From: Amycolatopsis sp. 195334CR
GTDB lineage: Bacteria; Actinomycetota; Actinomycetes; Mycobacteriales; Pseudonocardiaceae
Direction: 5' to 3'
Length of the DNA stretch: 64,000 bases
NCBI RefSeq assembly: GCF_017309385.1
Contig: NZ_JAFJMJ010000003.1
Span: forward strand, 1,054,001 to 1,118,000
The position numbers were made by a program, and so were the translations under genes. This document shows, one piece after another, positions 1-64,000 of this stretch. The notes beneath the pieces are model-generated. The model did no database searches and was not told the DNA's origin. It saw only the letters and a program-made list of their open reading frames with translations. Numbering within the stretch: the stretch's first letter is position 1; each line of letters starts with the position of its first letter.

Positions 1-396
1 GCGCACCTCGGTCAGCGCGAGCAGTTCGTCCACGCCCGGCACCACGGTCAGTTCCTCGGCGTCCAGCGCCTCGACCCCGGCACCGGAGAGCAGGCCGCGC
101 AACTGCCCGCGCAGCTCGGCCCAGGCGTCGTCGACCAGCGCGCGCGAGTCGATCTGCGCGGCGTGCAGTGTCAACGCTCGGGGGACGACCCCCGGACCCC
201 CGGCAAAAGCAGCTGGAGTGTCCACTTCGGACGGCTCACCACCCAGCGCGGTGGCGAAGGCGTCCCCGAGCGAATGGGCCGGATCGGTGGACACGACCAG
301 CGTCTTCCTGCCCCGCGCGGCGAGCGAGGCAGCCGTGGCGGCCGCGAGCGTCGTTTTCCCGACGCCGCCCTTGCCGGTGAACAGCAGGATGCGCAC
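1..396 (-). CDS. ArsA-like anion-transporting ATPase, C-terminus outside the window
   Basis: The visible 132 codons begin at a GTG two bases after the stop of the upstream SRPBCC gene and run off the window edge in an open frame. A P-loop of the deviant Walker A type (TGKGGVGKTT) lies at residues 8-17, and STDPAHSLGDAF follows near residues 36-47, which is the switch I region of ArsA/GET3 ATPases. In actinomycetes such proteins often occur as tandem paralogues of unclear role, so arsenite transport should not be assumed. The tight spacing suggests an operon with the next gene. Confidence 0.85.
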   Translation of the reverse strand, partial: MRILLFTGKGGVGKTTLAAATAASLAARGRKTLVVSTDPAHSLGDAFATALGGEPSEVDTPAAFAGGPGVVPRALTLHAAQIDSRALVDDAWAELRGQLRGLLSGAGVEALDAEELTVVPGVDELLALTEVR

Positions 397-398
397 GA

Positions 399-836
399 TC
401 AGCCCTCAGCTCGGCGCTTGAGCTCCTTCAGCGCGGTATCCATGATCATTTTCTCCGCCTTGCGGCGCAGCAGCCCGATCATCGGCAGGGCCAGCTCCAC
501 CGACAGCGTGTAGGTGACCTTGGTCTTGCCCCCGGCCTGCGGTTCGAGCAGGTACCGGCCGTTCTGCGACTTCTGCATCTGGCCCTTGATCAGGTGCCAG
601 CTGACCGAGAGCCCGTCGGGCGCCCAGTCGTACTCCAGGGTGTAGACGTCCTTGACCGGGCCCGCGTCGAGGGTCATCTTCACCTGCTTGGCCCGGCCGC
701 CACCGGCCTCGGCCAGCACCTCGGTCTCGCGGACGGCCTTGGTCCACTCCGGGTAGGCCGGGAAGTCCGCGATCACCTCCATGATCCGCTCCGGCGACGC
801 GTCGACCTCGATGGACTGCGTGGACTGCTCGGCCAT
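399..836 (-). CDS. SRPBCC family protein (polyketide cyclase/dehydrase-like)
   Basis: This 145-residue protein opens with a SIEVDASPERIMEVIADF segment, the typical first strand and helix of the START/SRPBCC hydrophobic-cavity fold. It continues with the alternating strands expected and a C-terminal helix rich in K, E and R. No catalytic residues are evident, so ligand binding is the only safe prediction. It lies just upstream of the ArsA-like ATPase gene with a 2-nt gap, an arrangement that I recall as common in actinomycetes. Confidence 0.85.
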   Translation of the reverse strand: MAEQSTQSIEVDASPERIMEVIADFPAYPEWTKAVRETEVLAEAGGGRAKQVKMTLDAGPVKDVYTLEYDWAPDGLSVSWHLIKGQMQKSQNGRYLLEPQAGGKTKVTYTLSVELALPMIGLLRRKAEKMIMDTALKELKRRAEG

Positions 837-863
837 GCGCCAAAGGCTACCGTCCCGTAAGGA

Positions 864-1652
864 CTACCAGCGCAGCACGTACGGCTGGGCCGTCTCCTTG
901 AAGTGACCGACGTTACGGCACTCGGTCCGGCCGAGGCGCGCACGCGCGGCCAGCGGCTGGTGCACATGGCCGAAAACGGACCAGCGCGGCTGCCCGGAAC
1001 GGATGAGATCTAGCAGCGCGTCCGACCCCGGTTCGGCGCGCCGCGCCACCACGTCGTAGGTCAGCTGGGGCACCGCGGGCGGGATGTGGCTGCACAGCAC
1101 GTCGATGTCCTTGAGCTTGGCCACCGCGGCGTCGAACTCCTCGCGCTGGCGCAGGTACGGCCGCCAGACCGGGTTCGCCCGCGGTTTGACCCCGTCCGGC
1201 AGCAGCGCGCCGCCGACGAACCCGAACCGCAGGCCGCCGATCTCGGCCACGTCACCGTCCAGGATCTGGGCGTCCGGCCCGGCGAACTCGGGCCACAGCG
1301 CGGGCGTGTCGACGTTGCCGGGGGTCAGGTAGACCGGGGCGGTCAACGCGGCGAACAGCGTCTCGTACTGGGCGCGGATCGCCTCGTCGACCGCGCCGCC
1401 GGGGTCGGCGAGGCTGCCCCAGAGCGAACGCGCGAAGGCGACCGTCTCGTCGCGGGTGCCCTCCCGGCGCAGCCGGGCGAACTCCCCCACCTTCTCCTCG
1501 CCGAACAACGTGCCGAGGATGCCGTTGCCGTGCCGCCGGTAGTCGACGAAGTCGAGCAGGTCGCCGAGCACGATCAGCGCGTCGGCCCCGTCACCGGCGC
1601 GTGCCAGCGCCTCGGCGTTGCCGTGCACGTCCGACACCACATGTACCCGCAT
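864..1652 (-). CDS. metallophosphoesterase family protein
   Basis: The 262-residue product carries the calcineurin-like metallophosphoesterase motifs in order: DVHGN near residue 8, GDLLD near residue 30, GNVD near residue 113, a SHIPP segment near residue 187 and GHVH near residue 225. These supply the Asp, His and Asn ligands of a dinuclear metal centre. There is no signal peptide, so it should act in the cytoplasm. The substrate cannot be told from sequence. Confidence 0.88.
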   Translation of the reverse strand: MRVHVVSDVHGNAEALARAGDGADALIVLGDLLDFVDYRRHGNGILGTLFGEEKVGEFARLRREGTRDETVAFARSLWGSLADPGGAVDEAIRAQYETLFAALTAPVYLTPGNVDTPALWPEFAGPDAQILDGDVAEIGGLRFGFVGGALLPDGVKPRANPVWRPYLRQREEFDAAVAKLKDIDVLCSHIPPAVPQLTYDVVARRAEPGSDALLDLIRSGQPRWSVFGHVHQPLAARARLGRTECRNVGHFKETAQPYVLRW

Positions 1653-1666
1653 CCGTGCCCCTGCCC

Positions 1667-2065
1667 CTACCCGGCCGGCGGCACACCCGGTGCCCGCCCG
1701 TCTTCCAAGATCTCCTTGAGCTCCAGCGCGATGGCCTTGGCCGCTCTGGCGCGCCGGTCGAACTCCCGCCGCAGCTCACGCTGGGTGACCTCGCGGGTGG
1801 GCGTGGCACGCAGGAAGTAGTGCAGCAGCGTGCCGTCGAGCACCGGCTCCAGCCACACCTCCATGGTGCCGACCAGCGCTCCGCGCACGGTCCAGCGCTG
1901 GCCGCGGTCGCCCCGGTCGGTGTAGACCTCGAGCACCAGATCCGGCCAGTACCTGGTCCAGGAGCGCGGATCGGCGAAGGCGGCGGCGACGGTCGACGGC
2001 GGCACCGCGAGAAAGGTCTCGTCGACGATGTCGAGCGCGGGCGGTGCCTGGTTCGAAGCGGACAC
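1667..2065 (-). CDS. SRPBCC family protein, second in this region
   Basis: This is a START/SRPBCC-fold protein of about 132 residues (DIVDETFLAVPPSTVAAAF, then SWTRYWPDL). I chose the GTG at 2065 because the longer frame, starting at 2131, adds a basic N-terminus that looks like untranslated sequence. Neither start has a clear ribosome-binding site. It is not closely similar to the SRPBCC protein encoded downstream at 399-836. Its function is unknown. Confidence 0.75.
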   Translation of the reverse strand: MSASNQAPPALDIVDETFLAVPPSTVAAAFADPRSWTRYWPDLVLEVYTDRGDRGQRWTVRGALVGTMEVWLEPVLDGTLLHYFLRATPTREVTQRELRREFDRRARAAKAIALELKEILEDGRAPGVPPAG

Positions 2066-2185
2066 GACGTGCAGAATGTCATGTCTCGCGTAACGGCCGT
2101 GCGCCCACCGTGGCCAATCCCGAGTACGCAAGCTAGGTTAACCCGCGAGTAACACCAAAGCCGGTGGTCGATTCGGAGGTCCCAC

Positions 2186-3982
2186 GTGCGCGAATTCAGC
2201 GCCCCCGCTGCCCGGAAGGTGTCCGAAGAGGAGAGCCTCGCCGACGTCGTCTGGTCCAACGCCGAGCGCTTCGGCGAGGTGATCAGCTTCCGGCGCCTGG
2301 TCGACGGGTCGTGGCTCGACGTGACCGCGCGGGAGTTCGCCGCCGAGGTGCTCGCCGCGGCGAAGGGCATGGTCGCGGCGGGCATCCAGCCGGGGGACCG
2401 GGTCGGGCTGATGTCCAAGACCCGCTACGAGTGGACCCTGCTCGACTTCGCGATCTGGGCGGCGGGCGCGGTCACCGTGCCGATCTACGACACCTCCGCC
2501 GCCGAGCAGGTGCACTGGATCCTGTCCGACGCGCAGGCCAAGGCCGTGTTCGTGGAGACCGACGAGCACCGCGCCACCCTCGAGGAGGTGCGCTCGCGGC
2601 TCGGCGACCTGGCGCACACGTGGCAGATCGAGGGCGCCACCCCGGCGCTGGACGAGCTGGGCAAGCTGGGCGCCGAACTCAGCGACGACGAGCTGCACGA
2701 GCGCCGCCGGTCGGTCAGGTCCACCGACACCGCCACCATCGTGTACACCTCGGGCACCACCGGCAGGCCGAAGGGCGTCGAGCTGACGCACCACAACCTG
2801 CTCGCCGAGATCCAGGGCGCGATCCAGGCCTTCCCGCAGCTGATGGAGCAGGGCAACTCGCTGCTGGTGTTCCTGCCGCTGGCGCACGTGCTGGCCAGGG
2901 CGCTGGCGCTGACCGGGGTGACCGCGCGGGTGACGCTCGGGCACACCTCCGACGTGAAGAACCTGGTCGCCGACCTGGGCACCTTCCGGCCGACCTTCGT
3001 GGTCGCCGTGCCGCGGGTGTTCGAGAAGGTCTACAACGGTGCGAAGCAGAAGGCGCACGGCGACGGCAAGGGCAAGATCTTCGACGCCGCCGAGGCCACC
3101 GCGGTGGCCTACAGCCAGGCCAAGGACAGCGGCGGGCTCGGCCTCGGGCTGCGCGTCAAGCACGCGGTGTTCGACAAGCTGGTCTACTCGAAGCTGCGGG
3201 CGGCGCTGGGCAGCCGGTGCATCGCGGCGGTGTCCGGCGGGGCCCCGCTGGGCGCCCGGCTGGCGCACTTCTTCCGCGGCATCGGCGTGCCGGTGTTCGA
3301 GGGCTACGGGCTGACCGAGACGTCGGCGGCCTCCAACGTCAACACCGAGGCGGCCTTCCGCGTCGGCACCGTGGGCAGGCCGCTGGCCGGCACCTCGGTG
3401 CGCATCGCCGAGGACGGCGAGGTGCTGCTGTCCGGCGAGGTGGTCTTCGCCGGGTACTGGAACAACGCCGAGGCCACCGCCGAATCGCTCAAGGACGGCT
3501 GGTTCCACACCGGCGACCTCGGTGAGCTGGACGACGACGGCTTCCTCAAGATCACCGGTCGCAAGAAGGAGATCATCGTGACCGCGGGCGGCAAGAACGT
3601 CGCCCCGTCCGGGCTGGAGGACAGCCTCAAGGCGCACCCGGTGATCAGCCAAGCCATGGTGGTCGGCGACCAGCGGCCCTACATCAGCGCGCTGATCACC
3701 ATCGACGAGGAGTACTTCCCGTCGTGGAAGTCCCAGCACGGCAAGGCCGAAGGCGCGACGGTGGCCGAACTCGCCGACGACGCCGACCTGCGCGCCGAAG
3801 TGCAGGCCGCGGTCGACGAGGCGAACCGGCTGGTCTCGCACGCGGAGGCGATCAAGAAGTTCGCCATCCTGCCGCAGGACTTCACCGAGGCCGGTGGTGA
3901 GGTCACGCCGAGCATGAAGCTCAAGCGCAACGTGGTGACCAAGAACTACGCCGGCGACATCGAAACGCTGTACACGAAGTAA
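2186..3982 (+). CDS. fadD: long-chain fatty acid-CoA ligase (FadD15-type AMP-binding enzyme)
   Basis: This 598-residue adenylate-forming enzyme would activate fatty acids through acyl-AMP to acyl-CoA in the cytoplasm. The P-loop-like motif YTSGTTGRPKG spans residues 187-197, GYGLTET lies near residue 372 and the adenine/ribose motif HTGDLG with GRKKEII follows in the C-terminal hinge. The whole length resembles mycobacterial FadD15 and other housekeeping long-chain synthetases. It starts at a GTG and stands alone, facing away from the gene on its left and convergent with the TetR gene. Confidence 0.92.
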   Translation: MREFSAPAARKVSEEESLADVVWSNAERFGEVISFRRLVDGSWLDVTAREFAAEVLAAAKGMVAAGIQPGDRVGLMSKTRYEWTLLDFAIWAAGAVTVPIYDTSAAEQVHWILSDAQAKAVFVETDEHRATLEEVRSRLGDLAHTWQIEGATPALDELGKLGAELSDDELHERRRSVRSTDTATIVYTSGTTGRPKGVELTHHNLLAEIQGAIQAFPQLMEQGNSLLVFLPLAHVLARALALTGVTARVTLGHTSDVKNLVADLGTFRPTFVVAVPRVFEKVYNGAKQKAHGDGKGKIFDAAEATAVAYSQAKDSGGLGLGLRVKHAVFDKLVYSKLRAALGSRCIAAVSGGAPLGARLAHFFRGIGVPVFEGYGLTETSAASNVNTEAAFRVGTVGRPLAGTSVRIAEDGEVLLSGEVVFAGYWNNAEATAESLKDGWFHTGDLGELDDDGFLKITGRKKEIIVTAGGKNVAPSGLEDSLKAHPVISQAMVVGDQRPYISALITIDEEYFPSWKSQHGKAEGATVAELADDADLRAEVQAAVDEANRLVSHAEAIKKFAILPQDFTEAGGEVTPSMKLKRNVVTKNYAGDIETLYTK

Positions 3983-4007
3983 CTCGCGGCCATCGAAGCG
4001 CTGTAGC

Positions 4008-4733
4008 TCACTTCCCCGGCAGGTTCGCTTCGATTCCGTCCAGGATCAGTTTCAGGGCGGATTCGAAGCGTTCCTCCGGACTGCGGAACCGCGCCTCGCG
4101 CACCGTCCGCTCGAAGTACGGGTACGCCCCGCTGCCGACCACCTGTTCCACGTAGGGCGCGATCGCCGCGTGCGCGGCGTCGCGGTCCACCCCGGAGCGC
4201 CGTCGTGCCTCGCGCTCGGCCAGTTCGGCGTCGGTGGAACCGGAGACCCAGGCCGCCAGCACCAGGAAGGTCTCCAGCACCTGCCCGGTGTCCAACCCCA
4301 GTCCGTCCAAAATGGACATACCGAACTCCATGCGGCGCAACATGTTCGGCCCGGCGCTGGAGCGGCTGACGGTCATCCGGCTGAGCCACGGGTGGCGCAG
4401 CAGGGTGGCCCGGTGTCCGCGCAGCAGCTCGCTGATGTCGGCCCGCCAGCTGCCGGTGCGCGGCGGCAGCTCCGCCCCGGCGAAGCACTGGTCGATCATC
4501 AGCTCGAGCAGTTCCTCCTTGTTCGGCACGTAGCGGTAGAGGGTCATCGCGCCGGTGCCGAGTTCCGCGGCCACCTTGCGCATGGACAGCGCCTCGATGC
4601 CGTCGGCGTCGGCGAGCCGGATGGCGGTGTCCGCGATCTGGGCCCGGCTGTAGGACGGCTTCGGCCCGCGGCCGCTCCACTCGGGCCGCATCCAGATGTT
4701 CCACGGGGCACTGGGCTCGCTCATCAACCGCAT
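4008..4733 (-). CDS. TetR/AcrR family regulator next to a DrrAB-type exporter
   Basis: The N-terminal DNA-binding domain (residues about 28-75) has the helix-turn-helix signature AVALSMRKVAAELG-like (here ALSMRKVAAELGTGAMTLYRY). The C-terminal half resembles the ligand-binding domain of TetR itself. A second ATG lies at 4724; the 4733 start has a GAGG only 3 nt upstream. It is divergent from the exporter genes, and the gap holds two GTACGWCGTAC palindromes. This predicts a local repressor of the pump that is induced by a pump substrate. The inducer is unknown. Confidence 0.88.
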   Translation of the reverse strand: MRLMSEPSAPWNIWMRPEWSGRGPKPSYSRAQIADTAIRLADADGIEALSMRKVAAELGTGAMTLYRYVPNKEELLELMIDQCFAGAELPPRTGSWRADISELLRGHRATLLRHPWLSRMTVSRSSAGPNMLRRMEFGMSILDGLGLDTGQVLETFLVLAAWVSGSTDAELAEREARRRSGVDRDAAHAAIAPYVEQVVGSGAYPYFERTVREARFRSPEERFESALKLILDGIEANLPGK

Positions 4734-4763
4734 CTTCCTCGGTAAAGACTGGGGGAATCATTG

Positions 4764-4793
4764 TTGCGTACGTCGTACCCAGTTGGCTAGCCT
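4764..4793 (+). promoter_or_regulatory. predicted promoter of the ABC exporter operon
   Basis: A TTGCGT -35 hexamer (4764-4769) and a TAGCCT -10 hexamer (4788-4793) are separated by 18 bp. This is a plausible housekeeping sigma promoter reading rightwards into the ATPase gene. A GGAGG ribosome-binding site at 4824-4828 follows, 8 nt before the ATG at 4837. The first palindromic operator overlaps the -35 hexamer and the second sits at the expected start of transcription. Confidence 0.55.
4768..4778. promoter_or_regulatory. palindromic operator 1, probably for the TetR protein
   Basis: GTACGTCGTAC is an 11-bp inverted repeat around a central T. It recurs 30 bp to the right with the centre changed to A, both within the context TGCGTACGWCGTACCC. 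Two sites three helical turns apart between a TetR gene and its divergent target suggest cooperative repressor binding over the promoter. Confidence 0.7.
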
Positions 4794-4797
4794 CTGC

Positions 4798-4808
4798 GTA
4801 CGACGTAC
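4798..4808. promoter_or_regulatory. palindromic operator 2, probably for the TetR protein
   Basis: GTACGACGTAC is the second copy of the inverted repeat, centred 30 bp from the first. It lies just downstream of the predicted -10 hexamer, where bound repressor would block transcription of the exporter operon. Confidence 0.7.
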
Positions 4809-4836
4809 CCGGTCTGTTGTTGCGGAGGTCAGCGGG

Positions 4837-5799
4837 ATGGGCGCACCAGGGCACGAGCCGATCGTGGTCGCCGAGGGGCTGCGGAAGCGGTACGGCGAAA
4901 CTCAGGCGCTGGCCGGGCTGGACCTGCGTGTTCCGGCGGGCACCGTGTACGGCCTGCTCGGGCCGAACGGGGCGGGCAAGAGCACCACCATCCGCGTGCT
5001 CACGACGCTGACCAAACCGGACGCCGGGCGCGCCAGGATCGCCGGCTTCGACGTGGCTGCCCAGCCCGGCGAGGTCCGCCGCCGGATCGGGCTGGCCGGG
5101 CAGCACGCCGCGGTGGACCAGGAGCTGACCGGCCGCGAGAACCTGTGGATGTTCGGCAGGCTGTTCCACCTCACCGGCAAGCAGGCCGCGCGCCGGGCCG
5201 ACGAGCTGCTGGAGCGGTTCGACCTGACCCACGCCGCCGACCGCCAGGTGCGGACCTACTCCGGCGGCATGCGGCGGCGGCTCGACGTGATCGCCAGCCT
5301 GATCATCCAGCCCGCCGTGCTGTTCCTCGACGAGCCGACCACCGGGCTCGATCCCCGCAGCCGCAACGAGATCTGGGACGCGGTGCGGCTGCTGGTGGCC
5401 GGCGGCACCACGGTGCTGCTGACCACCCAGTACCTGGACGAGGCCGACCAGCTGGCGCACAAGATCGCGGTGATCGACACCGGCCGGGTGATCGCCGAGG
5501 GCACGCCCGCGCAGCTGAAGTCGCGCATCGGCGGACGGCTCGACGTGGTGGTCGCGCCCACCGCCGACCTGATGCGCGCGGCCAGGGCGATGGCCGAGAT
5601 CGCCCGCGCCGCGCCGGACGTCGACCCGGACGAGCGGCGGGTCAGCGTGGCCACCGGCTCGGCCGTGCTGAGCCTGCCGGACGTGTTGCGGTGGCTGAAC
5701 ATGGCCGGGATCGAGGTGGCCGACATCGGCCGCCGCACGCCCACCCTCGACGAGGTGTTCCTCGAACTCACCCAGCGCGTGGCGGAGGTACCGGCATGA
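4837..5799 (+). CDS. ABC transporter ATP-binding protein, DrrA family
   Basis: The 320-residue ATPase has Walker A GPNGAGKST at residues 42-50, the signature YSGGM at 141-145 and Walker B VLFLDEP at 161-167, followed by an H-loop equivalent TTQYLDEAD as in DrrA-type drug exporters. The C-terminal extension ending LDEVFLELTQR is typical of this subfamily. The ATG at 4837 follows GGAGG by 8 nt; an upstream in-frame start lies on the far side of the promoter and was rejected. Its stop overlaps the permease start, so the two form a translationally coupled pair. Confidence 0.92.
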   Translation: MGAPGHEPIVVAEGLRKRYGETQALAGLDLRVPAGTVYGLLGPNGAGKSTTIRVLTTLTKPDAGRARIAGFDVAAQPGEVRRRIGLAGQHAAVDQELTGRENLWMFGRLFHLTGKQAARRADELLERFDLTHAADRQVRTYSGGMRRRLDVIASLIIQPAVLFLDEPTTGLDPRSRNEIWDAVRLLVAGGTTVLLTTQYLDEADQLAHKIAVIDTGRVIAEGTPAQLKSRIGGRLDVVVAPTADLMRAARAMAEIARAAPDVDPDERRVSVATGSAVLSLPDVLRWLNMAGIEVADIGRRTPTLDEVFLELTQRVAEVPA

Positions 5800-6620
5800 C
5801 CGCGTTGGCCCAGCCCCAGTGGTCGAAGCTGCGGTTCACCGTGCACGACGGCCTGACCGTGTTCTACCGGAACCTGCTCAAGCTCAAGCACAGCCCGGGG
5901 CAGGTGATCGCCGGACTGGCCTTCCCGCTGGTCGCGGTGGTGCTGTTCGGGTACGTGTTCGGCAGCGCGATCCCGATCGACAACGGCGCGAACTACCGCG
6001 AGTACCTGATGCCGGGGTTGTTCGTGATGAGCCTGACCATGTCGATCGCCGGCACGCTGACGGTGATCGCCAAGGACAACGGGCTCGGCGTGATGGACCG
6101 GTTCCGCTCGATGCCGATGTCGCGGGCGGCGGTGCCGTTCGGCCAGACCGCGGCGGACCTGCTGGTCGGGGCCACCGGCGTGGTGGTGATGTCGTTGTGC
6201 GGCCTGGCTTTCGGCTGGCGCGCGCACAACGGGTTCGGCATGACGCTGGCCGGGTTCGGCGTGTTGTTCCTGATGAACTTCGCGGTCTCGTGGGTCGGGG
6301 TGTTCCTCGGTTCGGTGATCAAGAAGGAGGAGACGGCTTCGCGGGTCGGTCCGCTGCTGATGCCGGTCACCATGATCTCGAACGTCTTCGTGCCCACCAG
6401 CGGGATGCCGGACTGGCTGGCGGTGATCGCCGAGTGGAACCCGGTGAGCGCCACGGTCGGCGCGCTGCGGGTGCTGTTCGGCAACCCCGGCATCCCGACC
6501 GGGCCGGACGTGGCTTGGCCACTGGCCAATCCGGTCCTGGCCTCGGTCGGGTGGTCGGTGCTGCTGCTGGTGGTCTTCGCGCCCCTGTCGGTCCGGAACT
6601 TCAACCGCGCGGGGTTGTAG
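5796..6620 (+). CDS. ABC-2 type permease, DrrB family
   Basis: The 274-residue membrane protein starts inside the ATPase stop codon (ATGA). It shows about six hydrophobic segments with the ABC-2 pattern, including the conserved region around MDRFRSMPMSR that couples to the ATPase and a GMPDWL segment before the last helices. With the upstream ATPase it should form a drug or lipid exporter controlled by the divergent TetR protein. The substrate is not predictable. Confidence 0.9.
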   Translation: MTALAQPQWSKLRFTVHDGLTVFYRNLLKLKHSPGQVIAGLAFPLVAVVLFGYVFGSAIPIDNGANYREYLMPGLFVMSLTMSIAGTLTVIAKDNGLGVMDRFRSMPMSRAAVPFGQTAADLLVGATGVVVMSLCGLAFGWRAHNGFGMTLAGFGVLFLMNFAVSWVGVFLGSVIKKEETASRVGPLLMPVTMISNVFVPTSGMPDWLAVIAEWNPVSATVGALRVLFGNPGIPTGPDVAWPLANPVLASVGWSVLLLVVFAPLSVRNFNRAGL

Positions 6621-6632
6621 TCCTCGACGGCC

Positions 6633-8279
6633 TCAGGCGGAGGCGACCCACGTCCGCACCACGTGTTCCAGCACCGGCAACGGAACGATGCCCGCGCCCA
6701 GCACCACGTCGTGGAAGGCGCGGATGTCGAACCGCTCCCCCAGTTCGCGTTCCGCGTCGGCGCGCAGGCGCTGGATCTCCAGGCGTCCCACCATGTACGC
6801 CAGCGCCTGGCCGGGGCAGCCCGCGTACCGGTCGATCTCCAGCTCGATCTCCAGCCGCGCCATCGGCGTGTGCTCCACCAGGAAGTCCACCGCCCGCTGA
6901 CGGCTCCACCCCAGCGCGTGCATCCCGGTGTCCACCACCAGCCGCCCGGCGCGCATGGAGTCCTGCGTCAGCATGCCCAGCCGCGACACGTCGTCCGAGT
7001 ACAGGCCCATCTCGTCGGCCAGCCGCTCGGTGTAGAGCCCCCAGCCCTCCAGGTACGAGTCCACCGACATGATCCGCCGCACCAGCGGCAGGTGGTCCAG
7101 CCCGAGCGCGGTGCACAACTGGAAGTGGTGCCCCGGCACGGCTTCGTGGAAGGCGATCGCCTCGCTGGTGTGCCGCGGCCGCTCCTCGGCGCGGTGGGTG
7201 TTCGCGTAGTAGACCCCCGGCCGCGAACCGTCCAGCGGCGGCTGGATGTAGTAGGCGATCGTGCCGCCCTCCGCCTCGGACTCCGGGATCGAGGTGACCT
7301 CGCACGCCTGCTCCGGGATGTGCCCGAACCACTGCGGTGCGACGGCTTCCGCCCGCCGGATGGCCGCGCGCGCGGCGTCCAGCAGTTCCTCGCCGTCGCG
7401 CCAGCGCAGCTTCGGGTCCTCGCGCAGGCGCCGGAAGATCTCCGGCAGGTCCTCGGTGCCGAGCACACGCATGCCCAGTTCGCGGTACTCCTCGGCGAGC
7501 TTCTCGATCATCTCCAGCCCGGTGGCGTGCAACTCCTCCGGCGTCCGGTCGGTGGTGGTGTACACCCGCGCCAGCGAGGCGTAGCGCTCCTTGCCGTCCG
7601 GTTGCCAGCAGACGCCCGGCTGGTCTTCCCCGCGCGCACCCGGCTTCAGCTCGGCCACCAGGAAGTCGCGGTACCCGGCCAGCGCCGGGCGCACCACCTC
7701 GGCGAGCAACCGGTCCTGCTCCTCGGCGTACCCGGGCAGGTCGACGCCGGGGGTCAGGCGGAGCGGGTCGTTCTCGGGCGCGTTCAGGTACCGCTCCACC
7801 CCGGCGATCCCGGCGTCGACCAGGAACCCCGGCGCGCGCAGCCCGTCGGCCAGGCCGGCCCGGTGCCGGGTGATCGCCGCGTCCAGGTAGGCGGGCACCT
7901 CCCGCAGCCGGTCCAGGTGGGCGCGGGCACCCGCCTCGTCGGCCACCGACGGCACCGGCAGTACCAGCAGCAGGTGCTGCGCCGGCCCGACCTGCATGTC
8001 GCTGACCGAGAAGTCGGTCACCCGCGCGTCGATCTTGGCCACTTCGGACCGCGCGAAGTCGATCAGCGCGAGGCGGGTGACCTCCTCCTCGGCGGATCCG
8101 GCCTCCGCCGCCTCGGCCCGGTCCCCGAGTTCGACGTACCTGGCCCGGTAGCCGGGCTCGGCGCCGAAGTCCGGCAGCTGCTTGTCCGGAACGCCGAGGC
8201 CGAGCAGCAGCGGCGTCATCGGCTGGTGCTCGAAGTGCAGGTCGAGGAACTCCTGGGCCAGCTCGTTCACGGCGCTCAT
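6633..8279 (-). CDS. DUF885 family protein, copy 2 of a tandem pair
   Basis: This 548-residue protein carries the family hallmark HEAVPGHH near residue 378, a putative zinc-binding, peptidase-like motif, plus an EGWGLYTERLADEMG block about 45 residues later. The start ATG at 8279 overlaps the stop of the upstream copy (ATGA); the frame is open further upstream but that part is the other gene read out of frame. There is no signal peptide. Members of this family are presumed metallohydrolases, but no substrate can be named. Confidence 0.88.
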   Translation of the reverse strand: MSAVNELAQEFLDLHFEHQPMTPLLLGLGVPDKQLPDFGAEPGYRARYVELGDRAEAAEAGSAEEEVTRLALIDFARSEVAKIDARVTDFSVSDMQVGPAQHLLLVLPVPSVADEAGARAHLDRLREVPAYLDAAITRHRAGLADGLRAPGFLVDAGIAGVERYLNAPENDPLRLTPGVDLPGYAEEQDRLLAEVVRPALAGYRDFLVAELKPGARGEDQPGVCWQPDGKERYASLARVYTTTDRTPEELHATGLEMIEKLAEEYRELGMRVLGTEDLPEIFRRLREDPKLRWRDGEELLDAARAAIRRAEAVAPQWFGHIPEQACEVTSIPESEAEGGTIAYYIQPPLDGSRPGVYYANTHRAEERPRHTSEAIAFHEAVPGHHFQLCTALGLDHLPLVRRIMSVDSYLEGWGLYTERLADEMGLYSDDVSRLGMLTQDSMRAGRLVVDTGMHALGWSRQRAVDFLVEHTPMARLEIELEIDRYAGCPGQALAYMVGRLEIQRLRADAERELGERFDIRAFHDVVLGAGIVPLPVLEHVVRTWVASA

Positions 8280-9928
8280 TTCGCCGCCCACTCGGTCACC
8301 ACGGCGTCCAGCACGGACAGCGGCAGCGCACCGCCGCCGAGCACCAGGTCGTGGAAGGCGCGGATGTCGAACCGCTCCCCCAGTGCCGCTTCGGCCGCAG
8401 CCCGGATGCGCTGGATCTCCAGCCGTCCCACCATGTACGACAGTGCCTGCCCGGGGAAGGCGATGTACCGGTCCACTTCGGACTCGATCTCCACGGCGGG
8501 CATCGGGGTGTGCTCGGTCAGGTAGTCCACCGCCTGCTGGCGGCTCCAGCCCAGCGCGTGCAGCCCGGTGTCCACCACCAGCCGCCCGGCCCGCATCGAG
8601 TCGCAGCTCAGCATGCCGAGCCTGGCCACGTCGTCGGAGTACAGGCCCATCTCGTCGGCGAGCCGCTCGGTGTAGAGGCCCCAGCCCTCGGCGTAGGCGT
8701 TGAAGTCGCCGATCCGCCGCAGCAGCGGCAGGTGGTCGAGGCCGAGCGCGGTGCTGAGCTGGAAGTGGTGCCCGGGAATGGCTTCGTGGAAGGCGACCGC
8801 CTCGGACATGTGCCGGAACCGCTCGGTCGCCTCGTGCGTGTTGGCGAAGTAGGTGCCGGGGCGCGAGCCGTCGGCGGCGGGCCACAGGTAGTAGGCCGCC
8901 GGGGCGCCCGGTGCCTCCGCCTCGGGCACCGGCTCGACCACGCACGGCTGCGGCGGGATGCGGCCGAACCACTTCGGCGCCTCCGCTTCGGCCCTGGTGA
9001 TCGCGGCGCGGGCCGAGTCCAGCAGTTCGTCGGCGCTGTTCCAGCGCAGCGCGGGATCGGTGCGCAGCCGCTGGAAGATCTCCGCCAGGTCCTTGGTGCC
9101 GAACACCCGGCCGCCGAGGTCCCGGTACTCCTCGGCCAGTTCGCCGATCAGGCGCAGGCCGGTGGCGTGCAGGTCCTCCGGGGTGCGGTCGGTGGTGGTG
9201 TGCTTGCGGGCGAGCGCGGTGTAGATCTCGTCACCGCCGGGGAGCCACTTGAGCCCGACCTGGTCCAGCGGACGGCCGTGCGGGGCGATCTCCTCGGCGA
9301 GGACCTTCCGGTAGGCGGCGAACGCGGGCCGCACCGACGACTCCAGCAGTTCGGCGCGGCGCCGCTCGAACTCCTCGTCGGGCGCGGACTGGCGGAGCAG
9401 CGGGTCCTGCGACGGCTCGCCCAGGTAGCGATCCAGGTGCTGGATCGCCGACTCGACCAGGTGCGCGACCGGGGTGAGCCCGGCCGCGACCCCGGCGCGA
9501 TGGCGGTCGGCCACCCGCTGGAGGTACTCCGGGATGGCGGCGATCCGGCCGAGGTGCGCCTCGGCGCTCGCGCCCTCGGTCACGGTGATCATCGGCAGCG
9601 TGGTCAGCAGGCTCACCGCGGGAGAGATGAACATGTCGGTGATGGTGAACTCGGTCAGGCGGGCGTCGATGCCGTCGATGTGCGCCTTCGCCAGGGTGAT
9701 CAGCACGTCGACGGTGACCCGGTCGGTCTCGCCGAGTGCCGACCGGTCCAGCGCGGCCGCGCGGTCCGCGATGGCCACCAGCCGGGCGCGCTGCGCCTGC
9801 TCGGCCTCGGCACTCGGGTCGCCGAGGCCGGGGCGGGTCTGGTCCAGCCCGAGCAGCACCGGCGTCAGCGGATCGGCTTCGAAGAGCAGGTCGGTGAACT
9901 CGTCGGCGAGTGCGACGGCCTCGGTCAT
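8276..9928 (-). CDS. DUF885 family protein, copy 1 of a tandem pair
   Basis: This 550-residue paralogue of the next gene shares the HEAIPGHHFQ motif, the EGWGLYTERLADEMGLYSDDV block and the AFHD segment near the C-terminus. Residue-level similarity is high in the C-terminal halves and lower at the N-termini, so the pair arose by an old tandem duplication. The two genes are translationally coupled. I expect a cytoplasmic metal-dependent hydrolase, with one possibility being a dimeric enzyme of two unlike subunits. Confidence 0.88.
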   Translation of the reverse strand: MTEAVALADEFTDLLFEADPLTPVLLGLDQTRPGLGDPSAEAEQAQRARLVAIADRAAALDRSALGETDRVTVDVLITLAKAHIDGIDARLTEFTITDMFISPAVSLLTTLPMITVTEGASAEAHLGRIAAIPEYLQRVADRHRAGVAAGLTPVAHLVESAIQHLDRYLGEPSQDPLLRQSAPDEEFERRRAELLESSVRPAFAAYRKVLAEEIAPHGRPLDQVGLKWLPGGDEIYTALARKHTTTDRTPEDLHATGLRLIGELAEEYRDLGGRVFGTKDLAEIFQRLRTDPALRWNSADELLDSARAAITRAEAEAPKWFGRIPPQPCVVEPVPEAEAPGAPAAYYLWPAADGSRPGTYFANTHEATERFRHMSEAVAFHEAIPGHHFQLSTALGLDHLPLLRRIGDFNAYAEGWGLYTERLADEMGLYSDDVARLGMLSCDSMRAGRLVVDTGLHALGWSRQQAVDYLTEHTPMPAVEIESEVDRYIAFPGQALSYMVGRLEIQRIRAAAEAALGERFDIRAFHDLVLGGGALPLSVLDAVVTEWAAK

Positions 9929-10011
9929 CAGGCGTCCCCCAGGGTCGGATCGGCGTAGGTCACCCGAGCCTAGTCCGAACTCGAGTGAGGGAGGCGGTAG
10001 CGTGACGGGCT

Positions 10012-11013
10012 GTGGCCGTGACCGATCCCGTGGATGCCCGCCTGCTCGCCGCACTGGCCGAGGTGGGCAAGACGGCCGTACACGAACTCGCCGCCAAGGT
10101 CGGCATGGATCCGCGCGAGGTGGCCTACCGGCTGGTGGCGCTCTCGGGCAGCGGCCTGCCGCTGCTGGTCGGCGTGGAGAGCGACCCGAACGGCCTGCGC
10201 GCCGCGCTGGTCGGCGGAGCCGGCCCGCGCCCGCCAGCCCAGCCGCAACAGCAGCAGCCACCGCCCCCGCCGCAGAACGTGGCTGGCACGCCGTCCGGCC
10301 GGTACAACGTGCACGGCCAGCCGCCGCGACCGGGCGTCCAGGGCGTGCCGAGCGGCGCGTACGGCGTGCCGAGCGGGGCGTACGCCGTGCAGGGCACACC
10401 GTCCGGCCGCTACCAGCCGCCGCCCGCCCGGCCGCCGCAGCAACCGCCGCCACCGCCCCAGCAGCAGGTCCACCGCCCGCCGATGCCGCCCCCGCCCGCC
10501 GACCCGGTGATGAGCACCTGGGGACCACCGCAGAGCGCTTCCTGGGCGCGCGGCGACCAGCCGCCGTCGGGCAACGGCGCGCCCGCGGGCAAGCGCACCG
10601 GGAAACCGGGTGAGGTGCTGGAAACCCAGGGCCTGGAAGGCGAACGCCTCGCCCTGCAACTGCTCGAGGTGCAGGACCCGGCGGACTTCCTGTTCAGCGC
10701 GGCCGGGTACAGCCTGGAGCCGGGCGAGCGCGCGGTGGTGGTGCACACCGAGATCACCAACCGCGGCCAGATCCCGTTCGTCTCGCTCCCGGACAACTAC
10801 CTGGAGCTGATCACCGCCGAGGGCAAGGCCGTCGGCAAGGCACCGGTCTCGCTGTCGTCGCGGCCACCGCACCGGATCGGCGTGCAGCCGGGCGAGACCG
10901 CGGGCGGGCACACCGTCTACGTGCTGCCGGAGGCCACGCGCGTGGTGTCGGTGCGCTGGAACGCCCGTCCCGAGGTGGACGAGCGCTCCCTCACCTGGTC
11001 CATCGAGGACTGA
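10012..11013 (+). CDS. winged-helix-like N-terminus, proline-rich linker and beta-rich C-terminal domain, function unknown
   Basis: Three parts are visible in the 333 residues. Residues 1-65 look like an AsnC-type helix-turn-helix (LLAALAEVGKTAVHELAAKVG). Residues 70-190 are rich in Pro and Gln and contain repeats of the form VPSGAY and TPSGRY. Residues 200-333 form a probable beta-sandwich, with VVVHTEITNRGQIPF resembling DUF4352-like modules. It starts at a GTG and is convergent with the pseudouridine synthase gene. It may couple an assembly or sensing domain to a DNA-binding fold; this is inference only. Confidence 0.75.
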   Translation: MAVTDPVDARLLAALAEVGKTAVHELAAKVGMDPREVAYRLVALSGSGLPLLVGVESDPNGLRAALVGGAGPRPPAQPQQQQPPPPPQNVAGTPSGRYNVHGQPPRPGVQGVPSGAYGVPSGAYAVQGTPSGRYQPPPARPPQQPPPPPQQQVHRPPMPPPPADPVMSTWGPPQSASWARGDQPPSGNGAPAGKRTGKPGEVLETQGLEGERLALQLLEVQDPADFLFSAAGYSLEPGERAVVVHTEITNRGQIPFVSLPDNYLELITAEGKAVGKAPVSLSSRPPHRIGVQPGETAGGHTVYVLPEATRVVSVRWNARPEVDERSLTWSIED

Positions 11014-11019
11014 CGCCGG

Positions 11020-11943
11020 CTAGGACTCGGCGCGCAACTTCTCCAGCGCGTCAGCCAGATCGTCGGGGTACTCCGCCTCGAACTCGACCCAGCGGCCGTC
11101 CGCCGGGTGCGCGAAGCCGAGCGTCCTGGCGTGCAGCCACTGCCGCGACAACCCCAGCCGCCGGGCCAGCACCGGGTCGGCGCCGTAGGTCAGGTCCCCG
11201 ACGCACGGGTGGCGCAGCGCCGCGAAGTGCACGCGGATCTGGTGCGTGCGCCCGGTTTCCAGCTTGATGTGGGCGAACGACGCGGCACGGAACGCCTCGA
11301 CCACCTCGTAGTGCGTCACGCTCGGCCGGCCACCGGCGACCACGGCGAACTTGTAGTCGTGCCGGGGGTGCCGGTCGATCGGCGCGTCGATGGTGCCCTT
11401 GGTCGGATCGGGATGCCCTTGGACCAGCGCGTGGTAGCCCTTGTCCACGGTCCGTTCCTTGAACGCCCGCTTCAGCGCGGTGTACGCGTGCTCGCTCTTG
11501 GCCACCACCATCACGCCGGTGGTGCCCGCGTCGAGCCGGTGCACCACGCCCTGGCGCTCGGCCGCGCCCGAGGTGGAGATGCGCAGCCCGGCGGCGGCGA
11601 GCCCGCCGACCACGGTCGGCCCGGTCCAGCCGGGGCTCGGGTGCACCGCCACGCCGACCGGCTTCGACACCACCACGATGTCGTCGTCCTCGTGCACGAT
11701 CCGCATGCCCTCGACCGGCTCGGCGACCACCTCGACGGTGCGCGGCTCGGGCAGGGTGACCTCCAGCAGGCCCCCCGCGGTGAGCCGGTCGGACTTGCCC
11801 GCCGGCCTGCCGTCGAGCAGCACCTCCCCGGCCTCGGCCAGTTCGGCGACCGCGGTCCTGGACAGTCCGAGCAGCTTGGCCAGCCCGGCGTCGACCCGCA
11901 TCCCGTCCAGGCCGTCCGGGACCGGCAGCATCCGCCCGCTCAC
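11020..11943 (-). CDS. RluD-type 23S rRNA pseudouridine synthase
   Basis: The 307-residue enzyme has an N-terminal S4 RNA-binding domain ([30 protein letters not shown]) and the RluA-family catalytic motif [15 protein letters not shown], with the catalytic Asp after [22 protein letters not shown] is the second family signature. The GTG start at 11943 overlaps the lspA stop, so the pair is coupled. The lspA-rluD neighbourhood is standard in actinobacteria. Confidence 0.93.
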
Positions 11944-12560
11944 GACTTCCTGACCTTCTTCTTCTCGATCGTCTTGCCGTCGTAGTCCTTGCCCAGCAGC
12001 GAGAGCAGGATGATCAGGCCGCAGCCGACGAACAGCGACGAGTCGGCCACGTTGAACACCGGCCACACGTCACCGTTGGGCGCGAACACCGAGACGAAGT
12101 CGACCACGTGGCCCTGCAGCACGCCGGGGGCGCGGAAGAACCGGTCGGTCAGGTTGCCCAGCGCACCGGCCAGGATCAGCCCGAGGCCGACCGCCCAGCC
12201 CGGCGAGCGCAGCCGCTTGGCGAACCAGATCAGCGCGATCACCACCGCGCACGCGATCAGCGCGAGCACCCAGGTCATCCCGGCGGCCATGCCGAAGGCG
12301 GCGCCGGAGTTGCGGATCAGCTGCAGGTAGACCGCGCCGCCGAGGATGCGGACCGGCTCGGCGAACTCCAGTTCGGCCACCGCGATCGCCTTGGTCACCT
12401 GGTCGACGGCGAGCACCAGCACCGCGATCACCGCGAGCAGCACCACCCGGCGCTTCGGCTGAGGCGGCTCAGGCGTCTCAGGCGCGTCGGGTACGGCGCC
12501 GCCCTCGCTCGGTTCGGCTTCAGGCGGTATCGGCTGGTCGCTCACCACGCCATTGTCCAC
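11940..12560 (-). CDS. lspA: lipoprotein signal peptidase
   Basis: LspA cleaves signal peptides of prolipoproteins in the membrane. The catalytic Asp motifs are present as NLTDR and FNVADS, together with AVDQVTK and the NSGAAFG loop, across four hydrophobic segments. An extended Pro/Glu-rich cytoplasmic N-terminus of about 35 residues precedes the first helix, and the basic KKKVRKS tail is typical. Starts are ambiguous between GTG codons at 12560 and 12545; neither has a good ribosome-binding site. It overlaps the end of the upstream membrane-protein gene. One client in this window is the MceE lipoprotein. Confidence 0.93.
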
Positions 12561-13302
12561 GGCGCGTGACCAGCGCGGCGATCGCCCCGGTGAGCAGCAC
12601 CAGCCCCGGCACCAGGCCCGGCGGCGCCGGGATCATCTCCAGCGAGCCCACCACGACCAGCAGCGCCACCACCGCGAGCAGCAGGCTGCGCTCCAGCACG
12701 GCGAGCACCAGCAGGCCGACCACGTAGACGAGCAGGTCGCCCAGGTCCGGCAGGGCCATCGCCAGCAGCATGCTCGCCACCAGCCCGGTCAGCACGGCAC
12801 CGGTCCAGCCCGCCACCTTCCGCCCCCGGCCGGTGCCGAAGTACGCCCAAGCCAGGCCGCAGAGGCCGAGCCCGCCCAGCGGCAGCACGAAGGTGGTCAG
12901 GAAGCCGGACTCGTCGATCGAGGTCCAGCTCGCCCCGCCGAAGGCCGACAGCACCAGGATCGCGGCCGCACCGCCGGCCACCAGCAGGGCGACCCGCCAC
13001 GCCGACGGCCGCGACTTGGCCTGGAAGACGTACCAGGCCACGGTCACCGCGAAGACCAGGAGCGCGGCGACCGGCCACCGGCCGAACGCCGAGAACGGCT
13101 GCGGGCTCTGCAACGCGACCAGGGCACCCGAATCGGCATAGGCGTACAGGCTCTGGACCATCAGGGGCTCGCCCTGCGGGGCGTAGGCGAACCAGCCGAA
13201 GTCCGTTCTCGGCACGAACACCACCGCGGCGAGCAGGGCCACCGCCGCGAGCAGCAGCGGGACCCAGTAGTCCCGCCGGTTCGCCGAAATCGGTTCGCGC
13301 AC
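12520..13302 (-). CDS. multi-pass membrane protein of unknown function
   Basis: The 260 residues contain seven or eight hydrophobic stretches, the first right after a short basic N-terminus (ANRRDYWVPLLLAAVALLAA). A polar loop of about 35 residues rich in aromatic residues follows helix 1. I recognise no family. The gene overlaps lspA by up to 41 bp and lies 4 bp from the upstream decarboxylase gene, so all three are probably co-transcribed. Confidence 0.75.
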   Translation of the reverse strand: MREPISANRRDYWVPLLLAAVALLAAVVFVPRTDFGWFAYAPQGEPLMVQSLYAYADSGALVALQSPQPFSAFGRWPVAALLVFAVTVAWYVFQAKSRPSAWRVALLVAGGAAAILVLSAFGGASWTSIDESGFLTTFVLPLGGLGLCGLAWAYFGTGRGRKVAGWTGAVLTGLVASMLLAMALPDLGDLLVYVVGLLVLAVLERSLLLAVVALLVVVGSLEMIPAPPGLVPGLVLLTGAIAALVTRRGQWRGERPADTA

Positions 13303-13306
13303 GTAC

Positions 13307-14737
13307 TTACCCCCTGGCCAGCCTGGCCCCGATCTCCCGCACCACCGAGACGAGCAGGGCGATGTCCGCCGCGCCGGTCCGCCAGTTGACGATCGCCGGC
13401 CGCAGCGCGACCCGCCCCCGGTACACGGTCGTGCCAGCGTAGACCCGGCCGTCCGCCAGCAACTCGGCCCCCAGCCGCCGGTTCAGCTCGTCCATCCGTT
13501 CGTCGTCGAATCCCTCGTGGTGGTACCGGAAACACACCACGTTCAGGCCCGGCGGCGCGAGCGGTTCCAGGTCCGGCGCCTCGTCGACCAGCTTGCCGAG
13601 CAGCCGCGCGAGTTCGTGGTGGCGCTCGATCATCGCGCGGTGGCCGTCGCGGCCGTAGGCACGCAGCGTCGCCCAGATCGGCAGGGCGCGGGCGCGGCGG
13701 GAGGATTCCGGGCCGAGCGAGTTGTAGTTGATCCTGGCCTCGTCACCGACCGGCAGGTACGCCGCGTCGGGCATGCCGAACGACTGCACCAGGCGCCGGG
13801 GTTCGCGCAGGAAGGCGAACCCGCTCTCGTACGGCACGTTGAGCCACTTGTGCCCGTCGGCGGCCACGGAATCGGCGCGCTCGACGCCCTTCACCAGGTG
13901 CGCCGTCTTCGGGGAGACCGCGGCGAAGAGGCCGAACGCACCGTCGATGTGCAACCACGCGCCGTACTTCTCGGCCAGGTCGGCCAAATCGGCGATGGGA
14001 TCGAAGTCGCCCGCGTTGACCTCACCGGCGTTCCCGATGATCACCGCCGGGCCGTCGACCGCGGCGAGTTCCGCTTCCATCGCGGCGAGATCCACCCGGC
14101 CGGCGTCGTCGCGGGCGAACACGCGCACGGTGTCGCGGCCGCAGCCGAGGATCTGCAACGCCTTGCGGCTGCTGGGATGCACGTAACCGCTGGAGAGCAC
14201 CGGCAGGCGCGGCAACCCGAGCAGGCCGTCGGCGCTGACGTCCACCCCGTGCTGTTCGGCCCACCAGTGCCGGGCGGCGGCCAGCCCGGTCAGGTTCGCC
14301 AGCGTCGCGCTCGGGGTCAGCACACCGCCGTAGGACGCGGGCAGGCCGAACAGGTCCTTCAACCAGCCCAGTACGACGGTCTCCACCCGGGCCGCGAAGG
14401 GCGAGGTCGGCCAGAGCCCGGCGACCTGGTCGAGCAGCGACGTCACCCAGTCCGCGGCCTGCGCCGCCGGGGTCGAACCGCCGACGACGTAGTGGAAGAA
14501 CCGCGGACCGGACGAATGCGTGGCCGCCTCGGTGCCGATCCGCACCAGCTCGCGGAGGCTGGGCAGGGTGCCGTCACCGCCTTCCGGCAGTGGCCCGTCG
14601 AGCTCGTCCAGCAGCGGTGCGGTGGCCGGGTCGTGGACCAGCCGGTCCCCCAGCGAAGCCAGGTACGGCCCGGCGGCGTCGGCCACCAGTCGCAGTGCTT
14701 CGGCCGTCGCGTCGCGTTCCTCCAGCGGATCTCCCAT
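13307..14737 (-). CDS. PLP-dependent group II decarboxylase (aromatic L-amino-acid decarboxylase-like)
   Basis: This 476-residue fold-type I enzyme has the PLP lysine at residue 297 within DSVAADGHKWLNVPYE, the WLHIDGAFG motif whose Asp binds the pyridine nitrogen, and an N-terminal half (HYVVGGSTPAAQAADW, TPSATLANL) typical of the DDC/TDC/GAD family. Decarboxylation of an aromatic or acidic amino acid is likely; the exact substrate is not set by visible residues. Nothing around it suggests a biosynthetic cluster. Confidence 0.88.
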   Translation of the reverse strand: MGDPLEERDATAEALRLVADAAGPYLASLGDRLVHDPATAPLLDELDGPLPEGGDGTLPSLRELVRIGTEAATHSSGPRFFHYVVGGSTPAAQAADWVTSLLDQVAGLWPTSPFAARVETVVLGWLKDLFGLPASYGGVLTPSATLANLTGLAAARHWWAEQHGVDVSADGLLGLPRLPVLSSGYVHPSSRKALQILGCGRDTVRVFARDDAGRVDLAAMEAELAAVDGPAVIIGNAGEVNAGDFDPIADLADLAEKYGAWLHIDGAFGLFAAVSPKTAHLVKGVERADSVAADGHKWLNVPYESGFAFLREPRRLVQSFGMPDAAYLPVGDEARINYNSLGPESSRRARALPIWATLRAYGRDGHRAMIERHHELARLLGKLVDEAPDLEPLAPPGLNVVCFRYHHEGFDDERMDELNRRLGAELLADGRVYAGTTVYRGRVALRPAIVNWRTGAADIALLVSVVREIGARLARG

Positions 14738-14769
14738 ACCCGCAGAAGATCACGCGCACGGGCGCGCGT

Positions 14770-16101
14770 CTAGGCCAGGAAATCCGGCAGGGGCCGGGGA
14801 TCCGGGGTCGGCGCCCAGCGGCCGTCGACCTTGCCGTACTCCCAGCGGGCTCCCCTGGCGACGATCTGCCGCAGGGCGAGCAGCAGCCGGTCGACGTGCT
14901 CCTCGGTGCTGCCGAGGCCGAGGCTGACACGCACCGCCTGCTGCCCCTCGCCGCCCGCGTGCCGGATCAGGCGCCGCGTCGCGATGTGCGCGCAGAACGC
15001 GCCGTCCCGCACGCCGATGCCGTATTCCGCGGAGAGCACCGCGGCCAGCCAGCCGGGCTCGAAGCCGTCGATGACGAAGCTGAGCGTGCCGACGCGGTCG
15101 ACGTCGGCGTCGAACAGGCGCAGTTCCGCGAAGCCGGGAACGGAGGACAGCCCGCGGTGCAACCGCCGCAGCAATGCGTCCTCGTGCTCGCGGATGGCAT
15201 CCCAGTTCTCCGAAAGCGCTTCGCACGCCACACCCAGCGCGTACACCCCGACCGTGTTGGGCGAACCGGCTTCGTGACGCTCCGGCCCGGAGTTCCACAC
15301 CACGCCGATCTCGGCGCTTCCGTTGCGCTGCACCGCTTTGGTCGCCCCGCCACCGGCGAGGTACGGCTGCCCGGCCCGCAGCCAGTCGGCCCGGCCGACC
15401 AGCGCACCGGCCCCGAACGGCGCGTACAGCTTGTGCCCCGACAGCGCCACGTAGTCCACGTCCAGCTCGCGCAGCGAGAACGGCCGGTGCGGCGCCAGCT
15501 GGGCCGCGTCCAGCGCGATCCGCGCGCCGTGCTTCCTCGCCACCGCGGCGATTTCGGCCACCGGCAGCAGTTCGCCGGTCACGTTGGACGCGCCGGTGAG
15601 CACCACCAGGCGCGGACCCGGCGCGCACTCCGCCAGCGCACTGTCCACAGCGGACACCGCGGCGAGCCTGGTGCGCGGCGGTTCCACGCGGTGCACGCGC
15701 GGGCCGCGCCACGGCAGCAGCGCCGCGTGGTGCTCGGTGTCGAACAGCACCACGGAGGTCTCGCGCGGCAGGCACTTCGCCAGCAGGTTGAACGAGTCGG
15801 TGGTGTTGCGGGTGAAGATCACCGCGTCCGAGGAGCGGGCGCCGGTGAAGCGCCGCAACACTTCCCGGGTGCGCTCGTAGACCTTTGTGGACACCTGGGA
15901 GGCGAAGCCCGCGCCGCGGTGCACGCTGGCGTACCAGGGCAGGAACTCGTCGACGGCGGTGCGGACCCGCTGCAGGCAGGGCGCGCTCGCGGCGTGGTCG
16001 AGGTTCGCGTAGCCGATCTCACCGCCGTTGACCAGCGGCACGGACAGCGCGGCACCGGCGACTTCCGGGACGGTGCAGGTGCGTTCGAGTGCGAGCGTCA
16101 T
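14770..16101 (-). CDS. class V aminotransferase, SufS-like cysteine desulfurase, under SAM-IV riboswitch control
   Basis: The 443-residue protein has the PLP lysine at residue 224 (SGHKLYAPFG), the DTEHHAALLPW motif of SufS-type desulfurases and a cysteine at residue 370 (GAFCAH), matching the catalytic Cys loop. The start ATG at 16101 follows GGAGG by 6 nt. No suf genes are near, so it is probably not the Fe-S assembly enzyme. The SAM riboswitch in the leader instead ties it to methionine, cysteine or other sulfur metabolism. Confidence 0.87.
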   Translation of the reverse strand: MTLALERTCTVPEVAGAALSVPLVNGGEIGYANLDHAASAPCLQRVRTAVDEFLPWYASVHRGAGFASQVSTKVYERTREVLRRFTGARSSDAVIFTRNTTDSFNLLAKCLPRETSVVLFDTEHHAALLPWRGPRVHRVEPPRTRLAAVSAVDSALAECAPGPRLVVLTGASNVTGELLPVAEIAAVARKHGARIALDAAQLAPHRPFSLRELDVDYVALSGHKLYAPFGAGALVGRADWLRAGQPYLAGGGATKAVQRNGSAEIGVVWNSGPERHEAGSPNTVGVYALGVACEALSENWDAIREHEDALLRRLHRGLSSVPGFAELRLFDADVDRVGTLSFVIDGFEPGWLAAVLSAEYGIGVRDGAFCAHIATRRLIRHAGGEGQQAVRVSLGLGSTEEHVDRLLLALRQIVARGARWEYGKVDGRWAPTPDPRPLPDFLA

Positions 16102-16107
16102 GGGGGG

Positions 16108-16130
16108 CCTCCTCGATGTCGGGACCCCCG
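16108..16130 (-). promoter_or_regulatory. possible RBS-sequestering hairpin of the SAM riboswitch
   Basis: Between the aptamer and the ATG at 16101, a run of five G (read on the minus strand) is followed by a GAGGAGG ribosome-binding site and then six C. G-run to C-run pairing would place the ribosome-binding site in the loop or stem, which fits translational control. There is no U-tract, so a transcription terminator is less likely. Exact pairing is inferred by eye. Confidence 0.45.
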
Positions 16131-16170
16131 ACCGAGAGGATCCGCGCTTGCCCGCCACACCTCGTGACGA

Positions 16171-16257
16171 GCCAGGTCCTCACCCGGGGCACCCCACCGC
16201 GGTTGGAGGGTTGCCGGCCAGCTAGCCGGGGCTTGACGCTGGCACTCATGACCTAGC
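16171..16257 (-). ncRNA. SAM-IV (S-box clan) riboswitch
   Basis: The leader matches the actinobacterial SAM-IV pattern that I know: GGTCATGAGTGCCAGCGTCA, then GCCGGCAACCCTCC, then GCGGTGGGGTGCCCCGGGTG. An 8-bp P1 helix closes the aptamer, with GCTAGGTC at 16257-16250 pairing to GACCTGGC at 16178-16171. GCAACC in the core is the shared SAM-I/SAM-IV ligand site. About 70 nt separate the aptamer from the start codon. SAM binding should lower expression of the desulfurase-like enzyme. Confidence 0.88.
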
Positions 16258-16267
16258 CGAAAAGGTA

Positions 16268-16307
16268 ACCCACTGGGCGGCGCCCGCGCCAGGGCCGCCC
16301 AGTGGGT
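16268..16307 (-). terminator. perfect 14-bp hairpin after the M23 peptidase gene
   Basis: ACCCACTGGGCGGC at 16268-16281 is the exact inverse of 16294-16307, with a 12-nt loop. It starts 11 bp past the peptidase stop codon and lies 11 bp before the riboswitch on its far side. It lacks a clear U-tract, as is common for actinobacterial terminators. It probably insulates the riboswitch unit from the peptidase gene. Confidence 0.7.
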
Positions 16308-16317
16308 GAGATGGCGA

Positions 16318-16995
16318 TCACTCCGCTTCGTACCGGAACCGGCCGGGGAGCTGGACCGCCTCGCCATCGGCGACACGCGTCGCGACGCCGCTGTACTGCG
16401 TGGTGCCCTCGGTGAACCGCCAGCCGCCGAATTCCTTGCCGTCAACGGGTTCCCCGTGCGATTCGGCAATGCGGGAGTGGACCTGGCCGTAGCTGAGGCC
16501 GTCCCAGTTCCCGGCGTCCAGCGCGTCCGCCGACCGCGCGGTCCCGTCCGGCAGTGTCCACAGGGTGAAATGCACGTGGGCGCCGGAACTGCTGCCACCG
16601 CAGGGCAGCGCGTTGCCGGTTTCGCCGAGCAGCGCGCCCGGTTCGACGGCCTGCCCGTCGGTGACCGCGATGCGCTCCAGGTGGTAGTAGCCGGTGCGCC
16701 AGCCACCCGCGTGGTCGATGGTCACCCAGTCGCCGCCGTCGCAGTGCTGCAGCCGGACCGTGCCGGCCAGCGGCGCGCGCACCAGGCCGTCGCGGGGGCT
16801 CAGGTCGAGCGCGTTCTTGACCCCGCTGGTGCCGTTGTCCGAATGGATGCCCGCCGAACTGACCTGCTGCCCAGCCTCGAACGGCAGGGCGAAGACGGGG
16901 AACGCCTCGGCAGCCGAAGCAGACGGCGCCAGCAGCACCCCACCGGCGAGCACGGCGACCGCCGCCAGCCCACGAAGGTTCGACGAGTCAGCCAC
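16318..16995 (-). CDS. secreted M23 metallopeptidase, LasA/beta-lytic type
   Basis: The 225-residue protein has a signal peptide (LRGLAAVAVLAGGVLLAPSASA) with likely cleavage near residue 29. Metal-site residues fit M23: His51 and Asp64 are 13 apart as in LasA, and the HxH motif is at 140-142 (AHVHF) with His105 (YYHLE) as a further conserved His. GTG 16995 is preceded by GGGGAG at 8 nt and is preferred over the frame start at 17013. It should cleave peptide crosslinks or small peptides outside the cell. Confidence 0.87.
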   Translation of the reverse strand: MADSSNLRGLAAVAVLAGGVLLAPSASAAEAFPVFALPFEAGQQVSSAGIHSDNGTSGVKNALDLSPRDGLVRAPLAGTVRLQHCDGGDWVTIDHAGGWRTGYYHLERIAVTDGQAVEPGALLGETGNALPCGGSSSGAHVHFTLWTLPDGTARSADALDAGNWDGLSYGQVHSRIAESHGEPVDGKEFGGWRFTEGTTQYSGVATRVADGEAVQLPGRFRYEAE

Positions 16996-17156
16996 GCTTC
17001 GTGCTCCCCACACTCGCTACCCACCATTCGGGTTAGTCAATGCGAGCGAAACGTAAGCCATTCGGCGGAAGTTAGGAATACACGAGGTGAGACAAAACCG
17101 CGTTAAGTGACCCAAGTCACACTGAATCATCGCTGCTCAGACGGGTTCACACGCCT

Positions 17157-17340
17157 ACTCGAGCCGGGCCGCGGCCACTCCAGCCGGACCACGGCTACTC
17201 GAGCCGGACCACGGCCACTCAAGCCGGGCACGGCTACTCAGGCCAGGTCACGGCGACTTGAGCCGGGCCATGGCCGCGAAGGCCAAGTCACGGCTACTCG
17301 GCCGGGCCACGGCTCTCGAGCCGGGTCACAGCTGCTCAGG
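17157..17340. repeat. degenerate 20-bp tandem repeat, about nine units
   Basis: The unit is close to ACTCGAGCCGGACCACGGCT. Full units begin at 17157, 17177, 17197, 17217 (19 bp), 17236 and 17256, then degenerate copies continue to about 17340. The spacing is contiguous with no unique spacers. The array fills most of the 332-bp gap between the M23 peptidase gene and the antiporter stop codon. The rest of that gap (17014-17156) shows nothing I can assign except the upstream region of the peptidase gene. Confidence 0.88.
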
Positions 17341-17345
17341 CCGCA

Positions 17346-18824
17346 TCAGCTACCGGATTCGCCTCGCCAGCGAGCCAGTCTGCCCGCCCTGTCGATGGCC
17401 CGCAGCCGCCGCTCGGCGGCCGACCGGGCCGCCTCGGTGGTGACCACCAGCAGCTGGTCCAGCTCCTGGAGACGGCTGGTGCTCTGCGGCGTGAACGACT
17501 TGCCGCCGCGGACCACCAGGCTCACCGAAGCCCCCACCGGCAGGCGCAGCTCGGACAGGTACACGCCGTGCATCCGCGACCCCCGCTGGATGCGCACCTG
17601 GAGCAGTTCGGCCCCCAGCTCGTCCAGCGGCGCGGCGTCGACCTGGATCTCCCTGGCCTCGGTCGAATCGGACAGCCCGAGCCACCGGCCGAGCGGGGTC
17701 AGCGTCGCGCCCTGCAGCAGGGTCAGCACGATGACCAGGACAAACACCGCGTCGACCAGCTCCTGCGCCCCCGGCACGCCCTCGGCGAGCGGGATCATCG
17801 CGAGCACGATCGGCACCGCCCCGCGCAGCCCCGCCCACGACAGGAACACCTGCTCGCGCCACGGCAGCTTGAACGGCAGCGCGGAGATCAGCACCGAGGC
17901 GGGCCGCGCCAGCAGCAGCACCACCGCCCCGGCCACCAGGCCCTGGACCAGGCTCTCCAACAACCTGCCCGGCGAGGCGAACAGGCCGAGCAGCACGAAC
18001 AACCCGATCTGTGCCAGCCACCCGAGCCCCTCGGCGAACGACAGCGTGTCGGACCGGTGCGGCAGCCGGGAGTTGCCCAGCACCACCCCGGCGACGTAGG
18101 TGGCCAGCAGCCCGGACGCGTGCGCGAGCTGACCGCCGGAGTAGGCGACCACGCACACCGCGACCGTGGCCACCGGGTAGAGACCGGTGGCGGGCAGCGC
18201 CGCCTTGCGCAGCGCCGCCGCGCCCACCCAGCCGAGCACCAGCCCGATCAGCAGTCCCGCGCCCAGCTCGTAGACCACCAGCAACGGCAGCGTCCAGTCC
18301 ACTGTGGTCCCGGTGGCCAGCACGACGACGGCGATGTAGGCGGGCGCGTCGTTGATGCCGGACTCGATCTCCAGCGTGCCGACCAGCCGCTTCCCGATGC
18401 CCGCCGAGCGGAGCACGGAGAACACCGCGGCGGCGTCGGTCGAGGCGAGCACCGCGCCCCACAGCAGCGCCATCCGCCAGTCCAGCCCGAGCAGCAGGTG
18501 CAACGCCCCGCCGGTGATCGCGATGCTCACCCCCACGCCCACAGTGGACAGTGCGATTCCCGGCCACAGCGCCGGTTTGACGGTCTGCCAACGAGTGGTC
18601 AGGCCGCCCTCGGTGAGGATCATCACCAGCGCGGCCAGGCCGAGCGACTGGGTCAGCGTGGCGTTCTCGAACTCCAGGCCCAGCCCGGCTTCGCCGATCA
18701 GCACGCCGATGCCGAGGTAGAGCAGCAGCGAGGGCAGCCCGAGCCGGATCGAAACCCGCACCGCCAGCACGGAAACGAGCAGCACGGCCGCGCCGGCCCC
18801 GAGAATCACCGGGAGCTGGTCCAT
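17346..18824 (-). CDS. K+/H+ antiporter of the CPA1 family with C-terminal TrkA_C domain
   Basis: The 492-residue membrane protein has about 12 hydrophobic helices of the cation:proton antiporter fold, including the ASTDAAAVFSVLR segment with the ion-binding Asp pair and ESGINDAPAYIAVV. The last 80 residues form a soluble TrkA_C-type regulatory domain (LRLPVGASVSLVVRGGKSFTPQ). ATG 18824 follows GGGGAGG; the frame is open to 18890 but that part lacks a ribosome-binding site. This resembles the potassium/proton antiporter group (CvrA/NhaP2). Confidence 0.9.
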   Translation of the reverse strand: MDQLPVILGAGAAVLLVSVLAVRVSIRLGLPSLLLYLGIGVLIGEAGLGLEFENATLTQSLGLAALVMILTEGGLTTRWQTVKPALWPGIALSTVGVGVSIAITGGALHLLLGLDWRMALLWGAVLASTDAAAVFSVLRSAGIGKRLVGTLEIESGINDAPAYIAVVVLATGTTVDWTLPLLVVYELGAGLLIGLVLGWVGAAALRKAALPATGLYPVATVAVCVVAYSGGQLAHASGLLATYVAGVVLGNSRLPHRSDTLSFAEGLGWLAQIGLFVLLGLFASPGRLLESLVQGLVAGAVVLLLARPASVLISALPFKLPWREQVFLSWAGLRGAVPIVLAMIPLAEGVPGAQELVDAVFVLVIVLTLLQGATLTPLGRWLGLSDSTEAREIQVDAAPLDELGAELLQVRIQRGSRMHGVYLSELRLPVGASVSLVVRGGKSFTPQSTSRLQELDQLLVVTTEAARSAAERRLRAIDRAGRLARWRGESGS

Positions 18825-18949
18825 CCGCCGCCTCCCCTCGCCACCTGATCGCTCACTCAGAATAGTGAACGCGCGTTCGCGTGGTGACATCGGTGCGGCG
18901 CAACGGAAAATGGCTGTCCCCCGATTCGGCCGAATGGTTGACTTCCGAC

Positions 18950-19516
18950 ATGCCCCTGGTGCACTCGGTGAATATCGGCTCCGCGCAACCGAATCCGTGG
19001 AAATCCGTGCCCACCACGGGATTCCACAAGCGACCGGTCCCCGGCCCGGTGCTCGTCCGGGTGCCGGGACCGGCGGGCAGCGGGCTCGACGATGATCACG
19101 TGGGTGACCACCGCAACCACGGCGGCGAGGAGCAGGCGGTGCTCGCGCACGCGGTCGAGGACCTGGCGCGCTGGTCGCGGCTGCTCGGCCGCGAACTGCC
19201 GCCCGGCTCGTTCGGCGAGAACCTGACCACCAGCGGCCTCGACCTCACCGGCGCCCCGATCGGGCAGCGCTGGCTCGTCGGCGAGGAACTGGTGCTGGAG
19301 GTCAGCTGCCCGCGCGTGCCGTGCGCGACCTTCGCCGGGAAGATCGCCGAACCGCGGTGGATCAAGCGCTTCGTCGAGCACGCCCGGCCCGGCGCCTACC
19401 TGCGGGTGATCACCCCGGGCCCGGTCCGCGCCGGTGACCCCGTGCGGATCATCGCCCAGCCGGATGGCGCCCCCACCATCGTCGACGAGTTCCGCGACTT
19501 CTTCAGGTCGCGCTGA
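18950..19516 (+). CDS. MOSC domain-containing protein
   Basis: The 188-residue product matches stand-alone MOSC proteins of the YiiM type: VNIGSAQP at the N-terminus, DHRNHGGEEQAVLAHAVEDLARW, then GSFGENLTTSGLDL and VSCPRVPCATFAG with the conserved cysteine. This family is linked to molybdenum cofactor-dependent N-hydroxyl reduction. The ATG at 18950 matches the usual family start; the longer frame from 18881 is unlikely. Its end overlaps the convergent penicillin-binding protein gene by 14 bp. Confidence 0.9.
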   Translation: MPLVHSVNIGSAQPNPWKSVPTTGFHKRPVPGPVLVRVPGPAGSGLDDDHVGDHRNHGGEEQAVLAHAVEDLARWSRLLGRELPPGSFGENLTTSGLDLTGAPIGQRWLVGEELVLEVSCPRVPCATFAGKIAEPRWIKRFVEHARPGAYLRVITPGPVRAGDPVRIIAQPDGAPTIVDEFRDFFRSR

Positions 19517-21077
19517 GGAACCGGGCGCTCACCTTCAGCGCGGGCCCGGACGAGCCGGCGTCCTCCACCAGCACCGCGAACGCCAGCTCACCGCGGTAGC
19601 CGGTGAACCAGCCGTGCGCGCCACGGCCGTCGCCGAACTGCGCCGTCCCGGTCTTTCCGCGCACCTCGCCGTACTCGGCCAGTTCTCGCGCGGTACCGCC
19701 GGTGACGACCTCCCGCATCATGGTGCGCAACGGGCCGAGCACTTCGGCCTCCGGGGCCTCGTACCCGGTGGTCACCACGGACGCGTCGTCGCGCCAGAGC
19801 GACGGCGTGATCGGCTGCCCGCTCGCGACCGTCGCCGTCATCAGCGCCACGCCGAACGGGCTGGCCACCACGTCGCCCTGGCCGATGCCCGCCTCGACCC
19901 GCTTCGCCTCGTCCTCGTACGCCTCCACCTTGCCCGCCTCGGTGGCCAGGCCGGGGATGTCGAAGTCCGCGTTCAGGCCGAGCCGGGTCGCCGCGTCGGC
20001 GAGCGCGCCGGCCGGCAGTTCCCCGGCGAGCCGCGCGAAGGTCGTGTTGCACGACCGCGCGAAGGTGGTGTGCAGCGGCGAGGGCGGAATGGTGAAACGG
20101 TCGTCGTTCGGAATGGTGCGCGTGCCGATCCGCGCTTCCCCGGGGCAGTCCAGCACGGTGTCCGGCCCGGTGCCCGCCCGCATGGCCGCGGTGGCGGTGG
20201 CGATCTTGAACGTGGACCCCGGCGGGTACAGCCCGGACACCGCCTTCGGCTCGGCACCGCCGGCGGCGTTCTGCGCCAGCGCCAGGATCCGGCCGGTCGA
20301 CGACTGGATCGCCACCAGCATCGCGGGGCCACCGACCGAGTCCACCGCCTGCTGCGCCGCCTGCTGCGTTCCGGTGACGAGGGTGGACACGAACGGCTCG
20401 GCGACCAGGCCGGGCGCGCCGCCGAGATCTTCCAGCACGGTGCCCGCGGCGTCGCGCAGTTCGACGGACCAGGCGATCGGGGCGTGCTCGGCGGCGTATC
20501 CGGCGACGCGCGCGATGAGCGGGTCGACCCGCAGCCCCTCCACCGGTTTGGTGCCGTTGCCCTCGCGGACGAACATGGTCTTGCCGTCGCGATCGAGGAG
20601 CACCGGGCTGCCCTCGGCGCTCTTGACGGCCAGCCGCTTGTCCGCGGTGAGCTTGGGATGGATTTGCGCAGGGGTCCAGTGAACGAGCCACCGGCCGTCG
20701 CGTTGCGCGAATTCGATCGTGCTGTCGTACCGCCAGTCGCTGACCCCGAGCTTCCAGTCGAAGCCGACCTTCGCCGTGGTCTCCGTCAGTTCAACCAGCT
20801 TCGCGGTCAGCTTCTCGGCCTTCAGCCCGGTGCGCACGGCGTCGAGCACCGGCAGCGCGGCGGCCGGGTCATCGGTCAGGTCCGCGGCGGCGCGATGGTC
20901 CCCGCTGCCGAGCGCGGCGAGGTACCGGGTGACCGTTTCCCGAGGTCCAGGCGCCGGTGCCGCGGCAACCGGCGCGGGCTCGCCGTCGCGGGACAGGAAC
21001 ACCACCGCCGCCGCGACGATGCCCACCACGGCCACCGCCGCGACCGCCAGGACCCAGCGCTTCACCGACCGCGTCAC
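19503..21077 (-). CDS. class B penicillin-binding protein with NTF2-like domain (PBP2a-like transpeptidase)
   Basis: The 524-residue protein has one N-terminal membrane anchor (residues 8-28), an NTF2/MecA_N-like domain (about 45-145), a dimerisation region and a transpeptidase domain. That domain holds STFK at 288-291, SCN at 342-344 and KTG at 475-477, so the active site is complete. It is the MecA_N/PBP2a architecture, not FtsI. It should crosslink peptidoglycan outside the membrane. Low intrinsic beta-lactam affinity is possible by analogy only. Confidence 0.9.
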   Translation of the reverse strand: MTRSVKRWVLAVAAVAVVGIVAAAVVFLSRDGEPAPVAAAPAPGPRETVTRYLAALGSGDHRAAADLTDDPAAALPVLDAVRTGLKAEKLTAKLVELTETTAKVGFDWKLGVSDWRYDSTIEFAQRDGRWLVHWTPAQIHPKLTADKRLAVKSAEGSPVLLDRDGKTMFVREGNGTKPVEGLRVDPLIARVAGYAAEHAPIAWSVELRDAAGTVLEDLGGAPGLVAEPFVSTLVTGTQQAAQQAVDSVGGPAMLVAIQSSTGRILALAQNAAGGAEPKAVSGLYPPGSTFKIATATAAMRAGTGPDTVLDCPGEARIGTRTIPNDDRFTIPPSPLHTTFARSCNTTFARLAGELPAGALADAATRLGLNADFDIPGLATEAGKVEAYEDEAKRVEAGIGQGDVVASPFGVALMTATVASGQPITPSLWRDDASVVTTGYEAPEAEVLGPLRTMMREVVTGGTARELAEYGEVRGKTGTAQFGDGRGAHGWFTGYRGELAFAVLVEDAGSSGPALKVSARFLSAT

Positions 21078-21231
21078 GGCTCAACCCCCCAGTTGTCCGC
21101 CCCAGCTTAAGTCCCGGGCACGACCGTTCGGCTCGTTAGCCCGAATGGCCGCTTGTCCAGACCACTGGGAAAGAGGTGTCATGGTTCCAGCACGATTTGT
21201 TGTGATCAACAACATACGAGCTGTCACGCTC

Positions 21232-21290
21232 GGCCCGTGAGTGGCGGTGGTCCCCGGTCCCCGCCAATCCCCCGCCGCCACTCACGGGCC
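21232..21290. terminator. perfect 16-bp inverted repeat, terminator of ileS
   Basis: GGCCCGTGAGTGGCGG at 21232-21247 pairs exactly with 21275-21290 across a 27-nt loop. It begins 9 bp beyond the ileS stop on the minus strand. No genes lie between here and the penicillin-binding protein start, so it separates two minus-strand transcription units. The rest of the 221-bp gap shows no gene. Confidence 0.75.
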
Positions 21291-21298
21291 CCCTTGGC

Positions 21299-24200
21299 TC
21301 AGTTCTTGCGCACCGCCACGGTGACCTTGACGCCGTCGCCGACCGCGCCGGTGGACCCGTCGGCCACCTCTTCGTAGGCCACCGAGGTCGCCAGCGTCTC
21401 CCCGGCGATGAACTCCTCGTGCGCCTTCGCCGCCTCGGCCACCTCGGCCGGCGCGTCCACCACCAGCGAGATCCGGTCGGCCACCTCGAGCCCGGCGTCA
21501 CGCCGCGCCTGCTGCACCACGCGCACCAGGTCGCGGGCCACGCCCTCGGCGGCCAGTTCGGCGGTCACCTCGGTGTCCAGCAGCACCAGCCCGGACCCGC
21601 CCGGCAGTTCGACCGCCGCGCCCTCGTCCTTGGCCACCAGCTTGCGGTCGTACTCGGTCTCCAGCAGCTCGATCCCGGCCGCCACCAGCGCGCCACTGTC
21701 CGATGTGGACCACTCGCCCGCCTTGACCGCCTTGATCACCCGCTGCACGTCCTTGCCCAGCCGCGGCCCGGCGGCCCGCGCGTTCACCGCCACCTCGAAC
21801 CCGCCGTGCGCGGCCACGTCGGCGGTCAGCTCGACCGACTTGACGTTCACCTCGTCGCGGATGATGTCGGTGAACGGGCGCAGCGCGTCCACGTCCTCGG
21901 CGGCCACCAGCAGCTTCGCCAGCGGCAACCGCACGCGCAGCTTGTTGGCCTTGCGCAGCGACAGCGCCGACGAGCACACCTGGCGCACCCGGTCCATCGC
22001 GGTGACCAGCGCCGCGTCCGCGGGCAGTTCGGTGGTGCCCGGCCAGTCGGTCAGGTGCACCGAGCGACCGCCGGTCAGCCCGCGCCACACCGACTCGGTG
22101 GTCAGCGGCAGCAGCGGCGCCAGCACCCGGCAGGTCACCTCCAGCACGGTGTGCAGGGTGTCCACCGCGTCCTGCTCCCCGGCCCAGAACCGGTCGCGCG
22201 AGCGGCGCACATACCAGTTCGTCAGCACCTCGAGGAACTCGCGGGCGGTGGCGCAGGCACCGGCGATGTCGCTGACCGCCAGCGCCGCCTCGACGTCGGT
22301 GACCAGCTCGTGCGTCTTGGCCAGCGCGTACCGGTCGAGCACGTGCTTCGAGTCGGTGCGCCACCGGCCCTCGGTGCCCTCGGCGTTGGCGTACAGCGCC
22401 AGGAAGTAGTACGAGTTCCACAGCGGGAGCACCGCCTGGCGCACCGCGTCGCGGATGCCCTTGTCGGTCACCACGAGGTTGCCGCCGCGCAGGATCGGGC
22501 TGGCCATCAGGTACCAGCGCATCGCGTCGGAGCCGTCCCGGTCGAACACCTCGTTGACGTCCGGGTAGTTCCGCAGCGACTTCGACATCTTCTGCCCGTC
22601 CGAGCCCAGCACGATGCCGTGCGAGACGCAGGTGCGGAAGGCGGGCCGGTCGAACAACGCGGTGGCCAGCACGTGCAGCAGGTAGAACCAGCCGCGCGTC
22701 TGCCCCATGTACTCGACGATGAAGTCGGCCGGGTAGTGGTGCTCGAACCACTCGGCGTTCTCGAACGGGTAGTGCACCTGGGCGTACGGCATCGAGCCCG
22801 AGTCGAACCACACGTCGAGCACGTCCGGCACCCGGCGCATGGTGGACTTCCCGGTCGGGTCGTCCGGGTTGGGCCGGGTCAGCTCGTCGATGAACGGCCG
22901 GTGCAGGTTGTCCAGCCGCACGCCGAAGTCGCGCTCCAGCTCGTCGAGCGAGCCGTAGACGTCGGTGCGCGGGTAGCTCGGGTCGTCCGAGGTCCACACC
23001 GGGATCGGCGTGCCCCAGTACCGGTTGCGCGAGATCGACCAGTCGCGCGCGTTCTCCAGCCACTTGCCGAACTGGCCGTCCTTGACGTGCTCCGGGTACC
23101 AGGTGATCTGCTGGTTCAGCTCGACCATCCGGTCCTTGAACTCGGTCACCGCGACGAACCACGAGGACACCGCGCGGTAGATCAGCGGGTTCCGGCAGCG
23201 CCAGCAGTGCGGGTACGGGTGCTCGTAGGTCTCGTGGCGGAGCAGCACCGCGCCCTGGCGCCCGGCCGAGCCGGTGCCGTTCTTCAGGTCCTTGATGATG
23301 TTCGGGTTGGCGTCGAACACCTGCTGGCCGGCGTAGTCGGTCACCTCGGCGGTGAACCGGCCCTTCGAGTCCACCGGCGTCACCGGGGTGATCCCGGCCG
23401 CGTCGGTGACCACCTTGTCCTCTTCACCGTAGGCGGGCGCGATGTGCACCACGCCGGTGCCGTCCTCGGTGGTCACGTAGTCGGCGGACAGCACGCGGTG
23501 CGCGTTCTCCTGGCCGACGAAGTACGGGAACGGCGGCACGTAGCGGGTGCCGAGCAGCTCGGCGCCGGTGTAGCGCGCGAGCACCTCGGGCTCCTCGCCC
23601 AGTTCCTTGGCGTACGCGCCGACGCGCGCCTCGGCCAGCACGAAGCGCTGGTCGCCGGACGCGACGAGCGCGTAGGTGACCTCGGGGTGCACCGCGGTGG
23701 CCAGGTTCGACGGCAGCGTCCAGGGGGTGGTGGTCCAGATCAGCAGGTGCGCGCCGTCGAGGTCGTTGCCGTTGCCCTCGAGCCGGAAGCCGACGGTGAC
23801 CGCCGGGTCCTGGCGGCTGGCGTAGACGTCGTCGTCCATCCGCAGCTCGTGGTTGGACAGCGGGGTCTCGTCGCGCCAGCAGTAGGGCAGCACGCGGTAG
23901 CCCTCGTAGACCAGGCCCTTGTCCCACAGCTGCTTGAACGCCCAGATGACCGACTCCATGTAGGAGACGTCGAGCGTCTTGTAGTCGTGGTCGAAGTCCA
24001 CCCAGCGCGCCTGCCGGGTGACGTACTCGCGCCACTCGTTCGTGTAGCGCAGCACCGATTCGCGGCACGCGTCGTTGAACGCGGCGATGCCCATCTCGTC
24101 GATCTGCGACTTGTCGGTGATGCCGAGCTGCCGTTCGGCTTCCAGCTCGGCCGGGAGCCCGTGGGTGTCCCACCCGAAGCGGCGCTCCACGTGCTTGCCG

Positions 24201-24463
24201 CGCATGGTCTCGAACCGCGGCACGATGTCCTTGACGTAGCCGGTGAGCAGGTGCCCGTAGTGCGGCAGGCCGTTGGCGAACGGGGGGCCGTCGTAGAAGA
24301 CGTACTCGTTGGTGCCGTTCACGCCGGGGTCGCGGGCGTCCACGGTGGCCTGGAAGGTCCGGTCGGCCTCCCAGTAGGCCAGCACGTCCTTCTCCAGCGC
24401 CGGGAACGACGGCTGGGAGGGCACCTGGCCGGTCGCTTGCCCGGCCTCGGCCTTGGGGTACAT
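21299..24463 (-). CDS. ileS: isoleucine-tRNA ligase
   Basis: The 1054-residue enzyme has the class I signature as HYGH (within [15 protein letters not shown]) near residue 69 and KMSKS ([13 protein letters not shown]) in the C-terminal part of the catalytic core. A large CP1 editing domain and an anticodon-binding domain follow. Length and the [11 protein letters not shown] editing motif fit the longer, eukaryote-like IleS subclass found in actinomycetes, a class often linked to mupirocin tolerance. A T-box leader precedes it. Confidence 0.97.
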
Positions 24464-24477
24464 CGAGCGCTCCTCGC

Positions 24478-24670
24478 GGTGTCCAGTGGTCCCGTTACGG
24501 GGACGAAGCCCGGCCGGTCACGACCGAGTTCCGCGGTACCACCCCGCTTGCCCGCACGCGGGCCGCTCGTTGGGCGGCTGTCACGGGCCGCACCCGTCCG
24601 GTTCTACTGGGGCTCGCGCCCGTTCTTCCGGAGGCTCCCCGGTGATGGCCGGATCAGCGCCTGTTGTTCC
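24478..24670 (-). ncRNA. T-box leader of ileS, actinobacterial translational type
   Basis: The T-box core GGTACCGCGG lies at 24540-24531, and the conserved TAGAACCGGACGGGT element starts at 24606, both on the minus strand. A very short stem I region near 24640-24660 holds two ATC triplets (24654-24652 and 24646-24644), matching isoleucine; by eye I cannot settle which is the specifier. The helix and anti-helix near 24490-24530 lead towards the GAGGAG ribosome-binding site of ileS. Uncharged tRNA-Ile should stabilise the open form and raise translation. Confidence 0.9.
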
Positions 24671-24890
24671 ACCAGGTTAACCCGCCGGGGCAACCGGATT
24701 CCGAGGAGGTCACCTTTGCCGGGCCGGACGCGCGGTTCGGTGGCTCGGCCACGCGACAGGCTGGAACTCGCCCCGGTGGCTCTGCCGGGTCAGCTTCGTC
24801 GCACCAGCCCGCCGGCGTGGCGTGGCGCGTGAGCCGGTCGGCGGGCTGGGGTGGCGGGCTGCGCTTAGGGTCGGTGATCATGGAGGATCG

Positions 24891-26624
24891 GTGAAGGGGC
24901 TGGCACTGCCCGTGATCATCATCGTGGTCGCGGGTGGGGTGGCCGGGCTGGGCGCGCTCGCCGGCCTCGGTGGGGCGACCGTGCTCGCCGCGTTGACGGC
25001 GTTGTTCTGCCTGCTCGCGGCCTTCGGCGGCCCCCTGCGCGCCGACCTGCGGTTGCTCGCCGGGTTCGCGCCCGCGCTGGTGTTCGGCGCGGGGGTGCCC
25101 CGGCTGCTCGGCGAGGTGTCGGAGTGGGCGGCGATCGGCCTGCTCACCGTGGTGGTGTTCGCCGCGGGGTTGCTGCCGGTGCTCGGCCGCCGCTACGTGA
25201 CGGTCGGGCTCGGGCTCGGCATGTCCTCGGTGTTCGGCTACGGGTTCCAGCTGACCGGATCGGCGAGCCCCGCCCAGGTGCTCGGCGCGCCCGCCCTGGC
25301 CGTCGCCGTGGCCATCGTGCTGCGCCTCCTGGCCGGCCTCCGCGACCCCGGCAAACCCGTCCGCGACGCCCTCGCCGACCTCCTCGAGGGCACCGGTTCC
25401 GCGGAACACGCCGCCCGGCAGTGGTTCGGCGACCGCCCCCGGCGCTGGACCGCGCAGGTGCTCGCCCAGACCCTGCGCTACCGCGCCGCCCGTGGCGTGC
25501 TGGAAGAACGCGGTGTCCCGGTCGACTCCGACGAGGTTTCCCGACTCGCTTCGCGAGTGCGCGCTCGCTCCACTTCGGACAGTCCGATCCCCGTTCCCGA
25601 GCCACCGCAAGGCCTGCCCGGCGCGACCCGCGAGTGGTTCACCTCGATGTGGGACGCCCTCAGCGCGGTCCACCACGCCGCCACCACCCGCGACGAGTCC
25701 ACTGTGGAGGTTCCACGCGGTCTGCACCGGCGCGTGCTCGACGCCGAGCTTCGCGGTGCCCTGTCGTGGAAATCAGCGCAACTGCGGCACGCCGTCCGGG
25801 TGGCGCTGGGCATGTTCGCCGCGCTGGCGGTGGCGCGGCTGCGGCCGGGCGACCCGCTGACCCTGTCCTTCCTGATGGCCACCTTCGCCATCATGCAACC
25901 GGAATGGCGCGACAGCCTGAACAAGGCGGGGCAGCGCATCGCCGGTTCGGTGGGCGGCGCGGTGGTGCTGGCACTGGTGATCTGGCTGCTGCCGCCCTCG
26001 GCGCTGCTGCCCGTCGGCCTGGTCGCGATGCTCGCCGGATTCCCGTTCATGACCAGCAAACCCGTGCTGTTCAACGGTTGTGTGGTGCTGATGAGCGTCG
26101 GCGTGAACGCGGCCAACCGGCACCTGGACCCGGCGCCGGTACTGGTGGAGTACCTGCTGCTGATCCTGCTCGCGGCGATGATCGGCCTGCTGTTCGGTTT
26201 CGCCGCCGTGCCGGGTGTCCGGAAGCCGAGCCCTGAGGAGCGCCTCGCCACCGCCGTCGCCGACACACGGGCGCTGCTGGGAAGGCTGGCCGACGCCCTC
26301 CGCAGCGGCGACGCCGATCTCCGGGAACTGGGGCGTCTCTTCCGCCAGTCAGCCCGGTCTCAGCAGGACCTGCTCACCGCGGAACCCGGCAGCGCCGAAC
26401 CCACCGCCCCGCAACGGGATTCGCTGGAACACACCGCCGACGCGTTGCGTGCCCTGCACACCACGGCCGTCGCCATCGCGCTCCCGGGACAGCGGCACGC
26501 CGCACTCGCGGATCCCCTCAGCGCCCTTCTGGCCGGCGAGCCCACGCGGTTCTCCCCCGAGGACGACGAGCAACGCCTGTTGCTGAGTTCCCTCAGCACC
26601 AATCTGGCCGCGCTCCCCCGGTGA
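24891..26624 (+). CDS. FUSC-type membrane protein (aromatic acid exporter-like)
   Basis: The 577-residue protein has two blocks of membrane helices, at about residues 1-140 and 300-450, separated by a soluble region with helical character and followed by a cytoplasmic C-terminal domain. This is the layout of FUSC/YccS/ArAE proteins. The GTG at 24891 follows GGAGG by 4 nt. It is divergent from ileS; the stretch 24673-24890 between them holds the upstream parts of both genes and shows nothing else I can support. Substrate unknown. Confidence 0.8.
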   Translation: MKGLALPVIIIVVAGGVAGLGALAGLGGATVLAALTALFCLLAAFGGPLRADLRLLAGFAPALVFGAGVPRLLGEVSEWAAIGLLTVVVFAAGLLPVLGRRYVTVGLGLGMSSVFGYGFQLTGSASPAQVLGAPALAVAVAIVLRLLAGLRDPGKPVRDALADLLEGTGSAEHAARQWFGDRPRRWTAQVLAQTLRYRAARGVLEERGVPVDSDEVSRLASRVRARSTSDSPIPVPEPPQGLPGATREWFTSMWDALSAVHHAATTRDESTVEVPRGLHRRVLDAELRGALSWKSAQLRHAVRVALGMFAALAVARLRPGDPLTLSFLMATFAIMQPEWRDSLNKAGQRIAGSVGGAVVLALVIWLLPPSALLPVGLVAMLAGFPFMTSKPVLFNGCVVLMSVGVNAANRHLDPAPVLVEYLLLILLAAMIGLLFGFAAVPGVRKPSPEERLATAVADTRALLGRLADALRSGDADLRELGRLFRQSARSQQDLLTAEPGSAEPTAPQRDSLEHTADALRALHTTAVAIALPGQRHAALADPLSALLAGEPTRFSPEDDEQRLLLSSLSTNLAALPR

Positions 26625-27284
26625 CTACTTGCTGGCCTTGGTGCTGCTGTCGCGGTGGGCGGCGGCCAGGTGGGCGTCGGGGCCACAGCGGTCGCAGGGG
26701 GTGAAGCCCAGGTCACGCGCTTCGGCGACGGCGATCGGGATGGTGTCCCGTTCGGTCAGCCAGGTGCACTCGGCGAGGTGGTAGCGCGGGTACTCGTCGA
26801 CCACCAGCACCTCGACGTCCAGGCTCGAGACCACCAGCAGGTCGGCGGCATCGGTGTCTTCCTCGCCCGGGTCGCCGGTGGCCGCCGAAGGCTCGGCCTC
26901 CGCAGCGTCCTCGGCGGGCTTTTCCGAATCACCCTCCACGGGGAGGAGGGCGGTGGCCGCGGCGGGCTCCTTCTTCTCGTCGTCCAGCGGGAGCTCGCCG
27001 GCGACCTCACCCTCGACGGCGTCGTCCGACTTCGCGTCCGCCTTGGGCTCGGCCGCATCACCCTTGGCCGCATCACCCTCGGCCGCGTCGCTCTCGGCCG
27101 CATCGGCCTCGGCAGGGGCGGCCGCCGCGCGTTTCCGGCGGCGCAGCCATTCGGCCAGCATCACGATCCCGGCCACCACCGAAGCACCCACCGAGATCCA
27201 GGCCCACAGGGTGTTCGCGGTGATCAGAGCCGCGACAACCAGACCCGCGGCAACCAGCACCAGCACCAGCACGACGTAGAGCAC
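26625..27284 (-). CDS. membrane-anchored acidic protein with C-terminal Cys-rich metal-binding-like motif
   Basis: The 219 residues start with two membrane helices (about 1-24 and 28-46) and a basic RRRKR stop. A 90-residue Ala/Glu/Asp-rich low-complexity linker follows. The C-terminus is compact: YHLAECTWL, then about 20 residues later GFTPCDRCGP. The Cys-x19-20-Cys-x2-Cys pattern resembles the zinc-binding N-terminal domain of Ada. The function is unknown. It lies convergent with the FUSC gene and downstream of wag31. Confidence 0.75.
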   Translation of the reverse strand: MLYVVLVLVLVAAGLVVAALITANTLWAWISVGASVVAGIVMLAEWLRRRKRAAAAPAEADAAESDAAEGDAAKGDAAEPKADAKSDDAVEGEVAGELPLDDEKKEPAAATALLPVEGDSEKPAEDAAEAEPSAATGDPGEEDTDAADLLVVSSLDVEVLVVDEYPRYHLAECTWLTERDTIPIAVAEARDLGFTPCDRCGPDAHLAAAHRDSSTKASK

Positions 27285-27315
27285 GGTGAATTACAACACG
27301 GCCGACATGCCGAAA

Positions 27316-27350
27316 CGGCCCCGACCCTCCCGTCGGGAGGCTCGGAGCCG
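27316..27350 (-). terminator. rho-independent-like terminator of wag31
   Basis: Centred on CCTCCC-GTC-GGGAGG (27326-27340), the stem extends outward through GAC/CTC mismatches to CGGC/GCCG, giving a stem of about 14 bp. GTTTC follows on the minus strand. It sits 24 bp beyond the wag31 stop. Confidence 0.7.
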
Positions 27351-27373
27351 TCGGTTCACTCGATCGTGTGGCT

Positions 27374-28234
27374 TCAGCCGGCTTCGGCGCGCGGGCCGAA
27401 CGAGTAGCCCTGTCCGCTGCTGGAGCCGCTCGCGGACTGGTTCGCCCCCGGCGAAGCGGGTGCGGCCGAACCGCGGTCGTCCAGCTCACGCAGCTGCGAC
27501 TCGAGGAAACCACGCAGCCTCGTGCGGTACTCCCGCTCGATGGTCCGCAGCTCTTCGATCCGCTTGTTCAGCGTGTTCTTCTCGGAGTTCAGGCTGTTCA
27601 TCGTCTCGGTGTACTTGCGCTGCGACTCGCGTTCCATCGTGGTCGCCTTGTCGCGCGCCTGCCGCTCCAGGGTCTCCGCCCTGGTCCGAGCGTCGTTCAG
27701 CATGGTCTCGGCACGCGTGCGCGCCTCGTTGACCATCGAGTCCGACTTCGCCCTGGCGTCGGAGAGCAGCTGCTCCGACTTGGTCCTGGCCTCGGCCAGC
27801 ATGCCGTCCGACTCGGTCTTCGCCTCGGCGGTCAGCCGGTCGGCCATCTCCTGCGCCAGGCCCAGCACCTTCGCGGCCTGCACGTTGGGCTCGCCGTTGT
27901 CCGGCCCCATGCCGTGGGCCTGGGTCTGCTCCATCGCGCTGGGCGGCGGTACGGGCGCCAGCCGCCGGGGTTCCTCGCGCACCGGCGCGGGCGGGGGCAC
28001 GTTGCCCACCGGACCGGCGGACCGCGCGGTCTCCAGCTCGCCACGGGTCGATTCCAGCTCGGCATCGAGCTGCTCAACCTGCTGGCGGAGCTCGTTATTG
28101 TCCTCGATGAGCCGGGCGAGTTCGGTCTCCACCAGGTCGAGGAACGCGTCCACCTCGTCCTCGTTGTAGCCCCGTTTGCCTATGGGCGGCTTGCTGAACG
28201 CGACGTTGTGCACGTCAGCGGGGGTCAACGACAT
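27374..28234 (-). CDS. wag31: DivIVA-family polar growth protein Wag31
   Basis: The 286-residue protein opens with [34 protein letters not shown], the DivIVA N-terminal lipid-binding domain with its conserved KRGY-DEVD segment. A first coiled coil (34-75), a Pro-rich spacer and a long second coiled coil (140-265) follow. It should mark negatively curved poles and recruit the cell-wall elongation machinery. It sits just downstream of yggT and sepF, the usual actinobacterial order. Confidence 0.95.
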
Positions 28235-28282
28235 CAGATCACCTCACGCACTCCATGGCCTGCAGGTCACCAGGGTCCCCGA

Positions 28283-28567
28283 TCACCCTGGATACGCCAG
28301 TTGCATCAGTATGAACACAACCAACAGCAGCACCATAATCGATAAGTCCAGTCCGACGCCGCCAATCCGCACCATCGGGATGATCCGCCGGACCAATCGG
28401 ACCGGCGGGTCCGTAACTGTGTAGATGGTCTCCAGCGTCACCGCAACCCCTCCGGCGGGGCGCCACTCGCGCGCGAAGGCGCGCACGAGCTCGACCACGA
28501 CCCGTGCTGTGAGCAGGAGCCAAAACGCGAACAGCACGTAGTAGAGGACGATCCAGACCGCTTGCAC
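28283..28567 (-). CDS. YggT family membrane protein
   Basis: The 94-residue protein has two hydrophobic helices (5-25 and 70-90) flanking the conserved DPPVRLVRRIIP motif of the YggT family. The GTG start at 28567 is preceded by GGAG at short spacing; the frame is open upstream but without coding character. In actinomycetes this gene lies between sepF and divIVA. A role in division or osmotic tolerance is suggested by context only. Confidence 0.9.
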   Translation of the reverse strand: MQAVWIVLYYVLFAFWLLLTARVVVELVRAFAREWRPAGGVAVTLETIYTVTDPPVRLVRRIIPMVRIGGVGLDLSIMVLLLVVFILMQLAYPG

Positions 28568-28715
28568 GTCTCCACTCTGCCACACCCGTGCCCCGGCGTG
28601 CGGACAGCGGGCTGACCAGGAGCGGACCGGCGTGGCGGACAACACCGTACAACACTCGGGAACGCCGTTCAGGGGCACCGGCCCACCGGCCGATGCCCCT
28701 GGTCCGCGACTCGCG

Positions 28716-29363
28716 TCAGTTGCGCAGGAAGAGCCCGCCCTCGGCAATCCGGCGGCGGTCCTCGGCGGTCACGTCCACGTCCGGCGGTGAGAGCAAGAAC
28801 ACCTTGTTGGTGACCTTGTCCATCGAGCCGCGCAGGGCGAACGCCAGCCCGGCCGAGAAGTCCACCAGCCGCTTGGCGTCGGCGTTCTCCATCTCGGTCA
28901 GGTTGATGATCACCGGGATGCCGTCGCGGTAGTGCTCACCGATCGCCCTGGCCTCGGCGTAGCTGGTCGGGTGCAGGGTGGTGATCCGGCTGAGCGGATC
29001 GCGGTTGGGCACCCTGGCCTGCTCCGGCACCGGCCGCAGCCGGGCCACCGGGTCCGGCCGGTCGACCGCGAGCGCGCCCTGGACCGCCGGCGTGGCCGCC
29101 GGCACCCGGCCGCGCGGGCGCGGTTCCTCGTCGTCGAACTCGTCCATGGCGCGATAGCGGCCCCGGGAGCGGGTGCGCACGGGCGGTGCGGCAGGCTCCT
29201 CGTAGGCTTCGTACTCCTCGCCGTCGTCGGCGTAGTCGTATTCACGGTCGCGGTCACGGGAGTCACGCCGGTAGTCGCCGTCGTAGCTGTCGTACCCGTC
29301 GTAGCCGTCGCTGTCGGCCGGGACCATGCCGAAGTACGCCTTCAGCTTCTGCAGCGCGCTCAT
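28716..29363 (-). CDS. sepF: cell division protein SepF
   Basis: The 215-residue protein starts with an amphipathic membrane-targeting helix ([13 protein letters not shown]). It has a 100-residue acidic Tyr/Asp-rich linker with [13 protein letters not shown] repeats and ends in the SepF core ([21 protein letters not shown], then [10 protein letters not shown]). SepF bundles FtsZ and anchors it to the membrane, and actinobacteria lack FtsA, so it is the main anchor. The start at 29363 follows AGGGAGG; the upstream GTG at 29402 is disfavoured. Confidence 0.96.
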
Positions 29364-29474
29364 GCGGTGTGCCTCCCTGCCCTCTTCGACCCTCACGGCC
29401 ACTCACGCCCGAAAGCCACGCCAGTGCCCACCGTTACGCTACGTCACCGAAAGCGGCGCCGCCCGACGATTTCA

Positions 29475-30215
29475 CTACGGTGAGGCTAAACCTCGCCGTC
29501 CGAGCAACGCGGTTCCGACACGCACACAGGTCGAGCCGCACGCGATGGCTTGTTCAAGATCACCACTCATCCCCGCAGAGAGTTCCACGGCCGACGGGTG
29601 GTCATCAAGGAACTTTTCCCTGGCTGCCGCCAGGCGGGAGAAGGCCTCGCCGGGGTCGGTACCCAGCGGCGCCACCGCCATCAGCCCCCGGAGCCGCAAA
29701 TCACCCGACTGGGTGAGGTTCTCGGCCAGCGCGGGCAGCTCCGGCAGCGGGCAGCCGCCACGGGCGCGCGCGGTCTCCTCGTCGTCCAGGCTGACCTGGG
29801 CGAGCACATCGAGAGGATGATCACGTTCGCCGCGCTCCCGGGCCGCGCGGACGGCCTTCGCCAGCGCCTCGCCGAGGCGGATCGAATCCACCGATTGGAC
29901 CTCGTCGGCCCAGCGGACCACCGATCGGGCCTTGTTCCGCTGGAGCCGGCCGACCATGTGCCAGCGCACGCGCGAATCCGGGCGCATGGCCGCCACCTCC
30001 GCGGCCTTCGCCCCCGCCTCCTGGTCGCGGTTCTCGGCCAGATCGGTCATGCCGAGATCGGTCAGCAGGGCGGCGTCCACCGCGGGAAAGGTCTTGGTCA
30101 CCGCGAGTAGCCGCACCTCTTCGGGACGGCGGCCCGCCGCCGCGCAGGCCTCGCGGATCTGCGCGCGGACCAGTTCGAGCGACTCGGCCAGCTCGGACTG
30201 CCGGTCGGTGCTCAT
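29475..30215 (-). CDS. YggS-type pyridoxal phosphate homeostasis protein
   Basis: The 246-residue PLP-binding barrel protein has the YggS/PLPBP motifs: LAVTKTFP with the PLP lysine near residue 38, HMVGRLQRNK, VSLDDEETA and LSAGMSGDLEQAI with RVGTALLG at the end. It lacks catalytic activity in known members and buffers PLP. The canonical GENRVQE-like segment reads AENRDQE here. The ATG shares a base with the stop of the laccase-domain gene (TGATG). Confidence 0.94.
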   Translation of the reverse strand: MSTDRQSELAESLELVRAQIREACAAAGRRPEEVRLLAVTKTFPAVDAALLTDLGMTDLAENRDQEAGAKAAEVAAMRPDSRVRWHMVGRLQRNKARSVVRWADEVQSVDSIRLGEALAKAVRAARERGERDHPLDVLAQVSLDDEETARARGGCPLPELPALAENLTQSGDLRLRGLMAVAPLGTDPGEAFSRLAAAREKFLDDHPSAVELSAGMSGDLEQAIACGSTCVRVGTALLGRRGLASP

Positions 30216-30922
30216 CACGCCTCGACCCAGGTGATCGCGGCGAGCCTCCCGGTGGTGCCGTCGCGGCGGAAGCTGAACAACGTCTTGTCCTCCGCGGTGC
30301 ACCGCGGGTCGAGACCGATCTTGGCCACCCCGGCGTCGGCGAGTTGGCGCCACAGCCCGGCACGCAGGTCCAGTCCCGGCGTGCCGTTGCGGCTCTTGCA
30401 CGCGCTGCCCGGCAGGTGCGCCTCGACGTCGTCGGCCATCGCCTTCGGGACCTCGTAGCAGTCACCGCAGATGGCCGGGCCGAGCAGCGCCTCGACCTTG
30501 TCGATCTCGGCACCGGCCGACTTCATCGCGTCCAGCGCGGCCGGGATCACGCCCACCCTGGCGCCGACGCGGCCCGCGTGCACCGCGGCCACCACGCCGT
30601 TTTCGGGGTCGCCGAGCAGCACCGGCACGCAGTCGGCGACCAGTGCCACCAGCGCGACCCCCTGACGCGCGGTGACCAGCGCGTCGGTGGCCTCGGCGGG
30701 CGCGCCGCCGGGCTGGTCGACCACGGTCGCCGTGCGGCCGTGCACCTGTTCCATCCAGGCCAGATCGGACTCGGCCAGCCCGAGTTCACCGGCGAGGCGG
30801 CGGCGGTTGGCCGCCACCGCCGATTCGTCGTCGCCGACGTGGTCGCCGAGGTTGAAGCTTTCGTACGGTGCCCGCGAGGCACCGCCCGCCCTGGTCGTGA
30901 TGACCCTCCGAATACGCACCAA
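30215..30922 (-). CDS. pgeF: PgeF/YfiH laccase-domain protein
   Basis: The 235-residue protein has the metal-binding signature of the multicopper-polyphenol oxidase YfiH family: EQVHG near residue 58, a TDALVT..ADCVPVLL block and AAVHAGRVG, then a CDGC-like CGDCYEV. The usual HAGWRG reads HAGRVG here. Family members hydrolyse mispaired muropeptides (PgeF) or deaminate purine nucleosides, so a cell-wall proofreading role fits this division operon. Confidence 0.9.
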   Translation of the reverse strand: MVRIRRVITTRAGGASRAPYESFNLGDHVGDDESAVAANRRRLAGELGLAESDLAWMEQVHGRTATVVDQPGGAPAEATDALVTARQGVALVALVADCVPVLLGDPENGVVAAVHAGRVGARVGVIPAALDAMKSAGAEIDKVEALLGPAICGDCYEVPKAMADDVEAHLPGSACKSRNGTPGLDLRAGLWRQLADAGVAKIGLDPRCTAEDKTLFSFRRDGTTGRLAAITWVEA

Positions 30923-30948
30923 CGCAGCCTAATGCGTCCTGCGCTCGC

Positions 30949-32283
30949 CTAGCGGCGCATGAAGGGCGGAACATCCACTTCGTCGTCGCTGGGGTCGTCG
31001 GTGACCGGCACCGGACGGCCCGGGGGCAGGTTGCCCTGGGTGCTCTGCGAGGTGGTGCGCGGCGTCGGGTAGCCGGGACGGCTCCCGCCCGGCTGCGGCA
31101 GGCCGCCGGAGATCGAGCCGGTGCCACCGCCGAAGCCGCCGCCGGTGATCCGCTCGCCGGTGGACCCGCCGACCGGCGACTGCGCGCGCTGTCCCGGCGT
31201 GGGCGTGCCCGGCCGCTGGGACGAGGTCGGCGGCAGCGCCCCGGCCCCGCCCGAACCACCGATCTGGCCGGCTTCGGCGGTCACCGTGCTGGTGCGCGAG
31301 CCGACCGCGGACGGGTCGAGCTTCTTGTGCGTCGGCGCGCCGGCGTCGAACCCGGCCGCGATCACGGTGACCCTGACCTCGTCGCCGAGCGAGTCGTCGA
31401 TGATCGTGCCGAAGATGATGTTGGCGTCCGGGTGCGCGGACTCCTGGACCAGCGAGGCGGCCTCGTTGATCTCGAACAGGCCGAGGTCGGAGCCACCGGC
31501 GATGGACAGCAGGGCGCCGTGCGCCCCGTCCATCGAGGCCTCCAGCAGCGGTGAGTTGATCGCCTTCTCGGCGGCCTGCACCGCTCTTCCCTCCCCGCGC
31601 GCGCTCCCTATCCCCATCAGCGCGCTGCCCGCACCTGACATCACGCTCTTGACGTCGGCGAAGTCCAGGTTGATCAGCCCGGGCGTGGTGATCAGGTCGG
31701 TGATGCCCTGCACACCGGAGAGCAGCACCTCGTCAGCCGAGCGGAAGGCGTCCATCAGCGAGACGCCGATGTCGCCGAGCTGCAGCAGCCGGTCGTTGGG
31801 GATGACGATCAGCGTGTCGCACTCGTTGCGCAGCGCCTGGATGCCGTCCTCGGCCTGCTTGCCGCGGCGCTTGCCCTCGAAGGAGAACGGCCGGGTGACC
31901 ACGCCGATGGTCAGCGCGCCCAGCTTGCGCGCGATCTGCGCCACCACGGGCGCGCCACCGGTGCCGGTGCCGCCGCCCTCGCCCGCGGTCACGAACACCA
32001 TGTCGGCGCCCTTGATGACCTCTTCGATCTCCTCGCGGTGGTCCTCGGCGGCGCGCTGGCCGACCTCCGGGGCGGCCCCGGCGCCGAGGCCGCGGGTGAG
32101 TTCGCGGCCGATGTCGAGCTTGACGTCGGCATCGGACATGAGCAGCGCCTGCGCGTCGGTGTTCACCGCGATGAACTCGACACCCTTGAGGCCGACCTCG
32201 ATCATCCGGTTCACGGCGTTGACGCCGCCGCCACCGATGCCGACGACCTTGATCACCGCGAGGTAGTTGTGCGGGGGCGTCAT
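30949..32283 (-). CDS. ftsZ: cell division protein FtsZ
   Basis: The 444-residue tubulin homologue has GGGTGTG at residues 103-109, the T7 loop region [13 protein letters not shown], and a 120-residue variable Gly/Pro/Ser/Thr-rich linker. It ends in the conserved DVPPFMRR peptide that binds SepF and FtsW. ATG 32283 begins [20 protein letters not shown], the standard actinobacterial start. Its own promoter lies 85-113 bp upstream, important because ftsQ is not adjacent here. Confidence 0.97.
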
Positions 32284-32367
32284 CGGGATCCGCCTTCCTG
32301 ATCGTGACTGTGCGTGTTGCCCCGCCGGCGGTCGCCCCTCGGACACTTCCCCGCCCGAAACCCTCGA

Positions 32368-32396
32368 CCTCTAGTCGAGGCTTAGAGTTATGTCAA
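32368..32396 (-). promoter_or_regulatory. predicted ftsZ promoter with palindromic -10 region
   Basis: TTGACA at 32396-32391 and TAGAGG at 32373-32368 are 17 bp apart. The -10 is enclosed by the inverted repeat CCTCGAC (32362-32368) / GTCGAGG (32374-32380). The block TTGACATAACTCTAAGCCTCGA looks like the conserved ftsZ promoter that I recall from other actinomycetes. The rest of 32284-32503 shows no gene. Confidence 0.7.
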
Positions 32397-32503
32397 CTAC
32401 CGACGTTGCTCCAGAAGGTAGGGACCACCAAGCCCGGAATCCAGGAGCCACGCCGCGCGCGTCGCAATCTCTTTGACCACAACGCCTTCGTGTGTGGAAA
32501 GTG

Positions 32504-33265
32504 TCAAGCCGCCATTGAGATGGTCAGCAGGGGGGCGGAAGTCGGTGCCGGTGAACCACCGCGCGGCTCCACCGTGACGCCGATCCTGGCCACCCCGGCC
32601 AGGCCCTGTGCGGTGAGTACCGACCCCGGGTCCGGGCCACCCGGCACCAGCCCCATCGACCGCACGCCGCCGTCGTCGTGCATCAGCCAGACCTGGTACT
32701 CCTGGTCCGACGGCCGCGCGGGCAGGTTCGTCGCCATGAACGCCGCCTTGTCCAGGCTGGGCGACATGACCACGGTGCCGTGACCGCCCGGGTCGTGCAC
32801 GGTCACCACGTCCGGGGAGGCGATCAGCTCCCCCATCGGCGCGTACTTCGCCCGCGCCTCGGCCGCCTGCTGGCGCGCGGCGTCCAGTTCCCCCTGCGTG
32901 TGCAGGGCGAGACCACCGAAAACGCCGCCGAGCGCGAGGCCGACCACCGCCGCGGCGGCCGCGATGAACACCATCCAGCGCGGCGCTCCCCCGCCGCGCC
33001 GGGACCGGCCGCCCCGGTCACCACCGGCGGACGGCGGTTCCTGGCGGGTGGCCCGCACCGCGGCCAGCACCTGCGCCTTCATCGCCTCGGGCGGGTCCTC
33101 CGCCACCGCGGCACCCAGTCGCGCCGCGGTCGCCCGCAGCTCGCGCACCTCCTGGGCGCAGGACGGGCATTCGGCGAGGTGCCGCCCGAACCGTTCGCGT
33201 TCCAGGTCGTCCAGCGCGTCGAGCGCGTAGGCCCCGGCCAGCGTGTGCATGTCCGGCGAGGTCAT
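32504..33265 (-). CDS. rskA: anti-sigma-K factor RskA family protein
   Basis: The 253-residue protein has a cytoplasmic anti-sigma domain (HTLAGAYALDALDDLERERFGRHLAECPSCAQEVREL, a H-x3-C-x2-C zinc-type arrangement), one membrane helix near residues 100-125 and an extracytoplasmic RskA domain with EYQVWLMHDDG. It should hold SigK at the membrane until regulated proteolysis. Its ATG overlaps the sigK stop (ATGA), giving matched synthesis of the pair. The gene order sigK-rskA is as in Mycobacterium tuberculosis. Confidence 0.92.
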   Translation of the reverse strand: MTSPDMHTLAGAYALDALDDLERERFGRHLAECPSCAQEVRELRATAARLGAAVAEDPPEAMKAQVLAAVRATRQEPPSAGGDRGGRSRRGGGAPRWMVFIAAAAAVVGLALGGVFGGLALHTQGELDAARQQAAEARAKYAPMGELIASPDVVTVHDPGGHGTVVMSPSLDKAAFMATNLPARPSDQEYQVWLMHDDGGVRSMGLVPGGPDPGSVLTAQGLAGVARIGVTVEPRGGSPAPTSAPLLTISMAA

Positions 33266-33873
33266 GCGGTCACCCCCAAGCAGTCCCGCAGCCGGATCAG
33301 CCCGTCGCGGAGCCTCGTCTTCACCGTGCCCTGCGGGGTGGACAGCACTTCGGCCACCTCGCGGTAGGTATAGCCCTGGTAGTACGCGAGGAGCACGGAC
33401 TCGCGCTGCAGTTCGGTCAGGTTGCCAAGGCAGCGGCGCACCTGCTGGCGCTCCCAGCGGGCGGTGACCGATTCGGCCACCTCGTCGAACGGGCGGTTCC
33501 TGCTCGCCTCGAAAGTGGCCTTGACCTCGCGATCGGTGCTCGCCCTGGCGGAGCGCACGCGGTCGACCGCCCGGCGGTGCGCCAGGGTCAGCGCCCAGTT
33601 CAGCGCGCTGCCGCGCTCCGGCGAGTACCGCGGCGCGGTGCGCCACAGCTCGACCAGCACCTCCTGGGCCACCTCCTCGGACTGCGCGCCGTCGCGCACC
33701 ACCCGGCGGACCAGGCCGAGGATGGGGCCGGCGAGCCGGTCGTAGACCTGCTCGAACGCGCGCTCGTCCCCCTTGGCCACCTGGACCAGCAGGTCCTCGG
33801 TGGTCGGCCCGTCCCCGTCGCCGGTGACCGGCCGGAGTGGCTCGCCGGGCTGGCGAGGTGCCGTCTCATCCAT
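33262..33873 (-). CDS. sigK: ECF RNA polymerase sigma factor SigK
   Basis: The 203-residue protein has region 2 (FEQVYDRLAGPILGLVRRVVRDG..QSEEVAQEVLVELW) and region 4 (LTELQRESVLLAYYQGYTYREVAEVLSTPQGTVKTRL) of ECF factors. SigK identity rests on the pairing with RskA and on the DUF1365, FAD oxidoreductase, cyclopropane synthase and DUF1295 partners, the same set as the M. tuberculosis sigK locus. The start overlaps the DUF1365 gene by 8 bp, so it is transcribed from the promoter upstream of the oxidoreductase. Confidence 0.92.
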   Translation of the reverse strand: MDETAPRQPGEPLRPVTGDGDGPTTEDLLVQVAKGDERAFEQVYDRLAGPILGLVRRVVRDGAQSEEVAQEVLVELWRTAPRYSPERGSALNWALTLAHRRAVDRVRSARASTDREVKATFEASRNRPFDEVAESVTARWERQQVRRCLGNLTELQRESVLLAYYQGYTYREVAEVLSTPQGTVKTRLRDGLIRLRDCLGVTA

Positions 33874-34597
33874 TGAGTCCTCCGAGTCGGTCGGCCGGGG
33901 TGACCTTCGGCATCGGCGCGCGGCGGAGCCACAGCGCCACGCCGTGCTTGCGGATCAGCGCGGTCACGCGCTGCGGGACGAACGGCCGGGCCAGCAGCAT
34001 ACGGACCAGGTCCCGGGTACCGGCGGCACGACGCACCCCCTGGAGGGTGGCGGCCAGCGGGGTCGCGCCCGCCTGGTGCAGCACCACCGAGACGGACAGC
34101 AGCGAGTCCGGTTCGGGCACGCTCATCCGGTACTCGCCGTCACCCGTCTGGAACGGCGAAACGTAGAACTCCTTCGCCGCGCTCGCCCGGCCCCGGGCGT
34201 CCGGGTGCAGCAGGTAGGCGTGCCGGCCGCGGTAGGTGTTGTGCACCTCGGCGACCACGCAGGCCAGTTCCCCGTCCGGCCGGTGGCACCAGTACAGCGT
34301 GATCGGGTTGAACACGTACCCGAGCACGCGCGCGCTGGCCAGCATGACCACCCGGCCGCCGTGCAGGTCGACGCCCCGCTCGGCCAGCCACGCGTCGAGC
34401 TTTTCGCGAATCGTGCCGGGCTCCCCCGGTGCGAAGTGGTCGCGGCCGTCGAACCGGGCGAACGGCCGCAGCCAGCGCGGCAGGCTCGGGGGTCTTTCGA
34501 GATCGACCAGCCACAGGTACATCCGGTGCGCGAAGGTCAGCGGCGGGTCGATCCGCCGCACGTGCGCCACCGTGGCGTCGTAGAGCGCGGCGGTCAC
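33866..34597 (-). CDS. DUF1365 family protein of the SigK operon
   Basis: The 243-residue protein matches DUF1365: VRRIDPPLTFAHRMYLWLVDL, then ASARVLGYVFNPITLYWCHRPDG and EVHNTYRGRHAYLL, and KEFYVSPFQTGDGEYRM. The GTG start overlaps the oxidoreductase stop (GTGA). Homologues sit beside FAD oxidoreductases and cyclopropane synthases across bacteria and are implicated in fatty-acid modification; the reaction is not established. Confidence 0.9.
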   Translation of the reverse strand: MTAALYDATVAHVRRIDPPLTFAHRMYLWLVDLERPPSLPRWLRPFARFDGRDHFAPGEPGTIREKLDAWLAERGVDLHGGRVVMLASARVLGYVFNPITLYWCHRPDGELACVVAEVHNTYRGRHAYLLHPDARGRASAAKEFYVSPFQTGDGEYRMSVPEPDSLLSVSVVLHQAGATPLAATLQGVRRAAGTRDLVRMLLARPFVPQRVTALIRKHGVALWLRRAPMPKVTPADRLGGLNG

Positions 34598-35868
34598 CAG
34601 CGCACCCCCAGCGATTCGGCGGCACGCGCGCCGGCGGCGCAGCCGTCCTCGTGGAAACCCCAGCCGTGGTAGGCCCCGGCGTAGGCGACCACGCCGTCGT
34701 TCAGCTCGGGCAGGCGGCGCTGCGCGGCGACCGACTCCGGCGTGTAGATCGGGTGCTCGTAGGTCATCCGCGCGAGCACGTCCGACTCGGCGATCTCGGC
34801 CGACGGGTTCAGCGTGACCACGTAGCCCTTCGGTTCGTCCAGGCGCATCAACCGGTTCATGTCGTAGCTGACCTGCACCGCGCCGTGGTCCGCGCCGCAG
34901 CTGGGCGCGGCGTAGTTCCACGACGCGCGGGCGCCCGTCGCGCGCGGCAGCACGCCCGGCCCGGTGTGTAGCCACGCCTCGTTGGTCGAGTAGCGGAACG
35001 CGCCGAGCACTTCGCGCTCCCGCTCGGTCGGCTGGTCGAGCAGGCCCAGCGCCTGGTCGGCGTGCGTGGCCACGACGACCTTGTCCACCCGGTGCACGCT
35101 GTCCGCGTCGTCGCGCAGCTCGATCCCGGCCGCGGTCCGGCGCAGCGACCGGATCGGCGTGGACAGGTGGACCGCGGTCAGCTGCTTCACCGCGAGGTCG
35201 ACGTACTCGCGGGAGCCGCCGGTGACCGTGCGCCAGACCGGCGAGCCGGAGACCGAGAGCATGCCGTGGTTGCGCAGGAAGGCGAACAGGTACGGCGCCG
35301 GGTAACGCAGGGTTTCGGTGCGGTCGGCGGACCACACGGTGGACACCAGCGGCAGCATGAAGTGGTCCACGAAGTAGCGCGAGTACCCGCCGATGGCGAG
35401 GAAGGCGCCGATCGTGACGTCTCCGGCGTCCGGCGAGCGCAGCACCCGCGCGGCGTGCCGGTGGAACCGCTTGACCTCGGCCAGCATCCGCAGGTAGCGC
35501 GGGCTGCGCAGGTTCCGCCGCTGCGCGAACAACCCGGGCAGGCCCTTCGCGCCGGCGTATTCGAGGCCGCAGCCGTCGCACCGGATGCTCATCGACATCT
35601 CGGTCTCCTGCGTGCGCACGCCCAGCTCGCCGAACAGCTTCAGCAGCGTCGGGTAGGTGCGCTCGTTGTGCACGATGAAGCCGGAGTCGACCCCGATCGT
35701 GCCGTGCGCGCCCGCGACGTCGTGGGTGTGCGCGTGGCCGCCGAGCCGTTCGTCGGACTCGAACAGCAGCACGTCGTAGCGGCGTTGCAACAGGTAGGCG
35801 GCGGTCAGCCCGGCCACGCCGCTGCCGATGACGGCGACTCGTTCTCCAGTGATCTGCACGCCGGTCAT
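34594..35868 (-). CDS. NAD(P)/FAD-dependent oxidoreductase (amine-oxidase-like) of the SigK operon
   Basis: The 424-residue flavoprotein has the dinucleotide-binding motif VAVIGSGVAGLTAAYLL at residues 10-26, an acidic end of strand 2 (LFESDERLGGHAHT) and a C-terminal flavin motif AGAYHGWGFHEDGC. It resembles Rv0449c. The ATG at 35868 lies inside the predicted -10 hexamer, so the functional start may be the GTG at 35859, exactly 7 nt after that hexamer, making a leaderless mRNA. With the cyclopropane synthase and DUF1365 it likely desaturates or otherwise modifies membrane acyl chains. Confidence 0.9.
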   Translation of the reverse strand: MTGVQITGERVAVIGSGVAGLTAAYLLQRRYDVLLFESDERLGGHAHTHDVAGAHGTIGVDSGFIVHNERTYPTLLKLFGELGVRTQETEMSMSIRCDGCGLEYAGAKGLPGLFAQRRNLRSPRYLRMLAEVKRFHRHAARVLRSPDAGDVTIGAFLAIGGYSRYFVDHFMLPLVSTVWSADRTETLRYPAPYLFAFLRNHGMLSVSGSPVWRTVTGGSREYVDLAVKQLTAVHLSTPIRSLRRTAAGIELRDDADSVHRVDKVVVATHADQALGLLDQPTEREREVLGAFRYSTNEAWLHTGPGVLPRATGARASWNYAAPSCGADHGAVQVSYDMNRLMRLDEPKGYVVTLNPSAEIAESDVLARMTYEHPIYTPESVAAQRRLPELNDGVVAYAGAYHGWGFHEDGCAAGARAAESLGVRW

Positions 35869-35893
35869 TCGGTGCGCGTGCCGCGGTGGATGG
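35867..35893 (-). promoter_or_regulatory. SigK-like promoter of the oxidoreductase-DUF1365-sigK-rskA operon
   Basis: CCATCC at 35893-35888 and CCGAAT at 35872-35867 are separated by 15 bp. The hexamers match the SigK recognition elements that I recall from mycobacteria. The predicted start point coincides with GTG 35859, implying a leaderless transcript. sigK would activate its own operon. Confidence 0.7.
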
Positions 35894-35897
35894 GTAC

Positions 35898-35924
35898 CAA
35901 TCCACGACGGCCGCGGCGCCGAAC
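35898..35924 (+). promoter_or_regulatory. SigK-like promoter of the cyclopropane synthase operon
   Basis: CAATCC at 35898-35903 and CCGAAC at 35919-35924, again 15 bp apart, each differ by one base from the minus-strand pair. Seven bases later the ATG at 35932 begins, so this transcript too is predicted to be leaderless. Only 4 bp separate this -35 from the one on the other strand. Confidence 0.65.
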
Positions 35925-35931
35925 CACGGGT

Positions 35932-37194
35932 ATGCCGAAGATCGCCGACCGCATCGCCGGGTTTGCACAGGACCTGCTGGGGGCGCCGCTGCCGGTGGGC
36001 ATCCGCGCCTGGGACGGCTCGCGGGCCGGGCCGCCGGGCGTCACCGTGGTGCTGAACTCGCGGCGGGCGCTGCGGCGGCTGCTCTACGCGCCCGGTGAGC
36101 TCGGGCTGGCGCGCGCGTACGTCACCGGAGATCTCGACGTGGAGGGCGATCTCGCCGAGGGCTTCCGCCGGATCTGGGCGCTGACCAGGTCGGGCGCGGT
36201 GCGGCGGGTGCGACCGGGGCCCGCCGACCGGGCCAGGGCGGTCGGGCTCGCGGTGCGCCTCGGCGTCATCGGACCGCCGCCCAAACCGCCCGCCGAGGAG
36301 GCGCGGCTGACCGGCAAGCTGCACACACCGCTGCGCGACCGGTCCGCCATCGCCCACCACTACGACCTCGGCAACGCCTTCTACCAGCTGCTGCTCGACG
36401 AATCGATGGCCTATTCGAGCGCGTACTGGACCGACGACCGCCCCGGGTACGACCTGGCGCAGGCGCAACGGGACAAGCTCGACCTGATCTGCCACAAGCT
36501 CGGGCTGCGGCCCGGCATGCGCCTGCTGGACGTCGGCTGCGGCTGGGGCTCGCTGCTGGTCCACGCGGCCAAGCACTACGGCGTGCACGCGGTGGGCGTG
36601 ACGCTGTCCGCCGAGCAGGCCGAGCACGTGCGCGGCCGGGTGGGTTCTCACGATCTGGATGACCGCGTCGAGGTCCGGCGACAGGATTACCGCGACCTGG
36701 CCGACGAGCCGTTCGACGCGGTGGCCTCGGTCGAGATGGGCGAGCACGTCGGCGAGGCGAACTACCCGCGCTACACCGACACCCTGTTCCGCCTGCTCAA
36801 ACCGCGGGGACGGCTGGTGCTGCAGCAGATGTCACGGGGTGCGGTGGCCCCCGGCGGCGGGGCGTTCATCGAGCGCTACATCGCCCCCGACATGACCATG
36901 CGCCCGCTCTCGCGCACGCTGGGCCATCTGGAGGTTTCCGGCTTCGAGATTCGCGACGTGCACGCGTTGCGGGAACACTACGTGTGGACCGTGCGTGCTT
37001 GGACGGACACGCTCGAGTCACGGTGGGACGACGTGGTCGCGCTGATCGGCGAGGCGGGGGCGCGGGTGTGGCGCCTCTACCTGGTGGGCGGCGCGCTGGC
37101 CTTCGAGGAGAACCGCATGGGAGTCGACCAGGTGCTGGCGGTACGACCGGGTGAAGCCGGGGAGAGCGGACTTCCGGCCACCCGCGAGCGATGA
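35932..37194 (+). CDS. cyclopropane-fatty-acyl-phospholipid synthase family protein (UfaA1-like)
   Basis: The 420-residue SAM-dependent methyltransferase has an N-terminal CFA extension (VTVVLNSRRALRRLLYAPGELGLARAYVTGDLDVEGDL), the segment HYDLGNAFYQLLLDESMAYSSAYW, and the SAM-binding motif LLDVGCGWGSLLVHAAKHYG. EMGEHVGEANY is the usual active-site region, although the Glu-His-Val-Gly context should be checked. It would methylenate or methylate unsaturated acyl chains in phospholipid. It is the counterpart of M. tuberculosis ufaA1 in the SigK locus, but here it is divergent from sigK. Confidence 0.92.
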   Translation: MPKIADRIAGFAQDLLGAPLPVGIRAWDGSRAGPPGVTVVLNSRRALRRLLYAPGELGLARAYVTGDLDVEGDLAEGFRRIWALTRSGAVRRVRPGPADRARAVGLAVRLGVIGPPPKPPAEEARLTGKLHTPLRDRSAIAHHYDLGNAFYQLLLDESMAYSSAYWTDDRPGYDLAQAQRDKLDLICHKLGLRPGMRLLDVGCGWGSLLVHAAKHYGVHAVGVTLSAEQAEHVRGRVGSHDLDDRVEVRRQDYRDLADEPFDAVASVEMGEHVGEANYPRYTDTLFRLLKPRGRLVLQQMSRGAVAPGGGAFIERYIAPDMTMRPLSRTLGHLEVSGFEIRDVHALREHYVWTVRAWTDTLESRWDDVVALIGEAGARVWRLYLVGGALAFEENRMGVDQVLAVRPGEAGESGLPATRER

Positions 37195-37988
37195 ACCTGC
37201 TGATCAGCGCCGCCGTGGCGCTCGGCATCGCGCTGGTGGCGGTCTGCGCCACCTTCGCGATCGCGCTGGCCAGGCGGCGGTACGACACCATCGACACCTT
37301 CTGGGGACTGGGGTTCGCGCTGGTCGCGCTGGTGGCCTTCCCGTACGGCACCGGGGACCTGGCGCTGCGCGTGGTGGTCACCGCGCTGACCGTGGTCTGG
37401 GGCGTGCGGCTGGCGGTCCACCTGCACCTGCGCAACCACAAGCTGCCCGAGGACCCGCGGTACGCCCGTATGGTCGAGCGCGCCGGTGACCGGGCGCGCT
37501 CGCGCATCTTCGTGCGCGTCTACCTGCTGCAGGCGCTGGTGCTGTGGTTCGTCTCGCTGCCGGTGCTGGCCGCCCAGCACGGGACCGGGATCGGCGTGCT
37601 GGGGTGGCTGGGCCTCGCGGTCTGGCTGGTCGGGTTCGGCTTCGAGACCATCGGCGACGAGCAGCTGCGGCGGTTCAAGGCGGACCCGGCCAACCGCGGC
37701 CGGGTGCTGGACACCGGGCTGTGGCGGTACACGCGGCACCCCAACTACTTCGGTGACGCCTGCGTCTGGTGGGGGTTCTACCTGCTGGCGTGCACCACCT
37801 GGCCGGGCGCGGCCACCGTGCTCTCGCCGCTGGTGATGACCTTCACCCTGGCCAAGGGCACCGGGAAACCGTTGCTGGAGAAGGGGCTCCACCGCAGCAG
37901 GCCGGGTTACGCCTACTACGTCGAGCGCACCAGCGGGTTCTTCCCGCTGCCGCCGCGGCGGACTACTCCCCGGTCTGCCCGTCGGTGA
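37191..37988 (+). CDS. DUF1295 integral membrane protein of the SigK locus
   Basis: The 265-residue protein has about seven membrane helices and the DUF1295 signature GLWRYTRHPNYFGDACVWWGFYL, shared with steroid 5-alpha-reductase and isoprenylcysteine methyltransferase folds. Its ATG overlaps the cyclopropane synthase stop (ATGA). It matches Rv0446c in position and type. A role in reducing or methylating lipid intermediates is inferred. The 3' end overlaps the convergent DinB gene by 26 bp. Confidence 0.9.
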   Translation: MNLLISAAVALGIALVAVCATFAIALARRRYDTIDTFWGLGFALVALVAFPYGTGDLALRVVVTALTVVWGVRLAVHLHLRNHKLPEDPRYARMVERAGDRARSRIFVRVYLLQALVLWFVSLPVLAAQHGTGIGVLGWLGLAVWLVGFGFETIGDEQLRRFKADPANRGRVLDTGLWRYTRHPNYFGDACVWWGFYLLACTTWPGAATVLSPLVMTFTLAKGTGKPLLEKGLHRSRPGYAYYVERTSGFFPLPPRRTTPRSARR

Positions 37989-38484
37989 GTTCGCGCAGCA
38001 GGTCGAGGTGGCCGGCGTGGCGGCCGGTCTCCTCGATCATGTGCATCAGCACCCAGCGCACGGTCACCTCGCGGTCGCGGCGGAAGGTGATCACCTGGTC
38101 CAGTTCGAGCTTCGCGACGATTTCGCGGCCGGCCTGGCACTCCGCTTCGTAGGCGGCGACGAGTTCGGCGATCGGGACCGAGGCGGCGGCGGTGAACTCG
38201 GCGTCGGGGTCCTCTTTGAACCGGTCCCGCCACGGGTCCTCCTGACCGCCGAGCACCACGGAAAACCAGTACGACTCGACGTAGGTCAGGTGGCCGACGA
38301 GCCCGGCGATGGTGGTGTGCCCGCTGGTCGGCACGTGCACCGCCCGTGCCTGTTCGTCGGTGAGCCCGTGCGCCTTGAGCACGACCGCGCTGCGCAGGAA
38401 ATCGAGGAAGCCGTTGAGCTGCTCGCGTTCGGAACCGGTCATCGGCGGTTCCGGGCGCGGTTCGGGGTTCACCATGCCCGGCAT
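37963..38484 (-). CDS. DinB/DUF664 family protein
   Basis: The 173-residue four-helix protein has the metal-binding histidines of the DinB-like fold: GLVGHLTYVESYWF (His near residue 64) and MIEETGRHAGHLDLL (HxxxH near the C-terminus). Starts at 38484, 38475 (ATG) or further in are possible, with no ribosome-binding site to decide. Members include thiol S-transferases of the mycothiol type; no specific substrate can be named. Confidence 0.85.
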   Translation of the reverse strand: MPGMVNPEPRPEPPMTGSEREQLNGFLDFLRSAVVLKAHGLTDEQARAVHVPTSGHTTIAGLVGHLTYVESYWFSVVLGGQEDPWRDRFKEDPDAEFTAAASVPIAELVAAYEAECQAGREIVAKLELDQVITFRRDREVTVRWVLMHMIEETGRHAGHLDLLRELTDGQTGE

Positions 38485-38724
38485 TCTGCACGGTGCAACT
38501 CGATCAAGCTAAGGAATTGCCCAGTGCGCGACGGGCGGCATCCACCAAGAGGTTGATGCGGCGGGTTCCGGCGGCGGGACATGCTCGATCACCTACGGCC
38601 GACCGAAGGGGGTCCGATGCCGGCATACCGCTCGCTCGCTGAGACTAGTCATCTCCGCAGTGGCCAGTTGGTTCACTGGCCCGGCTCGCTCCACACACGA
38701 CAGTGCGCGCCGGAAGGAGGTCGC

Positions 38725-39342
38725 ATGGGTGCGGTGACGGCCATGCTGGTCTACTCCGAGGACGACGCGAAAGTGGTGCTGCCCGGTCATCCCGTGCCCG
38801 ACCGCGAGGCGACGCGGGCGATGGCGCGCCGGCTCCACCCGTACGGCGCGCTGGACGAAATCGGCGACGGGAACCTGCTGGAGAACGTGAATCCGCCCGA
38901 CGGCCGCATGTACGTCGGCTGCTTTCCCGGGCTCACCGTGATCTGCGCGCCCGAAGCCGCCGTGGACCAGCCTTCGCAATTGCCGCCGAGCCTGCTGGAA
39001 CCGGCCGGGAACGCCACGGTGTACCTGCACGCGATGCACAGCGCGGTCGACTGGTTCGCCTACGCGATGTGGGAACGCGGCACGCTGGTGCGTTCGCTCA
39101 GCCTGGCCCCGGAATACGGCATCCTCGAAGAAACCGGGGACGCGCTGATGTTCGAAAAGCCGTACTGGTCCGGGGATCGCGCGCCGTTGCGGCCGGGCCC
39201 GTTCCCGTTCCACCCGCTGGATCTGGGCGAAGAGGCGTTGCGCGCCATGTTCGGCATCACCTACGAGGGCAAGCCCTTCGACGGCGACCCCGACCTGAAG
39301 GAGATCACCCTGCTCGGCTTCGAGTACGAAGATTCCCTCTGA
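38725..39342 (+). CDS. DUF6928-like protein
   Basis: The 205-residue protein starts at ATG 38725 after a strong GGAAGGAGG. It opens with GAVTAMLVYSEDDAKVVL, has DREATRAMARRLHP and ENVNPPDGRMYVGCFPGLTVICAPE, and a Trp/Phe-rich MHSAVDWFAYAMWERG segment. It resembles a conserved streptomycete family that I recall as DUF6928. The function is unknown. It ends 2 bp before the convergent ftsQ stop. The 240-bp region upstream (38485-38724) shows only weak CAGTG/CACTG inverted repeats. Confidence 0.75.
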   Translation: MGAVTAMLVYSEDDAKVVLPGHPVPDREATRAMARRLHPYGALDEIGDGNLLENVNPPDGRMYVGCFPGLTVICAPEAAVDQPSQLPPSLLEPAGNATVYLHAMHSAVDWFAYAMWERGTLVRSLSLAPEYGILEETGDALMFEKPYWSGDRAPLRPGPFPFHPLDLGEEALRAMFGITYEGKPFDGDPDLKEITLLGFEYEDSL

Positions 39343-39344
39343 GC

Positions 39345-40151
39345 TCAGGAAACCGTGGGCAGTTCCGGGCTCGACACGTCGTAGACCTTGCCCGGCTGGG
39401 TGAGCAGCGCGGCGAGCACCTTGGTCTTGCGGTCCAGCTGGTCGGCGTCGCCCCAGCGGATCTGCCTGCCGTCGTTGAGGTCCAGCCGGACGCTGCCCGG
39501 TGAGTCGGCCCCGACCGCGGCGACCTGACCGCGCAGCTGGCCGGGCAGCGAGATCAGCACCGCGGTGGCCGCGCGGGTGGCCAGGTCGTCCGGGCCGACG
39601 CGCGCCAGCTTCAGCTCCGGGAGCCCGGCGGGCGCCACCGGCACCTTCTTGAACACGAACCCCGAATCGTCGACCAGGTGGATTTCCTGGCCGGTGTTGA
39701 AGAAGCCGATCGGGGTGCGTTCCGAGACGGCGATCTCGATGGTCGACGGCCACGAGCGCGAGACGTCCGCGGTGGCCACGCCCGGCAGGGTGAGCACCCG
39801 GTCGCGGATCTCGTCGGTGTCCACCCGCAGCATCGCGCGCCGGTCCGGCACGGCGGCGACCGCGCGGATCTGGTCGGGCGAGAGGCTGGTCGCACCGACC
39901 ACGTCCACCGTGCGCACGCCCAGCAGCGAAGTGAAGAAGATCAGGTACAGGCCGGCGACCACGCTCAGCGCGCTGAGGATCGCCACCCACCGGCGCTGCA
40001 TCGCCTTGCGCCGGCTCGGCCGGGTGCCGGTGCGCTGCCGCGCGCTCTCCGGGCGGCGGCCGCGCCGGCTGGCCGACGCCGACCGCGCCGGTCCGCGCTC
40101 CTCGCCCGGACCGCGCCGCCGTCGCTGCCTGGCTTCCCTGGCCGTGGTCAC
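39345..40151 (-). CDS. ftsQ: cell division protein FtsQ
   Basis: The 268-residue bitopic protein has a very basic 45-residue cytoplasmic N-terminus, one membrane helix (about 55-75), a POTRA domain (TSLLGVRTVDVVGATSLSPDQIRAVAAV) and the FtsQ domain. The GTG start lies 3 bp after murC. Normally ftsZ follows; here the SigK locus follows. Its mRNA would run head-on into the DUF6928-like gene. Confidence 0.94.
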   Translation of the reverse strand: MTTAREARQRRRRGPGEERGPARSASASRRGRRPESARQRTGTRPSRRKAMQRRWVAILSALSVVAGLYLIFFTSLLGVRTVDVVGATSLSPDQIRAVAAVPDRRAMLRVDTDEIRDRVLTLPGVATADVSRSWPSTIEIAVSERTPIGFFNTGQEIHLVDDSGFVFKKVPVAPAGLPELKLARVGPDDLATRAATAVLISLPGQLRGQVAAVGADSPGSVRLDLNDGRQIRWGDADQLDRKTKVLAALLTQPGKVYDVSSPELPTVS

Positions 40152-40154
40152 GCG

Positions 40155-41573
40155 CTAGCCCTGCTCGCTCCGGCGGTCCAGCTCGGCGAGGATCTCCGGA
40201 CCGAGCTGCGTGACGTCACCGGCGCCCATGGTGACCACCAGGTCACCCGGCTTCGCCAGGTCGGCCGCCAGCGTGACCACCTGGTCGAACGCGGGCTCGT
40301 AGTGCACGGACGAGGACGCTGTGGACACCTGCTCCGCGATGAGAGCACCGCTCACGCCCGGCTCCGGCTCCTCGCGCGCGCCGAACACGTCGAGCAGCAC
40401 CACCTCGTCGGCCAGGCTCAGCGCCTCGGCGAACTCGGTGGCGAACGCCTTCGTCCGCGAGTACAGGTGCGGCTGGAACAGCACGATCACCCGCCCCTGG
40501 CCCGCCGCGTGCCGCACCGCGCGCAGCTGCGCGGCGACCTCGGTCGGGTGGTGGGCGTAGTCGTCGTAGACCCGGACGTCGCCGGAGCGGCCCTTGAACT
40601 CGAACCGCCGCCGGACCCCGCCGAACGCGGCCAGCCCCTCGGCCAGCTCCTCGACCGGCGCGCCCAGCTCGATCCCGGCCAGCAACGCGGCCACCGCGTT
40701 GAGCGCCATGTGCTCACCGGGCACCGCGACCAGCACGTCCAGTTCCTTGCCGCCGATCGCGACCCGCACGACCCCGCCCTCGGGGCCGGGGCGGTAGTCG
40801 AGCACCTTCGCGTCGTCGGAGCCGGTGGCCGTGCGCCCGTACCGCCGCACCCGCACACCCTCGGCCTCGGCCTTGTCCGCCAGCTCGGCGGCGGGCGCGT
40901 CGTCCGCGCAGACGATCAGCAGGCCGCCCGGCTCCAGCCGCCGGACGAACTTGGTGAACACCTCGACGTAGGCCTCGGCGGTGCCGTGGTGGTCGAGGTG
41001 GTCGGGTTCCACGTTGGTCACCACCGCGACCGAGGGCGAGTAGGCCAGGAACGACCCGTCGCTCTCGTCGGCCTCGGCGACGAAGATGCCGCCCGTGCCG
41101 TGGTGCGCGTTCGAGCCGGACTCGTTCAGGTCGCCGCCGATGGCGAACGACGGGTCCAGCCGGCAGTGCTGCAGCGCCACGGTCAGCATCGAGGTGGTCG
41201 AGGTCTTGCCGTGGGTACCGGCGATGCAGGCCACCCGGTGGCCCTCCATCAGCCCGGCCAGCGCCTCGGCCCGGTGCAGCACCGGGATGCCGCGCTCACG
41301 CGCCGCGGCGAACTCCGGGTTGGTGTCCTTGATCGCGGTGGACACCACCACCGCGCTCGGCCCGCCGTCGAAGGCGTCCAGGTTCTCCGCCGCCTGCCCG
41401 ACCGCGATCTTCGCGCCCTGCGCGCGCAGGCCGGGGAAGGCGCGGGAGTCCTTGGCGTCCGAACCGGACACCTCGGCCCCGCGCGCGAGCAGGATGCGGG
41501 CGATCCCGCTCATCCCGGCGCCGCCGATGCCGATCAGGTGCGCGCGCCGCAGCACCTCGGGGAGTTCCGTCAT
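40155..41573 (-). CDS. murC: UDP-N-acetylmuramate-L-alanine ligase
   Basis: MurC adds L-alanine to UDP-MurNAc. The 472-residue protein has the N-terminal [11 protein letters not shown] motif (residues 14-24), the ATP loop GTHGKTSTT at 119-127, NEPDHLD (as [13 protein letters not shown]) and a [11 protein letters not shown] motif in domain 3. Its ATG overlaps the murG stop. Confidence 0.97.
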
Positions 41574-42694
41574 TTCGCCGCCGCCTCCAGCACGATCCGG
41601 GCCAGCACCTCGTCGGCCTCGCGGTGGCCGAGGCCGACCGCGGCCGCGCTCATCTCCGCCACCCTGGCCGCGTCGGCCACCAGCGGCACCACCAGCTCGG
41701 CCACCTTGCCCGCGGTCAGGTCCGCGTCCTCGACCAGCAGCGCCGCGCCGGCGTCGACCGCGGGCTTGGCGTTGAGGCCCTGCTCGCCGTTGCCGTGCGG
41801 CAGCGGCACGAAGATCGCCGGCAGGCCCACCGCGGAGACCTCGGCCGCGGTCATCGCGCCGGACCGGCAGAGCACCGCGTCGGCGGCCGCGTAGGCCAGG
41901 TCCATCCGTTCCAGGTACGGCACCGGCACGTAGGCGGGCTTGTCCGGGAACTCCTGCACCACCAGCGTGTTCTTCGGGCCGTGCGCGTGCAGCACGCCGA
42001 TGCCCGCGTCGGCGAAGTCCTTGGCCGCGCCGGAGATCGCGGTGTTGATCGAGGCGGCGCCCTGGGAACCGCCGAACACCAGCAGGGTCGGCGCGTCCGG
42101 GTCCAGCCCGAAGTGCGCGCGGGCCTCGGCCCGCAGCGCGGCGCGGTCCAGCGAGGTGATCGAGCGGCGCAGCGGGATGCCGACCACCTCGGCGTTGGCC
42201 AGCGGCGTGCCCGGCACGGCGACCGCGACCCGCTTGGCGAACCGCGCGCCGACCTTGTTCGCCAGCCCGGCCGTCTTGTTCGCCTCGTGCACCACGATCG
42301 GCACGCGGCCGCGGGCGGCCAGGTACGCGGGCAGCGCGACGTAACCGCCGAAGCCGACCACCACGTCGGCGCCCACCCGGTCCAGCACCTCGCGGGTCTT
42401 CTTCACCGAGTCGCGCACCTTCAGCGGCAACCGGAGCAGCTCCGGGGTCGGCTTGCGCGGCATCGGCACCGGCGGGATCAGCTCCAGCGGGTAGCCCCGC
42501 TCCGGCACCAGCTTGGTCTCCAGGCCGCGCGCGGTGCCGAGCGCGACCACCTTCGCGTCCGGCCGCAGGCGCTTGACCGCGTCCGCGAGCGCGAGGGCGG
42601 GTTCGATGTGGCCCGCGGTGCCGCCGCCGGCCACCACCACCGTCGGCGCCGCCTGATCGACGGCTCTGTCCGCTCCAACTGCCGGGTCTGTCAC
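41570..42694 (-). CDS. murG: lipid II synthase MurG (GlcNAc transferase)
   Basis: MurG transfers GlcNAc to lipid I at the inner membrane face. The 374-residue protein has the [15 protein letters not shown] loop near residues 24-38 and the second G-loop [10 protein letters not shown], plus [11 protein letters not shown]. It starts at a GTG overlapping the ftsW stop. Confidence 0.97.
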
Positions 42695-44187
42695 CGACGT
42701 CCTCTCCGTGTCGAACTTCCGCGTGCGGTACTGCCACGTGCTGTGCTGCCCCGTGCGGTGGTGGCCCTGGTCGCGCCGCCGCGCCGCTCCCCGGCCACCG
42801 GCCTGCCGTCCCCGCGCGCCGCCGGGCGGCCGCGTCTGGTGCCACCGCCACGGGTACCGGCGGAGCCCCGGCGCTTGGTCGGCGGGCGGTACGGCTCGGG
42901 CGCCGGCAGGCGCAGCAGTCGCCCGAACTTACCCGGCCCCTGGGTGCGCAGCGCGGCCACCGCCTCCGGTTCGTGCCGGGCGCAGTTGGCCAGGATGCCG
43001 AGCAGCAGCATGGTCACCACCAGTGAGGTGCCGCCGTAGGAGATCAGCGGCAGGGTCACCCCGGTGACCGGCAGCAACCCGATCACGTAGCCGATGTTGA
43101 TCGCCGCCTGCGCGACCACCCACACCGTCAGCGTGCCGGCCACGATCCGGATCCACGGGTCCAGGTTACGCGTGGCGATCCGCATGCCGACCACGGCGAG
43201 CAGGCCGAACAACCCGATCACCACCACGCAGCCGACGAACCCGAGTTCCTCGCCGATCAGCGCGAAGATGAAGTCGTGCTGCACGTTCGGCAGGTAGCGC
43301 CACTTCGACTGGCCCTGCACCAGCCCCTTGCCGAAGAACCCGCCCTCGGCGATGGCGTAGAGCGCCTGGTTGGCCTGCAGCCCCTTGCCCTGCGGGTCGG
43401 CACCGGGGTTGAGGAAGGTCATCACCCGGTCCAGGCGGTACTGCGCGACCAGCGCCAGGATGACCGCGCCGCCGACCCCGCCGGCCAGGATCACGCCGAA
43501 CAGCCGCTTCGGCGCACCGGCGAACCACAGCAGCGCGACCAGCACCACGCCGAGGGTGACCGTGCCGCCGAGGTCGGGCTGCGCCATCACCAGCGCGAAC
43601 ATCAGCAGTGCCGCGGGCACCACCGGGACCAGCAGGTGCCGCCACTGGTGCAGCACGTTGTACTTGATCACCAGGATGTGCGCGCCCCACAGCGCCAGCG
43701 CCACCTTGGCCAGTTCGACCGGCTGCAGCGAGAACGGCCCGACCACGAACCAGCCCTGCGAGCCGTTGACGTTCTTGCCGAGCGGGGTGAGCACCAGCAT
43801 CAGCAGGCCGAGGCAGACCACCATCGCGGTGGAGGACAGCGCCCGGATCCGGCGCAGCGAGACGCGCAGCCCGATCAGGAAGGCCAGCGAGCCGATGCCG
43901 ACGAACATCAGGTGCTTCTGGAACAGCGCGTACACCGACGAGCCGGTCTCGGGGTTGTAGGAGGACGGCGACGAGGCCGACAGCACCATCACGATCCCGA
44001 TCACCGTCAGCGTGCCGGTGACGGCGAGCACCAGGTGGAACGAGGCCAGCGGCCGCGACAGCCACGCGGTCAGCGCGAACTGCTCGGCGGAGAAGCTCCT
44101 CGGCGGCCGCTCGCCCTTCGTGCGGCGCCGCGCGACCCGGCCCGCGCCGGTCCTGCTCCCCTGGTCCGGCTGGTCAGCTGCGGTCAC
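42691..44187 (-). CDS. ftsW: SEDS peptidoglycan polymerase FtsW with repetitive C-terminal tail
   Basis: The 498-residue protein has the ten-helix SEDS fold, with the catalytic-region motifs MVLSASS near the first helix, QPVELAK and MAQPDLGGT, and PLISYGGTS near the end. The start is the GTG at 44187, which overlaps the end of murD by 14 bp; the longer frame reads into murD. The cytoplasmic C-terminus is about 90 residues, very Arg/Gly-rich, and ends in repeats of (S)TARG. No FtsI partner gene is present in the window. Confidence 0.95.
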
Positions 44188-45574
44188 TGTTCGGCCCCCG
44201 GCCCGCCAAGGCGTGCACCGCGGCCGTGAAAGCGTCGCCCCGCTGGGCGTAGTCGCGGAACATGTCCAAGGAGGCGGCCGCGGGCGCGAGCACCACCGCG
44301 TCCCCCGGGCGTGCCATGGCACTGGCCGCACTCACCGCCGCTGTCATGGGCTCATCGTCACCCGGGCGGAGCATCTTCACCGGGACATCCGGCGCGTGTC
44401 GCGTCAAAGCGGCGGCGATCACCGGCGCGTCCACGCCGAGCAGGACCACCCCGCGCAGGCGGTCGGCGGCGGCTTCGACCAGCGCGTCCACCGCGGCGCC
44501 CTTGAGCTGGCCGCCGGCAATCCAGACCACAGCCGGGTAGGCGCCGAGCGAACCGGCGGCGGCGTGCGGGTTGGTGGCCTTGGAGTCGTTGACGTAGCGC
44601 ACCCCGCCGACCTCGGCGATCTCCACCGCCCGGTGCGCGACCGGCTGGAACTCCCGCAGCCCCTTGGCGATCGCCTCGGCGGGCACGCCGTGCGCCCGCG
44701 CCAGCGCCGCCGCGGTGAGCGCGTTCAGCACGTTGTGCGGCCCGGCCGGGCGCACGTCGGACAGCGAGGCCAGTTCTTCGGCGTGGTGCACCGGGTCGGC
44801 CACGAAAGCGCGGTCGACCAGCAGGTCCTCCACCACGCCCAGCTCGCCGGGGCGCGGGGTGTCCACCCCGATGCCGACCCTGGCGGCGGTTTCCGGCGCG
44901 TACGCCGAGGCCAGCCGGACCGACCACTCGTCGAGCGAGTTGTGCACCACGGTTTCCGAGAACTGGTGGATCTTGCCCTTGGCGGCGGCGTACTCGGCCA
45001 TCGAGCCGTGCCAGTCGATGTGGTCCTCGGCCAGGTTGAGCACCACCGACGCCCGCGGCGCCAGCGTCCGCGACCAGTGCAGCTGGAAGCTCGACAGCTC
45101 CACGGCCAGCACCCGGTGCCCGGCGAGCACCGCGTCCAGCACCGCGTAACCGACGTTGCCGCAGGCCACCGCGTCCACCCCGGCCGCGCGCAGCACCGAC
45201 TCCAGCATGGCCACCGTGGTGGTCTTGCCGTTGGTCCCGGTGACCGCCAGCCAGACCGGCGGCTCCGGCAGGTCCTGCCCGATCCGCCAGGCCAGTTCGA
45301 CGTCGCCGATCACCTCGACCCCGGCCGCCTCGGCGGCCACCAGCAGCGGCGCGGTCGGGCGCCAGCCGGGGCTGGTCACCACCAGCGCGGTGCCCTCGGG
45401 CGGTGCGGTCAGGCCGGGGGCCAGCGCGGCCCCGAGCCCGTCCAGTGCGGCGAGGCGCTCGGCGTTGCCGTCGGTGACGGTGACCTCGGCGCCGAGGCCG
45501 AGCAACGCGGTGACCACGGACTTCCCGGTCACCCCGGCCCCGGCCACGAGCACCCGGCGTCCGGCCAACTCCAT
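44174..45574 (-). CDS. murD: UDP-N-acetylmuramoylalanine-D-glutamate ligase
   Basis: MurD adds D-glutamate. The 466-residue protein has the N-terminal VLVAGAGVTGKS, ATP loop GTNGKTTT at residues 113-120, NLAEDHIDWHGSM and VNDSKATNPHAA. ATG 45574 follows GGAGGG at about 9 nt. Confidence 0.97.
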   Translation of the reverse strand: MELAGRRVLVAGAGVTGKSVVTALLGLGAEVTVTDGNAERLAALDGLGAALAPGLTAPPEGTALVVTSPGWRPTAPLLVAAEAAGVEVIGDVELAWRIGQDLPEPPVWLAVTGTNGKTTTVAMLESVLRAAGVDAVACGNVGYAVLDAVLAGHRVLAVELSSFQLHWSRTLAPRASVVLNLAEDHIDWHGSMAEYAAAKGKIHQFSETVVHNSLDEWSVRLASAYAPETAARVGIGVDTPRPGELGVVEDLLVDRAFVADPVHHAEELASLSDVRPAGPHNVLNALTAAALARAHGVPAEAIAKGLREFQPVAHRAVEIAEVGGVRYVNDSKATNPHAAAGSLGAYPAVVWIAGGQLKGAAVDALVEAAADRLRGVVLLGVDAPVIAAALTRHAPDVPVKMLRPGDDEPMTAAVSAASAMARPGDAVVLAPAAASLDMFRDYAQRGDAFTAAVHALAGRGPNSDRS

Positions 45575-45591
45575 CTTCAACGCCCTCCTGG

Positions 45592-46674
45592 TCAGCCGCC
45601 GCCGGCGAGCTGCTCGCTGTAGAACAGGCCGAGGCCGAACATGCAGCAGATGGCCGAGAGCAGCCAGAACCGGATGATCACCGTGGTCTCGGCCCAGCCG
45701 GCCAGTTCGAAGTGGTGGTGGAACGGCGCCATCCGGAACAACCGCCGCCGGGTGGTGCGGAAGACCGCGATCTGCAGCACCACCGAGATCATCTCGACCA
45801 TGAACAGGCCGCCGATGACGATGGCGAGCAGTTCGGTGCGGGTGGTCATGGACAGCCCGGCGACCAGGCCACCGAGGGCCAGCGAACCGGTGTCGCCCAT
45901 GAAGATCTTCGCGGGCGCGGCGTTCCACCACAGGAAGCCGACGCAGGCGCCGGTGGCGGCCGCGGCGACCACCGCGAGGTCCAGCGGGTCGCGCACGTTG
46001 TAGCAGGCGGCGGCCGGGCTCTCCGCGCAGCTGAGCCTGGCCTGCCAGAACGAGATCACCACGTAGGTGGCCAGCACCATCGCCGCCGCGCCACCGGCGA
46101 GGCCGTCCAGGCCGTCGGTGAAGTTCACCGCGTTCGACCAGCCGGAGATGACCACCAGGGTGAACAGCACGAACAGCGGGATCGGCAGCACGATCAGCTC
46201 GATGTCGCGCACGTAGGACAGGTTCATCGACGCCGGGCTGAGCCCGTTCTCGTCGGCGAACTGCAGCGCGAGCACCGCGAAGGCGACGCCGACCACGACC
46301 TGGCCGACGATCTTCGCCGTCTTGTTCAGGCCGAGGTTGCGCTGCTTGCGGATCTTGATGAAGTCGTCGAGGAAGCCCACCACGCCGAGGCCGACGCCGA
46401 GGAAGAGCACCAGCAGGCCGGAAGCCGACGGGCCGCTGCTGGAGTCGTCGCCCATCCAGTTGATCAGGTGGGCGACGAAGTAGCCGACCACCATCGCGAT
46501 GATGATCGCCACGCCACCCATGGTCGGCGTGCCGCGCTTGGACTTGTGCCCGGCCGGGCCCTCCTCGCGGATCTCCTGGCCGAAGCCCTGCCGGGAGAAC
46601 ACCCGGATCAGGTAGGGCGTGAGCAGGATGGAGACCAGCAGGCCGACGGATGCCGCGATCAGGATGCTGATCAC
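45592..46674 (-). CDS. mraY: phospho-N-acetylmuramoyl-pentapeptide-transferase
   Basis: MraY makes lipid I. The 360-residue, ten-helix protein has [13 protein letters not shown] near residues 42-54, the DDFIK metal-binding motif and [12 protein letters not shown], and ends with the [11 protein letters not shown] motif. Its GTG start overlaps the murF stop. Confidence 0.97.
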
Positions 46675-48137
46675 GCCTCACCGCCAGCGGGGGTGAGCAC
46701 CGCGTCGGCCACCCGCCAGAGCGCGGCGACCTTGGATGCCTTGACCAGCACCACGTCCTGCGGCCGCAGCTGTTCGCGAAGCAAGGCGATGGCGGCGTCG
46801 GTGTCGGGCACCAGGACGGACTCCTCTCCCCATGAACCTTCGTGGCTTGCGCCTTGATGCATCGCGGCGGCGTCCTCGCCGACCACCACGAGCCTGCCGA
46901 TGTTGAGCCGGACGGCCAGGCGGCCGATCTCGTCGTGCGCGGTCACGCTATCGGCACCGAGTTCGCCCATCACACCGAGGACCGCCCAAGATCGGCGGCC
47001 CGCGCTCATCGAGGCGAGCGTCTTCAGCGCCGCCCGGACCGATTCCGGGTTGGCGTTGTACGAATCGTTCAGCACGACCAGGCCGTCTTCCCTGGTCGTG
47101 ACCTCCATGCGCCGGGCCGAGCGCCGGGTCACCGCCGACAGCTGGGCGGCCACGTCGGCCAGCGAGGCGCCGAGTTCCAGTGCCACCGCGGCGGCCGAGA
47201 GCGCGTTGCCGACGTGGTGCTCGCCGTGCAGCGGCAGCTTCACCTCGGCGGAACCGGCCGGGGTGACCAGCCGGAAGGAGGCGCGGGCCTGCTCGTCGAG
47301 CACCAGGTCCTCGGCGCGGACGGTCGCGTCGGGGTGCTCGCCGACGCCGACGATCCGCGCCTTCGTCCGCGAAGCCATGCCCGCGACCAGCGGATCGTCG
47401 AAGTTGAGCACCGCGACGCCGTCCTCGGGCAGCGACTCGGGCAGCTCCCCCTTGGCCTGCGCGATGCCCTCGCGCGAGCCGAACTCGCCGACGTGCGCGC
47501 TACCCACGTTGAGCACCACGCCGATGCGCGGCGGCGCGATCTTCGCCAGCTCGGCAATGTGCCCCGGCCCGCGTGCGGACATCTCCAGCACGAGGTACCG
47601 GGTGCTCGCGTCGGCACACAGCGCGGTCCACGGGTGGCCCAGCTCGTTGTTGAAGGAGCCGGGTGGCGCGACCGTCGGGCCGAGCGGTTCGAGCAGCTGC
47701 GCGATCAGGTCCTTGGTGGAGGTCTTGCCGGAGGAACCGGTCACGCCGACCACGGTCAGCCCGGTTTTCGCCAGCTCGTCGACCACGTGCCTGGCGAGCT
47801 TGCCGAGCGCGGCCAGCACGGCGGCGCCGGAACCGTCGGTGTCGCCGCTGAGCACCATCGCGCGCTCGTTCGCCTCGCCGTCGGCCAGCGGCGGCACGAT
47901 CACCGATGGCGCGTCGACCTCACGAGCCGCGAGCACCCCGGCCGCCCCGGCGGCGACCGCCTTCCCGGCGAAGGTGTGCCCGTCGACCTTCTCCCCCGGC
48001 AGGGCGAGGAAGAGGCCGCCGTCGGTCAGCTTCCGCGAATCGAACTCCACCGAGCCGGTCACCAGCGGGCTGCCGTCGGTGCCGTGCAGCCGTCCGCCGA
48101 CGATCTCGGCGATCTCGGCCAGGGTCAGCGCGATCAC
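46671..48137 (-). CDS. murF: UDP-MurNAc-tripeptide-D-alanyl-D-alanine ligase
   Basis: MurF adds D-Ala-D-Ala. The 488-residue protein has the [23 protein letters not shown]-terminal segment, ATP loop [10 protein letters not shown] at residues 135-144 and [11 protein letters not shown]. Start is a GTG overlapping the murE stop. Confidence 0.97.
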
Positions 48138-49729
48138 GCGTGCACCCCCAGCCGGGTGCGGATCGCGGCTTCCAGCTCGTCGCGGTCGGAGAAGGGGTGC
48201 ACCACGCCGTGTGCCTCCTGCCCGGTCTCGTGGCCCTTGCCCGCGACGAGCACGATGTCGCCGGGGCCGGCCAGTTCCACGGCACGCGCGATGGCGGCGC
48301 GCCGGTCGCCGATCTCCTCGATCTCCACCCCCGCGGCACCGGCCGCACGCGCACCGGCGAGCATCGCCGCGCGGATCGGCTCCGGTTCCTCGGAGCGGGG
48401 GTTGTCGTCGGTCACGATCAGCACGTCGCTGCGCTTGGCCGCGGCCTCGCCCATCATCGGGCGCTTGGCGGTGTCGCGGTCGCCACCGCAGCCGAGCACG
48501 GTGATCACGCGGCCGTCGGTGCGCGCGCGCAGCGCGTCGAGCGCCTGCGCCACCGCGGCCGGTTTGTGCGCGTAGTCGACCACCGCGGTGAACGGCTGTC
48601 CCAAGTGGACGCGTTCCATCCGGCCGGGCACCTCGACCGCGCCGATCCCGCGCACGATGTCGGGCAGGTCCACCCCGGTGACGTCCAGGATCGCCGCCGC
48701 CAGCAGCGCGTTGGCCACGTTGAACTCACCGGGCAAGGGGATCTTCGCCGCGGCGGTGCGCCCGCCCGGCGCGTGCAGCACGAACGACTGCTCGCCGGTG
48801 GGCAGCGCGGTCAGCTCGGTGGCGGTCCAGGCCGCCTCGTTCTCCGGTTCGGTGGACACGGTCACCGTGTGCGGGGTGACCAGCGCCTGGCCCCACGCGC
48901 TGTCGACCACCACCACCTCGGTGGTGGACCGGCCGTCGAACAGCAGCGACTTGGCGGCGAAGTAGTCCTCCATGTCGCGGTGGAAGTCCAGGTGGTCCTG
49001 GGAGAGGTTGGTGAACGCGCCGACCGCGAACCGGGTGCCGGTGACCCGGCCCAGCGCCAGCGCGTGGCTGGACACCTCCATCGCGGTGTGCGTGACGCCC
49101 TGCTCCACCATCACCGCGAACAGCGCCTGCAGATCGGGCGCCTCGGGCGTGGTGAACGCACTGGCCAGCCGCTCACCGGCGATCCGGGTCTCCACCGTGC
49201 CGATCAGCCCGGTGGTGCGCCCGGCCGCGCGCAGCCCGGAGTCGATCAGGTACGCGGTGGTGGTCTTGCCGGAGGTCCCGGTCACGCCGAGCACCGAGAG
49301 CTTCAGCGACGGCTCGCCGTAGATCCAGGCGGCCATCAGGCCGAGCGCCTGGCGCGGTTCGGGGTGCACGAGCACCGGCACCCCGGCGTCGCGCACGGCC
49401 GGGCGCTCGGCACCCGCCTCGTCGGTGAGCACCGCGGCGGCACCGGCGGCGATCGCGGCGTCGGCGAAGTCGGCGCCGTGGGCGCGGGCCCCGGGCAGGG
49501 CGGCGAACAGGTCACCGGGCAGGACGTGCTGGGCGCGCAGGGTCGCGCCGGTCACCGCGTTCTCCACGCTCTCGGGTGGCGCGATCAGCCGGGCGTCCGC
49601 ACGGGCGACCAGCGTGTTCAGCGGTACCGGCTGGGTCAGCGCCGGCCGGGGCGGTGCGACGACGGCCTTCACCGGGCTGTCCGGCACCTGCCCGCCGGAC
49701 CTGCCAGGCCCATCGTTGTTGACAGACAC
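48134..49729 (-). CDS. murE: UDP-MurNAc-L-Ala-D-Glu-meso-diaminopimelate ligase
   Basis: The 531-residue ligase has ATP loop GTSGKTTT at residues 151-158 and DDNPR near residue 440, the motif that selects meso-diaminopimelate rather than lysine. An N-terminal extension of about 35 residues is Pro-rich and probably disordered. I chose the GTG at 49729; the frame stays open far upstream into the Mce-associated gene. No ftsI lies upstream: the nearest gene, 89 bp away, encodes an Mce-associated protein on the same strand. Confidence 0.96.
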   Translation of the reverse strand: MSVNNDGPGRSGGQVPDSPVKAVVAPPRPALTQPVPLNTLVARADARLIAPPESVENAVTGATLRAQHVLPGDLFAALPGARAHGADFADAAIAAGAAAVLTDEAGAERPAVRDAGVPVLVHPEPRQALGLMAAWIYGEPSLKLSVLGVTGTSGKTTTAYLIDSGLRAAGRTTGLIGTVETRIAGERLASAFTTPEAPDLQALFAVMVEQGVTHTAMEVSSHALALGRVTGTRFAVGAFTNLSQDHLDFHRDMEDYFAAKSLLFDGRSTTEVVVVDSAWGQALVTPHTVTVSTEPENEAAWTATELTALPTGEQSFVLHAPGGRTAAAKIPLPGEFNVANALLAAAILDVTGVDLPDIVRGIGAVEVPGRMERVHLGQPFTAVVDYAHKPAAVAQALDALRARTDGRVITVLGCGGDRDTAKRPMMGEAAAKRSDVLIVTDDNPRSEEPEPIRAAMLAGARAAGAAGVEIEEIGDRRAAIARAVELAGPGDIVLVAGKGHETGQEAHGVVHPFSDRDELEAAIRTRLGVHA

Positions 49730-49818
49730 AGGCGGCAGGTTACCGGCGGCGCATCCGGGTGACCCAAGGCGGTACTGGGTGCGAGCGGCCGATCGCGCTT
49801 TGGTAGCGGTGAGCCCGG

Positions 49819-50595
49819 TTAGAGCGCGGTGAGTTCGGCGATCTTCCAGGAACCGTCGATCTTCTTCGCGTGCACGTCGAGGTGGGCGGCCGAGGAGGTT
49901 TGCCCGTTCTCGCCGGGGCGCAACGTCTGCTGGTCGAGGAACACCAGCAGACGCGCGCTGTCGGCCCGCAGTTCCCGCACGCCGGTCGAGCGGATCGTCG
50001 TGGTGCGCACCAGTTTTTCCGCCTCGGCCTGCCGCTTCGCCGCGGCGAAGCTGTCCCGGTACTGGGTGACCGCCTTGTCCACCAGCAGCCCGCCCGCGGC
50101 CCGTTCGGTGCGGTCGAGATTCGCGTAGTCGTAGGAGAAGATCGCCTTCACCGCGTCGCCGACCTGATCGGTGACCTCGGCCGTCGCCGCCGCGTCGACC
50201 AGGGCGAGATTCGCCGACGGGTCCCCTTCGGACAGCCGGCCCGCCTCCACGCCGAACCACACCGCGCACCCGGCGGCGAGCACCACCACCGCCACCAGCA
50301 CCGCGATCGACGTCGCGAGCCGGGAATCCGTTTTGCCCGTTTCCAGCGGATCTTCGGCTTCGGCCGCTTCGGCGTCTCCTCCTCGCCCGGTTTTGCCTTG
50401 CGCGGGCTCTTCAGCCCACTCGTCACCGTCGTCCATCGCGGCGTCTTCGTCTTCGGCTCGGAGGGTCCCCTCGACCCGCGCGACACTGTCGTCGTCGGGC
50501 CGGGCGGTGTCGTCGGTGCCGGAGTCGGCTTCCAGTTCCAGCGTGCCCGAGTGGGTTTCGGCCACATCGTCTTCGTCGTGCTTGTTCTTGGTCAT
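49819..50595 (-). CDS. Mce-associated membrane protein (distal)
   Basis: The 258-residue protein has an acidic 90-residue cytoplasmic N-terminus, one membrane helix (near residues 95-115) and an extracytoplasmic NTF2-like domain with the AIFSYDYANLDRTERAAGG signature seen in Mas proteins. Such proteins stabilise Mce complexes. It is the last gene of the mce unit, 1 bp after the previous one, and lies upstream of murE on the same strand. Confidence 0.85.
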   Translation of the reverse strand: MTKNKHDEDDVAETHSGTLELEADSGTDDTARPDDDSVARVEGTLRAEDEDAAMDDGDEWAEEPAQGKTGRGGDAEAAEAEDPLETGKTDSRLATSIAVLVAVVVLAAGCAVWFGVEAGRLSEGDPSANLALVDAAATAEVTDQVGDAVKAIFSYDYANLDRTERAAGGLLVDKAVTQYRDSFAAAKRQAEAEKLVRTTTIRSTGVRELRADSARLLVFLDQQTLRPGENGQTSSAAHLDVHAKKIDGSWKIAELTAL

Positions 50596-50596
50596 C

Positions 50597-51115
50597 TCAG
50601 CCCGCCTGGACGGCGCTCACCTTCCACCCCTGGTCGGTCCGGGTCAGCTCGACGGACAGCCGGCTGCGGTTGGGCACCGGCGCCTCGTTGTTGATCCCGA
50701 TCCGCACGTCCAGCACGGCGACCAGCCGCGCGGTGTCCGGCAGCAGCTCCACCAGCGCCGCCTGCCGCACCGAGGCGGTGGCCATGGTCTTGGTCTCCGC
50801 CGTGCGCTTGAGGTGTTCCTCGCGGTCGGCGGCCAGGTCCTTGCCGAACTGCCCGGTGCTGACCTGCAGCCAGCGGTCGTAGTCGAACTGCACGGTCCGG
50901 TAGTCGACCGTGTTCAACGCGGTCAGCGCGGTCGACGCGGTGGAGAGCACGTCGTCGCGCTCCCGCGCGCGGGTCAGCTCGTCGTCCTGCGCGGCGGCCC
51001 GCCAGGACCAGCCGAACCAGGCGGCCGCGGCCACGGCGAGCACCGCGAGCGCGAGCAGGCCGCGCCGCAGCTGACGGAGGTTCACGGATTTCACACGCGC
51101 ACGATTCCAGATCAA
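50597..51115 (-). CDS. Mce-associated membrane protein (proximal)
   Basis: The 172-residue protein has a basic N-terminus, one membrane helix (about 18-40) and an NTF2-like outer domain with TALNTVDYRTVQFDYDRWLQVSTGQFGKDL. The TTG at 51115 overlaps the mceF stop; a GTG at 51094 is an alternative. It probably acts with the Mce complex. Confidence 0.85.
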   Translation of the reverse strand: MIWNRARVKSVNLRQLRRGLLALAVLAVAAAAWFGWSWRAAAQDDELTRARERDDVLSTASTALTALNTVDYRTVQFDYDRWLQVSTGQFGKDLAADREEHLKRTAETKTMATASVRQAALVELLPDTARLVAVLDVRIGINNEAPVPNRSRLSVELTRTDQGWKVSAVQAG

Positions 51116-52353
51116 TCGGGCAAGCCCAAGAGCCCGCCGACATTTTCCGAGCCGGGCAGCCCGGCCAGGTCCAGCAGCCCGGGCAGCTTCACCTGCCCCG
51201 GCGGCGCCGGGGCCTGCGGAGACGGCTTCGGCACCTCCACCGGCTTGCCCGCGTACGGCGCGTTCTGCGCCCCGCGCACCCCGGTCGGGCTGCCCGGCGG
51301 TTCGGCGCAGTACGCCTGGGTGTTCGCCGGGAGTTCACTGGTGTCGTTCGCGGCTCGTTGCTTCGTACCCTCGTACCCCTTCGTGCACGAGTACGGGTCG
51401 AACAGGTTCAGCACAAAACCGAGGTGCCCCTCCCCGTTGGAGGTGACCGAACGGCTGAACGCGGAGATCACCGGGTACGCCACCAGCAGCTGCTCCACCG
51501 CGTCCACCCGCACGGTGGTGATCTGCGCGGTGGTCAGCAGGTTCGCGAACACCACGCCGAGATCGGTGCCCGAGGTGGCCAGCACGTCGCTGACCTGCCT
51601 GCTCAGCTTCGGCGCGTCGTCGATCACCTTGCGCACCTGCGGGTCGGACTCCTTCAGCTGCGCGCTGATGTCCTTGAGCCCGCTGGCCAGCGAGGTGAGG
51701 TTGTCGCCCTGGCGCCGCTGGGTGTCGAGCACCACGCGCGCGTCGGCGAGCAGCGCCCGGGTGTCGGGCAGGTGCTCGGTGGCGGTGGTGGTGAACGAGC
51801 CCGCGGTGTCCAGCAGCAGCCGCAGGTCCGGCCCGGCGTCGGCGAAGGCGAGATAGGCCTCGTCCACCACCGTGCGCAGCGACTGGGGGTCCACACTGGA
51901 CACCAGGGAGTCCAGATTGGACAGCACGGTGTCCGGCGAAACCGGGATCTGCGTGCGGTCCTTGGTGATCACACTGCCCTCCTCGAGGTAGGGCGCGTTC
52001 TCGTGCAGCGGCCGAAGATCGACGTACTGCTCCCCGACCGCCGAGCGGTTGGCCACCACCGCGGCGGTGTCGGCGGGGATCTTCGGCCCGTCGCTGTCCA
52101 GGTCCAGCCGGACGTCCACGCCGTCGGGGCGCAGCACCAGCTCGGTCACCTTGCCCACGGTCACCCCGCGGTAGGTGACCTCGGAGTTGACGAAGATGCC
52201 GCCCGAGTCGGCCAGCCGCGCGGTGACCAGGTAACCGCGGGCGCCGAGCAGCCGGTCCAGCCCGGCGTAGTTGCCACCGGCGTAGACCACCGAAACGACC
52301 GCGATCACCACGAAGGCGATCAGCTGGATGCGGTGCTTGCGCCCGAGGGTCAT
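51112..52353 (-). CDS. mceF: MCE family protein MceF
   Basis: The 413-residue protein has an N-terminal membrane helix, the MlaD-type MCE domain (GGIFVNSEVTYRGVTVGKVTEL, about 49-70), a helical rod and a Gly/Pro/Leu-rich tail (GLLDLAGLPGSENVGGLLGL). The six MCE subunits of such operons form a periplasmic tunnel for lipid import. Translationally coupled to mceE. Confidence 0.93.
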   Translation of the reverse strand: MTLGRKHRIQLIAFVVIAVVSVVYAGGNYAGLDRLLGARGYLVTARLADSGGIFVNSEVTYRGVTVGKVTELVLRPDGVDVRLDLDSDGPKIPADTAAVVANRSAVGEQYVDLRPLHENAPYLEEGSVITKDRTQIPVSPDTVLSNLDSLVSSVDPQSLRTVVDEAYLAFADAGPDLRLLLDTAGSFTTTATEHLPDTRALLADARVVLDTQRRQGDNLTSLASGLKDISAQLKESDPQVRKVIDDAPKLSRQVSDVLATSGTDLGVVFANLLTTAQITTVRVDAVEQLLVAYPVISAFSRSVTSNGEGHLGFVLNLFDPYSCTKGYEGTKQRAANDTSELPANTQAYCAEPPGSPTGVRGAQNAPYAGKPVEVPKPSPQAPAPPGQVKLPGLLDLAGLPGSENVGGLLGLPD

Positions 52354-53513
52354 CCCCCACCTCCCAGGATGCCGCCGAGCAGGCCGTCCAGCCCGCCCAG
52401 CACGCCGCCGCCCGGCACGCCCAGCTGTGGCGGCGCGGTCGGCAGCGGTAGTGACGGCGGCGGCGGGACCGCCGGGTTCTGCGGCAGGGCGATCGGCGGC
52501 TGCGAGGAGTTGAGGAAGTTCTGCACCAGTGAGTCCAGGTTGAGGTCGACGCGGGCGCGCACGTTCGCGTAGTCGCCCTTGACCACCGCGCCCGCCGCGT
52601 CCGGGAACGGGTAGGTGGGCAGGATCTTCAACGCCGTCGGCAGGTTCGACCCGGCTTCGGCGAGCTTCTCCAGCGTGGGCTCCAGCGCCCGCAGATCGGC
52701 GATCAGCTCGTCTCGGCTGGCGTTGACCGTGCTCACCGCGACCCCGGAGAGCTTGTCCAGCGACTGCAGCATGCCGACGAGCTGGTCGCGCTGCGCGGTG
52801 ACCACCCGCAGGCCGGGCGCGAGGTCGTCCAGCGCCACCTGGAGGTCCCCGGTCTGCGTGTTGAGCGTGCTGGACAGCCGGTTCAGCCCGTCGATGGCCC
52901 GGACGATCTCGCCCTTGTGCCCGTCCAGCTCGGTGGCCACTTCGTCCACTCTGGACAGCAGCGCGCGGATGTCGGCCTCGTTGCCGGACAACGCGTTCGT
53001 CAGCTCCTGGCTGATCGTGCGCAACTGGTCGATGCCACCGCCGTTGAGCAGCAGGGAAAGCGCGCCGAGCACCTCCTCGACCTCGGGGTTGCGGTTGGTC
53101 TTCGCCAGCGGGATGACCGCGCCCTCCCCGAGCCTCGCCTCCGCCGCCTCCCCGGCCGCGGGCCCGCGCAGTTCGACGAACTTCTCGCCGAGCAGGCTGG
53201 ACTGCCGCAGTTCGGCACCGGAGTTCCCGGGCAGCACCACGTCCCCGTTGACCGCGATCTTCACCACCGCGTAGTGCGTGTCCTCCGAAAGCGCGATCTC
53301 CTCGACCCGCCCGACCGGCACGTCGGCCACCTTCACCGCCGCCTGCGGCACCAGGTCCAGCACGTCGGTGAACTGCACGGTCAGCCGGTACGGGTGGTCG
53401 CCGAGATCCGCCCCGCCCGGCAGCGGGGTGTCGTACATCCCGGAGAACTCCCCGCAGCCGCCGAGCAGCAGCGTGCCCGCCAGCACCGCGGTGATTCTCG
53501 CCCGCCCGCTCAT
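52350..53513 (-). CDS. mceE: MCE family lipoprotein MceE
   Basis: The 387-residue protein has a lipobox LLLGGC with the acylated Cys at residue 20, an MCE domain (FTDVLDLVPQAAVKVADVPVGRVEEI) and a long coiled helical part, then a Pro- and Gly-rich tail. It is the lipoprotein subunit usual at position E and a substrate of LspA. ATG overlaps the mceD stop. Confidence 0.93.
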   Translation of the reverse strand: MSGRARITAVLAGTLLLGGCGEFSGMYDTPLPGGADLGDHPYRLTVQFTDVLDLVPQAAVKVADVPVGRVEEIALSEDTHYAVVKIAVNGDVVLPGNSGAELRQSSLLGEKFVELRGPAAGEAAEARLGEGAVIPLAKTNRNPEVEEVLGALSLLLNGGGIDQLRTISQELTNALSGNEADIRALLSRVDEVATELDGHKGEIVRAIDGLNRLSSTLNTQTGDLQVALDDLAPGLRVVTAQRDQLVGMLQSLDKLSGVAVSTVNASRDELIADLRALEPTLEKLAEAGSNLPTALKILPTYPFPDAAGAVVKGDYANVRARVDLNLDSLVQNFLNSSQPPIALPQNPAVPPPPSLPLPTAPPQLGVPGGGVLGGLDGLLGGILGGGG

Positions 53514-54703
53514 TTGACCCCCAGGTTGCCCGAGAGCAGGTCCACCAGCGGCAGCGGCAACGGCGGCAGTTCGCCGTTCTGGATGGAGTTCAGCATCTGC
53601 GAGAGCGAGGGCACCTTGAGCGTGCCGTCGATGATCGGCGCGAGCCCCTGGCACAACTGCCCGAGCGTGTCCGGCAGCTGCGCCGGCGTCCCCGCGCTGA
53701 CCAGCTTGCACACGGTGACCATCAGCGGGTGCGCGAGCTCGTTGGCGTTGTACCGCACCGCGATGCTGCCCGAGGCCGCGTCGTAGGTGTTGATGAAGTT
53801 CGTCATGCCGGTCGGCCCGACGTCGAGCACCTCGGCGAGCGCGCCCCGCTGGTCCACCAGCACCTTGGTGATCCCGGCCAGTTTCTCCACATTGGACCCG
53901 AGCAGGTCGCGGTTCTCTTCCACGAAGCCACGCACGTCGTCCAGCGAGGTGGCCAGCCCGGTCAGCGCGGCGCCGACGTCGTCGGACTCCGAGGACAGGT
54001 AACCGGCCACATCGGACAGCCGGGCGTAGAACTCGTTGAGCTGCTTGTCGCTGCCCGCCAGCATTTCGGTGAACGACTTGAGGTTCTTCACCGTGGCGAA
54101 CATGTCGCCCTTCGAACCCTCCAGCGTCCTGGACAGTTCGGCGAGCTGGGTGACCGTGTTGTTGAGGTTCTGCCCGTTGCCGTCGAGGTTCGCCGCCGCG
54201 GTGTCCAGCACGCGCGACAACGCGCCGTCCTGGTTGGCCCCCTGCGGTCCCAGCGCGGTCGACAGCTCGTTGAGACTGCCGTAGAGATCGTCCAGTTCGG
54301 CCGGGGTGGCCGTCCGGTCGGTGCCGATCACCGCCCCGGAAGCCAGCTCCGGTCCTTCGTCGTAGGCGGGCGTCAGCTGCACGTACCGGTCGCTGACCAG
54401 GCTCGGCGCCACCACCACCGCACCGGCGCCTTCGGGGATCTGCACACCCCCGTCCACCCGCAGCTCGACCCGCACCTGGTTGCCCTGCGGCGTCACCTCG
54501 GTGATCTCCCCGACCGGCACCCCGAGCACCCGCACCGCGGAACCGGCGTAGAGCCCGACGGTCTTCTCGAAGAACGCGGTGATCTTGGTACCACCGGGGT
54601 CGCGCACGGCGAACCACAGCCCGGCGGCGAGCACCAGCAACGCCACGCACGCCAGGGAAAGCCACGACAGCAGGCTCCGCCCGGCCCTGGTCTCGACGGT
54701 CAT
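53510..54703 (-). CDS. mceD: MCE family protein MceD
   Basis: The 397-residue protein has an N-terminal helix, an MCE domain with VGLYAGSAVRVLGVPVGEITEV near residues 47-69 and a long coiled rod. Coupled with mceC and mceE by 4-bp overlaps. Confidence 0.93.
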   Translation of the reverse strand: MTVETRAGRSLLSWLSLACVALLVLAAGLWFAVRDPGGTKITAFFEKTVGLYAGSAVRVLGVPVGEITEVTPQGNQVRVELRVDGGVQIPEGAGAVVVAPSLVSDRYVQLTPAYDEGPELASGAVIGTDRTATPAELDDLYGSLNELSTALGPQGANQDGALSRVLDTAAANLDGNGQNLNNTVTQLAELSRTLEGSKGDMFATVKNLKSFTEMLAGSDKQLNEFYARLSDVAGYLSSESDDVGAALTGLATSLDDVRGFVEENRDLLGSNVEKLAGITKVLVDQRGALAEVLDVGPTGMTNFINTYDAASGSIAVRYNANELAHPLMVTVCKLVSAGTPAQLPDTLGQLCQGLAPIIDGTLKVPSLSQMLNSIQNGELPPLPLPLVDLLSGNLGVK

Positions 54704-55731
54704 CGCGGGGCCACCCCCTGGTTCGGCGCGGCGATCGGCGGGGTGCAGCCCTCCGGGTTGATCTGCGCGCCTGCCACGGTGATCACCGGCGGCAGCAGAC
54801 CGCAGATGTAGCCCTCGAACCAGCGCCCGTTGCCGGTCGCGTTCGCGCCGATCCGGGTGAACGGGGCGAGCAGTTCCAGGCTGCGGCTGAGGTTGTCCTG
54901 GTTGCGGTGCAGCACGTCGGTGACCGTGCCGAGCTTCTCCAGCGCCGGTTTCAGCTGCCCGCGGTTGTCCGCCACCAGGCCGGAAAGCTGGTCCGACAGC
55001 TGCTTCGTGCCGTCCAGCAGCCGGGAGATCGCGTCCTGCCGGTTCTGCAACTCGGTGAGCAGGAGGTTGCCGTCCCCGATGATCCGCGACAGCTGGGCGT
55101 TGCGGTCCGACAGGGTTTTCGAGACCTGGCTGGTGTTCGACAGCAGGTTCGCGAGTTCGGTGTCCCGCGAGGACACCGTCTTCGACAGCGAGGACAGCCC
55201 GTCCAGCGCCTCGCGCAGGTGCGGCGGGGTGTCCTTGAGCGCGTCCGAGAGCACGTTGAAGCTCTGCGCCAGCTGGTCGGTGTCGACGTCCTGCACGGTG
55301 TCGGACAGCTTCTCGAAGGCGTCCTGCAGTTCGAACGGCGTGCGCGTGCGTTGCAGCGGAATGGTGTCGGCCGGGTCCTGCGGTGCCTCCCCGGCCGGGT
55401 GCAGCGCGAGGAACTTCTCCCCCAGCAAGGTCTTGATCTCGATCGAGGCGACCGTGGCGTCCGGCACGCCCACCCGCTCCACCTCGAACTCGACCAGCAC
55501 CTTCTTCCGGTCCAGCTCGACCGAGGTCACCTCGCCGACGGTCACCCCGGCCACCCGCACCTCGTTGCCCGCGGCCAGCCCGGCCGACTCGGCGAACTCG
55601 GCCGAGTAGCCGATCCCCTTGTCCAGCAAGGGAAGGTCGTTCCAGGCGTAGGTGACCACGGCGACCAGCGCGAGCAGCACCAGCGCCACGCCGCCGACCG
55701 CGGCCTGGTTCCGTTCCCGCAGCGGCGTCAT
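54700..55731 (-). CDS. mceC: MCE family protein MceC
   Basis: The 343-residue protein has an N-terminal helix, MCE domain (AGLAAGNEVRVAGVTVGEVTSVEL, about 50-73), a helical rod with heptad-like Leu spacing and the FEGYICGLLPP segment near the C-terminus. The start ATG at 55731 overlaps mceB. Confidence 0.93.
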   Translation of the reverse strand: MTPLRERNQAAVGGVALVLLALVAVVTYAWNDLPLLDKGIGYSAEFAESAGLAAGNEVRVAGVTVGEVTSVELDRKKVLVEFEVERVGVPDATVASIEIKTLLGEKFLALHPAGEAPQDPADTIPLQRTRTPFELQDAFEKLSDTVQDVDTDQLAQSFNVLSDALKDTPPHLREALDGLSSLSKTVSSRDTELANLLSNTSQVSKTLSDRNAQLSRIIGDGNLLLTELQNRQDAISRLLDGTKQLSDQLSGLVADNRGQLKPALEKLGTVTDVLHRNQDNLSRSLELLAPFTRIGANATGNGRWFEGYICGLLPPVITVAGAQINPEGCTPPIAAPNQGVAPR

Positions 55732-56762
55732 GACGGCTGGCACCTCTCCGGCATCTCGTTGGTGGGGATCGGCAGGAACGGCACGGTGATGTTCAGCGAG
55801 GAGATGCCGATCGTGCCGGAGAGCCCGCACAGGTAGTAGTTGAACCAGCTGCCGTAGCTCAGCGTCCGGGTGAACTTCTCCAGGTTGCCCGGCATCACGC
55901 CGAGCAACTCGTCCAGCAGCTGCTCGGAATCGGCGAGGTTGCCGGACAACTGCCCGAGCGCGGCGATGTCCTCCTTCAGCGGCGGCCTGGCTTCGGCGAG
56001 CAGCCCGGCGGTGGTGTCGGTCAGCTCACCGAGCGCGGACACGGCCTCCCCGATCGGCTGACGCTGCTCGGCCAGGCCGGTGACCAGCTGCTGCGTCTGG
56101 TCGATCAGCTCGCCGAGGCCGGGTCCCGGCCGGTTGACCGTGCCGAGCACGTTGTTCAGGTTGGTGATCACCTCGCCGATCACCTTGTCCCGGTCGGCGA
56201 TCGCCGAGGTCAGCGACGCGGTGTGCGAGAGCAGGCTGCGGATGGTCCCGCCCTCGCCCTGGAACACCTGGATGATCTCGTAGGACAGCTGGTTCACCTG
56301 TGCCGGTTCGAGCGCCTTGAACAACGGCTCGAACCCGTTGAACAACACGGTCAGGTTCAACGCGGGCTGAGTGCGCTCCAGCGGGATCCGGCCACCGTCC
56401 GGCAGCTTGCCGTCCCCGTCCACGGAGGTCCCGAGCGCGAGGTAGCGCTGCCCGATCAGGTTGCGGAACTTGACCGTCGCGGTGACCGCCTCCGGCAGCT
56501 CGCGCACCGCGTCCACGCCGAAGTTCACCTCGGCCCGGTGGTCGTCCGAGACGGTGATCGACTCCACCTGCCCGACCTTGACCCCGGCGATGCGGACGTC
56601 GTCGCCCTCCTTGAGCCCGGACGAGTCGGTGAACAGCGCGCTGTAGCGGGCGCTGTCCCCGAAGTCGGTGTTCGCGATGGTGGCCCCGAGCACCGCGGTG
56701 AGCAGCACGGTGACCACCGCGAAGGCCAGGATCTTCAGCAGCGCAGGCACGAAGCTCCTCAT
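55728..56762 (-). CDS. mceB: MCE family protein MceB
   Basis: The 344-residue protein has an N-terminal helix, an MCE domain (SGLKEGDDVRIAGVKVGQVESI, about 48-69) and a coiled rod, ending FNYYLCGLSG with the paired Cys region typical of B subunits. Coupled to mceA and mceC. Confidence 0.93.
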   Translation of the reverse strand: MRSFVPALLKILAFAVVTVLLTAVLGATIANTDFGDSARYSALFTDSSGLKEGDDVRIAGVKVGQVESITVSDDHRAEVNFGVDAVRELPEAVTATVKFRNLIGQRYLALGTSVDGDGKLPDGGRIPLERTQPALNLTVLFNGFEPLFKALEPAQVNQLSYEIIQVFQGEGGTIRSLLSHTASLTSAIADRDKVIGEVITNLNNVLGTVNRPGPGLGELIDQTQQLVTGLAEQRQPIGEAVSALGELTDTTAGLLAEARPPLKEDIAALGQLSGNLADSEQLLDELLGVMPGNLEKFTRTLSYGSWFNYYLCGLSGTIGISSLNITVPFLPIPTNEMPERCQPS

Positions 56763-58075
56763 TCGAGCGTCACCTCCGCTCCCCGGTACAGCGGCGCGAC
56801 CAGCAACCCACCCCAGCCGGGCACCTCGGCGGGCGGCAGGCCCAGCGCCGGCGCGGTGAGCGCGGAGATCAGCTCCTGCTCCTCCGGCGAGTTCGCCAGC
56901 GAACTCGCCCCGCCGCCACCCCCTGGCAGGTCCGGCCCCGGCGACTTCGGCGGCGCGGGCTTGCTGGAGCCGTCGTCGATCGGGCCGCCCGGCGGGTACT
57001 GCGGCCACCGGCCCGGCGGCGGCACGTCCGGATAGCACCGCGGGCCGCGCTTGTCGTCGTAGCGCGGCTCGTCCACCCCCGGCAGGTACTTGCCGCGGCT
57101 GGCGGTGATCCGGATGGTCACATGGTTCATCTCGTCGGTTCCCTTGCCGAACGCTTCCTCCGCGCGGGGCACCGATTCGGCGAGCTGGCGCAGCAGGCAC
57201 GGGTACTCGGGCGCGTACTTCGCCAGCACGTCGAGCGTGGGCCGCACGGTTTTGGTCAGGTTGATCAGGTTGTCCTTGTTGACCGCGAGGAAGCTGGTGA
57301 GGTCGTTGGAGGCGTCGGTGACCGTGCCGAGCATCTCGGCCAGCCCGGTCTGCTTCTCCACCAGCGTCCGGGTGGTGGTGGTCAGATCCGCGAGCGCGTC
57401 GAGGAAGTCGGGCGCGGCGCGGTTGTAGATGTCGGCGGTGTCGGCGAGCCCGGTGATGTCGGCCTTGATGTCGGGCAGCGAAGGGTTCAACCCGCCGAGG
57501 TAGTCCGAGAGCTGCACCAGGGTCTGCCCGAGTTGCTCACCGCGACCGTCCAGCGCGGTGGCCACCGCGTTCAGCGTGCTGGACAGCTTCTGCGGCTGCA
57601 CCGACTGCAGCAGCGGCAGCACGTTGCCGAGCACCTGCTCCAGCTCGATCGCGGTGCTGCTGCGGTCCTGCCCGATCACCGCGCCCGCGGCGATCGGCTC
57701 CGCCGGGCGCTCCGGCAGCTGCAACGCCACATACCGTTCCCCGAACAGGGTTTTCGGCAGCAGGCGCGCGTTCACGTTGCCCGGGATCACCTCGGTCTTG
57801 TCCGGGTCCAGCGCGAGTTCCAGCACGGCGGCGTCCCCGGCCGCCCTGATCGAGCGCACCTCGCCGACCACCATGCCGCGCACCTTCACGTCGGCGCCCT
57901 CGCGCATCTGGTTGCCGACGTGGTCGGTCTCCAGCGTGACCGCGGTGTAGGAGACGAACTTCTTGTTGTAGACCGCGATCGTCACGGTGAAGAACAACGC
58001 GACCACGACCAGGAACAGCACGCCGAGCGCCTGGTGGCGCAGGCGGCCGAGGAGGATGCGGCGCCCGGGGTTCAT
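56759..58075 (-). CDS. mceA: MCE family protein MceA
   Basis: The 438-residue protein has an N-terminal helix (about 14-36), an MCE domain (NQMREGADVKVRGMVVGEVRSI), a coiled rod and a long C-terminal region with Pro-rich linker and the PLYRG ending. It is the first subunit of the operon and starts within the stop of the permease gene. Mce4A-type assignment comes from the locus. Confidence 0.93.
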   Translation of the reverse strand: MNPGRRILLGRLRHQALGVLFLVVVALFFTVTIAVYNKKFVSYTAVTLETDHVGNQMREGADVKVRGMVVGEVRSIRAAGDAAVLELALDPDKTEVIPGNVNARLLPKTLFGERYVALQLPERPAEPIAAGAVIGQDRSSTAIELEQVLGNVLPLLQSVQPQKLSSTLNAVATALDGRGEQLGQTLVQLSDYLGGLNPSLPDIKADITGLADTADIYNRAAPDFLDALADLTTTTRTLVEKQTGLAEMLGTVTDASNDLTSFLAVNKDNLINLTKTVRPTLDVLAKYAPEYPCLLRQLAESVPRAEEAFGKGTDEMNHVTIRITASRGKYLPGVDEPRYDDKRGPRCYPDVPPPGRWPQYPPGGPIDDGSSKPAPPKSPGPDLPGGGGGASSLANSPEEQELISALTAPALGLPPAEVPGWGGLLVAPLYRGAEVTLE

Positions 58076-58926
58076 CCGGAGATCCGCACGGTCGTGTTGG
58101 TGCCCCAGATCGCCAGGCTGAGGAAGAAGTCCAGCACCGAGATGAGCACGATCGAGGTGCGCACCGCGCGGCCGACCGCGATGCCCACCCCGGCCGGTCC
58201 GCCGCGTGCGGTGTAGCCGTAGTAGCAATGGGACAGGATCACCAGCACGCTGAACACGATCACCTTCAGGAACGACCAGAGCACGTCCTCCGGGGGCAGG
58301 AAGAGCGCGAAGTAGTGGTCGTAGGTGCCCGCCGACTGCCCGTAGAACCAGATGGTGATCTGCCGCGACGCCAGGTACGAGGACAGCAGGCCGACCGCGT
58401 AGAGCGGGATGACCGCGGTGACCCCGGCCAGCACGCGGGTGGTGACCAGGTACGGCAGGCTCGGCACGCCCATCACCTCGAGCGCGTCGATCTCCTCGGA
58501 GATCCGCATCGCGCCGAGCTGCGCGGTGAACCCGCAGCCCACCGTCGCCGACAACGCCAGCCCGGCCGAGAGCGGCGCGACCTCGCGGGTGTTGAAGTAG
58601 GCGGAGATGAACCCGGTCAGCGCCGCGGTACCGAGCTGGTTCAGCGCGGAATACCCCTGCAGGCCGACGATCAGCCCGGTGAACAGGGTCATCCCGATCA
58701 TCACCCCGAGCGTGCCGCCGATCACCGCCAGCGCGCCGGTGCCGAAGCTGACCTCGGTGAGCAGGCGCAGCGTCTCGCGTGAATAGCGGCGGATCGTGCG
58801 CGGCATCCAGGCGATCGCGCGGGCGTAGAAGGACAGCTGCGCGCCGAACCCCTCCAGGAAGGCACCCGGCCGCGCGATCATCTCGAGCGTCCGGTCCGGC
58901 ACCCGCTCGGTCTTGGTTTCCGTCAT
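58072..58926 (-). CDS. MlaE-family ABC permease YrbE4B
   Basis: The 284-residue membrane protein has the MlaE pattern with five or six helices and the conserved EEIDALEVMGVPSLPYLVTTRVLAG loop that contacts the ATPase. The ATP-binding subunit MceG is not in this window. Start at ATG 58926 sharing a base with the preceding stop; a GTG 3 bases further out is equally possible. Confidence 0.93.
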   Translation of the reverse strand: MTETKTERVPDRTLEMIARPGAFLEGFGAQLSFYARAIAWMPRTIRRYSRETLRLLTEVSFGTGALAVIGGTLGVMIGMTLFTGLIVGLQGYSALNQLGTAALTGFISAYFNTREVAPLSAGLALSATVGCGFTAQLGAMRISEEIDALEVMGVPSLPYLVTTRVLAGVTAVIPLYAVGLLSSYLASRQITIWFYGQSAGTYDHYFALFLPPEDVLWSFLKVIVFSVLVILSHCYYGYTARGGPAGVGIAVGRAVRTSIVLISVLDFFLSLAIWGTNTTVRISG

Positions 58927-59711
58927 CACAACGCCTTCGGGGGAACGATGCGGAGGTAGATCGCGGTCAGCACCACGTTGATCGCGAACAGCAGCAGGAA
59001 GGTGATCACCACGGCCTGGTTGACCGCGTCCCCGACGCCCTTCGGCCCGCCGGACGGGTTCAGCCCGCGGAAGGCGGCCACCACCCCGGCGACGAACCCG
59101 TACAGGAACGCCTTGATCTCGCTGATCCACAGGTCCGGCAGCTGCGCGAGGGCGTTGAAGCTGGCCAGGTACGCGCCGGGCGTGCCGCCCTGCATGACCA
59201 CGTTGAAGAAGTAACCGCCGAGCACGCCGACCACGCTGACCAGGCCGTTGAGCAGCACCGACACCACGATCGCGGCGAGCACCCTCGGCACGATCAGTCG
59301 CTGGATCGGGTTGACGCCGAGCACCTCCATGGCGTCGATCTCCTCGCGGATCTTGCGCGCCCCGATGTCAGCGCAGACCGCGCTGCCGCCTGCCCCGGCC
59401 ACCAGCAGCGCGGTGATCAGCGGGCTCGCCTGCTGCACGATGGCCAGCGCGCTGGCCGCCCCGGTGAACGACTGCGCGCCGATCTGCTGGGTCAGCGAAC
59501 CGAGTTGCAGCGCGATCACCGCGCCGAACGGGATCGCCACCAGCGCGGTGGGCAGGATGGTCACGCTGGCGAAGAACCAGCACTGCTGGATCCACTCGCG
59601 GAACTGGAACGGCCGCCGCGGAATGGCGCGCAGCACTTCCCAGGCCAGCGTGGCGAGCCTGCCCACCTGGGCCAGTGCCGCCGTGCCGGGCATCGTCGCC
59701 AGGCCAGCCAT
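58926..59711 (-). CDS. MlaE-family ABC permease YrbE4A
   Basis: The 261-residue permease has the REEIDAMEVLGVNPIQRLIVPRVLAA loop, homologous to the partner, and GARKI just before it. The two permeases form the membrane channel over which the Mce tunnel sits. It follows the short-chain dehydrogenase by 16 bp. Confidence 0.93.
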   Translation of the reverse strand: MAGLATMPGTAALAQVGRLATLAWEVLRAIPRRPFQFREWIQQCWFFASVTILPTALVAIPFGAVIALQLGSLTQQIGAQSFTGAASALAIVQQASPLITALLVAGAGGSAVCADIGARKIREEIDAMEVLGVNPIQRLIVPRVLAAIVVSVLLNGLVSVVGVLGGYFFNVVMQGGTPGAYLASFNALAQLPDLWISEIKAFLYGFVAGVVAAFRGLNPSGGPKGVGDAVNQAVVITFLLLFAINVVLTAIYLRIVPPKAL

Positions 59712-59727
59712 CGCGCCTCCGGACTCG

Positions 59728-60489
59728 TCAGACCTTCAGGGCGTGCGTGGCGGTCGCCCCGCCATCCGCCACGAACTCACTCCCCGTGCAGTACGAACTG
59801 TCGTCACTGGCCAGGAACGCGACCAGCGCGGCGATCTCCTCGGCCTGGCCGACCCGGCCCAGTGCCACCTTCTTGCCGACGAACCCCATGTCCACCGGCG
59901 CGCCGCCGAGCGCGTCGGTGATCATCGCGGTGTCGATCGCGCCGGGGTGCACCGAGTTGACCCGGATCCCGCGCTCGCCCAGTTCCAGCGCGGCCACCTT
60001 GGTCATCCCCCGGATGGCGAACTTGCTCGCCGTGTAGGCGGTCAGGAACGGCATCCCGGCCAGACCCTCCACAGAGGACACGTTCACGATCGAGCCGCCG
60101 CCTGCCTCGGTCAGCGGGCCGACCGCCGCACGCATGCCGAGGAAGGTGCCGATCTGGTTCACCCGGATCACCCGCTCGTAGTCGGCCAGCTTGGTCTGCT
60201 CCAGCGCGGAGAAGAACAGCACGCCCGCGTTGTTGACCAGGACGTCGAGCCTGCCGAACGCCTCGGCCGCGCGGCCGGTCGCCACCGGCCAGGCGTCCTC
60301 GTCGGTCACGTCGAGGTGCTGGTAGACGCACGCGTCCCCGAGCTCGGCGGCGAGCTTCTCGCCCAGTTCGTCCGCCACGTCGGCGGCCACCACCCGCGCG
60401 CCCTCGTCGACGAACCGCCGGGCCGCGGCCGCACCCTGTCCCCTGGCCGCGCCGGTGATCAGCGCTACCTTGCCGTCGAGCCTGCCCAT
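59728..60489 (-). CDS. short-chain dehydrogenase (FabG3/hydroxysteroid dehydrogenase-like)
   Basis: The 253-residue SDR has the NAD-binding GAARGQGAA motif near residues 13-21, NNAG, the catalytic Ser (NVSSVEG) and YTASK, and ends in ADGGATA. The start MGRLDGKVALITGAARGQGAA resembles mycobacterial Rv2002-type 20-beta-hydroxysteroid dehydrogenases. Sitting between the other SDR and yrbE4A, it is an addition relative to the M. tuberculosis mce4 operon that I recall. Steroid oxidation is inferred. Confidence 0.87.
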   Translation of the reverse strand: MGRLDGKVALITGAARGQGAAAARRFVDEGARVVAADVADELGEKLAAELGDACVYQHLDVTDEDAWPVATGRAAEAFGRLDVLVNNAGVLFFSALEQTKLADYERVIRVNQIGTFLGMRAAVGPLTEAGGGSIVNVSSVEGLAGMPFLTAYTASKFAIRGMTKVAALELGERGIRVNSVHPGAIDTAMITDALGGAPVDMGFVGKKVALGRVGQAEEIAALVAFLASDDSSYCTGSEFVADGGATATHALKV

Positions 60490-60526
60490 TCGCACCTCAC
60501 CTCGTTCCGTCGGTCAACGACCTCTG

Positions 60527-61414
60527 CTACGGCAGGGAAAGGACCTCCTGCGTGACGAACATGCGCTCCGGATCGCGGTCGGCGAAGTACCCGCCGAGCT
60601 GGTCTTCGAGTTCGTCCTGGCGCCACAGCTGGTTCCCGGTGTCGAACCGCTGCTCGATCGACGGCGGCGCGAGCAGCGCCACCATGCCCCCGTGCACCAC
60701 GAAGACCTGGCCGTTGATCCGCGCCGCGCCGGGTGAAGCGAGGTAGGCGACCAGCGGCGCCACGTGCTCGACCGACAGCGGGTCGACGCCTTCGGGCGCG
60801 TCCCCGAAGACGTCTTTGGTCATCGCCGTTCGGGCGCGCGGGCAGATCGCGTTGGCGCGCACGCCGTACTTGCTCAGGCCCCGCGCGGTGGACATGGTCA
60901 GCGCGACGATGCCCGCCTTCGCCGCCGAGTAGTTCGGCTGGCCGGGCGCTCCGAGCAGGAACGCCTCGGACGCGGTGTTCACCACCCGGCCGTACACCGG
61001 CTGTCCGTCTACTTTGGACTTGTTGCGCCAGTAGGCGGAGGCGTTGCGGGAGAGCAGGAAGTGCCCGCGCAGGTGCACCCGGAGCACCAGGTCCCACTCC
61101 TCGTCGGACATGCCGAACAGCATCCTGTCGCGCAGTACGCCGGCGTTGTTCACCACCACGTGCAGTCCGCCGAACTGCCCGACGGCGGCTTCGAGCAGCG
61201 CGTCCGCGGTGGCGCGTTCGCCGATGTCCCCGGTGACCGCGACGGCCTTGCCACCCGCGGCCTCGATCTCCTCGACCACCCCGGCGGGTTCGGTCACGTC
61301 GTTGACCACCACCGAGGCCCCGGCCTTCGCCAGCGCCAGCGCTTCCGCGCGGCCCAGCCCGCCACCGGCCCCGGTGACGATCGCGGTCCGGCCGTCCATG
61401 GGGTCAACGGTCAC
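60527..61414 (-). CDS. short-chain dehydrogenase, Rv3502c-like, first gene of the mce4 operon
   Basis: The 295-residue SDR has TGAGGGLGRAEALALAKAGA near residues 15-34, NNAGVLRDRMLFGMSDEEWD, catalytic Ser in NTASEA and YSAAK, and the conserved CPRARTAMT after it. The extended C-terminus (VHGGMVALLAPPSIEQRF) is like Rv3502c, which opens the M. tuberculosis mce4 operon. In that setting it acts in side-chain beta-oxidation as a hydroxyacyl-CoA dehydrogenase; here that is by analogy. Confidence 0.9.
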   Translation of the reverse strand: MTVDPMDGRTAIVTGAGGGLGRAEALALAKAGASVVVNDVTEPAGVVEEIEAAGGKAVAVTGDIGERATADALLEAAVGQFGGLHVVVNNAGVLRDRMLFGMSDEEWDLVLRVHLRGHFLLSRNASAYWRNKSKVDGQPVYGRVVNTASEAFLLGAPGQPNYSAAKAGIVALTMSTARGLSKYGVRANAICPRARTAMTKDVFGDAPEGVDPLSVEHVAPLVAYLASPGAARINGQVFVVHGGMVALLAPPSIEQRFDTGNQLWRQDELEDQLGGYFADRDPERMFVTQEVLSLP

Positions 61415-61470
61415 CAGAACTCCTCACGCTGCGGCCTGCGGCCGTCATTGGCCGCCAGTTGCAGCAAGAC

Positions 61471-61484
61471 TAGAATCTGTTCTT
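61471..61484. promoter_or_regulatory. KstR-like box 1 (imperfect)
   Basis: TAGAATCTGTTCTT matches the KstR palindrome TNNAACNNGTTNNA at most positions but has T for C in the left half and T for the last A. It lies 57 bp upstream of the minus-strand SDR start. The proximity suggests it controls that operon. Confidence 0.65.
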
Positions 61485-61526
61485 GTTGATGGCAAGGCCG
61501 CTTTGCAGCGCGTTCCGCAGATTTTC

Positions 61527-61540
61527 GAGAACGCGTTCTA
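61527..61540. promoter_or_regulatory. KstR-like box 2
   Basis: GAGAACGCGTTCTA matches TNNAACNNGTTNNA except for the first base. It is placed centrally in the divergent region, 56 bp from box 1 and 64 bp from box 3 (centre to centre). Confidence 0.75.
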
Positions 61541-61590
61541 GTACAAGCGACGGCCACCGGCTTCCTCCGGCCGGCGATCTGCGGTACAAC

Positions 61591-61604
61591 TAGAACCTGT
61601 TCTA
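61591..61604. promoter_or_regulatory. KstR-like box 3 (perfect)
   Basis: TAGAACCTGTTCTA fits the KstR consensus TNNAACNNGTTNNA exactly and is itself a near-perfect palindrome. It lies 57 bp before the fadE26 start. KstR is a TetR repressor released by cholesterol-derived CoA thioesters; no kstR gene is in the window. Confidence 0.85.
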
Positions 61605-61661
61605 GATTAACGCGGTTAACGGGCATACACCAGAACGAGACCGGCGGGCGGAGGTGACGGT

Positions 61662-62843
61662 ATGCGGATCGGTTACACCGAGGCGCAGGAAAAACTGGCG
61701 GACGAACTGCGCTCCTACTTCGCCCGGCTGATGACCCCCGAACGCCGCGAGGCACTGGGTGCCGGCGGTGCCGAGTACGGCAAGGACGGCGCCTACCAGG
61801 AGATCGTGCGCGAGCTGGGCCAGGACGGCTGGCTCGCGATCGGCTGGCCGGAGGAGTACGGCGGGCAGGCGCGGTCGATGCTCGACCAGCTGGTGTTCAC
61901 CGACGAGGCGGCGGCCGCGGGCGTGCCGGTGCCCTTCCTGACCATCAACACCGTCGGCCCGACGATCATGCGTTACGGCACCGAGGAGCAGAAGGCGTTC
62001 TACCTGCCCCGGATCGCCGCGGGCGAGTTGCACTTCTCGATCGGCTACTCCGAACCCGGCGCCGGCACCGACCTGGCCTCGCTGAGCACCCGCGCGGTCC
62101 GCGACGGCGACGAGTACGTGATCAACGGCCAGAAGATGTGGACCAGCCTGATCGAGTACGCCGACTACGTCTGGCTCGCCGTGCGCACCGATCCCGAGGC
62201 GAAAAAGCACCGCGGCATCAGCATCCTGGTCGTACCCACCACCGCCGAGGGCTTCTCCTGGACCAAGGTCCGCACGGTCGCGGGCCCCGGCACCAGCGCG
62301 ACGTACTACTCGGACGTGCGCGTACCGGTCAGCGCGCGGATCGCCGAGGAGAACAAGGGCTGGCCGCTGATCACCAACCAGCTCAACCACGAACGCGTCG
62401 CGCTGACCTCCGCCGCCCCGATCCGCACCGCGCTCGCCGAGGTGCGGGAGTGGGCGCAGAAGACCCAGGCCCCGGACGGGCGGCGGGTGATCGACGCCGA
62501 GTGGGTCCGGTTGCACCTGGCCCGCGTGCACGCCCACGCCGACTACCTCAAGCTGCGCAACTGGAAGATCGCCTGGGCCGCCGCCGAACAGGAGCTCGGC
62601 CCCGGCGAGGCCTCGGCGACCAAGGTGTTCGGCACCGAGTTCGCGCTGGAGGCTTACCGGTTGCTGATGGAGGTGCTCGGTGCCGGTGCCGTGGTGCGCG
62701 AGGGTTCACCGGGCGCGCTGCTGCACGGCCGGATCGAACGCCTGCACCGCTCCGCGCTGATCCTCACCTTCGGCGGTGGCACCAACGAGGTGCAGCGCGA
62801 CCTGATCGCCGCCACCACGCTCGGCCTGCCGGTCACGCGCTGA
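61662..62843 (+). CDS. fadE26: acyl-CoA dehydrogenase FadE26-like (ChsE4)
   Basis: The 393-residue protein has the acyl-CoA dehydrogenase layout with SIGYSEPGAGTDLASL near residues 127-142, GQKMWTSLIEYADYVWLAVRT and the ending RSALILTFGGGTNEVQRDLIA. It closely fits M. tuberculosis FadE26, one subunit of the alpha2beta2 ChsE4-ChsE5 enzyme that dehydrogenates the cholesterol side chain CoA ester. Its partner follows 13 bp downstream. KstR-like boxes lie upstream. Confidence 0.93.
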   Translation: MRIGYTEAQEKLADELRSYFARLMTPERREALGAGGAEYGKDGAYQEIVRELGQDGWLAIGWPEEYGGQARSMLDQLVFTDEAAAAGVPVPFLTINTVGPTIMRYGTEEQKAFYLPRIAAGELHFSIGYSEPGAGTDLASLSTRAVRDGDEYVINGQKMWTSLIEYADYVWLAVRTDPEAKKHRGISILVVPTTAEGFSWTKVRTVAGPGTSATYYSDVRVPVSARIAEENKGWPLITNQLNHERVALTSAAPIRTALAEVREWAQKTQAPDGRRVIDAEWVRLHLARVHAHADYLKLRNWKIAWAAAEQELGPGEASATKVFGTEFALEAYRLLMEVLGAGAVVREGSPGALLHGRIERLHRSALILTFGGGTNEVQRDLIAATTLGLPVTR

Positions 62844-62856
62844 AAGGGGACGCCAG

Positions 62857-63918
62857 ATGGACTTCTCGCTGACCGAGGCGCAGCGCGACCTCGGCGGGCT
62901 CACCCGCCGCATCCTCGCCGGGAAACTGGACCCGAAGTCGTGGGAACCCCACGGTTCCGGCGGTTTCGACCGTGCACTGTGGACAGAGCTGGCCCGGGCG
63001 GGCATTCTCGACGCCGCCCTGCCGTCGGCTGCCGGGGGCGGTGGTTTCGGCCTGCTGGAGCAGTGCTCGGTGCTGATCGAGCTCGGCCGCATGGTGGCCC
63101 CCGTGCCGTACCTTCCCAGCATCACCATGGCCGCCTCCGCACTGGCCGAGTTCGGCGCCGGCAAGCAGTTGGAGACCCTGGTGCCGGTCCTGCGCGGCGA
63201 GCGGGTGCTGACCGCGGCGGTGCCCGACGCCGGTGACCCCGCCGCCTTCACCGCCGAACCCGACGGCGACGGCTGGCGCCTCACCGGCGCGCAGACCGCC
63301 GTCCCCGCCGCCGTCTTCGCCGACGCCCTGCTGATCGCCGCCGGTGACGCGGTTTTTGTGGTCGACCGGGACGCGGCGGAGATCTCCGCGCAGGAGGTCG
63401 TCGACCGCGGCGACGCGGGTCTCGTCGAACTCGACGCCGTCCACGTCGACGCCTCGGCCCGGCTCGGCGGCACCGGGGTCGCCGAGTGGATCCGCCTGCG
63501 CGGTACCACCGGCCTGTGCGCGTACCAGCTCGGCACGGTCGAGCGCGCACTGGAGATGACCACCGAGTACGCCAAGGAGCGCAAGCAGTTCGACAACGTC
63601 ATCGCCTCCTTCCAGGCCGTCCGGCAACGCCTCGCCGACGCCTACACCGACGTGGAAGCGGTCCGCCTGACGCTGTGGCAGGCCGCCTGGCGCCTGTCCG
63701 AAGGCCTGCCCGCCGACGAGGAGGTGGCCACCGCCAAGTTCTGGGCGGCCGAAGCCGGGCACCGGGTCGCGCACACCGCGGTGCACCTGCACGGCGGGAT
63801 CGGCATCGACGTGGACTACCCGCTGCACCGGTATTTCGTGGCGGCCAAACGCGCGGAATTCACCCTCGGCGGCGCCACCGCGCAACTGCGGCGGCTCGGT
63901 GACCTGATCTCCGGCTGA
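62857..63918 (+). CDS. fadE27: acyl-CoA dehydrogenase FadE27-like (ChsE5)
   Basis: The 353-residue protein is a short acyl-CoA dehydrogenase typical of the second subunit of heterotetramers: MDFSLTEAQRDL, AALPSAAGGGGFGLLE, ERKQFDNVIASFQAVRQRLADAY and HLHGGIGIDVDYPLHRYF. ATG at 62857 is preceded by GGGGA. With FadE26 it should oxidise C27/C24-type sterol side-chain CoA esters. The last 82 bases of the window after it show no gene. Confidence 0.92.
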   Translation: MDFSLTEAQRDLGGLTRRILAGKLDPKSWEPHGSGGFDRALWTELARAGILDAALPSAAGGGGFGLLEQCSVLIELGRMVAPVPYLPSITMAASALAEFGAGKQLETLVPVLRGERVLTAAVPDAGDPAAFTAEPDGDGWRLTGAQTAVPAAVFADALLIAAGDAVFVVDRDAAEISAQEVVDRGDAGLVELDAVHVDASARLGGTGVAEWIRLRGTTGLCAYQLGTVERALEMTTEYAKERKQFDNVIASFQAVRQRLADAYTDVEAVRLTLWQAAWRLSEGLPADEEVATAKFWAAEAGHRVAHTAVHLHGGIGIDVDYPLHRYFVAAKRAEFTLGGATAQLRRLGDLISG

Positions 63919-64000
63919 GACCAGTATCTGGGAGCTGTGGCAGGATTCCGCGGCTTCGTGCTCCCCTGAGTCGGGTGAACACACTGCCGATCTTGGATCT

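Follow-up and report, generated by a model that had tools for sequence, protein, structure and literature searches.

Divergent SigK-type promoters predicted to produce leaderless mRNAs for both halves of a putative lipid-modification cluster in Amycolatopsis

The closest described systems come from mycobacteria and from Rhodobacter sphaeroides. In PMC7509140, the Rv0449c promoter of M. tuberculosis is reported to autoregulate sigK, SigK sites are described as conserved in Actinobacteria, and two cysteines of SigK are called conserved. For leaderless mRNAs, an ATG or GTG at the 5' end suffices in mycobacteria according to PMC4633059, and the R. sphaeroides RpoE-ChrR regulon includes UfaM, UfaD, and UfaO (PMC7380195). 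SigK autoregulation and leaderless mRNAs are already known, and the twin leaderless design with its strict geometry is probably new; among the papers listed by literature searches, none was recognised as an account of leaderless SigK promoters or of the present region.

The window analysed here is a 64,000-nucleotide stretch of DNA from Amycolatopsis sp. 195334CR, and its divergent region (35860..35932) lies between two oppositely oriented gene runs (Table 1). Read directly, the minus strand gives CCATCC-N15-CCGAAT-N7-GTG, with the GTG at 35859, and the plus strand gives CAATCC-N15-CCGAAC-N7-ATG, with the ATG at 35932. The original prediction of twin divergent promoters of the same geometry is therefore exact in hexamers, spacers, and start codons; its 4-bp separation of the -35 elements corresponds to the GTAC at 35894-35897, and its overlap of the minus -10 element with ATG 35868 amounts to two bases in common with the end of CCGAAT. 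SigK-site hexamers of the form C(C/A)ATCC ... CCGAA(T/C) are present on both strands, the consensus letters being those of the original prediction and matching mycobacterial relatives. The minus promoter heads a run of overlapping genes in the order flavoprotein, DUF1365, sigK, and rskA, so that the operon ends in the sigK-rskA pair identified by the Pfam and NCBIfam matches.

Table 1. Promoter elements and genes of the divergent locus, in window coordinates.
Feature	Coordinates	Strand	Evidence
-35 CCATCC, minus promoter	35888..35893	-	sequence; 73/74 genus loci fit C[ACG]ATC[CG]-N15-NCGAAN-N7-RTG
-10 CCGAAT, minus promoter	35867..35872	-	sequence; 73/74 genus loci, pattern as for minus -35
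7-nt discriminator GACCGGC, minus promoter	35860..35866	-	last base pyrimidine in 73/73 genus loci with site
GTG start codon and predicted +1 of leaderless mRNA	35857..35859	-	GTG in 73/73 genus loci with site
4-bp gap GTAC between the two -35 elements	35894..35897	.	sequence; gap 4 in 13/67 genus loci, else 14 to 309
-35 CAATCC, plus promoter	35898..35903	+	sequence; 67/69 genus loci fit C[ACG]ATC[CG]-N15-NCGAAN-N7-RTG
-10 CCGAAC, plus promoter	35919..35924	+	sequence; 67/69 genus loci, pattern as for plus -35
7-nt discriminator CACGGGT, plus promoter	35925..35931	+	last base pyrimidine in 67/67 genus loci with site
ATG start codon and predicted +1 of leaderless mRNA	35932..35934	+	ATG in 67/67 genus loci with site
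FAD-dependent amine-oxidase-like flavoprotein, first minus-operon gene, start revised to GTG 35859	34594..35859	-	Pfam Amino_oxidase E 3.2e-21
DUF1365 protein, overlaps preceding gene's stop	33866..34597	-	Pfam PF07103 E 3.4e-61
ECF sigma factor SigK	33262..33873	-	NCBIfam NF007228 272.6 bits, cut-off 226; best solved structure 4nqw_A, E 1.4e-41
Anti-sigma factor RskA	32504..33265	-	Pfam RskA_C and RskA_N; weak match to 4nqw_B, E 0.00044
Cyclopropane-fatty-acid-synthase-like methyltransferase (CMAS family)	35932..37194	+	Pfam CMAS E 1.2e-80
DUF1295 membrane protein, start overlaps methyltransferase stop	37191..37988	+	Pfam PF06966 E 3.9e-74

The assignment of SigK is based on an NF007228 score above the cut-off and on the alignment of both conserved cysteine positions with 4nqw_A; among solved structures, RpoE of Rhodobacter sphaeroides matches this SigK next best. 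The minus operon starts with a gene of the flavoprotein type to which Rv0449c also belongs. The operon points straight into ftsZ.

On the sequence evidence assembled here, the region very probably holds divergent, autoregulated SigK promoters, from which each half of one putative lipid-modification cluster would be expressed as a leaderless mRNA. SigK-RNA polymerase would recognise C(C/A)ATCC and NCGAAN spaced 15 bp apart within the 73-bp region and would initiate 8 nt past the -10 hexamer, on a purine that follows a pyrimidine and opens the start codon. The predicted minus transcript would begin with GTG, lack a leader, and encode the flavoprotein, the DUF1365 protein, SigK, and RskA; the predicted plus transcript, also leaderless, would begin with ATG and encode the methyltransferase and the DUF1295 protein. 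Once released by RskA, SigK would raise expression of the operon that encodes it and, via the mirror promoter, of the partner enzymes, which may fit a single lipid-modification pathway. Because two polymerases probably cannot sit together at a gap of 4 bp, the two halves would fire alternately.

The hexamer pair by itself is insignificant and was rejected as proof of promoters, since CMATCC-N15-CCGAAY occurs at nine sites in the 9.93-Mb genome, close to the ∼4.3 expected from base composition, with one site in the reversed-pattern control. Spacers of 12 to 19 give 7, 4, 5, 9, 3, 6, 8, and 3 sites in this genome (45 rows in all, against 11 in the control). Four of the nine exact sites precede sensible genes, namely those for the flavoprotein, the methyltransferase, a molybdopterin oxidoreductase, and a fasciclin; open frames of more than 150 codons run across the remaining five, to which no gene start could be assigned. 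With N7-RTG added to the pattern, 0.11 sites are expected per genome and three are found, comprising both twin promoters and one ahead of the molybdopterin oxidoreductase gene. An exact-motif scan of 30 genus genomes returned 89 rows, against 3 in the control; the 89 reduce to 81 distinct sites after the longer row was kept for each site and 8 were dropped. RTG lies at distance 7 in 36 of these 81 sites and in at most 9 at any other distance, a maximum that becomes 13 (distance 6) when the eight sites with two RTGs are scored by the nearer one; two sites (G098 and G138) are tallied at N5 even though a GTG is also present at N7. The distance-7 sites include two unrelated genes, those for the molybdopterin oxidoreductase and an AhpC/TSA peroxiredoxin. 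It is the geometry, together with its conservation in relatives, that sets the twin promoters apart from chance.

Within the genus, the arrangement N15 plus N7 precedes the GTG in 73 of 74 loci on the flavoprotein side and the ATG in 67 of the 69 loci having a divergent methyltransferase gene, where related loci make the counts non-independent. Sites were chosen with spacers of 13 to 19 allowed, no start codon demanded, and ties broken towards 15; without the tie-break, N15 plus N7 still ranks first in the same 73 and 67 loci, one of them on each side being a tie. The pattern C[ACG]ATC[CG]-N15-NCGAAN-N7-RTG, unlike the site-choice scans, demands the hexamer cores and the start codon. The concern raised beforehand that 15 bp might be a rare spacing is answered by these counts and by its use in 26 of 27 mycobacterial-type loci. 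All 140 genus sites have a pyrimidine at -1, and their 7-mers come in 33 and 24 different forms on the two sides; position 3 of the discriminator is almost as constant, unlike the remaining positions. Departures from the consensus occur in the -10 element, where among 71 distinct flavoprotein rows the last base is G in 24 and the first base is not C in 19. The comparison thus supports the interpretation, drawn from sequence, that the putative promoter elements are kept in relatives as supposed.

The two -35 elements also lie within GGATGGGTACCAATCC, which in this genome forms an inverted repeat of 16 bp with a single mismatched pair and could instead be an operator for a dimeric regulator. This explanation is extremely improbable: a compact palindrome is possible only at a gap of 4 bp (13 of 67 loci), elsewhere 14 to 309 bp separate the halves with N15 and N7 fixed, and single copies of the motif serve other genes. 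The palindrome was rejected as an operator because its half-sites drift apart as the gap changes. Across the 67 genus loci the gap between promoters ranges from 4 to 309 bp, and on a flavoprotein tree (66 loci out of the 67 that have both sites; L118, having a shortened gene, was left out) its 14 classes need 16 changes. Helical phasing of the gap is only a lead: the 14 distinct values give R = 0.46 at a period of 10.5 bp (p ∼0.05 relative to a uniform distribution of gaps), the 11 values no larger than 50 bp give p = 0.22, and a weighting by event counts, chosen by the analyst, gives p = 0.0004. The largest class out of phase, gap 28 in 16 of 67 loci, fits one origin on the tree.

The suspicion that the ATG 35868 start is wrong agrees with the genus alignment, in which an ATG at this position occurs in 19 of 73 loci and is absent in 54, so that GTG 35859, whose position is kept in 73 of 73, is the better start. 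From the sequence, ATG 35868 is incidental, arising where CCGAAT happens to be followed by G. A Shine-Dalgarno-like 4-mer 4-10 nt before the start is found in none of 67 methyltransferase loci and is lacking in 61 of 73 flavoprotein loci; the other 12, which do not include the window locus, have an AAGGA-like sequence at Shine-Dalgarno distance that overlaps the -10 end. When all 20 nt upstream are taken in, a cruder test picks out 35 of 67 methyltransferase loci, with the matches farther from the start. A leaderless 5' end is predicted from the N7 spacing together with the pyrimidine that never varies at -1. A 6-nt discriminator would set +1 one base before the start codon, giving a 1-nt leader.

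Alternatively, the promoters could be real and the mRNAs leadered, either through another upstream promoter that supplies the main transcript or through translation from ATG 35868 or an upstream GTG. ATG 35868 is indeed in frame, and most relatives have in-frame start codons in the 60 nt upstream (52 of 73 flavoprotein and 49 of 67 methyltransferase loci). Against this stand the absence of ATG 35868 from most relatives, the invariant pyrimidine, and the mycobacterial-type loci, in 21 of 27 of which the first in-frame start after the -10 element is at +7, the sole listed start in 17 of those 21. A simple scan of 35600-36200 detected no sigma-70-like promoter, which is weak evidence that proves little since the scan misses a plausible promoter before ftsZ; a simple scan also detected no terminator in the divergent region. 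Leadered mRNAs are accordingly judged very unlikely at these two promoters. Leadered genes with the SigK motif do occur, including fasciclin, ferritin-like, and stand-alone sigK genes, most of them with Shine-Dalgarno-like sequences; in this same genome CAATCC-N15-CCGAAT lies 48 or 57 nt ahead of a fasciclin (MPT70/MPT83-like) lipoprotein gene.

It is also conceivable that a different ECF sigma factor reads the promoters and that SigK is merely a gene of the operon. Many related sigma factors may exist, as a SigK query gives 64 to 159 first-look candidates per genome in 15 genomes. Nevertheless, in all five relatives read that have sigK as the first gene of a separate unit, a looser form of the motif, CNA(T/A)CC-N15-NCGAAN, lies directly before sigK (three further sigK homologues, in G085, G095, and G122, are outside this count), the motif of this locus matches the sites found in mycobacterial relatives, and conservation of SigK sites has been reported (PMC7509140). 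A different factor is thus improbable, and SigK is the probable reader of both promoters. A SigK homologue is present in all six tested of the ten outside-genus genomes having the N7 motif.

The SigK site was rejected as a general feature of the flavoprotein gene, since N15 plus N7 with an in-frame start is found in only 10 of 60 same-family loci outside the genus, the other 50 either lacking a site or having a weaker one placed at a different distance; these 60 were taken mostly from the top of a ranking in which 165 genomes outside the genus match. Beyond the family, the layout is missing, among the loci examined, in Streptomyces, Nocardioides, and many Rhodococcus and Nocardia loci. In the mycobacterial-type loci the discriminator is N7 in 21 and N8 in 5.

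A broader joint reading, that SigK is hard-wired to leaderless translation, that paired promoters sit at about whole helical turns, and that the path from the operon to ftsZ ties envelope stress to cell division, is rather unlikely as a whole. In this family and in mycobacteria, the fixed step of 8 nt from the -10 element would put +1 on the start codons of the enzyme genes. One sigma factor would switch on mRNAs read without leaders, whereas leaders would be retained by genes for exported products and by sigK copies standing alone. Within the genus, the back-to-back promoters would be held at about whole helical turns, with gaps of 4, 14-15, and 25-26.

The locus yields a sharp prediction from its sequence, namely a pair of 5' ends that coincide with start codons and that both require SigK. 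The promoter rule of N15, N7, and a pyrimidine before ATG or GTG may correct gene starts in related actinobacteria and find further SigK targets, and the natural series of gaps from 4 to 309 bp is material for work on the sharing of a single site by two divergent polymerases.

As at the M. tuberculosis Rv0449c promoter (PMC7509140), sigK would here be autoregulated from the first gene of its locus. In mycobacterial relatives the same type of flavoprotein gene carries the same class of motif as the present locus, whereas the mycobacterial loci read have their flavoprotein, DUF1365, and methyltransferase genes all in one orientation; here the cluster is divided between two divergent operons whose mirror promoters are separated by 4 bp. 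The mycobacterial leaderless mRNAs described in PMC3898074 and PMC4633059 resemble those predicted here in having +1 on the R of ATG or GTG, C common at -1, and no need for a Shine-Dalgarno sequence; a term search of these two texts finds no mention of SigK, whereas the geometry here is tied to the putative promoters of one sigma factor on both sides of the region. The R. sphaeroides RpoE-ChrR system is an ECF/anti-sigma pair governing a fatty-acyl methylase and a DUF1365 protein, as is predicted for SigK-RskA, the anti-sigma factor being ChrR there (PMC7380195) and of the RskA family here. Compared with the furan-fatty-acid (UfaM/UfaD/UfaO) pathway, DUF1365 and CMAS-family genes are present here, with the methyltransferase and the flavoprotein as candidate counterparts of UfaM and the desaturase UfaD, and by analogy the RpoE-ChrR lipid genes suggest what the product of the SigK cluster might be.

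Direct reading of the sequence confirmed exactly the sequence and geometry of the two divergent promoters in the original prediction: CCATCC-N15-CCGAAT followed by seven bases and GTG 35859 on the minus strand, and CAATCC-N15-CCGAAC followed by seven bases and ATG 35932 on the plus strand, with the -35 elements 4 bp apart. The genome scan for the hexamer pair that it had proposed as a check returned the pair with a 15-bp spacer (N15) at 9 sites against ∼4.3 expected, so that by themselves the hexamers are weak evidence; with seven bases (N7) and ATG or GTG added, the pair occurs 3 times in the genome versus 0.11 expected. Judged from sequence, the decisive evidence against chance is the comparison with relatives, and the pair is regarded as a conserved, real pair of SigK-type promoters with predicted leaderless geometry.

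The flavoprotein query matched 73 of 80 genus genomes at 74 loci, all of which were read and scanned with spacers of 13 to 19, at most two mismatches and no start codon demanded. A spacing of 15 bp, the possible rarity of which had been raised as an objection, is not rare: spacer 15 is present at 73 of the 74 loci, each time followed by seven bases and GTG, and the one locus lacking a site is the second of two copies that a genome carries, and has no sigK beside it. The divergent methyltransferase is present at 69 genus loci, 67 of which have N15, seven bases and ATG. Ties were resolved in favour of spacer 15 in the first scan; in a rerun without this tie-break the N15 and N7 arrangement is the single best site everywhere except at one locus per side, where it is tied. 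The two -35 elements are separated by 4 bp at 13 of the 67 loci and by 14 to 309 bp at the others, and this variable gap together with the fixed N15 and N7 indicates rigid -35/-10/start units separated by drifting DNA. A pyrimidine directly precedes the start codon in 140 of 140 cases, among 33 and 24 different 7-mers on the two sides. The resulting pyrimidine-purine step would fit an initiator, given that in M. tuberculosis 85% of transcripts start with a purine and the commonest -1 base is C, according to PMC3898074. The annotated start ATG 35868, which had been suspected of being wrong, is indeed doubtful: it has a counterpart at just 19 of 73 genus loci, making GTG 35859 the better predicted gene start.

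Features of the SigK cluster and its flanks in the window
Feature	Position	Strand	Remark
ftsZ	30949-32283	minus	Pfam
Candidate housekeeping promoter of ftsZ	32368-32396	minus	TTGACA, 17 bp, TAGAGG; between rskA and ftsZ
RskA	32504-33265	minus	HLAECPSC zinc-type motif kept
Left set: FAD amine-oxidase-like flavoprotein, DUF1365 protein, ECF sigma factor SigK, anti-sigma factor RskA		minus	each gene overlaps the next
Intergenic stretch	35860-35931		between the two divergent gene sets
Right set: CMAS-family methyltransferase, DUF1295 membrane protein		plus	two genes overlap
ftsQ	39345-40151	minus	

The window SigK scores 272.6 bits against a cut-off of 226 for the NCBIfam SigK model, and among solved structures it best matches the SigK of 4nqw, with which both of its cysteines align. 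The aligned RskA chain of 4nqw_B lacks the RskA motif of the window, so the sensor domain of the window protein may work differently. The entire cluster sits between ftsQ and ftsZ (window 30949-40151, minus strand), and the SigK operon thus points into ftsZ; a simple scan found no terminator between them, and the candidate ftsZ promoter was missed by the consensus promoter scan. At all 41 genus loci that are long enough (41 of 74), ftsZ lies 3' of rskA on the same strand, 189-350 nt away, and two loci of a sister genus are also flanked by ftsQ and ftsZ.

In a looser form, the motif lies directly 5' of sigK, which then has a leader, in one genus genome without a flavoprotein gene and in two genomes from each of two further genera. 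The motif also persists in two genus genomes with sigK missing from the locus and a SigK homologue encoded elsewhere; in one of them it has one mismatch in the -35 element. At loci L112 (genome G095) and L114 (G085), where neither sigK-rskA nor the methyltransferase is present, the flavoprotein gene has retained both a SigK-type promoter and its place before ftsZ, and the SigK homologue elsewhere shows 64-65% identity. Decay or truncation of the flavoprotein gene at L347, L349 and L350 (G127, G147 and G090) has left the SigK-type promoter and the GTG at seven bases in place, with sigK downstream.

Among family loci outside the genus, N15 and N7 occur in only 10 of 60 fetched, and a SigK homologue was found in all 6 genomes tested of the ten with this arrangement. 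Beyond the family, the 80 best-ranked of 577 relatives were retained, 27 of them mycobacterial in the wide sense (the 24 rows L206-L229, one of which is identified no further than Actinomycetota, together with L231, L232 and L268). These 27 have N15 and an in-frame GTG at seven bases in 21 cases and at eight in 5, with one locus lacking a site; several of their -35 elements are one base off consensus. The other 53 include five with an in-frame ATG at seven (Rhodococcus, Gordonia with spacer 16, Antrihabitans, Speluncibacter and, weakly, one Nocardia), the remainder having no site, a weak site or a start elsewhere. A phylum sample added three N7 loci from two families of the class. This distribution suggests that the layout is probably older than the genus.

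The exact motif CMATCC-N15-CCGAAY with ATG or GTG 3 to 11 nt behind was searched in 30 genus genomes, which gave 89 rows, against 3 for the reversed control, and 81 distinct sites in 28 genomes. The start codon is at distance 7 in 36 of the 81 and at any other distance in at most 9, the count for distance 6 being 13 if the nearer start is chosen at the eight sites with two. Distance-7 sites read with their locus precede genes for the flavoprotein (two decayed), the methyltransferase, a molybdopterin oxidoreductase and an AhpC/TSA peroxiredoxin, and in each of these four gene types the reading frame opens exactly at that start codon. In the window's own genome the motif lies 5' of the molybdopterin oxidoreductase gene (N7, ATG) and also before a fasciclin lipoprotein gene of MPT70/MPT83 type, with a leader of 48 or 57 nt; for a ferritin-like Tat-type protein gene of several relatives the leader is 45 nt long. 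SigK-type promoters are thus predicted to give leaderless as well as leadered messages. The oxidoreductase and fasciclin genes stand in tandem at L010 8642-10979 (the window's own genome, C3:788642-790979), the former leaderless by geometry and the latter leadered, with SigK-type sites 1.6 kb apart.

Polymerase footprints make it unlikely that two polymerases bind together when the -35 elements are 4 bp apart; at the wider gaps of relatives both could do so. On either strand SigK-polymerase would be expected to begin transcription at the first start-codon base, and in mycobacteria a 5'-end ATG or GTG is necessary and sufficient for translation (PMC4633059). The autoregulation of sigK runs from the Rv0449c promoter (PMC7509140), and the mirror promoter would bring the methyltransferase and its partner gene into this loop. 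The ingredients are each already known; no description of the twin design with its strict start-codon rule was found in the literature searched, outside which the primary SigK paper lies. By analogy only, the window locus can be set beside the furan-fatty-acid system of Rhodobacter, in which the ECF pair RpoE-ChrR governs the synthesis of these fatty acids by a DUF1365 protein together with a methylase and a desaturase (PMC7380195): the window likewise has genes for a DUF1365 protein and a methyltransferase, and its flavoprotein could be the counterpart of the desaturase.
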